Position numbers and translations under genes: made by a program. The notes beneath the pieces are model-generated. The model had not been told where the DNA came from. It was given only the letters and a program-made list of their open reading frames with translations, and searched no databases. A stretch of DNA of 64,000 bases from Protonemura montana (Eukaryota > Arthropoda > Insecta > Plecoptera > Nemouridae), in the NCBI GenBank assembly GCA_947568835.1, contig OX387605.1, forward strand, positions 20,092,418 through 20,156,417, read 5' to 3'. Below, piece after piece: positions 1-64,000 of this stretch (position 1 is the first letter of the stretch; the number at the start of each line of letters is the position of its first letter).

Positions 1-362
1 GTCTAATGGCTTTGGTGAATGAGTGGATGATGACGAACCTAACCTAGCCTAGAAGGGAGGAGGGGAAACCCGGTGCCGGCACGTAGCCTACTCCTGTCGA
101 AGAGCACCAAGGGGACCACCGGCTTAACGTCCCTTCCGAAGGACGGTACAACTCTAACAGCAGTGTTCCCCCACAAATCCATACTGTCGGAGGTTGATAG
201 GCAAGGCAAATGAAGTTGCTGTACTAACTTTCATCCCCCCAACCTCTCTCCCGAACAGAACTGGTCTTGTGTATGACGGTCACCCATCCAATACCTGACC
301 CAGCGCAGTGTTGCTTAACTTCGGTAATCTTACGAGAACCGGTGTTTCCAACACGCCAAACC
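1..362 (-). repeat. 5S rRNA-derived SINE, copy 1 (cut by window edge)
   Basis: This copy is closely similar over its whole length to 7,668-8,046 and, in the opposite orientation, to 62,998-63,320. Read on the minus strand, about 277-352 resembles the internal part of 5S rRNA. It has the ACCGGTTCTCG block, the GAAGTTAAGCAAC block (5S box A) and the GGATGGGTGACC block (5S box C), in 5S order. The rest of 5S is replaced by an unrelated body rich in AGGAGTAGGC and CTAGGCTAGG. A 5S-like head on a non-5S body defines the SINE3 type. The 3' tail would lie left of the window. Confidence 0.8.
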
Positions 363-1608
363 GTTCGGTTTTCAAGAAACACATGTTATTTTTACGTGTT
401 GGTGAAAAATATTCTTTACTTAATATTACTTAATATTCACAGATGACAGAATATCATTTTGAAAAATAAATGCCAAATACATTTGCTCATAATTATGACA
501 ACGCAAAGCGATAGCAAGGCTAAGCTCATGTAACACTACCCTTTGTTGAGCAGCGCCGACAAAGCATAAAGAGAGTATACATTTGTTCAATATTTTTCGC
601 CTTTTGGCACAGTTTACTAATTGTAAACCTATAACCTCAGTGTTACTGGAGGTTGGCCTTCTATTAGCATGCTCAGATGTTAGCTGTTTTCAGTCGACTT
701 CAAGGGTCTCAATATCTTTCCTAGGAGTCTGGCAATCGTCCGCTGTATGTCTAAACCGCCGCGATTGTGGCATGCCGCATACAGGATAACCACAAGATAG
801 TCACGATTGGTGTGTAGATGTTGAGCAATCTTCGACCAGAACATACGAGGCATCGTCAAAGAGTAGCATGATTAGTAATCAAGTAGTGTATCACTTAGTA
901 CCTAACCACTTATCACTAGGGTTGCTGACATCAGAAAACCCCTGTTCAACTACTTTTACATCTTTTTATCATTCTAAAAACATTCTAACAAGAATTTCGA
1001 GTTTAGTTCCATGAAAATGAAATCGAAACAGATATTTGTATCGACTCTCTGAAATCGCTTTTCAACATGGCTAGATCATGAACATTTTGGTACGAACCAA
1101 TTTTTTAGGAAGTAAAACAAATCATAGTTTTCTGTCCTTTTTTTTAAATATTGTCTGACATCACGTTGCGATAGCAATTAACAACTCGCAAAACTGTGCA
1201 CATAGTTTTTACTTTTGATTTAAATATCACTATCTTATATCATCCCCTATTCGTAATTTGCATTATTGCAGATATTGATTATTTTGCCGTAATCTTTGCA
1301 CAACCCCGTCTCACTAATGTAATGCCAATTTAAATTGCTAAAAAAAAATGTTTTAACCATTGGCCTAACAAACGCCCATTCCTATCCAATTTTGCATTCC
1401 TCATTTATCCCACTTCTCTTGCAATATAAATAAAAATTGCGTCAACTATTAACAAGTACTTACAATATCCATTTTAAACAATAAATTAGCTTTAAACCGC
1501 ATCCTGATTCATGACCAATCAATTTGTTACCACAACACCAATCCGGTGGCATTTGCTTGGATTTAAATCCATTGACCGTTTCCACAACCACTCCACTCCA
1601 CTATCAAG
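363..1608. other. Intergenic, presumed promoter side of SPH gene 1
   Basis: AT-rich sequence with no credible coding region. A TATAAATA sequence lies at 1,425-1,432, 177 bases before the start codon, and could be a core promoter element. The bases just before the ATG (TATCAAG at 1,602-1,608) also end in AG, so a 5' UTR intron ending directly at the ATG, as in SPH gene 2, cannot be excluded. Confidence 0.4.
1425..1432 (+). promoter_or_regulatory. Candidate TATA box for SPH gene 1
   Basis: TATAAATA octamer about 180 bases upstream of the start codon of SPH gene 1. No clear initiator lies at the usual 25-30 base spacing, so this is only a candidate. Confidence 0.25.
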
Positions 1609-4600
1609 ATGACTGCCGGCAAAATCTTGTACCTCGGTCTCCTGGTTTTCGGCGTCGCGACGTCGACACAAGCACAAGACTTGCCAGACGACACCAGCGT
1701 CTACGACGACACAATCGAAGATACATCCGAAACTGTCATACACAAGTGTGAATGTGTACCGCATTATCTGTGTCTGCCCAACAACACGATCAACACCAAT
1801 GGGGAGGGACTTTTCGACGTACGTGCAAGGTAAAAACAGTGTAAAACCGCAATCAAGAGTAAACCAGTGTTTACTAGTTTGCTACCTACGATCAAATTAT
1901 AATTCGTGTTAAGAAGAACAATGGGGAGGGGATGGGGGTCGATTGGTTAACGTCTATTGCCCCGTATGTGAAATGTGATTTAAATTGCAAACGCTTGCAA
2001 TCCACGGGTTAGTTAGATATTAGGAACACTACTAACCTCTCAAAAATGTATGCGCTAACGGGGAATAAAATGGTTAATAAGAGTTGTTAATTGCTATAGC
2101 AACGTGATTTTTGACCATGGCAAAAAAATTACCAAAAAAGCGTCAGAAAAATGTTTTAATTCCTAAATTGATTCCCGTTTAGGGATCAATTTTTGAGCGG
2201 GAAATAATGTTCCTAATCATCTATTGCCCATTCTCCGTACCAGGTTTCCCCGTGTTTGGGTTCTTAGTTATTTTTTTCAAATGAATCTGTAGACAATTGG
2301 ATTATAGCAGAGGTCTAAGCTTGGTGTCCACTGTACAAACACTATTCCTTTTTCCTTTCTGGTCAGTCTTATTTTACTCAATTCCGCACAAGTACATGAT
2401 CTATTAATGAAACGAATGTTCCCCAAAAATATGCATCATAAATTCTACGGTGCTCGGTAGTGTAAAGTGCAGGGGCTAATAACAACATTTTTACTTGTGA
2501 TTCACATTTTCATAAGAGTTATTAATTTCTTTGTTATTATTGTTCTATTATTATTTATTCATTCTTCTTATTAGGTAATGCACATTTTGAGTGCTATATT
2601 TTTAATTTTAGTTCCTACTGAAATTGGGTTCATGTCATTATACCACAGATAGCATACCACAGATAATCAATCTGTGATTATACTAAGAAAAGCATTTGTT
2701 CTGCACAAAAAATGCTTTGTTGTCATAAATATGTGTAGCACGATGTTGTGATCTGTTATTGATACTTGCTGTGTATTGGCGAGGCAGGGTAAACGAGGTG
2801 CGTGTGTTCGATGTGCCCTACGGCGAGTGCCCTAAAGTCGACGAAAACGACGCCATGGTCTGCTGCAACATCCCTACAGTGGTGCCCATCCCTGAACCGC
2901 TGCATAAAGGTCGTCTGTGTGGCACGAAGGGTCAGTTGAATTCATTATGACAATTTTTTTCAATATCACTTTGATGAATAACAAATTTTATTATTTTTAT
3001 GTTTTTCGCAACCTGATATCAATATTTTGTATACATTATTTTATATTTTATCATGAGCTACAACAAAACAGGGTAATATTGAAGATAACATTTAACTTAA
3101 TGTCTAAACTACAAAAAATGTTCTCATTTTAGCACATATTTCACAATTTCATTCAATTGTATAGAACTTTAAACTTATTTGATGCCTTAAATGATCAATC
3201 TCTATATTATGCCAAATAACAATGATTGTAAGAAAAACTATTTGAACTGGGTTTTGAATGCTAAGTAAAGGGCTACTAAATTTCCCGACGTTTCGAGCAG
3301 TAGATAAAGTAGACAAAGTATAGATAAGTAGATAAGTAGATAAAGTAGGACTGCTCAAACCTCTGAAGAAGTAACTAGTATATGTTGCGAAACGTCGGGA
3401 AATTTAGTAGCCCTTTTACTTAGCATTCAATACCCAGTTCAAATAGTTTTTCTTAAAACTAGTGCTAAGGATAAATCAAGTAGACATGAGTCTAAAAACC
3501 ATCATAAACAATGATTGTATTTTCTTTTGATGGGTGTAGGGGGAGAAGAAAAGTGTGAAGCATTTTTTTTTCATTGGGAGCTCGCCACTTCCTTGCAATA
3601 TATAGTTTGATACTTATACTCTCAACGGTAGCACGTCTAAAATAATATTATATCTGACAAAACAACCAACATGCCAAATCTTACTATTCAATTTAACACT
3701 ATTCACGCCTGAATAGCAAACTTATCTGTACTATTCAAGGTGCTGAAGCTCTCACTTATTCCTATTTTTCAAAAGCATCAGGGTTCAAATTATACTAGTA
3801 TTCTTTGTCAACACTGCACATTTCCTCAGGGGGTTCATCAATAGTGAACCTGCCGGGCATGGTCAGGATCCAGGAAGGTGCAGACCTGAGCTTTGGGGAG
3901 CTGCCATGGATGCTGATGCTGGTGAAACTCGCCGACAAGGAGGGCGTTTACATGTTCAAGTGCGGGGCATCGCTGATACACTCACAGGTGGCCCTCACAG
4001 CCGCACACTGCATTGCCAAAGAGTGAGTATTTTTTTGTTCTTCTTAATTCAATTATAAACACTTGTAACTAGCAGGACATTTCCTTGCAAGCAGGACATT
4101 TCCTTGCAAGCAGGACGTAAAGCCAACAAACAGAAGGAACTTAAGTGATCGTGGAAGGCACAAGACACAAGGCATTCAAATTTAATTTTTCTTATGATTA
4201 CATCAACTTTTGTCAATTTCGATGTGGAACGATTGTCATTCCACTGTGAAATGCCCTTCCATTCAACCTTCAGATTCAAAAAAATGTGAAGATTTACAAC
4301 AAAATAATAAAAAATTCAATTACCTACCTAGAGGATCTTTTATATTTGTATGAACATAAAATGCAATATTCTTAAGTTGTCAATAAATACATACAATACA
4401 GTGTCCACAGGTCATTCTCCAACCAGTATGAACAGGATGCAATCAGACTGCGTACTTTGATGGGAAAGAAAGAAAGAAAAGAGTTGTCTAATTTGCTACT
4501 CTACTGACGAAAGGGTGTAGACAATTATAATATTTTCTCTTGTACCACACATTTCAATCACTTTTGCTATCCAATTTTCTACCATCTTGTAAATCTTAAA

Positions 4601-6640
4601 TTAGCCTAGAGTATCAGCCCTGGATTCTCATAACTCAAATACAACAAATAGGAATTTCATCATTTTTCATCATCTGTAAAGTTCCCTTATCTCCTACGAT
4701 GACAATGTGTTCAATTTTGAAAACTCGATAGTGTGATCGAAACTGCAACCTACTCTGTGCAGCCGCGACGTGAGCCACTACATAGTCCGCGCCGGTGAGT
4801 ACGACACTTCCGGTGAAGTTGAAGCACTGCCACACCAAGATCGTGCCGTAATCGAGATGGTCACTCCGAATAACTTTAACGGGGGGGCGTTGTACCACGA
4901 CTACGCTCTGATTCACCTCGACCAACCCATGATACTGAGCGACCACATTGCTGTAGTCTGTCTGCCTGAGAGGAACGACTTGTTTAATGGGCAAGGCTGC
5001 ATGGCCAGTGGGTGGGGCCGAGATTCCTTCGGTGAGTAAACGATGCCGGCAAACAGTCAGGACTTGTGTGAAAGTCAGGACTTGTGTGAAAGTCAGGACT
5101 TGTGTGAAAGTCAGGACTTGTGTGAAAGTCAGGACTTTTTGGTAAGTTCAGTTAACACCAGTTACGTTTCTCAGTATAAAAAGGTTAGTGTGCTGAAAGA
5201 CTGGATAATGAATTGGGGAAAAGTATAAAGAAACACAACTTACCGAGGCTATTTGCAGAACATGATGAGGGGTTCTGCGACATTTCTTGTTCTGTCTTGT
5301 TAACGTGAGATCTATAAACGATTTTGTAGCAAATTGCAAGTAATAAAGGCAGGAGCCGAAACGTCATGGTACGTCTCTTCATCTCTTGTATTCCTTAAGC
5401 CTTTGCCAATTATGGAATATTTGTAATTTTTTAACAAATTACCAATAACTTAAATTCAATTGTGGTTGGTAATTGCTATGATTACAGGAGGGAAACCCAG
5501 CACTGTCCTACGCAAAGTGGACCTTGCGGTGGTTGATTCGAAGTCATGTCAGAAGGAGCTGCGGAAGTCAAGACTCGGCCGCTACTTTACCCTTGACCCA
5601 TCCTTCGTTTGCGCCCAGGGTATGAACAACGCTGACACTTGCGAGGTAAGGCATGAAGTCGGAAACAGTGTTAACGAACAAACGGTGAAAACTTTTTAAA
5701 TAATGTACAAGCAGGTCTTGCCTACAGAAATCAATAACACTTTGCATGCAGCTTCAGCTGCAGACAGATTAATAAATTTCTCATAGTTGACGCTCAAATA
5801 ATAAATTTTTTAGCTTAAACATTTGTCTTTTCTGAGTTTTCTCTTAAACAAACAGAAAGTAGCCAATTCGAAAATCGTTATGTTTTGAGGTCATTTTTTA
5901 ATTCAAAATGATCTTGTCATATGACTTTTCAATAGAAAAAATATTTATTTTGGGTAAAAATCTGTGAAGATATAAAGGCTTTGACACTGTGCATTTGTGA
6001 CTTACTGCAGCATAAATTTATTACTCTAATAATAATAATGTTTCAAAATTTAAAAATCTTTTTCTCGGTAAAATGCTGTCAACATTTTCATCCCTAGTTC
6101 CAAGCAAAAACCTCTGAAAATCTAGAAACATCATCTGTGATTGGCAGATCACCTTCAAACTCTAAAGCTAAACTTCAAGTCTCCTTTGTGAATCCGGCCC
6201 TTGAAGGTAGCAGCCAAGACCTGCCAAAACGACGAGTCATTAAACATCGAGCCATTAAATCATGTATTGTACAAGATGAAGGACATTGCACAATAAGACA
6301 AATACAATAATACTAAAAAAACTCAACTAATCAGAGCGATAACATAGAACACTTGAAAATATTACAATGTTCTCTGCACTGGTAGGGTGACGGAGGCAGC
6401 CCGCTGGTCTGCCCACTGCCCGCTGACCCATCTCGCTGGGTGCAGGTGGGCATCACCGCTTGGGGCATAGGCTGCGGCAGTGATCTGCCTGCAGTGTACG
6501 CTAACGTAGCCGCGGGCCGCTCATGGATCGACCAGGAACTGATCAAGTGGGGTTACGTCATCAACGACCAACCAGAAGACATCGAAGATCTAGACAACAC
6601 CATACAGGATGTCTTCAGTAATAATAATAATATTAAGTAG
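1609..6640 (+). CDS. Clip-domain serine protease homologue (PPAF2-like), SPH gene 1
   Basis: Six exons: 1609-1829, 2788-2930, 3830-4022, 4763-5031, 5488-5645, 6386-6640. Intron phases are 2,1,2,1,0, the total is 1,239 nt, and the product is 412 aa. Residues 1 to about 22 form a signal peptide. A six-cysteine clip domain spans C47-C100 (C47, C49, C54, C88, C99, C100). The chymotrypsin-like domain starts near 130, with FGELPWM. The catalytic His is present in TAAHC (about H181) and Asp in HDYAL (about D232). The GDSGG block reads GDGGSP, so Gly (about G331) replaces the catalytic Ser. This makes it a secreted non-catalytic SPH. In arthropods PPAF2-type SPHs act as cofactors for prophenoloxidase-activating proteases in haemolymph. 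SPH gene 2 downstream has a very similar exon plan, so the two look like an ancient duplicate pair. The exact boundary of exon 2 is the least certain point. Confidence 0.88.
2022..2066 (-). repeat. SINE tail fragment, inverted copy
   Basis: The reverse complement carries ATTTTTGAGAGGTTAGTAGT followed by GTTCCT. It matches the 3' part of the tRNA-derived SINE at 40,031-40,073 and, less well, 2,171-2,213. The neighbouring CCCCGTT block is kept in the same order. It lies in intron 1 of SPH gene 1. Confidence 0.55.
2171..2213 (+). repeat. SINE tail fragment, direct copy
   Basis: The sequence CCCGTTTAGGGATCAATTTT, then TGAGCGGGAAATAATGTTCC, parallels the tail of the tRNA-derived SINE at 40,031-40,073. 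It lies about 105 bases from the inverted fragment at 2,022-2,066, in the same intron. Confidence 0.5.
3231..3506 (+). mobile_element. Inverted-repeat retroelement insertion with 13-bp TSD
   Basis: The insertion is flanked by identical 13-base copies of AACAATGATTGTA at 3,218-3,230 and 3,507-3,519, a clear target-site duplication. Inside are inverted arms at 3,230-3,295 and 3,388-3,454, which differ by one base and one indel over about 66 nt. Between them is a GATAAGTA-type tandem stretch. The right arm has CTGAAGA (3,363-3,369), a possible 5-bp stem, then GAAACGTC. This order resembles the hammerhead core known from Penelope-like elements. A related copy with an internal deletion lies at 24,619-24,699. 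No reverse transcriptase is present, so the copy is non-autonomous. It sits in intron 2 of SPH gene 1. Confidence 0.65.
4071..4117 (+). repeat. Short direct repeat, 19-nt unit
   Basis: Two full copies of AGCAGGACATTTCCTTGCA and the start of a third, in intron 3 of SPH gene 1. A small local tandem duplication. Confidence 0.8.
5055..5136 (+). repeat. Minisatellite, 18-nt unit x 4.5
   Basis: Four perfect copies of AGTCAGGACTTGTGTGAA (5,055-5,126) and a partial fifth. They begin 24 bases after the splice donor of exon 4 of SPH gene 1. Perfect copies imply recent expansion. Confidence 0.92.
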
Positions 6641-7249
6641 CGAGGTGGTTGACGGAAATGTTTATCGATCATTTTGAATTTTTCTGGAAGTATGTTGTGG
6701 GTTTTGAGTGTGTTGCAATATTCGTAAGTATATTCAGAACACGGCACAACAGATAGGATATATGTCTAAGGATTTGATCTTTGCAAGCAGTGTTGGACTC
6801 ACCGTTGATGATGAGCTGAATTCGTGCATCATCTGCTGTAGGCTGGAAAAATTATGCTTTGAAAATAAATATATTTATATTGTGCATATTAACATGTTTT
6901 TTCACCTAAAATATTTTTCAGAAAAAAGCATCTCGTTAAATTTGATTTAAAATACGGTAAATCTTCTTGAAAGGTCATATTTTGTATTGCATAGCTCAGA
7001 CTTAATAAGAGCTTGTTGGCTGCATAAATAAATGATTGGTTTTGCAAAATACAAAACAGAACAACACATGGATAAAAAATAAGTAATAAGTAAAAAAGTA
7101 CAACATAAGTAAAAAATTATTTTTATTAGTATTACTATTATTTTATTTTTTTATCATTTAACGAAAGTAACTTCAAATCTTTTGTTACCTTAGAAAAAAC
7201 TAGACAATTTAGGCTCACACAAGGACCATGTACTTGTCAACAGCAATAA
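6641..7249. other. 3' UTR and intergenic sequence
   Basis: AT-rich with short open frames only. Apart from the poly(A) signal I see no conserved feature. Confidence 0.5.
6864..6869 (+). terminator. Candidate poly(A) signal of SPH gene 1
   Basis: AATAAA 224 bases after the stop codon at 6,638-6,640, the first canonical hexamer downstream. The true cleavage site is not visible from sequence. Confidence 0.5.
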
Positions 7250-7440
7250 AAGTACAATACAATACAAGGCAAGACACGGCACCTCCACCGAACTACCAAC
7301 TGGCTCTGCAGAATTCTCAATCCCACGACATGAACCTGGCATCGAACCGGCAATACCTGCAACAAAACCCACTTCAATATCACCAGCAGTCTCCAGGGGC
7401 AGGCTTGCAAAGAAGGACATCACCTTCCTACGCAAAATCA
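7250..7440 (+). pseudogene. Orphan fragment of a PPxY membrane-protein tail exon
   Basis: Positions 7,284-7,306 (GGCACCTCCACCGAACTACC then AAC) are identical to bases inside the last exon of the PPxY gene at 8,887-11,614. Similarity continues weakly for about 25 bases. The frame reads TAPPPNYQ against MAPPPNYQ in that gene, so the PPxY motif is kept. It is followed by a Gln/Asn-rich stretch, as in the intact gene. The surrounding open frame runs 7,228-7,551, but I find no matching signal-peptide or membrane exon upstream. It is either a decayed third paralogue or an exon duplicate. It lies between SPH gene 1 and the 5S-type SINE. Confidence 0.5.
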
Positions 7441-7603
7441 AAATCCTGGGCCAGAAATCGTGTCAGACTAAAGAATAAAATATGCATCTTTCACCAAGGT
7501 CCGATGGATTCAACTCCCCAGTCTTGGGTATACGCAGGTAATATCAAATAGATCATCAAAATAACATCCCTAGTTCCGTTCGTGTTATTGGTTCACGGAT
7601 TTT

Positions 7604-8046
7604 GTTAATTCAATTGATTATTGTGTTTAACGAAGCATTGTTTTGACATCGGGCCATGTGGCACTCGTCTAATGGCGTCCGTGAATGAGTGGATGAGGAT
7701 GAGGATGATGATAAACCTAACCTAGCCTAGAAGGGAGGAGGTGAAACCCTGTGCCGGTGCGTAGCCTACTCCTATCGAAAAGCACCAAGGGGACCACAGG
7801 CTGAATGTCTCTTCCGAGAGACGGTAAAACTCGAACAGCAGGATTCCTCCACAAATACATACCGCCGAGAGGTTGATAAGCAAGGCGAATGAAGTTTCTG
7901 TATTAACTTTCATCCCTCCAACCTCTCTCCCACAGAACTAGCCTTGTGTATGATGGTCACCCATCCAATACCTGACTCAGCGCAGTGTTGATGAACTTCA
8001 GTGATCTCATGAGAACCGGTGTTTCTAACACCGAAACCGTTAGGTT
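7604..8046 (-). repeat. 5S rRNA-derived SINE, copy 2 (most complete)
   Basis: On the minus strand it starts with a 5S-like head (8,031 back to about 7,953): ACCGGTTCTCATGAG, GAAGTTCATCAAC, then GGATGGGTGACC. A body shared with 1-362 follows. The 3' tail continues past the end of copy 1 and is shared with copy 3 (GCCACAT, TGTCAAAACA, then AATCAATTG). No open frame is expected. I could not define a perfect target-site duplication. Confidence 0.82.
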
Positions 8047-8886
8047 TGTTGACTCGCTGTATGCATAAAGCGACCACGAACAAATCGTGGAAAAATAAAT
8101 AACGGTTTTCCGAAAGATATCAGAGCTTGTAAGAAGTGTAGGGAATGTGAATAAATACTGCGCAACGACATCCAACGACATTTTTTAAATCCCACTCACC
8201 GGTTGGAGGAAAATCATCTAATACCCACTTTTTTTCAGCACTACGCCAATGCTCTGTCAGTTGAGGGTGTTGATTGCGAACAGGCCATCCAAAACTTTAA
8301 ATTGACACTTTCTGTGGTGTTTAACGACGCAGTGTCTAAAACACACGGGATATGAAAATAAAAAAATTAATGTGTAGTGCCTTGTCTGTCAACCTTTTCA
8401 CGTGTCAACAATTGTTGACCCTTACCACTTCATAATCACGAACACGCTCGGCGCTTGGAGAGAGATCCAAAATGCATTCAATTGCATGTTACTTTTTCTG
8501 TATTTTGTATGTTATTTTCTACCTGCTTTGTTGATTATTTGATGTGAAAAATATAACTAGACATAGGTATTGCACTATCGTGATTGAGCACATTATTATT
8601 GAACAAATGACGCTATAACGCTTGTAATTATCACAATTGAATCTTGTCTCTGTATCTGACTTTTAATCTTCCGATTGCCGTCAGAGAACTGATAAAGAAT
8701 AAATATATCTAAACAAGCAAATGCCTTCGATCCTATCCAACTGATAATCAAAACCCGCCATAATCGACGGCAAAATCAATCGGTTTTCCTATCAGTGGAA
8801 GCCCAATCTCAGTAACTGGCTTCTTACCAAACCAGCAGCACCAAGGGCAGCTTCGTTTTCCAAAGTCGAGAAACAACGGTAACTCG
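8047..8886. other. Intergenic, presumed promoter of PPxY gene A
   Basis: No coding signal. TATCAGTGG at 8,790-8,798 fits an arthropod initiator about 95 bases before the start codon of the next gene. The segment 8,308-8,330 faintly resembles the SINE tail. Confidence 0.35.
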
Positions 8887-11614
8887 ATGTCATCGGCAAG
8901 AATCCTTCGGGATGGCAGGAGCACTTTTCTGTTGGCTGCCCTTTGCTACTCAAAATCAGCCCTTGCAGGTCAACCAGGTACGTAAACAAATTGCTATCAA
9001 ATGGTATTATTCCACAATTGGGTTTACAGGTTGGGTTTACAGTCTCAGCGCTAATGCTTAACTGTCTTTGACAAAGTTGCCGACTGAAGACGATTTTACC
9101 GACAAAAATAGTGGTTGACCGGAGGTGGAGTCGCCAAAATTGCCATCATAAAAGTCGTCGAGTATTATGAAATGTAATTTCGTTATTTCTCGCAGATTAC
9201 TAGCATTTCAGGCGTATTTGCCCTCAAATGACGTGTATTTATGTTAATCTAAACGATGTGTTGAGTGTTCATTATTGAATTGGTAGAGATGGTAGAGATA
9301 TGTTAGAAACGACAGCCGCTTGAGCGCCATTGGGTGGGTGGTCAGAACCGTTGCCATGTGTTGCCAGGCTGTGATTCTGACTATAAACTATAAACCCAAT
9401 GAAATCACTATTGACGAAAAGATGCGCAAGCTTTCACTTCACCCGCGGTTTAAGTATAGGCTATACCTACTTATATAGATATATAAATACTAATACTAAT
9501 TAATAAACTATTGATATTAATTATATAATTTAATACATTTTCAATTAAATTGTAATACATTTATATATTTTTTTTACTTGGTATAGTCAATCATCCTCAC
9601 CTTCATCGTTCAGCCATTTAATATATTATTGATCTCACTACCAAGAGAGAACCAGCAGTAAGAAACCCATATTTATCTGCATGGGCTGTCAATTTTGCAA
9701 AGTGTCCGCTTGAGCACTCTTGAGCAAGTCATTTTCAAGGCCCGAGGGTCATTCATGAGTGCGTAGCCTTTCCTGCCAAAGACGTTCCTGTCTTTTTTTA
9801 TAGAAATATTGTCCGACTATTTTTAGTTTCGTTTAGCTATCTTGCAAAATGTTTTTAATAATTTATTCTTTTATCCATTTTTTTTTTATGAAACAGGTGG
9901 AAAATCTAATGTTTTATTTTTTTAACAATGAGCTGTCAGATAATTTTTCATATTATTTTATTCTTTCTCATATTCCTCACGCAAAATCGAGTTCTTCTAT
10001 ACTTCTTAAACAATTCAAAATGTCTTGCAATTCTATTTAATTCCAATTTGAATTACCTACATGTTTCACCCCATTTTCTTTTAGTCTTCCTTTTCTCCTT
10101 CTCTCGTACTTTAAAGTTAAAATCTTTCCTGGCCATTTTTCTTCACGCATTTTCATATCTTTTTCAAACAATTTCAGTCTGCCTATCCCACTTCTGAACC
10201 AAAATCTCACTATATTTGCTTTTTTCCTCAATCCATTCGTATGGTATGTAAATCTTAAATTTGCTTTTATTTTTTACATGACAATGACCAGGGGCCAATG
10301 AATCTAAAGATGAGAACGTTGGGCCAAAGTAAGCTACACCAAATTCCTAAACAACTGTCTGTTTAACCTATTATCAATTTTCAAACGAATCTAATCCAGA
10401 TTGACCCATACCCGGTTTATTGTTTCCAGCATGGTTTTGGTCTGGGCAATGATCGCTCTAGGATTCCTTATTTTGACAGTTGCCTATGCTATCCGATTTT
10501 GCATTCTGAAGAAAGCGGCGAGAACAGTGGCGCTACGACAGCAGAGTATGGGTAAGAATTTACCTATCTGCTATTTGTAGGCTTTCTTGGAATCTAATGG
10601 CGTGATTTGGTAAAAGTACAACTACTAACTACACAACTGCAACTACCAGCTTCTGACATGTCCTGCAAAACATTGAATATTTCAATGACGACAGATTCAT
10701 GTTTGTTTGCCGTACATGTAGTCCATCTTCTTTTCCTCGGCGGTCCAAGGAAAAAAATCCTCCTTTTTATTCTTTATTTGAGGTTGGTTAAAACTGTTTC
10801 ATCAACTAAAAAAAATCTCTTTTAGTGCACATTTTTCGGAACATCCATTCTAATATACAACTACTAAGAGAGGCTTTTAAAAATGGTTGGCTCGTGTATT
10901 TTTTTATGTTCAATTAGGTAGTTTTAATAAATTGCAAAAATTTGGGATCCACAGCTGCTACGATAACTCGGATTTTTTTCTGAGAAACACTGGAAAAACA
11001 TCTTGAACAGGCTCTTTTACGCGTTTAATGATTGTGTACGCGGCTAGCGTATTAGCTATTATGGGTAAATGATTTTTCATGGTGGTTCTTTTCATGAAAA
11101 AATCTATGCGTGTGAACCTAACAAAATCCATGTAAAATCATACTCCCGAACGATTTTCTCGACTTTTACGGCAGCCATAAGGCCGCCATTCGTCAAAACG
11201 GGGAGAATGTGTTTTCATATGACAGTTGGTTTGTTTAATTTGCAGCTTGCCGTTTGTTTCTTGTGTGTTTCTTCATCCTCAAAAACTAGTTCCACTTTTT
11301 CAGCTGAAATGACGTCTCAACCTGCCGTCCAACTACCTCCAGGAACATACCCCGTGCAAGAAACAACTCAAATTGGACAACCAACCCAATTCATGGCACC
11401 TCCACCGAACTACCAACAGTCAGAGCAGAATCCTCACTACCCACACGCGGAGCAGAATCCTCACTACCCACACGCGAACCCATACCCGCAGTACCCCCCA
11501 CAATACCAAGCACAATACCCCCCACAATACCCACAATACCCACAATACCCACAATACCCGCAGCAGCCTGTAGGGGTTGATGCACACATAGAAAGCGTGC
11601 CTTCACCTCCTTAG
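8887..11614 (+). CDS. Single-pass membrane protein with PPxY tail, gene A
   Basis: Exons 8887-8977, 10292-10328, 10430-10551, 11304-11614, with intron phases 1,2,1. The total is 561 nt and the product 186 aa. The 37-nt exon 2 was found because the frame requires a small exon of this phase; its acceptor and GTAAGC donor are good. Residues 1-27 form a signal peptide. The ectodomain is only about 16 aa and acidic. One membrane span (about 45-67) is followed by basic residues, so the tail should be cytosolic. The tail has PPNY at 117-120, a WW-domain ligand type. Then come two copies of EQNPHYPHA and a run of Tyr-Pro repeats (QYP/QYPP). I do not recognise the family. Gene B next door has the same layout and a similar start (MSxxRI), so they are tandem paralogues. 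Confidence 0.72.
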
Positions 11615-12748
11615 TAGCATCAACATCTTGGGAAGTGAACGTATTTTCCCTGAACTGGACACTTCGAAAGTGTATTTATAATTAATTGATTTGTAAATGT
11701 TTAAAAAGCTCAGTTTTGACAAAGTGCGTCCAGTGGTTTGGTAAATGTGAATGGTTGGAATGGTGTGATTTCGAGTTGCAAGAACTTCAGTCCCTCCAGC
11801 GGCTCCGGCTGTTTTCTCACTATAAGTTCATGCGTATAGATTACCTTTGTTTAGAGTTGTCGCAGTTGTAAGGGTGAACTTTAACATTCATATCTTTCTC
11901 ACAGCAATGGTTATCTAATCAAAAAGATAATGGAACAGTAACTTCATATTTATTAGCAGCTAACGGATTATTTTAGTCTGTTGATTCTGGAAGTTTGTGC
12001 GCAAAAAAAAATTTGACAGCGAGCGACAAAATTGAATAAATTAATCGATATGAAATGGCGAGATTCAAACCTTTTTTATTTTAACCCTTTCTACGTCCCT
12101 GAAAATGATTTACCAACAGTCAAATATTTTACTTTGATCATTTAAAAGGATGTTGTGGTCACCACAACATTCACCCACGGCTCTGAACCACTTCACCAAA
12201 CCATTTAAAAGGATGTCTGAACGATTTCGAAACGAAGGGAACGAATGAAAATTTGCTCTTTACCTTGATTCTCTGTTCGAATTACTATGCTAACAAAGTG
12301 ATACAAAATATGAACTCAATCAAGATCCAAGTTGAACACAATCTGCGTCAAACCTAGTAAAAAATACGTTGATTGGATGCAATTTGATAGAAAAATATCA
12401 AATCATAAAATAAAATATGAGTCAGATATTTTCATCAAATCGAATAATAGGTGAACAATGAGTCAAGATCAAAGATCAAGACTTAATAGGAGCAGCCAAA
12501 TGTTCCTGAAATTTTGTTGATGAATTACATCGAATCCATAAATGGCAGATTTACAACTAAAGATAAGACTGGCATTCTCTTGACAGTTATAAGCCGACGT
12601 TATCGATGGTAGTAAAACAAATTGTTATCGATCTTGACAGTGAATGCAACTAGTTCGTCAGTGTCAGTGCCAGTGCATCAAGTATCTCGATCACTTCTCT
12701 GCTCATTCGCCCTGAAACCATAGTATCTTTGGTCCCGACTGCCTGCCG
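11615..12748. other. Intergenic between PPxY genes A and B
   Basis: AT-rich. The motif CATTTAAAAGGATGT occurs twice (around 12,139 and 12,202). A perfect inverted repeat with 9-bp arms lies at 12,150-12,170 (ATGTTGTGG, TCA, CCACAACAT). TCAGT initiator-like motifs sit at 12,658-12,672, about 80-90 bases before gene B. Confidence 0.4.
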
Positions 12749-13822
12749 ATGTCCGCCCTTCGTATTCAGGATTCCGTTTGGTGCGCGGCTGTTATTCTAG
12801 TAGTGTTTCCAGCGACGCCAGTTTTTGGAGGTCGTGGAGATAATGGACATCACGGAGATCGGGAAGATCATGGAGATCGTGACGACGAGGGTACGTTGTG
12901 TTTTAGAATAATTTTCATTTCTATAACAACTAGCCATGTGTCAAAAGACAGTCTTAATCTCAGCACACTCACGGCTAAAGTTTCTCGTTCTTTCCCGTTT
13001 GAAAATTGGGTCAGGACAGGCCTATTCTTTTACACACCTGAATTTCCCTTGATTCTCAATTGATTCTCTTGCCATAACAATTGCAATGTGTAATTAAATG
13101 AATCGGACCCAAATTGCGTTGTTAGTCGCATTATTGAATGCATTATTACAAGAGGCTAATTAAGTATGTATATTTTCTTTTCATGGCGCCTGCTTAGACG
13201 ACGAAGACTCGTAAGTATCCATCTACTTATTTTAATTTGATGGTTACGCTCCCATGCGTTGCTAATTGACTGATGGTTTGTATAATTTCTAGGCCCTGGT
13301 GGCAGTGGGTGCTCATAGCCGTTGCAGCACTTATCATTTTGGCCATCATTCTCTGCATAATCAAGAGATGCACGAAAACGATGACTGCAAGGAAAATTAA
13401 TAAACCACGAAGTAAGAAAGTGCAAAGTTTCTACAACAGTAGGTAATGTAATAACTTTTTTTTCTTCAGTCACCAACATTTCCTTTTTATTTACAGCACA
13501 AGTGGGACCCATCCGTGAACGGACGGCAAACCAGCCCGCACCTACCGCCAGAGAAACTGCAGTTACCATTTACCCTAATGCCAGCACTGGTTCTGAACCA
13601 TTTCAACGACTCTCGCAGTACCCTGGGATGGACATGATGCCTCCGCCCCCTTACACATTTGGTCCGGGAGAAGCACCCCCTGCATACGACGCTCCTCATC
13701 ATCCTACTAAGTCTGTACATCTTGGCGGCAGCTTCGACGGATTGTCTTCTGAAATCAGTCAAGTCCATAGAGCATCAGTGGCAGAACCCCAATTTGCACC
13801 ATCGGCTCCTCTGGCTCCTTAG
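12749..13822 (+). CDS. Single-pass membrane protein with PPxY motifs, gene B
   Basis: Exons 12749-12890, 13198-13210 (a 13-nt micro-exon), 13293-13411, 13497-13822. Intron phases 1,2,1 are identical to gene A. The total is 600 nt and the product 199 aa. The signal peptide is about residues 1-27. The short ectodomain is His/Asp/Glu-rich and begins with an RGD tripeptide (29-31). The membrane span is about 57-76, then a basic stop-transfer (KRCTK). The tail of about 120 aa has PPPPY (140-144) and PPAY (152-155), two PPxY motifs that in other proteins bind WW domains such as those of NEDD4-family ubiquitin ligases. No enzyme domain is seen. Family unknown; a role in membrane-protein sorting or ubiquitination is only inference. 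The phases close perfectly only if the micro-exon is used. Confidence 0.78.
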
Positions 13823-13924
13823 TACTGTCAGATGATCGGTACTGAAATGGCTGAAAATATGTCTGTACAGCGATGGTTTTTGTTAATTTATTTACTGGAA
13901 ATGAGAAATACCAGCTACAGTTTT

Positions 13925-14008
13925 GAGCCATGAGCCATGAGCCTTGAGCCATGAGCTACGAGCCACGAGCCATGAGCCATGAGCCACGAGCCATGAGCCA
14001 TGAACCAT
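13925..14008 (+). repeat. Heptamer tandem repeat GAGCCAT x 12
   Basis: Twelve consecutive 7-base units, mostly GAGCCAT with single-base variants (GAGCCTT, GAGCTAC, GAGCCAC, GAACCAT). They begin 102 bases after the stop codon of gene B, so they probably lie in its 3' UTR. Confidence 0.93.
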
Positions 14009-15746
14009 GCCAAGAGGTCTGAGAATGCATGCCAGATGCTTGAGTAAAAATGCACAGATCATTTTTACACTTTCAAGTACGTCATCGATCGATTAAAGAA
14101 GATAACAATCGAATCGCAAATCCGCGGCGATTAATTTTTATTATTGCACAATGATCTCCTTAAATTGATCTGTATACCAAAACATGTCACTTTAAAAAAA
14201 ATAACACTTCCGCATTTATTTTATTACTCGTGCCGAACGGAAGATGATTTGAGTGATGCTTAGAATTAGGTTGACAACGTCAACAATTAACGTTTACAAT
14301 TAACGTTTGTTAATAGTTATTTAGTAAAGTAACGGAACTTGTATACAAAAGCGATGGTCATTTATGATCCCACTATTAAAGTAACCCGTGCATTCCTAAT
14401 GAAAGACGAATGTGCGTGCCCTCATCGGTTGGTCACGACACCAATAGGCTGAATGAACCGGAGCCATAGGTTGTGACACCAGACAATGCAGTCATCGCTG
14501 CCAAGGTGATGGGTGTGCACGCCGAGAGAATTTCAAATCAACTGTCCGGCCATTTCGGCAGAATGCGAATGCAATTTTGAGGAATTGGATTTTGAAATTC
14601 ATTGCATGAAAGTAGTAGGGGATGGGATGTAACAATTGTGCTCATATAATTTTATTCGTAAGATGCTTGTATATATTTTCCTTCTAAGAAACTGTTTCCA
14701 AAATGGGATTTGAATGCTTAAATGTCTAAAAGCTAAGCCGTTAAAATTATTCGATACCCATCCATTTTGGGAAGCGTCCTTGTTATTGCGTTAATTTGTT
14801 AATGACTCTCACGGAAAAAGCAATGTTGTTTTTTATATTTATGTAATCCAATATAGACGGAGAAATGATCGCATCGGTGTTGTTAAGTGGTAAATATTGA
14901 CCCTCTCTCACCTATCCAATAAATGAGAGTGAATGTAAGAAATTCGTTCCGACAAAATTAAATTAAATTAAATTATTGGTTGGAATCTGGCTATCAGCAA
15001 GAGGACAATACCCACAAAGATGTTGGTGTGGATGAGAATACTAACACAACACTTTTCCTTTCTATGTGAATGGTATGGCTTCATTTGAAATTCTTAATTG
15101 GAGTGTATATAACCTTGAGCAAAGTGCTAAATCAGTGGAGAGAAACCGTAGGAGTTGTTGATTAGCACGTCAGGTACGGTCACTGGAGATGCAAACAGAA
15201 GTAATTCATTGGACTGGAATCACATCACATACTAAACACCTACGATACGGACTATTGAAAGGTATGTTGTTCTCGGTAGTTTAATCAACGACGTTGATCA
15301 AAGAAGTTGATGGTCAGTACATATGGCGTGGCCTTTTCGAGTTCATGCATGAACGATCGTTGGAATTACCCGGGCGGTTCAAGAATTTGTTTGGAACAAA
15401 GATTGTGAAAAGGTTTCCTTAAGATTGCGCCAAAGAAACCATTCAATTTTGAAACTTTGAAGTTTTCAAATTTGCTAAACAGGTGTAAAATTGGCTCATG
15501 TCCATTTATTATAATCCTAAGAGGACATTATTCTCTGCACATTCAAACTAATAAAATTACAAAAATAGCTGACCGATGCTTAGCATAATACTACCTACGT
15601 GCAAACATAAATTTTATCAGGCACAATTTACGTCAAACATACGACAGTGCATAGCAAATACGCCATTACGACTTCTTGTTATTGACGGTTGCTGGTAGCT
15701 GTCATAATAACGAGATATAATCATATAGTTTCTACAAATTGATTTT
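14009..15746. other. Intergenic, no feature seen
   Basis: AT-rich with stop codons in all frames. I see no gene, RNA gene or recognisable element. Confidence 0.5.
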
Positions 15747-16082
15747 TGACGTCAGTTACTGAGTATCGCTATCGACAACTCTGCTCGAAATCGTTCAATC
15801 ATCTTCTCCACCCTTTTTAGCGAATTCTTTGTAACGCGGGTCAATTTATTCTTCTAATTACCTACCATTCCTGACCTGAGGGCATCTAGATATTCCCCAG
15901 TCTCGCTCCTCCTGCCCTGGCCATGTGTTCGAACCACTCGCTGGATTGGACAAGCTGAGGTCAGTTGAATGACGTCAGCTAGGTGGCAAGTTTGATATTC
16001 CTACAGCCAGACAGCCAGACTTCAGTATCACGTTAGTAGCAGCGGAGGTGACTACTTGATAGACAACCTGCTTACAAAATCG
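15747..16082 (+). promoter_or_regulatory. Candidate promoter and 5' UTR exon of SPH gene 2
   Basis: Two perfect TGACGTCA (CRE) octamers lie at 15,747-15,754 and 15,970-15,977. An initiator-like TTCAGTA is at about 16,021. The sequence ends in AAATC followed by GTGAGT at about 16,081, a strong splice donor. SPH gene 2 has a splice acceptor directly at its ATG (CCCCCAG, 16,801-16,807), so a non-coding 5' exon upstream is expected and this is the best candidate. Confidence 0.4.
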
Positions 16083-16807
16083 TGAGTAAAACCATCTTAG
16101 TTTGCCAACTAATTATCGTGTACCATGTATTTACTATTTAGTTTTGACAACTGTTGTGTTAGTGTGTTGTGGTGTGACTTTTGGGGCGGAATAAACACTG
16201 GCACAGTTTTGCGTTTGCGGTGCTCGTGTCTGATCGATTTCGGTGATTTGACATTTATTCCTGTCAGTGTCACAATGTTTATCAACAAAAGGATTTCACG
16301 CTTTCATGGCCAATCGGGAAGCAATGATCACTTATCCTATCGAGCCTGATAGCCGATAGGCGTAAGAAGCGTATATCCATGGCTGAGATACATTTTTATT
16401 TTGTTAGTGAGTGAGATCATTGGGTTTGGCTGAGCTAAAATGCATATTGGTTTGGCAGACCGATTCCTCGGCCTCCTCACCCAGTCCCACCCAGTATGTA
16501 CTGTTAGTTCAAGGTGCCAGCCAGTTACCAGGTTGTTATGCAAATTACAAAATAGTATACTGGTTGTGGTCATTGATCTCATACTAACATCCATAAACTT
16601 CATAAGTTGTCAAAGAAATTACTTTCTCAGCTCCAGCTCATCATTATCATGCCTTCATGTTAAAAGTAACAAGTACCATCTTTCACATCATGAGTTTGAA
16701 GATAACAGGCCAAGGCAATCGCGAAACTATGCTTTACATTTGTCGACAAATAACCAAACCAAGCCATAAATTGCCAGCAAATTAACTGGTAACGTTTCTA
16801 CCCCCAG

Positions 16808-19800
16808 ATGCGTGCTCTTTTCCTCTTGGCTCTCGCGCTGACGGCAGTGTGTGCCAGCGAAGACCTCGAGAGTCTCATAAGCAAAGTGTTCACCGACAAG
16901 CCTGGCCTAAATGACCCCCAAAACGTTCCCCAAGAAGGAGACCAAGAGTACGAGGGCGGCGACAACCCAGAGGGCGACTGTGAATGTGTCGCGTACTACC
17001 TGTGCTCGAATAACAAGATCATTACCGACGGCACCGGACTGATCGACATAAGGTCGGGATTCAAATCGCTGCATGACACTTGTAAATGTCCGAATAACAA
17101 TACTAACGTTGGGTGAGTTGCATGTTGGTCTTCGAGGCTTTTTTGCACCATTGGAGTTACGTGCACGTCTTCGACACAGAACGCATTTGAAGATTGGGAT
17201 TTTAGACTATGAAATTAATATTTTAATATTCTACCTAACCTACGCTACAACCCTTAAAGGCTAGGTAGAATGTTACTAGCTTGTGAAGAACGACTGCATC
17301 CTGGGAGAAAACCGATGCATTTTTTGTGTTCCCATTTTTATTGCGCACAGCAATAGATATCAGCTTCAGCTATATGGTAGGAATGTACAATAAAATCGTT
17401 GTAGATATTGTAGCAAACGGGGGAAGATATTTACTACTAATACCCTGTACAAAAATCGGACACACCCGTACCAAAGCATAAGTTTTCATGACATCGAATC
17501 GGTTAGTTTGTAATTTTTATCAAGTTCACTTTCCTATTCTTTGAAACTATTTACGCGACGAGATAAGCAAAACATGTCCCTTACCCCCATCCCCCTTACT
17601 TCAATAAAGGTGTTCACGAGCATGCACGAGTTTCCACGCACGCGCGTGTCATCATCACTGATTTTTTTTTTTTTAATAAATTACTTTCTTGTCATTTAAA
17701 CTAATCGATACCGTTGCACCCTCGTGTATTTTTCAAAGAAGATATGCTGCAAAGGAGGCTGTAATTGACTGTTTACTGTCATTGCCATTAGTCAGTATAA
17801 GCTTGTCTTGCGGAAACTTGTAGGTATACATTATCTGCGACAGCAATTGGGCCTGCGGTAATGTCATCGCAATTCGCAGTCTACCTTGAAAATTAAATGG
17901 GTTTTTTTTATCGTGTAATTTGTAATTTAGAATGATTTCGCATTTGTTTCTTCATGGATATCCCATTTACCTGCAGGTCATACCTACTGGATCTCTGGCG
18001 TGCTGCAAGGAATTAATTTCGGTCAGCGTTTGCACACATTGGCTAGGTACTCAAGGTTGCAGATATATAGCGTGATTTATCATGAAGCAGCGATTTGTTA
18101 TTTCAGCTTCAGTTCTCTAAAGAAAATTTAGTTCTTTCGTAGTGGCACTAACATTTTTTAAACCTGTCGTAAATCATAACCCTGTATGGCATTTCCTTAT
18201 TATCAAAAGTATTGTGCCATTACTCCTAAGGATTAACTTTATCTCAACAAATTTTTTTTGATATCGGAAAACCCATTAAAAAAAACACTTCGCACACGTC
18301 AATGTACATGGGCATTTCTGGGTTTCTCCCCAGTAGTCTATTTGACTTCAAATGCCCGTGCCTTCTCTGACCATGACTCACCATGACCATTCATAGAAAA
18401 GCAAGAACAATCAACTTTACAACTGCCCATCCAACATCAAGTGGAAAAAAAAGATGAAGCAAGTTATGAGTGGGATGTGGTGGGATAGCGATGCTCTCTG
18501 TCAACGCTTTTCAACTCTTTGCCACCTCAAAATGCACGAGTCACGAAAACGAGAGAGGTGATAATAAAAGACTGGTTTGAAAGTATAAAAAGCCCTTGAC
18601 CTCCAGCATAGGGCGTAAGGAAAATAGAGTTACCATTGGTTTTTAGTTACATAAATGTGATAACCATCCCATCTTTATCGTATACACTTAGTGGTATTAT
18701 TCCATGGTTTTATTGTCATTTGAATTCCTGAGAATGTACAGACATGTTATACAAAAAAAAAATACTTAAAATTACAAGTGTTTACATATTATTAGCATTC
18801 TGGCAGAAACACACAAACTCATCAATATTGTAAAATTTTGATACTCAGGTCAAGTTTTTGAGTCATCGGTTTGCTATTTATAACTTGCGTAGAACGTACT
18901 GGCGTTGAGTGTAGTACCTACTAGCAATGTAGAAGAAAATTCTCACAAAACCCATACTGTCACTGACCTGAATCCTGATCAGGATTCAGGGTGGTCTAAA
19001 CTCTAAATGACCAACGAATAAATTACTTAAAGTCTGTTCCATTATTGCCATAGAAGGGGCTTTTTAATGCAGTATTTTGTTGCAAAAAATATTATTCTCT
19101 CTTCATCTAAAAATAATTAACCACCTTATTTCCATGAAAAAAAAATTCACGCCTGGTATTGGTGTAGGTGATTTTTTATCTTTCTACCAGTTTTTATTTT
19201 GGGAGATACAGATTAAAAAAAACACCTTCAATATGGTCAATTTTACAGGTCCTTCGATTACACGGGCATGCACACAAATGGATTTACTATCTTTGGTAAT
19301 TGATGTGTTTTTTCCTTCCTTGCTATGAAAAGAAGCATTACTATATATAGTGAAAAAAGTGCATAAGTTTATATTGTGTGTGTGAGGTTTAAGTCATGTG
19401 TTTAAGTATATAAGTGTCTTGAGTAATTAAAATGACTTGCTCTTTACTCAACTTTACTCAACTTCTTCTGACTAATCAGGGGATAAAACTTGACTAAATC
19501 AACTTAACATGACAGTTTAACTAAAGAAGTACAAAGCAGCATATGCCATAATTAGCTTAAATGCTAAATGAGACTAAAACTGTTATTTTAAATGGAGTGG
19601 TGAGAAACTTTATATTCTGTCTAAGTAGTGGCGGTGGTAGTGGTGTATAATTAACAGCAATTAAAAAACTGTTAATATTACCAAAAAAATTGTAAAATGT
19701 TCACATTTTTTTTCTGAAAAGATTGTACAGCCTGCACTTGATGGTTTGGAATGATAACAAATTAAATTAACAATGTTCTCTTGGAATTTATGTACAAAGG

Positions 19801-22800
19801 TATTTTAAACTTCATTCATGTACTTTATGTCACAATATGATGTAAATTCTTTTTAAACAACAAATACAAAAAAAAAAGAAAAATTATTGAACAACAGCTC
19901 GGTATTACGGCTGCAAGAGTGATACCAACGGTGATACTGTCTCATATAGTTTCACCACTTTACATCTCGAGTGCCTAACTCTTTTAATGTTTCTAATTGA
20001 AATAAAATAGCACGATTTTTCCACCAAATGAGAGCCTCAATACTAGCAAGAGTAAAGTGCTCTGATTGAATGCACCATATCATCCACCCCTAGTTTAGTT
20101 ATCATTTAACCCCTCTAGTGAAATCAGTAGTCTTTCTGTATCAAGTAGAGCATAAAAGCTTTCAAATTTACATCTGCCATTTTACATCTGTCAATCAGTT
20201 TGCATCTGTCAACCAGTGTTTTGACTTCCAGATCAATCAAGGCGGACTGCAAATAAAACAAATTCAATCCTCAAGATGGCTCTTATGGCTCGTCTCTAAT
20301 TGTAACGCTCATTTCAGGATCAAGGATGGACCGTGTCCAAACTACCTGGACGTTTGCTGCACAGGGCCGAACACAATCCACCCCGGGAACACGGAGGCCC
20401 CGGGCCCAGGCGTCACCTATGAACCGGAGCATGCCATCACGCCGTCGCCCATTACCCGAACCGGCTGTGGGCAGCGTAACCCCGAAGGTGTTGGCTTCCG
20501 GTGAGACAAAACTCAGTTCACGAATTGCCAGCATCGGTCACCCAAATTATTCAGCTAGTTAAGAGTCACAGCTCTGTAAAAACTTTCCGCAGGGCAAATG
20601 AGCTTCTAAAAAGTGGTAACGATAGTAGCCACTCAATGCCACAATTGAGGCTGTCCTGTTTAACAAATCTCTAGAATGAAAGTATCGGCACATGTATATC
20701 AATCGTTAAGGGTAGCATAAGAAGGATTAGTTGAGCATAAGCCAGTCGTAAACATGAGTAATCTGCGAGAAATAATAATATTAAATTTCTCAAACGCGCA
20801 AAAATGGTGAACCCATCTCCAGCCCACCAAAATATTTGTCGGTCTAGTAGTAAACAGTCATCATTTTTTTCTAAGAAATATTAACAAGCTAGGCGGACTA
20901 AAATCACAATGCTCCGTGTTTATTTCCTTGTTTCTGCTCTGCAAATTAGGTCTAAAATTTAGTAGATGGCTTAGTTTTTATTTGCTAATCCTGTAGATTG
21001 TAATGCATTGCAAGGTATAAGGTATTGCAAGGAAGCATGAATTAATGAATATGGGCTTTTTGTTTGATTCAAGATTAATCTTTTTCGTTTATCTTTTTTC
21101 GTAAGTGAATTGCTAGCAAACAAAGTAAAAATCTTCCTGTGTAGAATACACAGTTTACACGCAAGTATATACGCAGAACTCTCCATTTTCTTGTAGCCAC
21201 TGCGTATATATGCCTATATTTGACGACATACACTTGTATAAGACAATTTTTTTTCGTATGGTTATTTTTAAGCGTTTTTTACAAAATAAAATATAAGCAA
21301 TAGCATACTCTGCTTAGTGGCAGAGAACAGTACACTATTAAACTTGATAGTTTCATTGTTAAGAGTACTGCTATCCTCTTGATTTTTTTCCCAGTAAATT
21401 TTCAAGAGAGAAAATAAACAAAAATTAACACAGAGTACCCAGTTATTCAAATGTTTATCAAAATCACCACATACTCACCTTCCCTTTTGGCAAATCACCA
21501 CCGAGGGGCCCTAAAGTAATACCTGTGTTTTTTCTCGTAGGATCACCGGCGACATGGACGGTGAGGCCCAGTTTGGGGAGTTCCCGTGGATGGTGGCGTT
21601 GCTTCGGGAAGAGTTGGGCAAGGACGGTCAGAAGATCAACGTGTACCAGTGTGGCGGTTCTCTCATCCACCACCAGGTGGTGCTGACGGCAGCGCACTGC
21701 GTGGCAAAGTACGTTAGAATTGCAGCCAGAGCGGCAACCACTGTATCAATTATGCAACCTAGATCTCATTATAGGTTCAGTTGGCAAGATGGTGTTGGCT
21801 AATGCAAATGTTCAGAGATGTTTCATCGCTGTGCTGCTATGTGTCATTCTGTATCTCTGTTTAGCAGTTTACAAGACGAAAAAAAACTTCCTTCATGTTT
21901 GAACGGTTGATCAATGGTAATAGGTTGACTTTAGATGCTTAAAATGGCATTGTCGATAATAGAGATCCTATAATTTCGAACCGATAACGTGAAACGTAAA
22001 TGAACATTGTGGTTTTATGTTAGTTTCTTATTGCAGTTTACACAATTCTGGTACTTTAAAACCACAGAAAATAATATGGTGGGGTCTTTGTTATTTGTTC
22101 TTTCGATAATATTCGCATAATGCGAGATTTAATCTCAGGTGAATGGGTTATATTAGTAAATTGGTCTGTTTCAAATTTTTGGTATTATTAGTGTTGTTTG
22201 ATACAAGTCTCCTAAATTCATTCACAACGATACTCGTGGCTACTCTCAAAAGATTTCCATGTTTAATAATTCCCATTCACAGTTTAAAAAAATTCTGCAT
22301 CCTGGTGCATTTTTAGTTAAACAAATTTTGCTATTTTACTATTAGCAAATAGAGTTTAAAATATTGCAAGTATTGTTTGTTGATTTTTAATGTGGCAAAG
22401 GGCTTGGAAAGCAATCATGTTGATTGGAAAGGTAAAAGGAGAGTACAGAACTTCCCGAATGAGACTGGGAGAAGAGATGCAAGTTTTGTTTGTAATTAAG
22501 GGTTAATTTAAAGTTGTTTAAAATGTGCTCAAAATCTTAAGGCCCATTCGCAACAAACGTAGCAAACTCATACATAAAATCAGGCTGTTCCCATCCAAAT
22601 TTAGTGGCAAGCCATGGGTCAATAGAAATCATCGTTAGGGCAGTGCTCACTTGATGAAAGAGCAGAACATGGCACTACAGCAGTAATATTTTTTGCTCAA
22701 ATCCTTTAACAATGGATGATGGACGATAACAAATCCTATAAAGAATACAACTCTTAAGCACTCGGAATTATCAATGGTTTACTTTAACTCCAGTTTGTAC

Positions 22801-25746
22801 GTGACACAAATACAGACAAAATATGTTTCAATGTCTTAAACCGATACGAACGGTGGTACTATGTTGTTTTGAAGGAAACGTCTGTTTGGAGCTTGTCTCC
22901 GATTGGTTAATTCTTACAAACAATGCTGAACATAGCAGTAAAAGTTAAGTTTGCAAACACTGCGTTTATGTTCAATTTTTACGTTCTTACGGCTTAAAAA
23001 ATGCAATGTGAATATCTATGTACTGCTGGACTTTCAAAGATATCATGTCCTCAGAAATTACCATTTAATCAAACTAGACGCTTTTGTTTCAGGAGAGATA
23101 ATTTAATATGTGTGATAATGATTGATGTGGTAATGAGAAAGAAAGAGGAAGAACACAACTTACCGGAAACTCTAAAAATAGATGGAGTTGTGTGGTACAC
23201 TTTAAGTTTTAGCATCTCAGTACTTGACTTGTTTTAGATAAAGACTTATTTAGGCTTATTTTAAATAAATACTTTTCCAGGATTTCAACACTAACCAAAT
23301 TACAGAAGGTGCAATTTACAGGCACAATTAAGTTCCAATACGTCATTGAATTTGATGAAGGCAAACGACTCAATGGTGTTTTCATCGATTGCAGGAAGGC
23401 GCCACGCGAGCTCAAGATCCGAGCTGGCGAGTGGGACACGCAGACAAAGAACGAGCTGTTTTCGCACCAGGACCGACAGGTCTCGCAAATAATCATACAC
23501 GAGGGCTACTACGCTGGTGCACTATACAACGATATCGCTCTGCTCATCCTGGAATCACCTGTCGACCCTGCGGAAAACATAGACACTGTGTGCCTACCTC
23601 AGCAAGGGGAGGTCATTGATCGAACACGGTGCATCGCCAGTGGTTGGGGCAAGGATGTCTTTGGTGAGATGGTCGATTATTTTTAACAAATTTATTAATT
23701 CTTGAACTTAAAATGTCAGCGGTAATATGCAAAACTGGTAGGTAACACTTTTGGTTGAAGGTAGGAGGGGACTTCAAAATCGGTGTCATCGAAAAACCGG
23801 GTGTAGGGTTGAATTGCCGGCACTAAAGAAAAGAAAGTTACGTAAGCCATGGAATGTCACGTGTCTTCAGTGGGTCTAAAACTTGTTCTGATAAACATGT
23901 TTCTTTATCTGTAGCTGGCTTGTTCTGTGGAATGAGAATCGGCTGTGTTAAAAAATTGGTCTGTTTTCAATTTCTACACATTTTCATTATACACCACTGA
24001 ACCACAATAATTTATTTTGGAGATGATACAAATGACTCAAAAATGTCCTGCATCTTCTTTTTATGACATCTATGGAGATCATTTTCTCATAATTAACAAA
24101 GAGTTATATTAGAACAGATTTATTTTCTAGCTATTAATTGCTTTGGATATATCTTAATCAGGTCGTTTTTTGACTAAAATTGAAGCCAAGCTTTGGACCA
24201 CAATATATCGTTAAGACACATCACTTGGGAATTGTGCTCAGATGGACGACAAATGGCAAACTTGAAGCACCCAAGCTAATTTAGCACGGTTTGTGGTCCT
24301 GACAGGCAAGGAAGGTCGCTACCAGGTGATCCTCAAGAAGGTGGACATGCCAATAGTCGGGCGAGGCAAGTGCCTGGCAGCACTGCGCAAAACTCGTCTC
24401 GGTCAGCACTTCAAGCTCCACGAGAGCTTCATCTGTGCTGGCGGGGAGCCTAATAAGGACACTTGCAAGGTATGGAGATCTTGGAACATGGTACGACAAC
24501 GAGGCAGTTTAGAGTTCCTTTTTTAATTATTCATGATCCTGATCCTACAATTGAGTGAAGTTTTCTATTCTTGCTACCTATGGCAACATCGACCCTGTGC
24601 ATACGACAGTAATTATATTTGATGGTTTTTAGACTCATGTCTACTTGATTTATCCTTAGCACTAGTTTTAAGAAAAACCCAGTTCAAATAGTTTTTCTTA
24701 ATAGTGGTTATATTTAGTTTCCAGATAGAAATTAAATCTTGATTAAAATAGGGTTTGTAAGCAGAAATGTATGAACAAAAATATTGAGAAGCAGAGAAGA
24801 ACCGGTACATATTTAACATTCTGGGTAAGTTTTTGTTTTTCCCTGATCAACAAATATTGTTGATTAGTGTGAATAATTTTCAATAGAATATGATCCAGGT
24901 TTGTGATGAAGTTTAAGTTATGTTTCACGATTTGTTCCAATGCGATTTTTGTGGCCAAAATCTTTAAATCTTTGTAACTAAAAGTGCCTAGGGTGCAACT
25001 GTAGCATCCATCAACTTTCACTGAAAGTCTGGCTGAATTCTTCATGTTGTAACCGTGGACAATCCCACAAAAGTCAAATAGATATTCGCAATGCGTATTT
25101 TAATTTTTGCCTAGCCAATTTCAGCAACGTTTATTTGTAGAGCTAGTCAAATATTTCCTTCTTTGTACTAATGTTGAAGTCCCGATAACACTGGGTCCAC
25201 GGGTATGCTTGGAATCTCGAACAATGTTGCTATCTTTAATTTTATAGACCTGTTTCTACTTTATTCTAAAGTTAGCATATCAAAAACTTTTCCCTAAATG
25301 TGTATTGAATGCTAAGTTAACTTTTCCTAATGTTTTGCTACACCTAATAGTTACTAACAAAATGTAAACATTGGATTGACACCCCACGACTGAGAAATTA
25401 AAAAAACTCTTCCCAAATAAGACTTTTTAAAAACCCTTTGATGAAAAATATAAATATATTGTGAAAATCAACCTGGGTTACCAGCTTTCCTACTCCAAAT
25501 TGTGTACAAGTTTGAACCAATTGCAAACATCGTTTTTTTCAGGGCGATGGCGGCAGCCCGCTCGTGTGTCCGCTGCCGAAGGACAAGACCCACTACCAGC
25601 AAGCCGGCATCGTTGCATGGGGCATTGGCTGTGGAGAGAACAACACTCCCGGCGTCTACGCAAATGTTGCCCTCTTCCGCCGATGGATCGACGAAAAGAT
25701 GATTGCGTTCAACTTTGGCACCCAGTCATACTCTAGGCCTTATTAG
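16808..25746 (+). CDS. Clip-domain serine protease homologue (PPAF2-like), SPH gene 2
   Basis: Exons 16808-17112, 20318-20500, 21541-21708, 23395-23663, 24306-24469, 25543-25746. Phases are 2,2,2,1,0, the total is 1,293 nt, and the product is 430 aa. The start codon follows a splice acceptor immediately. The signal peptide is about 1-16. The clip domain runs from C58 to C116 and holds eight cysteines: the usual six plus CKC at 92-94. The protease-like domain has [15 protein letters not shown] (His about 215), NDIALL (Asp about 265) and GDGGSP at 364-369, where Gly366 replaces the catalytic Ser. It is therefore a secreted non-catalytic SPH of PPAF2 type, expected to support prophenoloxidase activation. 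Exon 4 is 269 nt in both SPH genes. A second in-phase donor at 17,053 would remove 20 residues from the clip domain. Confidence 0.9.
18967..18990. repeat. Perfect 24-bp palindrome
   Basis: CCTGAATCCTGA followed directly by its exact reverse complement, with no spacer, in intron 1 of SPH gene 2. Confidence 0.9.
24619..24699 (-). mobile_element. Internally deleted copy of the 3,231-3,506 element
   Basis: On the minus strand it carries AAGAAAAACTATTTGAACTG joined directly to TTTTTCTTAAAACTAGTGC and then the same tail ending GAGTCTAAAAACCATCA. Compared with 3,231-3,506 the inner part of both inverted arms, the centre and the hammerhead-like motif are missing. It lies in intron 5 of SPH gene 2. 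Confidence 0.75.
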
Positions 25747-27027
25747 AGTCACGGTTATCACTTGTTTTTAATGCAGGGGCCAATCGGAATTAAAAAAAAC
25801 AAGTTTCAGGTCAGGTTACAATTGGAATTTATGTGCAATTGGATTTTATGGACTTAAGTTGATTGTATACTATGATTGCGTGTGTTTCTGAGCCAGAGAT
25901 ATGTTTATTCACCTACATTTTCCAGAAAATTGTATTCTTCTTTAAAACAATGCTCGTTTAGAGACTAATTTTTGAAAAATGCGTCGAAAAAAGGAATTAC
26001 CAGTTCCTTGTAAAGGTACAGATAGTAATCACGGAGATATCTAGATTGACAAAGTAAATTTGTACTTTACTATTTCTTCGATATCAAACTGTGGGTTATG
26101 GCTTGACAGACAATAGTATTTTCCCACTCAGCTAGGTAAAAAGATGAGTGCATGCTCAAATGTTGTGTGATTGACCTAAAATATTCTTTTCAAGAAAAAA
26201 AAAAACAATCAAACCGAGCCAGGTATTTTGATTTTCACTTAAGTTTTAATAGTGAGCTTTCAAATTTAGTTTCAATGTTTTAATGATATAAGTTGTTTTC
26301 ATTATATAGAAGAAACACTACGCATTTTCAGCATAGTTTCATGCTCCAATGTAAGTTTTTAAGGAAGTTTTTGATAAAATAAACAGATAAAAATAAACTG
26401 TAGTTACTTATTCTTATGTTTTAGGTAAAATTAACAAGGCTTTCAAATGAACATAGTCATCATCAGTTAAGTTCAAAACAAGGCTATATCCCCAAACACT
26501 AAAACAAGGCTATATCCCCTATTCCTATATTAAAACTCCAAGGAATTTCAATTTTGAATGAACGAAGAACTAAGTTAAAGTAGCAAGTGTCCTCCTTCTA
26601 GGCTTTTATTTACCAACAAATCAGTGCACTGGGTAAAAGAACTGTAATTTCACTTATTATTAAATCATTTCTGCCGACAGTGAAGAATCAAAATAAAGAA
26701 AACGGAATTTTTATTGGTTCTAGATTAAAAATCATAAACTGACAATTACAATTGTTGGTTATGGGCTGCTCAGAAATAATTTAATTCAGCCATAACTGCA
26801 GGTATACCCACTGACAACGAACGTGAGTATAATTTTTAATACAATTTACTAAAACGTTGCAAAACACAAGATAATTCAGAATGTAAATACAAACTATAAT
26901 TCGTCTACAACAAAATTAAAACTTCTTTATCGCCGAAATATGTCACACTTGCTGTAACATCTGTTTGAATGTATCCGACATGTTTGTCGACTATGGGTAA
27001 GGTGCATTATGGGTAGTCTTGCCAAGG
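25747..27027. other. 3' UTR of SPH gene 2 and intergenic sequence
   Basis: AT-rich, no gene. A 19-nt direct repeat (AAAACAAGGCTATATCCCC) occurs at 26,475-26,493 and 26,501-26,519. AATAAA hexamers near 26,378-26,395 are possible poly(A) signals of SPH gene 2. Confidence 0.45.
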
Positions 27028-27120
27028 TGACGTCACATAATTAGAGTAAATACAAAACCGTAGTCTGATGTGCTAGTAGCGTGTTGCTGCGTGAGCTCTG
27101 TGATTTTATGCGATTTTATA
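27028..27120 (+). promoter_or_regulatory. Candidate promoter / 5' UTR of the ARID5 gene
   Basis: A perfect TGACGTCA CRE octamer lies at 27,028-27,035, 86 bases before the start codon. The sequence between it and the ATG is richer in CpG and GC than its surroundings. The transcription start is not determined. Confidence 0.45.
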
Positions 27121-30100
27121 ATGGATAACAACAGAATACAGGTATGTAAATGGTATCAATAATTGTTATAAAATGTGCTCGTCTGATGACATTAATTTGG
27201 TAAAAATTAAATAATTCCTGAATAAGATATCCTCGATTTCATATTGCTCATTGTAAAGGCGATGGGTAAGAGGGGAGGGGGGAGTGAAAGACCAAGATAT
27301 TGCGTTCCTAAAAATAATCATTTTTACAGAATTCCATGTTTTTATTATTTTTCAGTTAATTGGTGCGCCGTGTGGATACCATGGACCTTACACCTTTTTT
27401 AAAGCATTTAAATATTTTAGAAACGGAAAACATAAAATTTTATCGCTAAGTGATTTTTTCTTCATCAAATTGTGGAGTGACTTGGACTTGATTAGCATTG
27501 GTGAAGTGCAACTTTTGTGGATGGACAAAAATAGCGAGCAAATATTGGCGAGTTTACGACTATATTTCTTGCCAGAAAATACTCCCGACGGAAGAAATGA
27601 AGATCATGGAGAGGTAAGTCGCTAATTAATCCAATTATCTTATCAATTGTTTTTCTTAAAAAATAACAAAAAAACAACAAAATCTTATAATCAAACCACA
27701 GCTTCTATGTTTGAATCTGAATGAAATATACTGTTATTTTTCAATTAAATGTATTATTTTATTAGATTTCACAATTTACATTCTTGAAAATTAATTCCTG
27801 GCTTTGCTCGTGATATCTAGCATAGCAGGAATTTCGATAGCAGAGGAAGCGAAAATATGCCAAAACTAAAATGTGTCCATATCGCTGCCAAAAAAAACAT
27901 TCACCCATTCAACTCTTACGTAATCTAAAGCCAATTAAATAGGAAGTAATTGAACATCGTATTGCATTACGATCTGGTATTGGAAATCCAGTATGCATAC
28001 AGCGATGCCAATTTGTGATTAATATTAATTGATTATTGATTAGTTACCGTAATTAATTGTCGCAGAAAATCAATGTTTTAGTATTCAATTGATGAGTTTA
28101 GTTTTAAAATACTGTCGTCGCCAAGGAAATAATAGTCATCCTTGAAATGTCTATCTTTGCTTGTCAAACAATTGACTACTCACAATCATTACAAGCCATT
28201 GCCTTTGATTTTCACTATTTGAAAATTAATTGCGAAAAACTTCGTGCAAATGGAGATTAATTTCGTCTTAATTAAGTTTTTATTATCTTTGTCGGTTGTC
28301 GCTCCGCAGTCCGCGGAGTTTCTTCAACTTACTTGCTTTTGTTCAGTTTTAAGAGAGGCCAAATTAGTTTGAAAAACTCGAAATCTGTCCGTTCTAATTG
28401 CATTTCAACAGTTTTAAATGGCTAGAGGGCTCTGTCGTCAAAAGTCGTTTCCCAAAGTCATATTCATCGTCAGATCAATGTAACAAAATCGTGTGCTTAT
28501 TAAAAATTTAATTCCGTAATTGCGATAACGGTACTATTTTGGTGAGCATGCCGATATTTCCACCCCTAACCAAATGGCATGTCCATCATAATACACCCCT
28601 TATGTATACTTACAAAAGCAAAACTAGTCAAACGGGTTCAGACCAGTGATGGTCAAAGGCTAGAGAGGAAGGGCATTATTTCTTTGGCTTTGTGCAGGTA
28701 TATTTAGAAAAACCATGTCTTTGTAGAAATCGTCCGACACGAATTGAATTTCAACATTTTTATTACATTTTATTTAATCGTATAAGCACACATTTTTCTT
28801 AAATGTTCAATTAAGTTAGTGGCTTTAAAAGTAAACTCGCCGTGATTACCTTGCATTTACTGTACTTACTCTATTCGCGAGATTGATTCTCGTTTTTCGC
28901 GAGGGTTTATATTTCGCGAAGCGAAGTGGAATTTAACTCCACGAGGGGATCGAAATTTAAATTTTACGAATTGAGTAATCAGCAAAAAATTTCTGATATA
29001 CAATATCGTCGACCCGAACAATGATGGATGTAACACGATTCAGTCCAACATTGTTTTTCGTTTCATGGCTGTCGCAATAGTTAATAATTTTATTCACTGT
29101 ACATTATATACCTACACGACAAAAAATAATTACATGGCACAAAACTATCTGCATCACAGTTTTTATCTCTGGCTTTATCGGTCGTTTTGTGTTCCACTCG
29201 AGATTAAAGTTCGGGATTAAAACAAAGCTTAAAACTTAAATGTCGGAAGCATTCCGGCATATCTAATTATAAAATCAATACCATTTACAAATTCCTCAAA
29301 ACTTTACTGTGTATATTTCTCTCTATTGTTACTGTGAAAAGTTTTTTTTTTATACGCTCCATTTACGCCGAGTGAATTCTGTGTCTGAATCCCGCTCGTG
29401 TTGGTTTTGTGAGAAAAAATCAACACTCGCTGTTTACTTATGCTAACTTATCGAGAAATGCAGCAGCTTTATTCGAAAACAAAAACATTCTCGCCTGCAC
29501 CTCGTCATTGGGCAGCTACAAATAATCATCTTTCAGATAATTTATTTTATTTTTTTACTGTTAACATACTTGTAGCGATGCATCCGTCCTTGATAACGTG
29601 TAGCAGGACAATACTGTACTCAACCGTGTGTTTACGACAGACTCAGCTTGTGAAGTGAAAGCTAGTCGCTAAACTAAGATTCCTCCAACTATTCTAGCCT
29701 CATCGTAGGTCGTTACGTTTGGTCCTAGCATATACGTTCATGAACGTAGCCCGTAAATAGCCATTTGGCTGGCTTTGAGGATAGAGGATTTTTTTTCTCT
29801 CCCCTTCGACTCACTTTTTACACTCGTGTTGGTCTGCTCTAGCCGATGTAAATTTCGATGTAAAACGAAACATCGGTTAAAATTAAAAATGGAATCCACT
29901 TACTTTCTATGTGGTACAATGAGAAAAATGTGAAAGCTAAATCGATACTTTTGTTTCAAGAAATATCATCGGAAAACCAGAGCGTCTAGTTTTTTGTACA
30001 ATTGACTGTACGCGTATGTTTTTTTTTTTTTATAATATACTTTTCAGTTTATGAAATGTTCTGCGTACCTATGTTTCCGTTAGCTTCTTCTAGCTCGGCT

Positions 30101-33100
30101 GGTACCTACTTGTTTTTGCCAAATAAGGATGATAGCGCTCTATGCCACGGCACACCATCGTTTGAGAATTACGATAAACATCAAATTACAAATTGACACG
30201 GCAAAAACTTAATTCCAAATAAATAATCTCATAAAAATTACTTTTAAAACGAAAACTTTTTTACAAAAAGATCGATAAAAAAATGCCCAGTATCAAAGGT
30301 ATTTGAATACGGCATTGTGTGTTCAACGCATTACAGCTGTTTCCTTATCAATAAATCATGCATGTAGGCACAACCCAAGCACATTCATCCTTATCGATAA
30401 AATACCCAACACGCCCTCTTATAAAAATAATGTAACAAGTACTAACTGAAGATAAACGACTTATCTGTACAAATAAGTACACAAATTATCAGCATTCACC
30501 TAATTTTCTACTGGCGTTCAAAATGATTCGTTTACGCAGAATACTATATTCTTATTGTATACCTGATGGCAAATTAACCAACATAATCAACTTTTCGCTA
30601 TAATTTATTTAACGTTCAATTAAATATGCTAGGCGTACTCCGGGCTCCAATGCACGCACATCCTCCCTCTTCCTCTCTCGCCCCCCATCACTCTTCATCC
30701 TCTCTCTTACTTTCTCTCTCTCTCTCTCTCGTACACTCACATATCGATGGTCATCTTTCCGAACCAGTTGCACTGCTTTGGGGGACTGTCACGTTGAAGT
30801 GGTGGCCTGATTCACTAATATTGTCACTTAAGCTTTAAAATGCGAAACCATCGATTTAATTAACCATACACTAGGTATTCCATTTCTAACGTAAGCTTGA
30901 CTATCAGCCGAAATTGATTTTGGATTAGAGTTCCGAGAAATTTAGGTACCCTCCTCATTTCATATCTCTGTCTCTCTCTTCAACTAAAATGCGAATGCAT
31001 GCAGGTATTGACTACATGATAAAGTTCGCAGCTGCAGCTTTGTCGTATCATATGACCTACGAAGTGCAAATTTGGCAATTTTTGTTTTGCTAATGAAAAG
31101 AACTCGCTGTTGGTTTTTATTAATTCAAAGGTCATACAATTCATTTGATCGATTTGATTGTGCTGTAGATGTCTCTATTTTTTTTATGTCGGAAAGTGAA
31201 ATCATTAAATTTGATTTATTATGCTGTAAAAGTAGGATTTGGTACGTTAGTACACTTTCTGAAATGCCAATAAGAAACACGGATGTCTTGCAATTAGATT
31301 AAACGTCTTAAATGTCAGCAATGTAATTCCGTTTCGATATTGCAAACAAAAAGGTAGCTACACTGCAACATAATCAAAAATCGGATGGCATTTCCTTCCT
31401 TTTTTTTGCTTCTTGAGCAGAAGTAAGTATTTCCAAAGTATCTATAGTAATAAATTTTATGACAGAACAGAGCTCTCGGCAAGGGGTGTGGGTTGGACAG
31501 GGGATTGGGGCAGGGTTGTTCTGTAGAATCCTGGTGGTTGGGGGGTGAGAGGCAGGCAGCCATATCAGACAAGGGCCCTAGTTGCCAGATTTGCTCTACA
31601 CATAGACACTCACACACACATAGACACACACAAGAAAAAAAAAATAGTGATGGTAAAATTTCCATTTTTATTTCGCGCACTCTAAATGGAATTGAAATGC
31701 TGTTTACGAGAAACGCGGTAACACGAACACGCGAGAGGTTTTTTTTTTTTGTTTATTTGGTTCTTTTTGTTCATGTATATGTGTCTGTGTTGGGAGATAT
31801 ATATATATATATATTTTTTTTTTTAATTTGTGTTGTGGCCTCTCGCTTCGGTCTACAATTTTAAAACATCGAACATTATATAAGGCATGCGATATTTCCG
31901 AGTACATCTGCTTTGTCCCTTATCTACAATCACACTTTCTTATCAGTTAACTCTGAGATTGGCATGAAAGCAATTTTTAACAGTACAATTTGGCATTCCG
32001 AATTTCAGCCATCTTTTAAACAACGTTTTCATTTTTATTACAGACTCTACCAATCATGTTTAAGATGATAAAAAAAAACTCATTGTTTACGAAGGCGAAT
32101 AATTTCCATTACAATCTCTTTGTTTTTACATTTCAAAATTTCGTTATCGTTTGGAATTCGGGTCGTCATTTTCATGGCCGCTCATTAAAGGCAACGAACC
32201 ATGTCGATGCACTTTCTGGTCCCCAAAACACAGCACACCTTTTACCTAACCTTTTACCAGCGTACCACAATACTTGCTCACTAACTTACCAACATTTTTA
32301 CCAACATTTCCTCTCAATTTCGCAAATGCCAATATCGTCACCGCTTAGAGGGCTATGCCCGATGTTTTCTCGACCGTTTGTACATATCTCATTATCCCAC
32401 CCCCATGCCGTCGGCATTGTATACCTACCCTATTCCCCCTTACCCACCCCACTGAACCCTTCTCGACAATAATTCTTTGACCCAAAAGGACAGGATGGAA
32501 AGGCGCAACAAAACGCCGTGATAAACTTTTAATTTCCAATCAGTTTACAATAGAAATAACACGATATTTTATTTTCATTAATGTTCGTGCAGTCTGGGTC
32601 GATTGCGCTATTATTTGTAGTAAACTTGCTTTTTGCAACATGCACGGAACTCTTCGATTAGTTTTGCAACAGCGGCAGGTTGTTTATGTGGATTAGGATG
32701 TTCAGGATGCGAGAAGACATGTGGTTATCAGGACTCTTGTACTCCTGCAGGATGTAGATAGCTAAGTATTGATGTATCTGTTTTATCAGCTATCGGTAAG
32801 CTATCCGTTTGTTGACGAAGATAAGCATAAATAAGAAATTAAATCTCCTTTGTACTCTCAAGCAAAGTATTGATATAAAAAATTTGTTGCCACAAAAGGA
32901 ACATATACTACATGAGAAAAGTTGAGTAATTAACTCATTTAAAATCACTAGTGGAGTTTGGTTGCTAGAAATGTTAGGACTCCAGCGTGGCTTTTTTAAT
33001 CTAGGAAACAATGCTTTTAGAAGATTACATTATATTTACCGCACGAGATAAGGACCTCATTACATTCGATGGAAGTCAGCAAAATGTAAAAAAGAAATAC

Positions 33101-36100
33101 TGCTGTAATTTCCATGACTCGTTATTGATAAAATTATTATTTTTTATTCGTGATAAAAGTACAAATAGTCGAGTTTTAGGAATAACATTTACAAATACAA
33201 TTTTGACATTTTCGCTGATAGTTCGCTTGCAACATTTATTTATTTATTTAATTCGGTTCGTTTTGTTTCTACTATTGTGGTTCCCGAGTTTTATTAAAAA
33301 TGCTGGAACAAACATAACACAACAAACCTGGATAGATGCGTCGCTGGGAAAGTGTTGATTCTCTAAACTAAATAATTATTTTTCTCTTTGTACACTTTAA
33401 CAACTATTTATCGGATTTCCATTATGTTCATTACCCACTTGTCATGGAACGCCGTGTAGGAAGGGGTACCAACAAACATACAAACATCGGTTTCATCTGT
33501 CTGTTGACTGTTAATACATCATCTCTCTTACACACACACACACAACCTCTAGCATCAGTACTGCTCGGAATCGATTCCAGAACGCTGCACCTCTCTCTCG
33601 CTCCCCCTCTACCTTCTTGCCAACTCGTATTCAAAAGTCAAAATTACTCAAAGCTGTGCTCAATGCTCTTAATATAAATGTTCAAATACAGGCTTATAGC
33701 CTATGGAACCCCACGGGACATGGCAACAACCTAAAATTTTTAACTGAGAATAACTTGGTCGTAATTTTGCGTAGTACGTTGATTGTTGTAATTCAACTGG
33801 TACACAGCACAGCGCGAATCGTTGAAGAATGTTGGATACCCTTTTTTTGTCGTTGTCGTTGAAATAAAAATACAGTTACGCTAGTTTTTGAACGAGAAAA
33901 ATTGTCGATTCGTATGACTAGTTTGTAATTAATTTTGTAGATCATACGAGATATTTTTTCTTTGCAGCTTAATTAGTTTCTGTATGTCACTTATAATATT
34001 TTTTAAATGTCGAAAGAATGCTATAAAAGTATTAAAAATACTGAATGCTGTGACGTTTTTGGTATCATGCCGAAGAGCGTGGGAGAGCTGTTGTTGTTTG
34101 AAAATAGGATTCGTCGTCAAGTATTCGTGTCAATTTTTATCTAGTGAATATTTTTACGCTACATCCGTAACTACTTGTATGCTCCAAGCTAAGTAAAACA
34201 TTATGAGGCACTTGCTGTTAATACGAACCGTAGACTGTCTGTACTTTGGGACAATTTTCCTAACTTTCACCGATCGATTTAATTCGTTGGAAGTGTCAAA
34301 CGCAATTATCTAAGCAGTGTTTAAATTGGCTGGCATCATATTTTCAACAGGGTTTCACAGACAGATTTTAAAAAAACATTCTGTAAAAGGTTACAGGAGA
34401 ATTATCAGAATTAAAAAAAAAAAAAAATACCTTGCCGTACGTTCTTCAATGTAGCACAAAGCATTTTTTTTTTCTACCTTCCATAATAATTTGTCAAAAT
34501 ATGACTGCGAGTTTCATTGTGTGTTTGAACTTTTCATCGATTCTAGCTTGCATTGCATTGCAAAGGGCAGGCTGTCGGTATTATTATTACAATAAAGCTT
34601 CAGCGAGATTCTAAAACAGTGATAAGTTTATTAAATTAATTTGCTTTCACGGAATCAACTATTTATAGTAGCTCCAACCTTTCATGGAACATATTTATTT
34701 GAAAACAGACTGGTGGAATGTAATATGTTAGCATGGTCAAAATGGAACAATGTTGGGATGGCAACAAAACTCAGGTTTTATTGGATTCGTATCAATTTTA
34801 CTTCAACCCTAGATATTATTTGTGATATAAATCAATAAACTTATTCCGTCTTAGAAAGCTGAAGTTAAACGCGGTGAAATAATAACAGTGGAGTTTTTAG
34901 CTCGAGTGAGTGCTGAAACAAAAACATCCGACACATTCAATGTGTGTTTTTATAATATTTTATAGATGCAAAGTAACATTACAATCAAAATAAATAGTGG
35001 TCATATATCATTTAGAATTGTTTCAAAAATTCGCCGAAATAAATGTCACTCCCACCAGAAATGTCAGATACATACTAACATGTATGCATACTGCACCACA
35101 CGGAAAAAAGACGGTTCTTTAAAAAAAAATAGCTTCGAAATAACAAGCGTTATTTTCTGAGGTGTTAGCAATAATCGTCAAGGACACATTTTTTGCCACC
35201 TGAACATAATTCCCATTGGATTTTCCTTGAACAGTTACGTTTGGCATGTATTAATGAACTTGATAATAAATTAAATGATAACAAACCAAACTTCAATGTA
35301 TTAACGTTAAAACTCCATTTATTATCACCGTTATTTTTTCACTAAGTAACATTGGTTTAAAAAATGAAACCTCCAACTAAAAAAATAGTGTTGATAATAA
35401 TAAAATACCCCGCGAATTGCAAGCGTTTGCCATTTAAATCAAATGTCATCAAAAAAAGTAATGTTTTACTTTTTGAAAATAATGAATAGACTCAAAACTG
35501 AAATAACACACCAATATACGCATCGTTATTGAATAGCCATTTGTTGTTTTACATTTTTTTGCCTCGCAAATCGTTCTGTGAGTTCTGTTTTTCAATTTCA
35601 TGGCCGATTTGGTATTCTGCCGTCGGCCGAACCTGGTAATACGGTATTCATGAGCATGTTACTTTATTGCCGTGTTTTATTGATTGTGCAAACTCTGCAC
35701 ACCAGATAGATATTATGTCTCCCATGCTTACCATGAACCCGCACGTAATACAATTAGACAATTAACTCTCTTATCAACTATATATGATTAAACAAACACA
35801 AAATTTAGAACGGCCACCTCGGGATATAGTGTGTCGATAAATCTCTATAGATATATACGTGTTTATTTCTAATTTATGTTTATTTTGTCAGGTTTAACTT
35901 CAACATAATTTTTTTTCTTTTATGATATGTTGATTGCGCAATCATTTCGCTAAAAGTTTTTAATTAAATAAATCAAACTAAACATGGGAACCAAATAGGG
36001 AAGTTAATAAACTTAGGTGAAGACATTTCACTGATCTGTCCAAACTCTGGCGTCAATTATATTTGCCCTCCGGCTATCGACCATTCTCTAGACTAGAATC

Positions 36101-38547
36101 AAAGTCAAGCTTTCCTCTCTAGGAAGTTTAGTCGCGGTTCAAGCGGAGGTAAGCTAGCTATAGAACATGGCAGGATGGCGGACAAGCTTGTCTTCGATAA
36201 ATCACATAATTTGTGATAAGGACGGCAAATAATAAACACAAGATATGGCAGAAAAGTGATATTATTTCCATGATTGTCATTGATATGTACACAATTGCGA
36301 TCTAACGCACTTTTCTTTATCGCTTAATACCCTGACCCACGTGACTGCACTCTAGTAGGTGACTTTTTCTAGTTTGCTATCTTTTGACTAGTTAGTTTTT
36401 TTTTTTTTAAATCTTTTTGTAAAAAAAATTTTAAGACTTGATGATGTCAATACCGAAATAATATACTAGTAAGAGTCGCGCAAATATCACGGGAAATATG
36501 TTTTATTGAGTGTCTCATTACCTAACAAGATTAGAAATAATCGGATTATTGTTAAATGAATTAGTTTTCTTTGAGACAAATAGTTTCATTTTAATACTCT
36601 TCGTGAAAGGCGATATCTATAAAATAACTCTCCTTATACAAGCCCCAAGTTTGTTTATTATCGAAAACGGACCATAATAATTATACTGTATTGAAATCCT
36701 AACTTGATTGCAATAATAAAGATGGCGTTACTCACTAACAAACACAAAAAAATAAGGCTGTGTAAATAACAGTGCAACAGACACAAAATCATTTCCCAAA
36801 GCAAGCAAAGTTTAGGTTTAGATATTTTTGGAATACTTCGAAAATATGTATCAGTCGCGGAGTACGGAAAGAGACTGTTGATCTAGCCTAGCAATAATAA
36901 CATTTTGACTTCGGTTAGTGAACGATCATTTCTGGTCGATTCATTAAATTGCTGAGCCGTATGACACAGGTTATGTTGAAATCAGTGTTAACATTTTAAC
37001 GTGACTGTACTCACCTGCTGGTCTCAATAAACAATAGGCGAGTAAACTAGCTCAAGTTTTTGCTGCTGTGTCAATGTTTTTCCTTTTTTTTTTCTGGTTT
37101 TTGAAAAGGAATTTTAGTGAGTAAACTGTCGCAATGTCGGTACGTAGCAGTGCAGCTCTAGTAGTTAGTTGCTTTCGAAGATTTCAAAACCAGACAATCC
37201 CAGATTCAAATCCTATTTATAGACGAAGATGTTTAAAATATTTTTCTGTCGAGGTACTTTTGAAGAAAAAAATAATCGATAGAACATATTCTTGGAATAT
37301 TTTTCCGTTATGGCGTTCTTATCAGCCTACATATTCAATCGAGTCGATTCATTTTAATTGGTCGACGCGTTCATACACTCGACCTCCCAGATATTTGAGA
37401 AAGAGATTCGAGGTTTTAAATCAAGACATTCAGAAGTGGATTGATATTAATATACCCGTGATAACATAAAAAAGCACATATTAGATGCTCATTTAGGCGA
37501 TCTCAGCACCTTCATGACTACCAAACGTTGAAGCTACCATTGCAACGCATAAGCTTGATTTTTTTTAAAGCTGGCAACAAAATTACCTTCAAAACTTTAA
37601 GTATGGTCCGGAATATATATTTTATGACCAAAACAGGTAGTTATATTTTCGCGATCACCCAACTGAAGCATACAATTATTATAACATAGTTCATTAAGCA
37701 ACCTTTCATCAATCCTTATTATGTCACAATTCATTTACCTGACTAATTACCTATTTATATTGCGCTGTGATGACGTAATGATACAATTATAACGAAGTAC
37801 GTGACAAGTATCTTATTGCACGCACAAATGTTTTGTTTAGGCGAATTCCATTTCAGATTTAAGATTGCTTACCTGTATCACCGGAATACGGTGTAGCCTT
37901 GCACAGTAATAGGTGTTTGGATTACTTTTATATACATCTCTGTTCTCCCTTTTATCGAAAAGTCTGGGAAATACTACGTCGGAAAAGATCAAGAACGTAT
38001 TTCCAATTCCACGGGTGCAAAGGTTTCCATCGAATTGTGTTTAGAGTGGATTTTTTATTTTCTGCATGGCACTAAAAAGTTTTCAAGACTCGGAGAGCTA
38101 GTAACGCAAAGGAATTGAGTAATTGTTTTCGCTAGAAAACTTCAGCTCAGGTGTGTTTATTTGATCAAATGAAGGGGAGCCGAATATTCATAGCTGATTT
38201 TCTTTTAACTCGAGGTAATTGTGTTACGAGACATTTGCTCATAAACCTCAAACTTCATTCGCCATGCACCAGTTTGTATTTCAAACAAAAAGGGTACGTC
38301 ATCGTTTTGTTAAACTACTAAAAGATTTTCCAAAAGGTCTGTCAAATCCGAGTTTCCACTACCTGCTTTTAAAAAAATGATTATTTTATTTTTTTGATGA
38401 GTAATTCGACCATACTCTCATTTTCCTGTGCGAGTTTTCATTTCTGCACCTCTGAAAACGCCGCGGTTCTTTATCAAAATAAACTCTCAATTTCTGCTTA
38501 GTGCTGAACTAAATTAAATTTTGTGTAGCACATAGGTTTATTTCCCA

Positions 38548-38579
<32 letters not shown>

Positions 38580-41500
38580 ACTCACGTGTACAAGGGAACG
38601 TCTCTTCTTTCAGCTTGTGCCAAAATGTTCTCGTTTCGCCATGAGAGATAAAAGTGGTGGTGCAAAAGGCTTTGCAGACTTTTCCGTCATAACATGATGC
38701 GACGGCCATGTTATTAATCTGCCTGGAAAACTTTTTATATCATTTTCCTTGGATTTCCAGCAAATGTAAAAACTTTGTCAGAGTCATCATGGCAACTTGT
38801 TTACAAACGCACAATAAAAGGATTCGAAAATTAGTTTCGAGTTTTGAATGTCATTCCATCTGTACGTCTGTAAACGTTTAAAACATGTCAGGCTTTATTT
38901 TTCGTATCTGAATATAATATATTCTAATTTTATAAATGTTAAGTTTAATACATACGTTACCTTTAAAGGAATTATAGGTGGTATACATTCAAGCAGAATT
39001 AACTTCTTTTGATCTTTCACCTTTGACTTTAGCAAATGGGGGAAGTTCCGAGGAAGTTTATATGACGCTACATCGTTTTTCCGTTTTAATACCGATTGAT
39101 TATCGAATTTGAAGCTACTCGCTATAGGTATACTTTATAAAAGCAGAGGTGGATATTTTGCAAAACCGTATCTATTTTTTCGCGTTCCACTTGATCATGT
39201 TCAAAATCAAACCGACCGTCGTTGAAGTGTGGTGGCTGTCCAAATAATCTCCTCTAATTGGAAAATCGAACTGAATGGCGGCCGGCGAATTAACGACATT
39301 AATTTTCGACAGAATTACACTGGCTCTCCCACTGTTGTCTCTCTTCTCTCTTAAAAGAGAGAAAAACGCAATAGCCATACTAAAGTTTATATCTTACGTC
39401 TATCATTGTTCTTAATCGATGACATAACGTAGCGATTCTAGCTCGACAAGTAAAGCAAAGCATCTGACATCTAAATTCTAATAAAAAGCAAAAGAGGAAA
39501 CTCTCTGTTATAGCTGTTTTTTCTTTCCAAAGCTCTTTTCATCTGCTTTTCCGTTTTCCCCGAAAACTTATACCAGTATAAATTCTTCAGTCTCTTTTGT
39601 TCCCTGTTAAGTTCGAGCAACTTTATACATTAATTAAATGTAATTATTATTATCCTCGATAATTTCCGACTTACCATTATTATATAGTTACATTAACGAC
39701 GTATTAAATTATAATAATTTTACATTGTTACCTTTATATATATGTTAAGTCTAAGACCTAATGTCATATGTGTTGTACATAAATTAAATTATAAATCGTA
39801 TGATATGCTATGCTGGCACCTTGAGATGGAGTGTATACGTTGCGACTTGTAAGTTTGTTGTCCAACAACCCTTTCTTTTTGCGAAATCTGATTTAAATTG
39901 TAAACGCTTCATTTTTATTCTCATTCATTTTATTCTCATCAAATACATTAAAATCCCCTCAAAAATTATGTGTCCAAGTAGCTCAATTGGTAAGACCAAT
40001 ACCTGCGACAGGTGGAGATCGGGGTTCGAGTACCCGTTTGGATATCAATTTTTGAGAGGTTATTAGTGTTCCTTATAATAAAAAACTGTTTCTTTTCTTC
40101 AATGACAATAAGATTTAGTCTGGATATAAATATTTGTCAAATATCAATTACACTTTTTCCTGCACGAACTTTTGAATCTTAGTGCTCTATTTTCAATTTA
40201 TATTTTCAAAGTTTCACGGCACATACATTGGTACATACCTTTCCATAAAAAAGTCTTAGGGCCAGTTCGACAATCTCCATTTAAAAATATAACTGCCAGT
40301 TACAGACTATTCCTTGGTCACAGCCGATCAGATACTCTATTTTTATCTTAACCTCAGGTTGCTTAACTGGAGATTGTGAAACTGGCTAGTTGTTTTTATA
40401 AGCTTTGAAAATTGGCAATATTAATATTAATATTAATGGAAATAAACCGTAAGAATAAATAAAAAAAAACATAAAATTCCGTAAACCAACGTCACCTAAC
40501 GTGACCTTTTACCGTTTTCCTTCACAGAAGACATTACGTAATGAAGCCAGAACGAAATCAATCTTACCGTAAACAGAAATATCATACCAAAATTCATGTC
40601 AGACATTTTGCAAAAGTAACCGTACAAGTTTTGTGTCGATACTGATACCATTTCGGCTGGCGTCGTGGGCCAAAGCTATTCGGATCAAACGAAAGAGGGG
40701 TATGAAGTTGCACGGGCTGAGTTTACACTCAATTTGCCCGATGCTCTCGGAATAATGCCCGTTTTGAACTCCATGGCGACTCCATAGAGTCTATGCTCCC
40801 ATGCCATACAGAGAGTCGCTCTGTTCCTCTCACAAGCACGTAACTCTCCTCTCATCTATATTATCCCTCTCTCTCTCTTAGATTTACATGCAATTATCTG
40901 TCGAGTGTCATTACTACAAAAGCTCAAGAAGTTTATTCGAGCCCTTATTAAAAATGTGCCCCCCCCCTCCCCCCGCCATCCTTGCATCATTAACGGAAAG
41001 TGGTTAAAACCTCATGAAGTGACTAGATACCACACGAATATATACACCTTCAGTTCAGCAATTGGTTCTCAAGACGCAATGGCTTATATGCGAAAGTATG
41101 ACTAATGATATGCTCAAAATCGTTTACTAAATCTTCAGAAAGACAATGCTCTGGCAACAAGATGTGATAACGATCTCTTTTGAGTCGCCTTGTAAACATG
41201 ATTCCTTTCATTAGTTCAATTTGGGTCTACACCGTTTCATTGCTTGGACGTGTCTTTTTATTGGAAACTGTGAATTAATTAACCTATAATGTTCTTAATT
41301 GGAAGTGCGTTCGTTGATTGAACGTTTTTAAATGTTCAATACCATAATAATGATGTACGTCTATGATGTGGATAGATAAGAGTGTAAGTAGGAGATAGGA
41401 CAAATAATAAGATACGGTTGAGGATTGGTAAAGGACATAGGGGTGGGGGCCCGAAGGATGGGGCATGGTTTAATTGCAATAAGTGTAGCTGTGTTAGTAG

Positions 41501-44500
41501 CGATCGATCCGAAGTGCGACCATCTCGCTCCTTCTCTACCTACTCTCTCGTTCTTCTATATCTGTCCTCTTCTCTCTTGCACGTCTATATTCCCTCACTT
41601 TATTATAATCCGCCCCTTCATACATTTACTCCCTTACTCCTCCCTTTACTTTACTTTTTCTTCTCTCTCTCTCTCCCTCTTTCTCTCCCTCTATCCCTCT
41701 CGCCCTGCTGTATACCTATTGCTTTTCTGTCATTTTCCTCGAATAGTTCCGGCGCACTCGTACACGGGAAAAGAAACAAGAAAACCTCGTGCTCGTATTT
41801 GATCCGTCAAATTTGAGAGGAAATATTTGGCTCTTAGTCCAATTGTTCGGTTTGCTAAGACATTTTTTTTTCGCAAATAACACGAAATATTTTTAGACTT
41901 ATTTGTTACTTTTCCGTAGATGCAAACATCTGCACGAGGTGGTATTATTTATTTACTTGGAAACGAATCTGCAATCTCGACTTCCCGAATCTATTTTCGA
42001 GCATAACAGAAAGTTGCATAATATCTTGTCATTGCCGATCATTTATTAGTTATAGTATGGAAGACGTCTGGTATTCTCGTACGTGGTAACACACATCCAA
42101 AATCAATACAGACGGAAGTGGATCTCATGAAACACGCAATTCTTTTAAACCGTGCTATTGATGTACGTACTTAATATACCACTCAAAAACCATCCTTGTT
42201 TGAACAATGTTTCACTTGCTTACTTTAATTACCCTCTCAAAAGACGTAAATTTGTCTTCGTTCTAGTCGATGTTGACTTCCCCAATTTCCTTGGCAACCA
42301 TTTCAGTTTCGTGCGATCAGAGGAAGTCAAGACACAAAAATACCTGTCTCTGTCGATGCCTTTTTCATTTTTTTCTTGTCGAATCCAAAAATTATTTTTA
42401 CAGACATTTCTGAATTCTGCAGTACAAAAGCAACTTTGATTTTTTGTATCCATTTTATTCATTCCCAACATTCCTTTTTCCTGTCTGCTCTCATCCGTTT
42501 CGCTCGCTCTGCCTCAATGCTGTGTGCTCTCTCTTCATCTCCCAAGCGCAATCCGACCCAACTAGTCTAGTTCGTCCCATTTTCTCTCGATTCGAGCGGA
42601 GCCAGTGAACGGTGGCGAGTGCTAGCCAGTTGAAATTGACACTCTAACTTTAATGACACCGAAAAATACCATAGTTACACAAAATTATGTGTCTACCCGT
42701 TGACCGTTTGTTTTACATAAACTAACCCTACAGAACTGGGATTCAATTTCAATATAAACACTCAGTAATTGCAAATTACTGTAATGTAAAGACTGGCTTT
42801 TATTTGCGTTAATATCACAGGGCAAATGCAAGTTCACTTAATGTTTGTGCGCAATGTTCAAACGCATCACGCGTATTCCAGTATGTCGGTATATATATAT
42901 ATGAACGCACTGGGTCTGGCCGCCCCACAATGTCACTAACCATTATTTCAACCATTAATTCTGTTTCATCATTCATCGAGGCCGATTAATTATTACCGTG
43001 TCCGATGCGATTTTCATGATTTAAGCTTGGTGATTAGCTGTTTGGTTATGAATCCCTTCGAATCGTTGCCTGCAAAAACTATGCAGTTACCAACTGTGTA
43101 GATGAATGATATTATTATTTGATTTCGCATTTCTATTAGTGCGATGCAACATGTGTGCCTTGCGTTTATTATGCATTTCGTACTCGTCATCTTTCATTAG
43201 AACAGCCTATATATATACCTGACAGCTCTCGACCGCATGGTAATTTAATTTATCTCGATGTGTTCATCTCAAATGATCATTTTGTTAAATGACACTGGCG
43301 TTATCAAAAAATCCGCCCGCGAGCACCGATAATGATTACATACTCGTGATATTAACACATGTTTTTGATTGATAAATCGTTGGTGTGTCGTTTTTTTTTT
43401 TATTATTTTTGCTTTAATTGTCTACTATACATGCGGTTGACCGTGTGTGCATCGATCTATTCTTGGCAGTTTGCCAGCTATAGTCCAGCAAATGTTATGA
43501 CTTGGATCTAATCTTATCACAAGCATCCCCGACTTGTGAATGCACGATACGAAAATAGACGAAGACACAGTTCACTCGCACACGCACACACACACACACA
43601 ATTTGTAACACGCGTTATATACCTACGCTTATTATGGAGCGAGGTAGAGTCGTTTTTTTTTTATCGACTGCTAAACGATGTTTCGTTTTGTTGGAGAGCG
43701 AAATGTTTTTGGAGCGGATAGTAAATGCGGAGATTAATAAATTTTAACGGGCTCTTCTTTTTTTTCACCTTGGTGAATTAATTCTAAACTTTTTAACAAG
43801 TCGACTACGCTATAGTTTTTACTGTTTGATTTTTTTTTCTATCGATTCATTGAATTTAATCGATTTTTAAACTGCATGATTGCAAGCAACGGTTTCATAT
43901 AATTGCTGTCGATTCTTTTTCTCGGTAGAGACAACAAAGAAATTGATTTTCTCGCTTTGCAAAGATTAAGTTCTCTGAAACCATGCCCGTTTCCACTATA
44001 GGCACAAAGTCTGGCGTAATCTACAACATAATTATCCATATTGAATACACAATATTTATAATAAGATGGTATTTATAACACGTCTCATGAAATTGCGACC
44101 CTCGTTTGGAGCCAGGGACTTGCAAATTGCTCAGTTTCTATGACGTAATGGTCGTGTGCAAGGTTGCAGATTTATTATTGCCATCAAGCTGTCTTTTCGC
44201 CAGTGGTGCATGTGTATGTACCGCAGCAATTTTGCTCCATCCTAATTTTAACACATACAAACGTTCGTTTTAGGTAAATTCTAACGCGGCAAATAATTGT
44301 GTGGATAAAACTAGGTTAATGACTGGCCATTCTCAATAGCCTGCCTGCACCAGTGATTCCAATTTATTCAATTCTAAACTTCCACCTTCTGCCTGATATT
44401 GTGAATTAATTTTCGATTTTCATGATGCGGGTACCAGAATCGAGCGGAAACCACGACTTATTACACCTATAAGATAAATTTTTTGCTCATTTTGCACGTC

Positions 44501-47500
44501 TACGCCATTAAATAGAATAGCTTTTGCAAAAATTTTAAATGGGCCAAAGTGTCGAATTCGCAAAGTTAAGTTTTATTAGCAACGGGTGATCAGCATATCG
44601 TGGCCTACCTTTGTGTGAGCGAGAGACCGCATTATCTCAGGGCTGGTTGCTTTGTAATTAATTCACGGTTACGCATCTTACTAAGGCGAGTTGAGTACGA
44701 GAAGCACTAGCATTGCTCGTTTTCAGCTGTTTACGACAGGAAGTTATCACTTGAAGTCGGTTCACTCGCTATATACATTGACATTGTGTTGTTGCCTATT
44801 TAACTGTTTTTTAAAACCACCTCTTCGACTATAAACTATTGTCGAGAGTCGCGCAATGATTCGTTGCACATTATTTTGATTTGATTTGATTTGTGCAGCG
44901 AGGGCACGATCACGGCTATTTTCAGTCCTTACTGCTTTGAACATGTGCTTCGTTTCTCTTTTAGTTATTTCTTATAGCTTCGTACAAACTCGAATGGAGA
45001 TGAAGGAAAAAGAACGCCCTCGTAAGAATATCGTTTCATTATAAATTCTAATTTTATGTAAACGCTACGTATATTGAATAAGTTTATGGTAGACAAGAAA
45101 TTATGACAAGATAGAGATGCATTTATTGAGTTGAACCGAGGCCTACTTTTCGTCGCACTCAAGGACAAAAGGTCGCTTCGTCAGACTTAATTGAGCACAA
45201 TACTCGGCACTTGCACATATACATGCCCAATGCAAACTCTTTGTTTTATCGGAAATGCATTTTCAGATTTTCCAGTCCATATTTTTCAGCAAATATCGTC
45301 ACTGAAATGCATTTCTGCTCTATTGTCTCCGCACAACGTGCATTTTGTTTCAGTGCAATTGCAACTGTTTTTTGTGTGCACGACCGGCTCGTGACAGGAT
45401 TGTCTACTACGCGGCTCAAATGCCATCCATTCTTCTTTCAGAGACACTCTTTTAATATTATTCAAATCGAATTCGAGTTTGCCTTTGAAGTAGGTATAGT
45501 ACGTCTACACTTCCACAGCACATGTATAGTGACGATAGCCCGATGCAAATCTGTCAGATTGAAATACAAAATCAGGTTTAGTCGGCGTCACTTGACCTTT
45601 GGTAACTTTCATAACGAACTCGATTACCTACTTGATGGAAAATTGAAATAAAACAAAAAATTTAAATGACCTGAAAATAAATCGATCGCAAAGTTTACTG
45701 ACAAAACTATCCACTTTGATTAAAAATGATTGTAGAGCAATTGCCAATTTCGTTAATTATATTTGTTAAATAGTTTCCAGTAGATTATGAATAGCCACAG
45801 TTCCTAGTACGCTCCCACCCCTCCAGCCGCCCCCTCCCTCTGCAGTGACCTCCTTTTGAGATGCTGCCGAGGGGTGGCCCCGGGGGGTGCTGAGGGGCAA
45901 CCTACCCCCAACCCAACCAACCAGCATTCACGATTTGATATTTTATCCAAATAAGAGGTGCTTTGTTGGCCGTACACAGGAACACAATACTCTCAGCTGA
46001 CTTCAAACATTGAAGCGGAGGTATAATCACTGTGTTGGAAGAGAAGATAGTGTTCCCTTATTGAAAGCACTGTTTGGATATAAGCTGGCCATGTTCCGAT
46101 ACCAGATTTATCTTTCAATCCGTGCCCTTGCAATTGACTCTCAGAATGTCCTAATTTCAAGGAAATTATGATTATACGTCACGTTACATCAAAAAGTGTA
46201 GAGTGAGTGTTGACTGTTGGTTTTATTTGAGCTCGATTCGACACTATTAACTTCTTCGAGATAAGAAAGCGGAAAACAGGCATGTTCTGGTGTTTTGTGA
46301 CATGCGAAATAGACTTGCTAACCAAAGTCGATATTCCCTGGAGGTCTGCCGCCGGCCCCCACTGCCTCCCAACCCCTCTACGTGGCCAGTTCCTCTCTAG
46401 TTTAAAAAATTACATTGTTTTGCTTTGGAACGTTTACGGGCTAATGTGATTTACGAAATAATACCCGTTGATATGAATATGATTGTCATATTTTGGCTTA
46501 AAACGACTGCCAGAAATAAAATAAACGTTAAAGCTATCGGATACGTACTTTTATACCGGACACTGAAATAAAAAAAAAGGGATTTCAACCTCTTTTACAG
46601 TATGAAGCTCGTGTCGTATATCAATTAATTTCATTTTAATTAGTTTAATTGCAATGCGTAAACAGTCCATTACAGTATCATTTTATTCACTTGTCGGTTA
46701 AATCGCGATTCGTGACAACAATACATTGCAGCAAAGAACTTGCGAAATTCTTCTATTATGAATGATTCATATCCAGCTAGGCCTCAATCAGAATTAATTA
46801 CCATGTGTAACTAACTACGCTCTTATAGAGGAAGACATAATATCAAGGTAGCATAGTAGCGACTGCACCAGAACCTTACCCATACCAAACTCCTGTTGAT
46901 TAAAACAAATCGCACGAAACGCGATATTATTTCTAGCTGCTCCGTTTATTCAGGCTCCGGCACAGCTTTCATGTTCAGAGGAGTTGTTCGCCCTGGCCCG
47001 GCTTTTGGAGGGAGGGTGGTGTGTGGGGCGCACTGGTGGTGTAGGGGCAGGGGGTGAAAAGCATCCTAGCCCGTAACATTTATAGGTTTAGGGGTAAGGC
47101 TAAGGGACCGGAGTAGGGAGTAAAGGAAGAGGACACGAAAATGAAGGGAGCAAACGTCATTTATATAAACTCACATTCTTATTGGATCACATCAATTTGA
47201 AAATGGACCTTTAGATATATAATACACGTGATACGTGAGCGCCACAGAATATGTACTAGCGTGTGTGTGTTTATCTATGTTGTTGCTACATACAGCGAAA
47301 TTTCTTTTGATGTGCACAAATTGGAACGAAGTAACGAATGATCAGGATTTCAATTTGAGTAGGATGAAATTACTGACGCAGAGCTAGCTCACTTGTAAAA
47401 AAAAAAAAAAAAACGACGAGAAAGTTAATAATTATAATGGTATTGATAAAAAAAAAAACAACGAACGAGAGGAAAAAAGTAACGTTTTAACTCGTCATTC

Positions 47501-50500
47501 TTTTTCGTACTACGGTATCATGTTATTCTGCGGTTTATTGAGATACAATTTACATCCTCGGCTATTTTGTTAACGCTTGGCCCACATTTTGTTGTCGAGT
47601 GAACCAGCACGCAACCATCTGCACAAAGTACAACACGTACACGGGTACGCTCACTTTAGCCGAGGCGAACCAAACTTTTGATCGTCTCTCTCCAAGAATA
47701 AGAGGACCTTGATTCTACAGAAATATATAATTCGCTGTTTGATATATTTCGTCGATTGCCAAACAAGGTATAGCCGTACGGACAACACGAACGACCTCAG
47801 TTTCCTTTAGGAATACGCGGCCACTTCCTTGGCCGGCTGCCTTACTGAGATGCGATCGTGTAGCTCGCCAATCTTTACCGACGGCGAATCGATAATGCCT
47901 CTGTTATCATTTATTAAAAACTTGAACGATATTAAACCACCTTGATCACATCACGTGATCCTCTTTTTTTTTTTAAGTGGAACTAGCAAACCTGGTAGCT
48001 ATTGTGTGTACTGATTTTGACAATTAAAATGTGACATTTGTTTTAGATTGTCATGCTTGGCGATGCTAATTTCATCTGTTCGATTCGATTCCGCATGTAG
48101 CTAGTAGCTACTATAATATTTGAACAGCGACGGGGAAAGAATGAAACTCTCTTTATTATCTCTCTATTTATCTCTCTCTCCAGCTCGGTTACCAAGAAAA
48201 CCGGTTCCATGATATTATTATGAAATTATGTGGCTCATTATTGAGCACCTCTTCTCACACCTGTTAACGATACTGGTCCCAAACAAGCGAAGACAATACC
48301 AAAACGGACGTGCATGCGTCAATATCATTTCGTCATGCACCACAGATCACCGGTGACCGGGTTCTATAACTCGGCGCACGATAAATTAACCCCGGGTTAG
48401 ATGTTTTATTTAGCGTATTTTGGCGTGATTCCAAAATTGGATCGTGAAATCTGGGTGATCAATTTCGTGTTCCGGAAATTGTACGTCTCTTTCGGGGAAG
48501 GGGAGAGAATTTAATAAAGATCGCTTTGTAACTGTTTTCCAAAAAGCTGCGATTCAAATGTTGGTACATCAAATGGTTCCCCTCCTCGCTCCCCCCCCCC
48601 CCCCCCCCCCCCCCCTCTTTGCTGGGTCGTGTTTGTCCACACAATGCTACTTTTTGTAAGGGGTTTTTAGGGTGTCGTCGCGCTGGCAACGAGATTAAAT
48701 TTGTTCCAAATCCAGAATTTGAATTCAATGAATCAAAGAAGAGACTGTCTTCAATTACCGAAAATTGTTTCTCACTAAATAAATTAGATAAACAACCGTC
48801 ATTTTCAATCGCACCAATCAAAGTGGCAATGACTTTACCAAAAACTTTCTCAGGATTTTGTGTGTGTGTGTGTTTTTTTCACCTCACGATCGAATTCCTA
48901 TTAAAGTGGTTTAAAAGTTTTTGTGAAATAAAATTGACGGGTTTGTGTGCAAAAGTAAAAAGTAAGTTTTCCTATGGTTGATGGGAGAAAGGTATGAGAG
49001 AAGGGTGGCTGGGGGGAGAGCGGGGGGCCGAGTCGGGGGGTCCTCAGGGAACCAGTCTGAAATAACAAATTGCGCATAGGGAATGCTGGATATGGGTTGC
49101 CATAGGTTACACGGGACTTGCGCACTGAATTCCAGAGCCGGCCGCCGATATTAATGGCAGGAATTTATTCGCTAAACATTCATAACTCTCACAAAAGCAG
49201 ACACTCGGAATGAGTTTCGCAAAATCATTTGTTGTATAAGTTTTAGTTGTAACTTAACTAGTTACTTAAACAAATCTCGTTTATTTATTTAAACTCTTAA
49301 TGGAAAAACCGCTAAGATGTAGTTAAGTTACCTACGCAGGTACAACGCAGATATTTACGCTAAAATAACAGTTTCGGCATATCTCTTAGGGCATATAGTT
49401 TTTGCAGTAATTTAGAAGCGGTAAACCCCAGACATAACCGAAAAAAAAGTGAGTAAAAATAAAATTACTTTCATTTCGACAGATTGTCTTATGATTTGAT
49501 AGACACCAGAACTATTTGTCTTCAAAACTAATTGTCCACAGTTTCGCTTTCTTTTCCATCCATACAAGTTCATTTTACGAGCTACTCTCTCATCGAGTAT
49601 CCACTCAACTGTCAACGACGCTGTCTTTAAATTAAACCCCATGCCAAGCGTCGAGGAGACCTATCCGCTCGCTCTCTATAGATAAATGCACCCAAAAGTT
49701 AATTAGAATAATATGTTTAAAAACTCAACGTGTGTAATCCCATGCCTTGTACGTTGGTGTGTACATAATGCTCTTGTTTGGTGTGAACCCTTGCCCAGAG
49801 CGGTCAACCGTCTTGGCCGTTCGCCAAGCGAAGAGAGCAAATAAACAAACCAATCTTTACTCGACGTTGGACGCCAATTATACCTACATATCGTCGTTAT
49901 GAAAAGGACGAATCATATCGCATTTCGTCATTAATTTGTCGACGCTGGCTGTTAGTGACGATTACGGATTGCTTGTATCGAATGGAATGGAATTGTGTGA
50001 AGAGTAATCGGACTTCCGGTCAAACCAAATGGCCGAGCAGTTTTTTTTATGTTTTTTTTTTTTATATATATAGGGCGCTCAGTGAAGCCATTATTTTCGT
50101 TTTCGTATAGCGGTGCTGAAAGTGGATCAGCTCGCAGTTTTTCACTTAGCGGCCAACTTGCAAGTTTTTTCTCGCGATAAAGACTCGTGTGAATTCACGA
50201 AATGGATATTTTGTCGCAGTTGTTACGGTATTTTGTTAAATTTTTTTGTTCCATTCGGTAAACGCTCTTCGAAAACGATTACTTCGCTGTTTTTTTTTTT
50301 TTTTATGTCATTTTTCTTGTCGTAATGCAAGCGGAGTCGTAAAACAATTGCTTGTGCTGCAACTAACGATGCTTCTGACTTCTACTTGCATCGGTCCCAT
50401 AATATTATTATCTCTCATTCTCTGCTGTCCTTGACTGCTTTTTTTACCCGGCCATCTTAGAGTACGAGTTGAAATACAATGTTAATAGAAATATGGTCGC

Positions 50501-53500
50501 CCTATGCTTTAGCTCTGCGGCTAGTCGCCGGCCGTATAGCAGCATCGATTCTGCGTACACATTCCACCTTTTAAACTTTAAATTGTCAGTTGTAATCTCG
50601 GACTGGCCCACGCAGAAATTTTAAACGGCAAACAATTACCCAAGCATTTTTCTTACCGTGCGTAAAAATGACATTAACTGGAATGGGATGCGAGTGCATA
50701 GTATACGTAATGAGTACTTACGTGTACAAATTACGACGTGAAAATGAGGTTTTAAACCAAACAAAACAACTAAGTCAATGTTTTCGCTTGCGACGCTAGC
50801 AAAGTAACAAAATAAAATGAAAGTTGAATATTTGTTGACGCCGCGTAATTTTGTACATGCCCGATAATCAATAAGGTAATTGCAATTGAGGTTTAATTGT
50901 ATTTGATAATGTATTCTAGTTCGCTCGCATTCTTTTTGTACCATTGGTGCAACTTCGAGAGGGGAGAACAAGTAATGCTCCTTTCTTGGTGGTTTATGTG
51001 TAATATTAGGGCCAACAATGGAACAGCTTAAAATCGACTGCCGTGCTGAATGGCTTCGCGTGGCCTAGAGCTGAGTTTCCTATTCAACGGCGTAGCAATG
51101 TGACCCTTATGGGTGAGGAGGAGGCTGCTTCGCAGGGGAAATTGGATTTTGTTCCCAGCTCACGACAACGGTGCCAATTCATAAAATTATCTATTACTTT
51201 GGGTTCGTATGGAATTTAATAATAAATTGTCTGGTTTTATTACTTGATACCTATTTCATACAATTTGTTGTTTCACGTTTAGGCGCGAGTGTTTTTTTTT
51301 TCAACGTCACTCCCGTTTTATTTCTGATAAAAGTTTATTCCGTCGGTGATATGCAACTTGAAATTAGTTTTTCCCGTCCATGTTCTCTTTGGTGATATAA
51401 AAATAGGACAATTTCCAATTTCAACTATCCGAGTTGGCAGTAAACCGTTCAGAATTGCCCTTCAGCAATTAAGGTACAGAATAGTTAGCTGTCCTTTGCT
51501 ACTCGACGGACGCCTTGAAAGTTCAACGCATTGGTAAAACTAGTAGGATGTAAATTTAGATTTCACAATGCAGAATACAGAATCGCTTTAATTTTCATTC
51601 GAAGCAGCGGAGCTCGCACAAGTGCGTAAAATTATGCGTCACCTCCCACCACGCACCAGATTATACAAACATACATTCGATATTATTAAAATTTAGCTCC
51701 AAGGTAAAATGACGTTGTTTGTTAATACAACGAAACGTGTCATTTTTATAAATACCTGCCGAATGTTTTTGAGTCAGGCTTTCTATTAATATACCAAACG
51801 TGAATTGCATTAATCTGTTCGTACATTTCTGAAATTTCAACCAGCATTTTTATTCCATGTTTTTTTTATTCACGTTTGAATCGTCATTTTAACTAGCTAC
51901 GTAACATCTACTCGAATAATAATAATATTATGCTAATTCACTAAACTATAACAGCTTGTAAAGAGGGGGGTTATATTACGGTGCGGTAGGGGTAGGGAGG
52001 GAGAATTAAAGGACGACATAACTTGATTTTAATTAAGGAAATGACGTCACGAGTAGCAAGTTTTCGTTGCAACCGCTGGCGCGCTATCGTACGACCCGTC
52101 AAAACGCAACCAGTGGTCTACACTTGAACTAGTCACTGGGCGATAGGCACCCCGCAGTGCACGGAGCCGGCACGCTATGCTCCCTGTCACGCAAAGTCAC
52201 CTAGTTATTACCCTGTACCTACCTACTACACGTACAACAATTAAAATAATTGCGAACATGATGTTACGCATTTATTCATACATCACCCGGCATATCCACT
52301 TGATTAGGAATGAAATTTGTTGATTCTTCAAAGGATTGGAATTTAATCAATCCAAATGGCAAATGCCTACACTTACATTTTCCTTTTTTCTTTTTTTTGT
52401 GGTACCCTTTTAAAGAGGCTTTCCCACAGTGATTCTAAACTGTTTTGCGGTGTTTTAGGTTCGCCATTTCTTGTAGGAAATGTGCTACCGATCCAACGTT
52501 TATGTAGCACACTTCTGAAATGATTCTTAAATATATATATATTTTTTTTTTCAAAGAAAATGTAGGAAATTTGAAGTTAGTTACCTTGTTTTAAATGAGT
52601 TTATTGTCACAGCACTGGCTCAGATGATATTCTAAAAATTTTCTAAGGTCCTTCTAAGTTAAAAAAAATAAAAAAAAACTCTTAAATGGTTGATTTTTGG
52701 TAGCTATGAAGATGATGGGATCCCCTGACAGACCATCTGAATTCTGCTTAAAAATGATGCTGCATTTGTCTTTGAAATTTTTTGTAGAAAGTATCTACTC
52801 GTGGGTGTTGACAAATATTTTAAATATGCTTGAATAAGAGAATGAAATTTCCCTCAAATACTTGCAAAAAACAGTTTGTTGTTAGCAAGCCTAACCTCCT
52901 CATTTGTTTTTCCCCCAGGACGAGGTGCTTGCAATCTCGGAAAAGGTAGTGCTGCGTGTGGAAGATCTCCTGGACCGGATCGTGGAGGATGCCGACTGGC
53001 CCCACGGTCTTAGTGCGCCGTGGGACGGTGAAGTCGCCGTTGGCGCCGACTCTTCGTTGGATGCCGCCAACCAGATGCTCCTCGAGAGCGCCTTTGACTA
53101 CGACGATATCGTCAAGGAGAAACAGATGATCGGTTAGTTGGGAGTCTACTGTTGGCAGAAATGCAGAAGCAAAAATATGATAGGGTCCATTTTTTTTTAA
53201 AACATCGTATATAAGTGTAGAGATTTTAAAGTTTTCCCGGAAATATCTTCAAATATGCCAAGCCATTCGGTAATTACTAACAAACTTGCTAACAAAAGCA
53301 TGCGAAACATTTCTTATTCTTTGGTGGTCATTTTGAAGTTTTGACTGTGCTTATCTCATCCATCTCATATCACCAAAATATTTGGCAATGCAATATGTCA
53401 TTAGCAAAACCATATTTTTTTTCATTTTCTTTCTACTTTTTTAAATCGATTATTCACATGCTCTTGTTTTGTCAAGTAAATTTTGTGTATGACTTTAAAG

Positions 53501-56500
53501 AATACAAGATGCAGGGTCCTAGAAACCTATTATTTCTCACAGATATAATAAATTCCCTAATCACACCTATACTCAAATGAAAAGTAATTGTAAATTTCAA
53601 ACCAATAAAATTGCAAGGCTCATGGACACCCTTCCGCTCAAATTGCAGGTGACACAAGACCGGAGAGTTCAAGCGCTGTGGTCGTGCTGAGCTACCCACG
53701 GTACTGCCGCTATCGAGGCATCGCCAAGCGGCTCGAAGGGGTTGGAGCGAAGTGGGCCAGGCATGCGCTGGTGCTGGCGCTAGGTGGGGTGGCAGCGCAG
53801 TGCCGAGATACCCGCGTCGTCTTCTGCAAAGACACCTTTGACTACCCTGACCTAGAAGGGCACGAACTGCTCTGTAATCATCTAGGTAAGTTCATTCAGA
53901 GATCTGTCGTTGTTACTTTAAGATTTGAAATGTACAATGAATCTTTCTAGTGGGCTACGTAATTTGGTTTCGTTCGGTGTGATGATATGTGAGACTTTGC
54001 CACGTGATTTTACATATGTTTCCAGAGAGAAATTCAGCGCCAACTGCAGAGAATTGGCATAGTTTTGACCATTCTAAAATACCATTAAGATTTTAACAAA
54101 CTGCACACATTCAATTGAGGTGTGAGTTGGATATATTCGAGAATTGAAGGAATGCCCTTTAGGTTCGACCGTTAAAACCGTTGAATGGTTTAACGTTTTT
54201 AGAAGGTTTCAATTATGATTCAAATGACAACAACAACCCTGCTTGCTTAAGAGTTTAAGAAATGGACAGCTGTCATGTTATGAAAATATTTTCTTGACCT
54301 GAGAGCCTGATTAACTTTTTTTGTGATAACAAGTTTCATTTTGGCTCTAGCTTTTATTTATTTATCTATTTGATGTTTTCAGGAACATATTCTGGCCTTG
54401 GCAAACCATATACTGATAGTATGGGAAAATAAAATATTGGTCATTGCAATAATGTTGCATTGTATCTTGTGTTGCAGCTCCAAACTTAAAGGGCAGACCA
54501 AGACGCAAGCGGAAAAAGCGCTCTGTCTCTCCTGGCGGCAGCGAATCCAACGAATCCGAGTCTTCTCTGTCCACCGTCTCCTCTGTTGCCAAGGTCAGTG
54601 CAATAATGCAATAACAGAAACCTCTTCAACCATTTTTAAGCTGGTCTTCCAGCAAGCTTAACAAATCATGAAATAAATGGGTGAACAAGTTTCTTCATCT
54701 GCTTTTAAGTAGTCTACTCATTCTATTTAGTCTGAACCATGCAAATTGGTCTTTATCCCTGAAATTGTAATATATTGCCTTAAATCCCTAACTGCCTTTA
54801 AACAATACTTGAGCTCTCTATCCATAGGCAGATCCTAATGCAAAAGTGCTGGCTTGGCACAAAGTATTAACAGTCAGGGTAGGGGTTTACTCAATGTAAG
54901 CAAGTAAGTATAGGTTTCTTGCCCAAACCGTAAAGTGCTGTTTGTTCACGAAGTTCATGTTGATGGTAACAGATAAAACAGCCCGCTCGCAACGGCATCC
55001 GCTGCAACAACCTTCATCAGCCGCGTCGAAGCAACCGAGTGACGAGCTGCGTTGAAGAGAAAGACTTCCTGGTCAAGCTGCACGGTTTCATGAAGATGAA
55101 ACGTACTCCCATCGGCCGCGTGCCCAACCTAGGCTTCAAAGAGAGTGAGTACACGTGCTTAAGTACTAGCGTTTGCTTTGCGTTTCTTGCGACAACCATC
55201 TAGAGCGTGTGTGTGATAGAATTAATTCTTTTAATTCTAATTTAACTCTGGCATAAATGAAAGCCTTGTGGAGCACTCGATGTTTGTTGGATGGGAGTAG
55301 ACGGTAGCTAATACTACAATAAACACGAAAACATACAAGGACAGCATACCAAGTGAAGAGGTATTAAAAAACAAAATCAGGATAAATTTAAAAGGATTTA
55401 CTTCATGTTTTGAAGCACACAAATCGTTTTTTTTTTTTACTATTTCACTTCAAAAAGTCAGTGTTTGGTCAAGTTAAGTTGCGCTTCAAAAATCACAACG
55501 ACAAACCCAATGCTATTCAACTTGCTCACAAGTTAAAAGTTGGCCGAAAGGTATACATGTTTCACGACTGATGCACCGCTGAATGGCTTGTGGGTCGACA
55601 TTCATGGCAAAAATCGCCTGCTTTCAGTTGACCTGTATGCGTTCTACAAGCGTGTGGAGAAGCTTGGGGGGTATAACGCTGTCACAGCCAACCGCATGTG
55701 GAAACTGATCTACGACGAGATGGGCGGAGACCCACGAAGCACTAGCGCAGCCACTTGCACGCGGCGACACTACGAAAGGTACGTAACTCTTTTTTTCGTG
55801 GTCTTACTCATGATCAGTTCTGTCTGGGACCGAGGTTGGATGGGCTGGAGTGAAAACGACAGCTTCACTCACCTTGATTATCAATCTCTTGATTGCATGG
55901 ATTGGTGCAGGATCATTTTTTGTAAGGCTTCATCGCACATCATTGCTGGGGATTGGTCTTGTCTAGGAAGCACATTTTATTTTGGAAGAAACTGTAGATA
56001 ACATCTCCGTGCCTATCTTAACGGCAGTCAGTTAAATTGTTTATCTTTTAGTTAATTTAATTAATAACGTGGTTCCTATTTAATTCTCAAGACCTTTCTT
56101 GAAATGTGTTAAGTAATTGGACGTTATTCATTCTCCCTGCCAATCTCCCAGCACCAGTTTTTAAAGCTTTCATAAACTTCAAGCGAAATCAACGGATAGG
56201 CAGATTTTCAGCAGTCATTTATAGCAAAATCAATTTAACAGTAAGAATTAGACACTAACCCTTAAGTTGGAAAACTATATTGCCTTGGTCATGTCTGGCT
56301 CAATGAGAAGTAGATATTGTACAACACTGATTTGAGTGTTTTATCTGCGCAGATTGCTGCTGCAGTATGAGATCAACGTGAGAGGGGTGAAGGCCAAGCG
56401 TGGACCAGACTACCCCACGTACGAAGACAGCAAACCAAGCGGGCCTGACACCCACCGTGACTCTTCCAATGATGCGAGGGTATGTAAACAAGAACTTACG

Positions 56501-58728
56501 CCATGTTGCAATGCACCTCTTCAGAGAACTGTTGCAAACTGTGTTTTTGTTTTTAGAAGACCTTTGTGGACCCTTTAAAACTATTTTATAGCCAATGGCA
56601 CTCTGCTATTTCAGTAATGTAAGCAGAAATGCAGTTTTGTCTATCAGGTGAGAGAAGATACCATTTGAAAGTTTTTCGATTGAATTTTTTTCTACTAGAA
56701 CGTATGGCAAAAAATACTAGTCTTTAAAATGGTTCCTATTTAATAGTAACGAAGCATTTGCACCTTGGATTTTAACTTCAATGGCCAAGAATGCTATTCA
56801 ACCCTCCAGTTTTGGCCTGGAATACAATTTTACTAGTCAATTACAGAAACAGTAACAGATAGGAACAGTATTCAGAAACCAAATATCTGAAAGATGACAA
56901 AAAAGAAACACAAGGTGCCAAATAAATCGTTCACAATAACTCACTGGGTTAAATCTACAAGGGCCGCACCTCTCTAAAACATCAAAGTGATTGGCAGCAG
57001 TGATTGGCAGACCTTGACATTTCATTATCATTTCAGTCAAGTGGCGTTGGCAGCAAAGACAAGTCACCGATGTCAGCCCTGCGTTCCGTACGACCACGAG
57101 GAGATAAAGGAGGTGACGTTGTCATCATCCCGCTGCCTCCCGACAAAGAAAACATCCCTCTGTCTGCCAACGAAGAAGCTGACTCCCCCGCTGAGGTGGT
57201 CGAACTCATCGACATCTCTGATAGCGACTCGCCCGCAAAGATCGGCAAGACTGCGCTGCCTGCGCTTAAAAAGCGCAAGCTCGAGATTCTCAAGGAGGGA
57301 GGGCTTGAGGTGAGAATTAGATTCACTTAACATTGTATGACACTATTGATGCTCTGCATTTTGGACAGGTTACAACTACTTAAGCAAGAGCTCACCTGAT
57401 TCTTTCGATTTAATTTCACTTTGATTTTTGTGTTCAATTTGTGTGTTGAACATGTGATTTCACTAAGGCAATAAGTTTTAAATGATGTGGTGATGGATTT
57501 ACATCAAAATACATTATTTTGATGAGGGAACTATGGATTGTTGGAACAAAGGAATTTTTCCCTCTGGCATTCGCAGCCAGGTTAAAGTCGATTGCTGTTT
57601 GAAAAAAATGGTAGAAAATCAAGTGATCAAAATATGTATTTTTTTGTTCAATTGCTCTTAATAGTGAACAGCTTGATTGCAGTCTAATAATATAACCTCT
57701 ATAGAAAGGCTTTGAATTTTCTAGTGGGATTCTCCTAACACAATTTCCTATTCCTGCATCAGGTGACGGCGATTTCGTCGGGAACTGACTCCGAGTCGAG
57801 CCTTGCTGCGGCGACTTCGGAACGCCGTGCGTCCGTGATCCAACGCACGTCGCCCGTTTCGCGCGAGATCTCGATAACTGTAACGCCGGACGTGAGCCAC
57901 CTGTTGGGCAGCCCCGACTCGGATGCACCTATCCGGCCGAAGCCGGCCCGCTTCAGCCCGGACGCCTGGCCCGGACACCGCGTGACGCAATCGCGCTCCA
58001 TATACTCCCACAGCGAGGCCATCGTCTACGGCAACCCCAAGGAAGGCCTGGCGGTAGCTTCACGTCTTCCCAGCCCAGCGAAACCCGAAGTGCTCGACTT
58101 GCGTGTGACCGGCGCCGTTGACCTCCGCGCAAACCGCAATCCTCCGTCCAGGAAATCTGCATTGCCCGTCATCGACGGCCGTACCATGCTGGGATCCAAC
58201 CTGGAGATCACAGTCGTGGACGCCCAAAGCGCCCGAAATACCGTCGCCCCCATCGCCGCCCCCCACCGCCCACATTCCAACCACCGCAAGCAGCGGCCAC
58301 GGGAGCACACGGACTTCGGCTACATCCGTGGAGTCAGTTCGAGTCCTCATGCGGCCAACGGCCGGTCCCGCTCACGAACGCATGCCCCTCCGCCGCCGAC
58401 GCAGTTCTCGGCGGCGTACCAGCCGCAGCTTGAACGTGCCGGCAAGGCAGCACAGCCGCACTTCCTGCCGATGGTCGATCCCATGTACTACCAGGCGATG
58501 TACGGCGCAAACATGTTTGCACCGGCCGCCAGCTACATGGCACCTATGCAAGCGCCACCTGTTTTTGCGCCCACTCCCGAACACCTGCAGCTCTACAAGG
58601 AGCTAATGAACCACCATCACCATTCGGTTATGAGGGCACAGCATGGCACGGCTGGTTTCCTTGGCTTACCTCGCGACGGGTCGACGTCGATCACTCCAGT
58701 TAGCCAGTCCACGCCCAACTCTAAGTAA
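27121..58728 (+). CDS. ARID5B: ARID5-type AT-rich interactive domain protein
   Basis: Exons 27121-27141, 27356-27613, 52919-53132, 53649-53885, 54478-54593, 54973-55144, 55628-55778, 56353-56479, 57037-57309, 57763-58728. They sum to 2,535 nt and encode 844 aa. Residues 8 to about 240 match the BAH-like N-terminal region of vertebrate ARID5A/B (GAPCGYHGPYTFFKAF, then YFLPENTP). A basic AT-hook-like block GRPRRKRKKR lies at about 249-258. The ARID DNA-binding domain is about 310-396 (LGGYNAVTA, then GGDPRSTSAATCTRRHYER). EVVELIDISDSDS (485-497) resembles a SUMO-interacting motif. The C-terminal exon is Ser/Pro/His-rich and contains PEVLDLR. The protein is nuclear; vertebrate ARID5B recruits the PHF2 demethylase to AT-rich targets. 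Only one ARID5-type gene is seen, so A versus B is not resolved. The stop TAA overlaps a perfect GTAAGT donor. Confidence 0.93.
35421..35440 (-). repeat. Dispersed 20-mer, copy 2
   Basis: The reverse complement GATTTAAATGGCAAACGCTT differs by one or two bases from copies at 1,977-1,996 and 39,890-39,909. It is probably the core of a longer decayed repeat. Confidence 0.5.
38552..38579. repeat. (TA)n microsatellite
   Basis: Fourteen uninterrupted TA dinucleotides in ARID5 intron 2. Confidence 0.95.
39972..40073 (+). repeat. tRNA-derived SINE with Pol III boxes
   Basis: A 72-nt tRNA-like head (39,972-40,043) has complementary acceptor ends GTCCAAG and TTTGGAT. Its box A is TAGCTCAATTGG (39,979-39,990) and its box B GGTTCGAGTACC (40,023-40,034), each one base off consensus. 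The D stem and anticodon stem do not pair properly, so it is not a working tRNA gene. The following tail (AATTTTTGAGAGGTTATTAG) recurs in intron 1 of SPH gene 1. It lies in ARID5 intron 2. Confidence 0.68.
41520..41704 (+). repeat. Pyrimidine-rich tract with (CT)n core
   Basis: Almost purely C and T on the plus strand, densest at 41,651-41,704. The two overlapping open frames here are low-complexity artefacts. Confidence 0.85.
48591..48615 (+). repeat. Poly-C run of 25
   Basis: Twenty-five consecutive C bases in ARID5 intron 2, preceded by CCCCTCCTCGCT. Length may be affected by sequencing or assembly error. Confidence 0.85.
49003..49049 (+). other. Potential G-quadruplex
   Basis: G-runs of 3, 6, 6, 6 and 3 are separated by 5-7 bases on the plus strand. 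It lies about 400 bases from the poly-C run. Confidence 0.5.
52042..52260 (+). promoter_or_regulatory. Candidate internal promoter of the ARID5 gene
   Basis: A perfect TGACGTCA octamer (52,042-52,049) is followed by about 150 bases that are clearly richer in GC and CpG than the rest of the intron. It lies about 870 bases before exon 3. Vertebrate ARID5B is known to have a short isoform from a downstream promoter that lacks the N-terminal part, so an alternative start here is plausible but unproven. Confidence 0.3.
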
Positions 58729-61285
58729 GTCCTTGGTGCGGTTCTTTCGAGAACAGTTTGTGAACTTTTTGAGTACAATCGATGCACAGTATTTTTGGGA
58801 TTGGTCTCTGGGCATAGAGAGTGCACTGTTGTGTTGGAAGTGAACCGTCAATTTCCATTTGAGAGATGTTTGCATTTAAAGACTTTTTAATTATAAAGTT
58901 TGGTTTGGTATGAAGAAACATTGCATTACTCTCTTGGAGCAAGCTTGGGTTGTTGTAATGAGAAAGATATAGATAAAGGTATTAAAACCTTGTTGTAGAG
59001 CAGTCTTGACTTGTTTTTTGGACGTATCTGGTAATGTTGTTGCGCGAGCAGTCAATTCGTTGTGTCAGGCCCATTTCATTACGATGTTTCAAGCCTTTCG
59101 AATGTATACTGGCGCACTCGGGAGGTGGTACAAATCTACAAGTCAGTTCAATTCGTTGTGCCATAGTCAAGTATTTGAAACACTGCGAGTCTGTTGGTCT
59201 TTGTGTTTGAGTCAATGATGATTCGTTCATTTCACCAGTAGCCATTGTTCAAAGACTATTTTCATTTTCAATGACTGCCAATTTTCCTGCCAGTGTCAAT
59301 ATGAGAGATTTCTTCAATGAAAACCATTTTCTTAATCGGATATTGCATTTTCAGAATGGATATATATAATATAAATCCTCCGTCAATTGCAAAATTGTTG
59401 TTTTACCAAGAGCTGTCGATGTTTACTACATGTTTTAATAGATGTAATTTCAGAAACTGGTGTCCGTACATATTCGGAATTCAAGACTTATTATTAACAC
59501 CTCTCTAGGTGTCTGACACTGTGTTTTACTGCAGTTGTTTACTGTTGATCTTTTTGTAAAATCAGTTTTATTAATGTATTGTAGTTCAATCGTGCAACGT
59601 AAATCACAACAAACTCCACTCGGTCCTTTGGAAATTAGTGCAAACCTTGAGCCTGGTTTTGGCACAGAAGTAGTTTTCCATCCTCTTGTATAAATGAAGG
59701 TAGGGGTAAAAAAATAAGTTCAAGGGACCCTGTAGATGGTGATCATTTTAAGGAGCATAAAATAGCAATGTTTATGTAGGTAGGAAGTTAACAATGAATT
59801 AAGAGTCAATTGTGATCGACACAACTTTGATGCTCTAGGCCTAAATTGATTTCGAAGACTACACCGTGCTAACAGTAACATCTGTATTTTGTTTCAAGAT
59901 TAAAACGTGTTCATCATGTAAACTATTATTTTTGATGTCGAGACTAAAAGGGTCTTACAAAGATGCGAATACGAGGTCAGAAATAGTTTTTGTACACATT
60001 CTGATTATCTGTAATCTCACCTATAGGTACCTAGAGATAGTACCCAAATGTCCCAATGTTCAGGCATGGTTGTCAGTGGCCAAGCTAGGTTATTGCCAAA
60101 GAACATTTCTTTTTTATGTGATGTTTGTGTAGGACCTTGTAGACGAGAAGAAAATGTGTACATACTGCATTGATTTTAATTGTACTGTTACGAAGCTATT
60201 GTGAGTTCAATGTACAATTATGTGAGCTGTACGGTTCTTATTGAAACGTAGAGCATTATTTGTGTACAGAAAAAAATCATTATCTACTGGATAATACAAT
60301 ATTATTCATATGGACAACTACTTTTTTACTAGCACCAGCACCAATCCTTTAATATTTCAATTCCATATTCCATATTTCATATTCCATTTTTTTTTGTGTT
60401 TTATAAAAAACACAGGTCCACACGCAGATAAAAACACACACAGACCTAAACAAGTTTTGGTGTGATTTTTAATGAACAGGGAGAAGTAATTTGAAGTAAG
60501 CCGAGCAAAGCCAACCGAAGTAAAGTTGCTCCAATCGTCTAGCCGGATTATTTTATTTTTTTATTTTATCCATCTGAGCTAAACTGGGAAGGCCAATAAC
60601 TGTTCTGTTTTACATGTAGTTATTTTTGTCATACCCCTGTGAGAAAACATTGTTGGTTTTTTATCGAATAGTGGCTGAATATCCAAAGCAAACTTGCATG
60701 GATACTGCATTACTGCACATTAAAACTAGTAGCATAAATGTTGAATAGTTCCTATTCAATGACAGTAGTATAACTAGCTCGAACTAACGCAATTTGTGTT
60801 GCGTTGTAGATGAGCAGAGCGAAAGTTGCGGCTGGTAAAAATTAAGTAATTTTATCTTAAGTTCAAACTGCACTCCATAGAGACAAAACGGAAGGCCGTG
60901 CCGTAGTCACGTGATATCGTTGGAATCCTAATTCACGCTTGTCAAGCATATGCGTAGATTTGTTTGTCCTGGAGCAAAAATGCACAAAATTTGCCAGAAA
61001 ATTCCAAATAAAAAGTTAACGAAGCCAAGAACAGTCTTAAATTATTTGAAAAAGCTTTATTTTGATGCGTTTTGCACATTAGCAAAGATTGGTAAAAAAA
61101 TATAAAATACTCGCTTCGCTCATCAGCAACGTACATTTTCGAAGAATAAACCTGGTGAGCCAAAATAAATCCTTTATCTGCTATGTACTCGATTGTTTTA
61201 CATTTTACCTGAAAGGTAGGGCCATTAAAAAGGTGGCACATTTAGTAAGTTTCCTCGCAATTTTTCCTCGCATTTTCTTTGAGAA
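58729..61285. other. ARID5 3' UTR and intergenic sequence
   Basis: AT-rich sequence with no credible gene. A Pumilio-type TGTACATA lies at about 60,157. I could not fix the poly(A) site. Confidence 0.45.
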
Positions 61286-61461
61286 TCTCAAATAACCTGG
61301 ATATAGCATAGGATCCAGCCAGCTGATCTCAACTTACCTGGATATAGCATAGGATCAGCCAGCTGATCTCAGGTAACCTGGAATCTGGATAGAGCATAGC
61401 ATCCAGCCAGCTCACTCAAATAACCTGGATAGAGCATAGGATCAAGCCAGCCGGCCAGGTA
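61286..61461 (+). repeat. Tandem repeat, about 40-46-nt unit x 4
   Basis: Four diverged copies of a unit around ACCTGGATATAGCATAGGAT, then CCAGCCAGCT. Copies 3 and 4 carry GGATAGAGCATAG instead of GGATATAGCATAG. Confidence 0.88.
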
Positions 61462-61513
61462 AATGCCATCACCAAGCTTTCACTTTAAGGTGATGCAAGC
61501 ATGGGCGTCCGGA

Positions 61514-61545
61514 GGGGGGTGCAAGGGGGTGCTTTTGCACCCCCC
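61514..61545. repeat. GC-rich hairpin, 11-bp stem
   Basis: GGGGGGTGCAA at 61,514-61,524 and its exact reverse complement TTGCACCCCCC at 61,535-61,545 enclose a 10-base spacer. It may be the end of a DNA transposon; no partner end was found. Confidence 0.75.
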
Positions 61546-61615
61546 TGGAAATAACATTCCCGTCGCCTCTGTGTAGGACATCCCGTAACAATGTATTAAA
61601 TGTATTTTATTTACT

Positions 61616-62408
61616 AACGACAGAGATAACCGTAAGCATTTTAGCAATTGTTTCGAAATGGTAGCTATCACAAAGTTTTTGGGCATTCAAATTGATCAAC
61701 ATTTCAAGTGGCACCATCATATTGTCATGCTTTCTCCTAAGTTAACTGTAGCCTGTTATGCTCTCAGGAAAATAGCCACCCTAGCTAACTTTGAGACGGT
61801 ACTTATGGTTTATCACGCCTACTTCCACTCTGTTATGAAGTATGGTTTAATGTTTTGGGGGAACTCAACACTTGCTCAAAGTATTTTCAAAATCCAAAAG
61901 AAAGCCATCAGAATTGTAGCCAGAGTCAGAGGTCGAACCAGTGTACGCAAATTTTTTATCAAATATAATGTTTTAACTCTATTTTCCCAGTATATTTATG
62001 ACTGCGCATTATTTGTATACAAAAACAAGTCTGATTTTATTTTAAATAGGGATATACACGATCACGATACCAGGCACCCACATAACTTATCTATTAATAA
62101 ATACAGAACGACTAAGTTCATAAAACAGATCGGTGGAGCTTGCCCTACCATTTTTAACAAGCTACCCGAACATTTTAAATCAAGTGACTCGCTATCCCAG
62201 TTCAAATCAGCTCTACATAAATTCTTAGTTACAAATTGTTTTTATAGTTTAAATGAATTTTTGACTACAAATAATTATTTGTGATTTTACTGTACATATT
62301 TAAATTCTGTATTTTATTGTATTTTTATTATTAAGAGGGCGCTAATCCGTTCAACATTGTAACAAAATGTTTCATGGAAAATAAATAAAAAAAAAAAAAA
62401 AAAAAAAC
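61616..62408 (+). mobile_element. 5'-truncated LINE ending in poly(A)
   Basis: The element contains the 3' end of a reverse-transcriptase ORF (61,658-62,284), a 3' UTR, AATAAATAAA and then a run of about 20 A ending at about 62,407. A 5'-truncated copy with a poly(A) tail is the usual product of target-primed reverse transcription. The 5' edge is uncertain and I could not identify a target-site duplication with confidence. Confidence 0.8.
61658..62284 (+). pseudogene. Partial jockey-type LINE ORF2, C-terminal part of RT
   Basis: A 208-aa open frame begins inside the protein. It shows the pattern typical of the end of the RT domain in Jockey/I-group LINEs: TKFLGIQID, a YALRKI block, SVMKYGLMFWGNS, KIQKKAIRIVA, and a later conserved-looking RTTKF block. 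The endonuclease and the RT catalytic motifs (YxDD region) are missing through 5' truncation, so it is not functional. The frame itself is undamaged and ends in TGA next to the poly(A) signal, so the insertion is fairly recent. Confidence 0.82.
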
Positions 62409-62997
62409 AGGGTGCTTGTTTCGCTCCATGCAACGCAATCAATTTTTAATTTTTGCTGGCAGCGAACAAGGTATTGGTCCAGCTTCCTTATTTCAAAAGA
62501 ATCGGTAAGCTCACACCTTGTTTTTGACGGCTATCTTGCAGACACGAAACTCCGCGCCCATTCAGAGCCGAATTACTCATTTCGCTGTAGTGCTGGTCGC
62601 CGGGAAACAAGTCCACTGGTTAAAATTTAACTTGGCAGTAAAAAAAGCAGCAATATCTCTCTCCGTGTGAGATGTTCCTGGACTGCAAGTGAGGCTCTAG
62701 CAGACTGGAGTTCACTGATCTGGCTGATCTCTGAAATATGATCGCTGCTCCGGCGCCTCTGATCGCTGATATCATAAGGGAGCATGCATGTAATGCAAAA
62801 TGTCTCCTGCAACTTAATTTGACCTTTAAATTGTGGTTATTGAAGTTATTTTTCCCTTATCGACTTCGACATTAAAACATTGAAATGGTCTGTGTTTGAT
62901 GAGAGTAGCGAGCGAAACAATCCAATCCCATTTGCAATTTAAATCTATGCTTTAAATCATTTCAGATGATTGTCAGCTTTTGGATTTGACTTCTGAA
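62409..62997. other. Intergenic, no feature seen
   Basis: Short open frames only. I see no gene or repeat I can name. Confidence 0.4.
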
Positions 62998-63396
62998 ATA
63001 TGGGTGACCAACATACACATGACCAGTTCTGTTCGGGAGGGAGGTTAGAGGGTTGAAAGTTAGTTCAGCAACTTAACTCGCCTTGCTTATCTACCTCTCG
63101 ACAGCATGGATTTGTGGAGGAATCCTGTGGTTCGAGTTGTAATTTTTTCAATTGCTGTCAATTATTCAATTGTTCAATTGCGGAGGGGACGTTAAGCCAG
63201 TGGTCCCATTGGTGCTCGTCGACAGGAGTAGGCCACGTGCACCGGGTTTTCCCTCCTTCCTTCTTAATAAGGTAGGTAAATCATCATTCTCATCATCACT
63301 CACTCATTTACCGGCACTATTAGACCAGTGCCACATTATTGTCCGTTGTCAAAACAGTGCGTCGTAAAACGTCACTAATCAATCAATCAATCTGTA
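62998..63396 (+). repeat. 5S rRNA-derived SINE, copy 3
   Basis: It begins inside the 5S-like head (TGGGTGACC), so it is 5'-truncated. It then follows the same body as copies 1 and 2 (GACGTTAAGCC, ACAGGAGTAGGCC, CACCGGGTTT). A 38-base CAATTG-rich stretch (63,143-63,180) replaces the corresponding body segment. It ends with the tail shared with copy 2 and the simple repeat AATCAATCAATCAATC, a typical SINE 3' end. Confidence 0.78.
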
Positions 63397-63599
63397 AGAT
63401 CTGTAAGATCACACTACAACGCAGAAAATATCGTATCTTGTAAAGGTTTGCAACAAGTTTTTCAACAAAAGTCAGAAAGAATATCACATATTTTTATCTC
63501 CCGATCAGTCCTATTTTGAGGCGTTGCCTATGCCTAAAATTCAAAGCTTTATTTCATAAAATTGTGTCAAGTTGCTGGGAACGAATGACGTTGTCAGGA

Positions 63600-63907
63600 A
63601 ATTTAGTTTGCCTGTGAAAACTTTGAAGCAACTCGTGGTACGCGTGAGTGCCACGGGACTGCCTATACGTACGATTAATCCAACCATGACAAGTTTCAAC
63701 TGAAATAATCGTCTAAAACGAGGCGAAAATTTGTCTCTTCGTACCAGGCGAGTAGCCGACAGAAGAGTATCGCCTGAAACCTACTGCATCGCTGTTCAAG
63801 TGACGTCACAACACGTGCTCGATCGACCCCGCCTCGTACTTTCGATCGACTGAAGCTCGGCTTCATTGGCTGACCGGTTTTCGAAGTGAATCGAGGTGAT
63901 AACAGCA
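63600..63907 (+). promoter_or_regulatory. Candidate promoter of the next gene
   Basis: GC- and CpG-richer than its surroundings. It carries a perfect TGACGTCA (63,801-63,808), a CACGTG E-box four bases later (63,812-63,817) and an inverted CCAAT (CATTGGCTG, about 63,863-63,871). Confidence 0.45.
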
Positions 63908-64000
63908 ATGGCGTCCACGGCTGCTATCACAGACCAGATGTTTTCCAGGCGTGCTGATGCTAAAGAACTGCAAATACTCGTACTTTAATTGGGGATGTTT
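63908..64000 (+). CDS. Possible first exon of a gene running off the window
   Basis: The ATG has purine at -3 and G at +4 and follows the promoter-like region. The frame starts MASTAAITDQMFSRRADAKE and would stop at 63,986 unless spliced before that; a weak donor (CTC then GTACTT) lies at about 63,980. No family is recognised and no coding statistics can be judged from so short a piece. Listed as a tentative partial gene. Confidence 0.25.

What the first reader, a model, noticed from the sequence alone, without database searches (positions are those of the whole stretch)
7604..8046. A 5S-rRNA-headed SINE family in this arthropod
Three copies (1-362, 7,604-8,046, 62,998-63,396) share a body, and two keep a head with the 5S rRNA internal promoter blocks in order (GGTTCTC, GAAGTTAAGCAAC, GGATGGGTGACC). 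SINEs with 5S-derived heads (SINE3 type) are known mainly from some vertebrates and few other animals; tRNA heads are the rule in insects. Three copies in 64 kb suggests a large family.
Basis: partly seen in the sequence, partly recalled or inferred. Interest (0 to 1): 0.7.

Follow-up and report, generated by a model that had tools for sequence, protein, structure and literature searches.

The report
A 5S SINE with tandem promoters
This animal genome carries a large family of short mobile elements whose front end comes from a 5S ribosomal RNA gene, and in many copies, mostly near the ends of chromosomes, that 5S promoter piece is repeated several times in a row inside an otherwise complete element.

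Summary
The window has three copies of one SINE family; copy 1 matches the whole 5S rRNA model (64 bits). The head consensus aligns with the species' own 5S genes (score 93; best of 2000 shuffles 28). A head-body junction 28-mer occurs at 6,441 places. 5S-headed SINEs (SINE3) are known from a beetle and moths, so that alone is a new member of a known kind.

The unexpected part lies outside the window. In one body lineage the 91-bp 5S core is tandemly repeated, 3 to 19 heads in copies read, between 5' head and body. The tandem-junction 28-mer occurs 21,309 times (reversed control 0). Eight of 19 near-full-length multi-headed copies have target-site duplications. Array units are nearly independent, with slight homogenisation in longer arrays. 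Of the 40 best matches to a five-headed query, 34 lie within 3 Mb of a contig end; of the 40 best to single-headed copy 2, 2 do. Closest known: SINE-derived satellites of reptiles. Best reading: a SINE3 lineage mobilised with a promoter array, like mouse L1 monomers; the rival, satellite growth in place, is close behind.

The parts
1..370 (-). SINE copy 1, single-headed, cut by the window start; element positions 1-383 in the window, remainder in L009
249..369 (-). 5S rRNA-like head of copy 1; quoted blocks at 334-340 (GGTTCTC), 310-322 (box A region), 278-289 (box C region); box places named from recall and the papers
   Evidence: RF00001, 64.1 bits, model 1-120; blocks read
7604..8046 (-). 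SINE copy 2, single-headed, about 10% diverged; element positions 1-427 at 8046-7623, then tail
7955..8017 (-). 5S promoter blocks of copy 2: GGTTCTC 8011-8017, box A region with two changes 7987-7999, box C region 7955-7966
   Evidence: read
62998..63396 (+). SINE copy 3, old (about 14% body divergence), 5' end at element position 84: box C only, body with a short insertion, (AATC)n tail
55805..55912 (+). old fragment of the same family, element positions 98-205, 77% identity
8313..8335 (-). 23-bp match to the 3' tail (element 409-431), origin unknown

Best explanation
The family is a SINE3: a Pol III retroposon with a 5S rRNA-derived head (element 1-93), a body and a short 3' tail ending in (AAT)n, mobilised in trans by an unidentified LINE. 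In one body lineage (M), a join at the 6-base microhomology AAGTTA (element 50-55 and 141-146) duplicated a 91-bp piece that begins at box A and contains the internal promoter blocks. Once duplicated, the piece varies in number by slippage or template switching during reverse transcription, and the multi-headed RNA is itself retrotransposed, so arrays of several promoters arrive with the insertion; limited exchange follows. Shown by sequence: 5S origin, tandem anatomy, TSDs around arrays, link between body lineage and array, near-independence of units, enrichment near contig ends. Inferred: Pol III transcription, LINE dependence, reverse transcription as the source of array growth, and that contig ends are chromosome ends where arrays accumulate by targeting or tolerance.
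For: 5S head. Anatomy 1-49 + n x (50-140) + 141-432. Counts with 28-mers, <=1 mismatch: tandem junction 21,309, 5S-head-to-box A 3,105, head-to-body 6,441, reversed controls 0. TSD >=8 bp in 8 of 19 multi-headed near-full-length copies against 5 of 342 mismatched flank pairs; single-headed 23 of 29 against 11 of 812. Body tree of 69 copies: 5 changes of the multi/single label against a minimum of 18 in 500 shuffles. Unit identity is flat with unit distance (0.961 at 1, 0.967 at 10) and within about 0.03 of a rough value for independent units in 38 arrays. A G/A polymorphism at unit site 22 is mixed inside 32 of 38 arrays. Unit and body divergence are similar if only body 141-319 is counted (means 0.017 and 0.023, p 0.17, Spearman 0.37; 33 copies; the cut was chosen).
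Against: Within-locus identity slightly exceeds between-locus identity (mean 0.003, 29 of 38 arrays, p 0.014) and the excess grows with array length (Spearman 0.46, p 0.004), as in reptile satellites. Some arrays look younger than their insertion, clearest in L022 870-1547 (units 1.7%, body 16%) and L033 4407-5912 (1.7%, 7%). With the whole body counted, units are less diverged than bodies (0.017 and 0.031, p 0.0002) and uncorrelated with them. L017 and L033 arrays show higher-order repeats. In a 95% identical segment pair (L033/L034) arrays have 10 and 10 heads but also 13 and 3, and the equal pair is not clearly collinear (diagonal 0.952, off-diagonal 0.947). Copies for the tree were mostly picked by similarity to a multi- or single-headed query, which helps them cluster. 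Promoter parts of units are not more conserved than the spacer. No LINE partner; no transcription data. After I lowered this from 0.55 to 0.5.
Confidence: 0.5

Rival explanations
1. SINE-derived satellite: single-headed copies inserted, and arrays grew later in place by unequal exchange, with unit exchange between loci that keeps arrays alike, favoured near chromosome ends.
For: Precedent in squamates with a subtelomeric bias (PMC10702118, sections read). End enrichment here. Higher-order repeats. Old bodies with young units. Small within-locus excess that grows with array length. A second, tRNA-like array in the same genome.
Against: Growth from one resident unit alone predicts clearly higher identity within than between loci and between neighbours; the excess is only 0.003 and identity is flat with distance. 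Head multiplication follows body lineage. It needs strong exchange between loci to explain mixed units.
Confidence: 0.35
2. The arrays are formed anew at each insertion by template switching of the reverse transcriptase among many single-headed or few-headed RNAs.
For: Microhomology at the join, mixed units, TSDs.
Against: The young single-headed S lineage has the same microhomology, yet its copies read show one head; the exception is L002, with extra partial units upstream of an S-type body.
Confidence: 0.12
3. Ordinary SINE3 family; the arrays are an assembly artefact or unrelated satellite next to SINEs.
For: Arrays are hard to assemble (general knowledge).
Against: Dispersed loci with different flanks, 5' and 3' parts of one element around the array, and TSDs.
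Confidence: 0.03

Closest known systems
SINE3 of insects (SINE3-1_TC, HaSE3, PxSE4, PxSE5, LaSE2, CsSE2)
   Same: 5S-derived head with boxes A, IE, C; consensus 294-389 bp in the table of PMC8010984 (about 430 bp here); short repeat tail; TSDs in some HaSE3 relatives; 1,952 and 4,415 copies of PxSE5 and PxSE4 (passages of PMC3272025, PMC8010984, PMC10886601)
   Different: No tandem head array mentioned in the passages seen; bodies and tails not compared, their sequences are not held
SINE-derived satellites of squamates (sSat1-3), PMC10702118 (outline, sections 5, 18, 19)
   Same: Tandem repeats of part of a SINE (with promoter box B in snakes), SINE sequence at the flanks, thousands of loci in most snakes, subtelomeric bias, more homogeneous when longer
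   Different: Reptile Squam SINEs; most loci there have one extended terminus. Here the unit is a 5S promoter core, 19 copies read have both termini, TSDs surround 8 of these, and units are nearly independent
Mouse L1 5'UTR monomers (PMC9022269, start of abstract in search listing)
   Same: Tandem promoter monomers belonging to a retrotransposon lineage
   Different: Pol II, autonomous LINE (recalled); here a short element with a 5S-type promoter
Cassandra and Ajax, 5S promoter in LTR elements (PMC10886601 passages; PMC7215508 title and abstract start in listing only)
   Same: 5S promoter captured by a retroelement; long tandem arrays reported for Cassandra
   Different: LTR elements with TSDs of fixed short length (5 bp for Ajax); here no terminal repeats were seen and TSDs vary

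Membership tests
SINE3 (5S-headed SINE) | Head derived from 5S rRNA, promoter blocks in order | tested here: met
   RF00001 hits and alignment to own 5S genes
SINE3 (5S-headed SINE) | Retroposition hallmarks: TSD, 3' simple-repeat tail, dispersed | tested here: met
   23 of 29 single-headed and 8 of 19 multi-headed near-full-length copies with TSD >=8; (AAT)n or (AATC)n tails
SINE3 (5S-headed SINE) | Pol III transcription | not testable with these tools
   no RNA data
SINE3 (5S-headed SINE) | 3' tail shared with a partner LINE | not tested
   No search for a reverse transcriptase family was sent; the family searches that were sent (RF00001, PF00115) did not complete. A motif scan of open frames in the fetched stretches showed no reverse transcriptase that I recognised
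SINE-derived satellite (sSat) | Tandem repeat of a SINE portion flanked by SINE sequence | tested here: met
SINE-derived satellite (sSat) | Preference for subtelomeric regions | tested here: met
   34 of 40 best matches to a five-headed query within 3 Mb of a contig end; uniform expectation 27%; that contig ends are telomeric was not tested
SINE-derived satellite (sSat) | Homogenisation inside loci, stronger in longer ones | tested here: inconclusive
   no decline with unit distance, but a small within-locus excess (0.003, p 0.014) that grows with length (Spearman 0.46, p 0.004)
Mouse L1-type promoter monomers | Autonomous LINE with ORFs behind the monomers | tested here: not met
   the element behind the array is about 290 bp of body and tail, too short for LINE ORFs; the likeness is of working principle only
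Cassandra/Ajax-type LTR element | LTRs and fixed-length short TSD | tested here: not met
   element ends differ (head and AT-rich tail); TSDs found range from 8 (the threshold) to 24 bp

The most novel reading that the evidence does not exclude
A SINE lineage that carries a heritable, variable-length array of complete 5S-type Pol III promoters and is mobilised as such: the Pol III counterpart of mouse L1 monomers. Each head could nucleate its own transcript, so promoter number becomes an evolving trait. The same genome does something similar to a tRNA-like repeat, pointing to a general process acting on Pol III promoters at chromosome ends.
Probability: 0.38. Interest if true: 0.75.

Novelty: new variant of a known kind. 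Interest (0 to 1): 0.57.

Why it matters
It links two repeat classes usually kept apart, SINEs and satellites, in one element with readable joints, and extends SINE-derived arrays from reptiles to a likely arthropod and to 5S heads. Over twenty thousand extra 5S-type promoter cores (if functional) would lie mostly near chromosome ends, where they could affect Pol III factor balance, boundaries or recombination. Array length in polymorphic insertions makes the question 'inserted as array or grown in place' directly testable.

Tried and rejected
Inverted array pairs about 3.5 kb apart first looked like a foldback DNA transposon; L033/L034 show two convergent multi-headed SINEs inside a duplicated, gene-like segment, so this was dropped. 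I first thought the tRNA-like array in L017 shared the SINE's tail (note); comparison of L014-L017 and L053 shows the tail there is a separate 20-bp match, so that claim is withdrawn. Internal initiation from downstream heads (5' ends near unit position 92) was considered: the starts seen (74 to 123) are too few and too broad to tell from random truncation. Stronger conservation of the promoter part of the units was tested and not found (promoter part 3.1%, spacer 1.8% divergence). An apparent strand bias in the listing may be a listing effect and is not used. Unit site 22 carries A more often in first and last units than inside (28 of 74 against 42 of 207, p 0.0045); this fits structured inheritance of arrays but is one site.

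Full report
Observation. The window holds three copies of one repeat. Read on the minus strand, copy 1 (370..1) matches the whole Rfam 5S rRNA model with 64.1 bits, the only gathering-level hit in the window. Copy 2 (8046..7623 plus tail) keeps the first and third quoted block and has two changes in the second. Copy 3 (63000..63370 plus tail) starts at element position 84 and keeps box C only. Body divergence is about 5, 10 and 14%.

The head. The SINE consensus (7 copies) aligns to one of them from element 18-93 to 5S 17-92 with a few one-base gaps; local score 93, against a maximum of 28 in 2000 single-base shuffles. Rfam gives the genes 104-113 bits and three SINE copies 47-64 bits. The 5S origin is settled.

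The family. The first look of the DNA search listed 6,728 candidate places (40 scored). 28-mers with up to one mismatch give 3,105 places for the 5S-head-to-box A joint and 6,441 for the head-to-body joint, none for the reversed patterns. In 19 unselected 10-kb stretches (L010-L028, round-number positions on 10 contigs) the family covers 9,348 of 190,000 bases, with 26 pieces in 13 of 19 stretches. Young single-headed copies differ from their consensus by 0.3-3% in the body. Of near-full-length single-headed copies (start <=12, end >=420, flank long enough; window and L001 left out) 23 of 29 have a TSD of 8 bp or more at the element, against 11 of 812 mismatched flank pairs. Tails are (AAT)n or (AATC)n.

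The arrays. In the unselected stretches several copies showed the head piece 50-146 repeated with a 91-bp period. The anatomy is element 1-49, then n times 50-140, then 141-432. The unit starts at the box A region and contains the 5S promoter blocks; the joint sits at a 6-base microhomology (AAGTTA at 50-55 and 141-146). The tandem joint occurs 21,309 times genome-wide, about 3.3 per head-to-body joint. Among the copies read, 39 have 3 to 19 heads and 42 have one (many were chosen by query, so this is no genome-wide ratio). Of 19 near-full-length multi-headed copies, 8 have TSDs of 8-24 bp, among them one with 14 heads and one with 10, against 5 of 342 mismatched pairs. Two more (L036, L050, 5 heads each) have TSD-like flanks with one mismatch, by eye.

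Lineage. Bodies fall into lineage M (161C, 212T, 219C, 270C, 394T, 401A) and lineage S (161T, 212C, 219A, 270T, 394G, 401T). Site 212 is T in 30 of 33 multi-headed bodies and C in 31 of 34 single-headed ones. On a body tree of 69 copies the multi/single label changes 5 times, against at least 18 in 500 shuffles. Most of these copies were chosen by similarity to a single-headed or five-headed query, which favours clustering. In the unselected stretches 4 of 5 multi-headed bodies have 212T and 219C, as does 1 of 5 bodies with one full head (L023 4794, which has a partial unit upstream). An exact M marker occurs 2,604 times and an exact S marker 784 times.

How old are the arrays? In 38 arrays of three or more units, identity does not fall with distance between units and lies within about 0.03 of a rough value for independent units. 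Within-locus identity exceeds between-locus identity by only 0.003 on average, but significantly (29 of 38, p 0.014), and more in longer arrays (Spearman 0.46, p 0.004). A G/A polymorphism at unit site 22 is mixed inside 32 of 38 arrays. So arrays were not grown simply from one resident unit after it had aged. With the whole body counted, units are younger than bodies (0.017 and 0.031, p 0.0002, no correlation), and a few copies have old bodies with young units. If only body 141-319 is counted, a cut chosen afterwards to leave out the repeat-like 3' part, the two are similar (0.017 and 0.023, p 0.17, Spearman 0.37); in 33 single-headed copies head and body agree (0.0235 and 0.0233). L017 and L033 contain higher-order repeats. 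I favour arrays delivered by retrotransposition with some later exchange, and keep growth in place with exchange between loci as a close rival.

Place. Of the 40 best places for a five-headed query (25 of them read, all with five or more heads), 34 lie within 3 Mb of a contig end (median 1.5 Mb). Of the 40 best for single-headed copy 2 (28 read, 27 single-headed, L002 with extra partial units), 2 do (median 6.25 Mb); uniform expectation 27% (places). On contig C1 up to 31.19 Mb, where the M listing of 100 places ends, M markers are 74 at the ends and 26 inside, S markers 18 and 41 (Fisher p 1.4e-7). The boundaries 2.4 and 28.8 Mb were set after seeing the lists, and S is itself mildly end-enriched there. 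That contig ends are chromosome ends was not tested.

A second array. A tRNA-like repeat with an A-box-like region (motif recalled) in 52-bp tandem units occurs in L016, L017 and L053, and its joint 28-mer 11,896 times. It has its own upstream and downstream sequence; whether it is a SINE was not settled. ARAGORN found no tRNA in L017.

Known or new. 5S-headed SINEs are published for Tribolium and several moths (passages of PMC3272025, PMC8010984, PMC10886601). The nearest relative of the arrays is the SINE-derived satellite of squamates, also subtelomeric (PMC10702118, outline and sections 5, 18, 19); its authors leave open whether such satellites exist outside squamates. The searches aimed at SINE arrays or 5S tandem arrays (20 of 39 papers listed, 2 of 2, 7 of 7, 5 of 5) listed no paper whose title or abstract start names a tandem 5S-head SINE in an arthropod. 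Only open-licence PMC papers are held. Hence: new variant of a known kind.

Noticed in passing
L016 1106-1478, L017 1221-1720, L053 1-374; joint 28-mer 11,896 places in G000: A tRNA-like repeat with its 5' part in 52-bp tandem units, ending in a single B-box-like stretch. Of the 100 exact places listed on contig C1, 40 lie below 1.13 Mb, 9 between 19 and 26.1 Mb and 51 above 28.8 Mb.
   Followed up: partly
G000:C11:72-105741: 5S rRNA genes at the start of a chromosome-scale contig, partly in a 9.5-kb repeat with three genes per unit in both orientations (40 places listed).
   Followed up: no
L033 463-5912 and L034 433-4959: Two convergent multi-headed SINEs inside a 4.9-kb gene-like segment that is repeated 2.3 Mb away at 95% identity; head numbers 10 and 10, 13 and 3.
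   Followed up: partly
element position 269-272 in lineage S: The young single-headed consensus has a TTTT inside the body, a possible weak Pol III terminator, that the lineage M body lacks.
   Followed up: no
L002 199-3426: Cluster of arrays in both orientations, with bodies cut near positions 251-257, around one S-type copy.
   Followed up: no
window 61589-62284: 231-codon open frame that reads like a non-LTR reverse transcriptase fragment by eye; Pfam found no family.
   Followed up: partly
window 61285-61451: Imperfect 40-bp tandem repeat, 4 copies.
   Followed up: no
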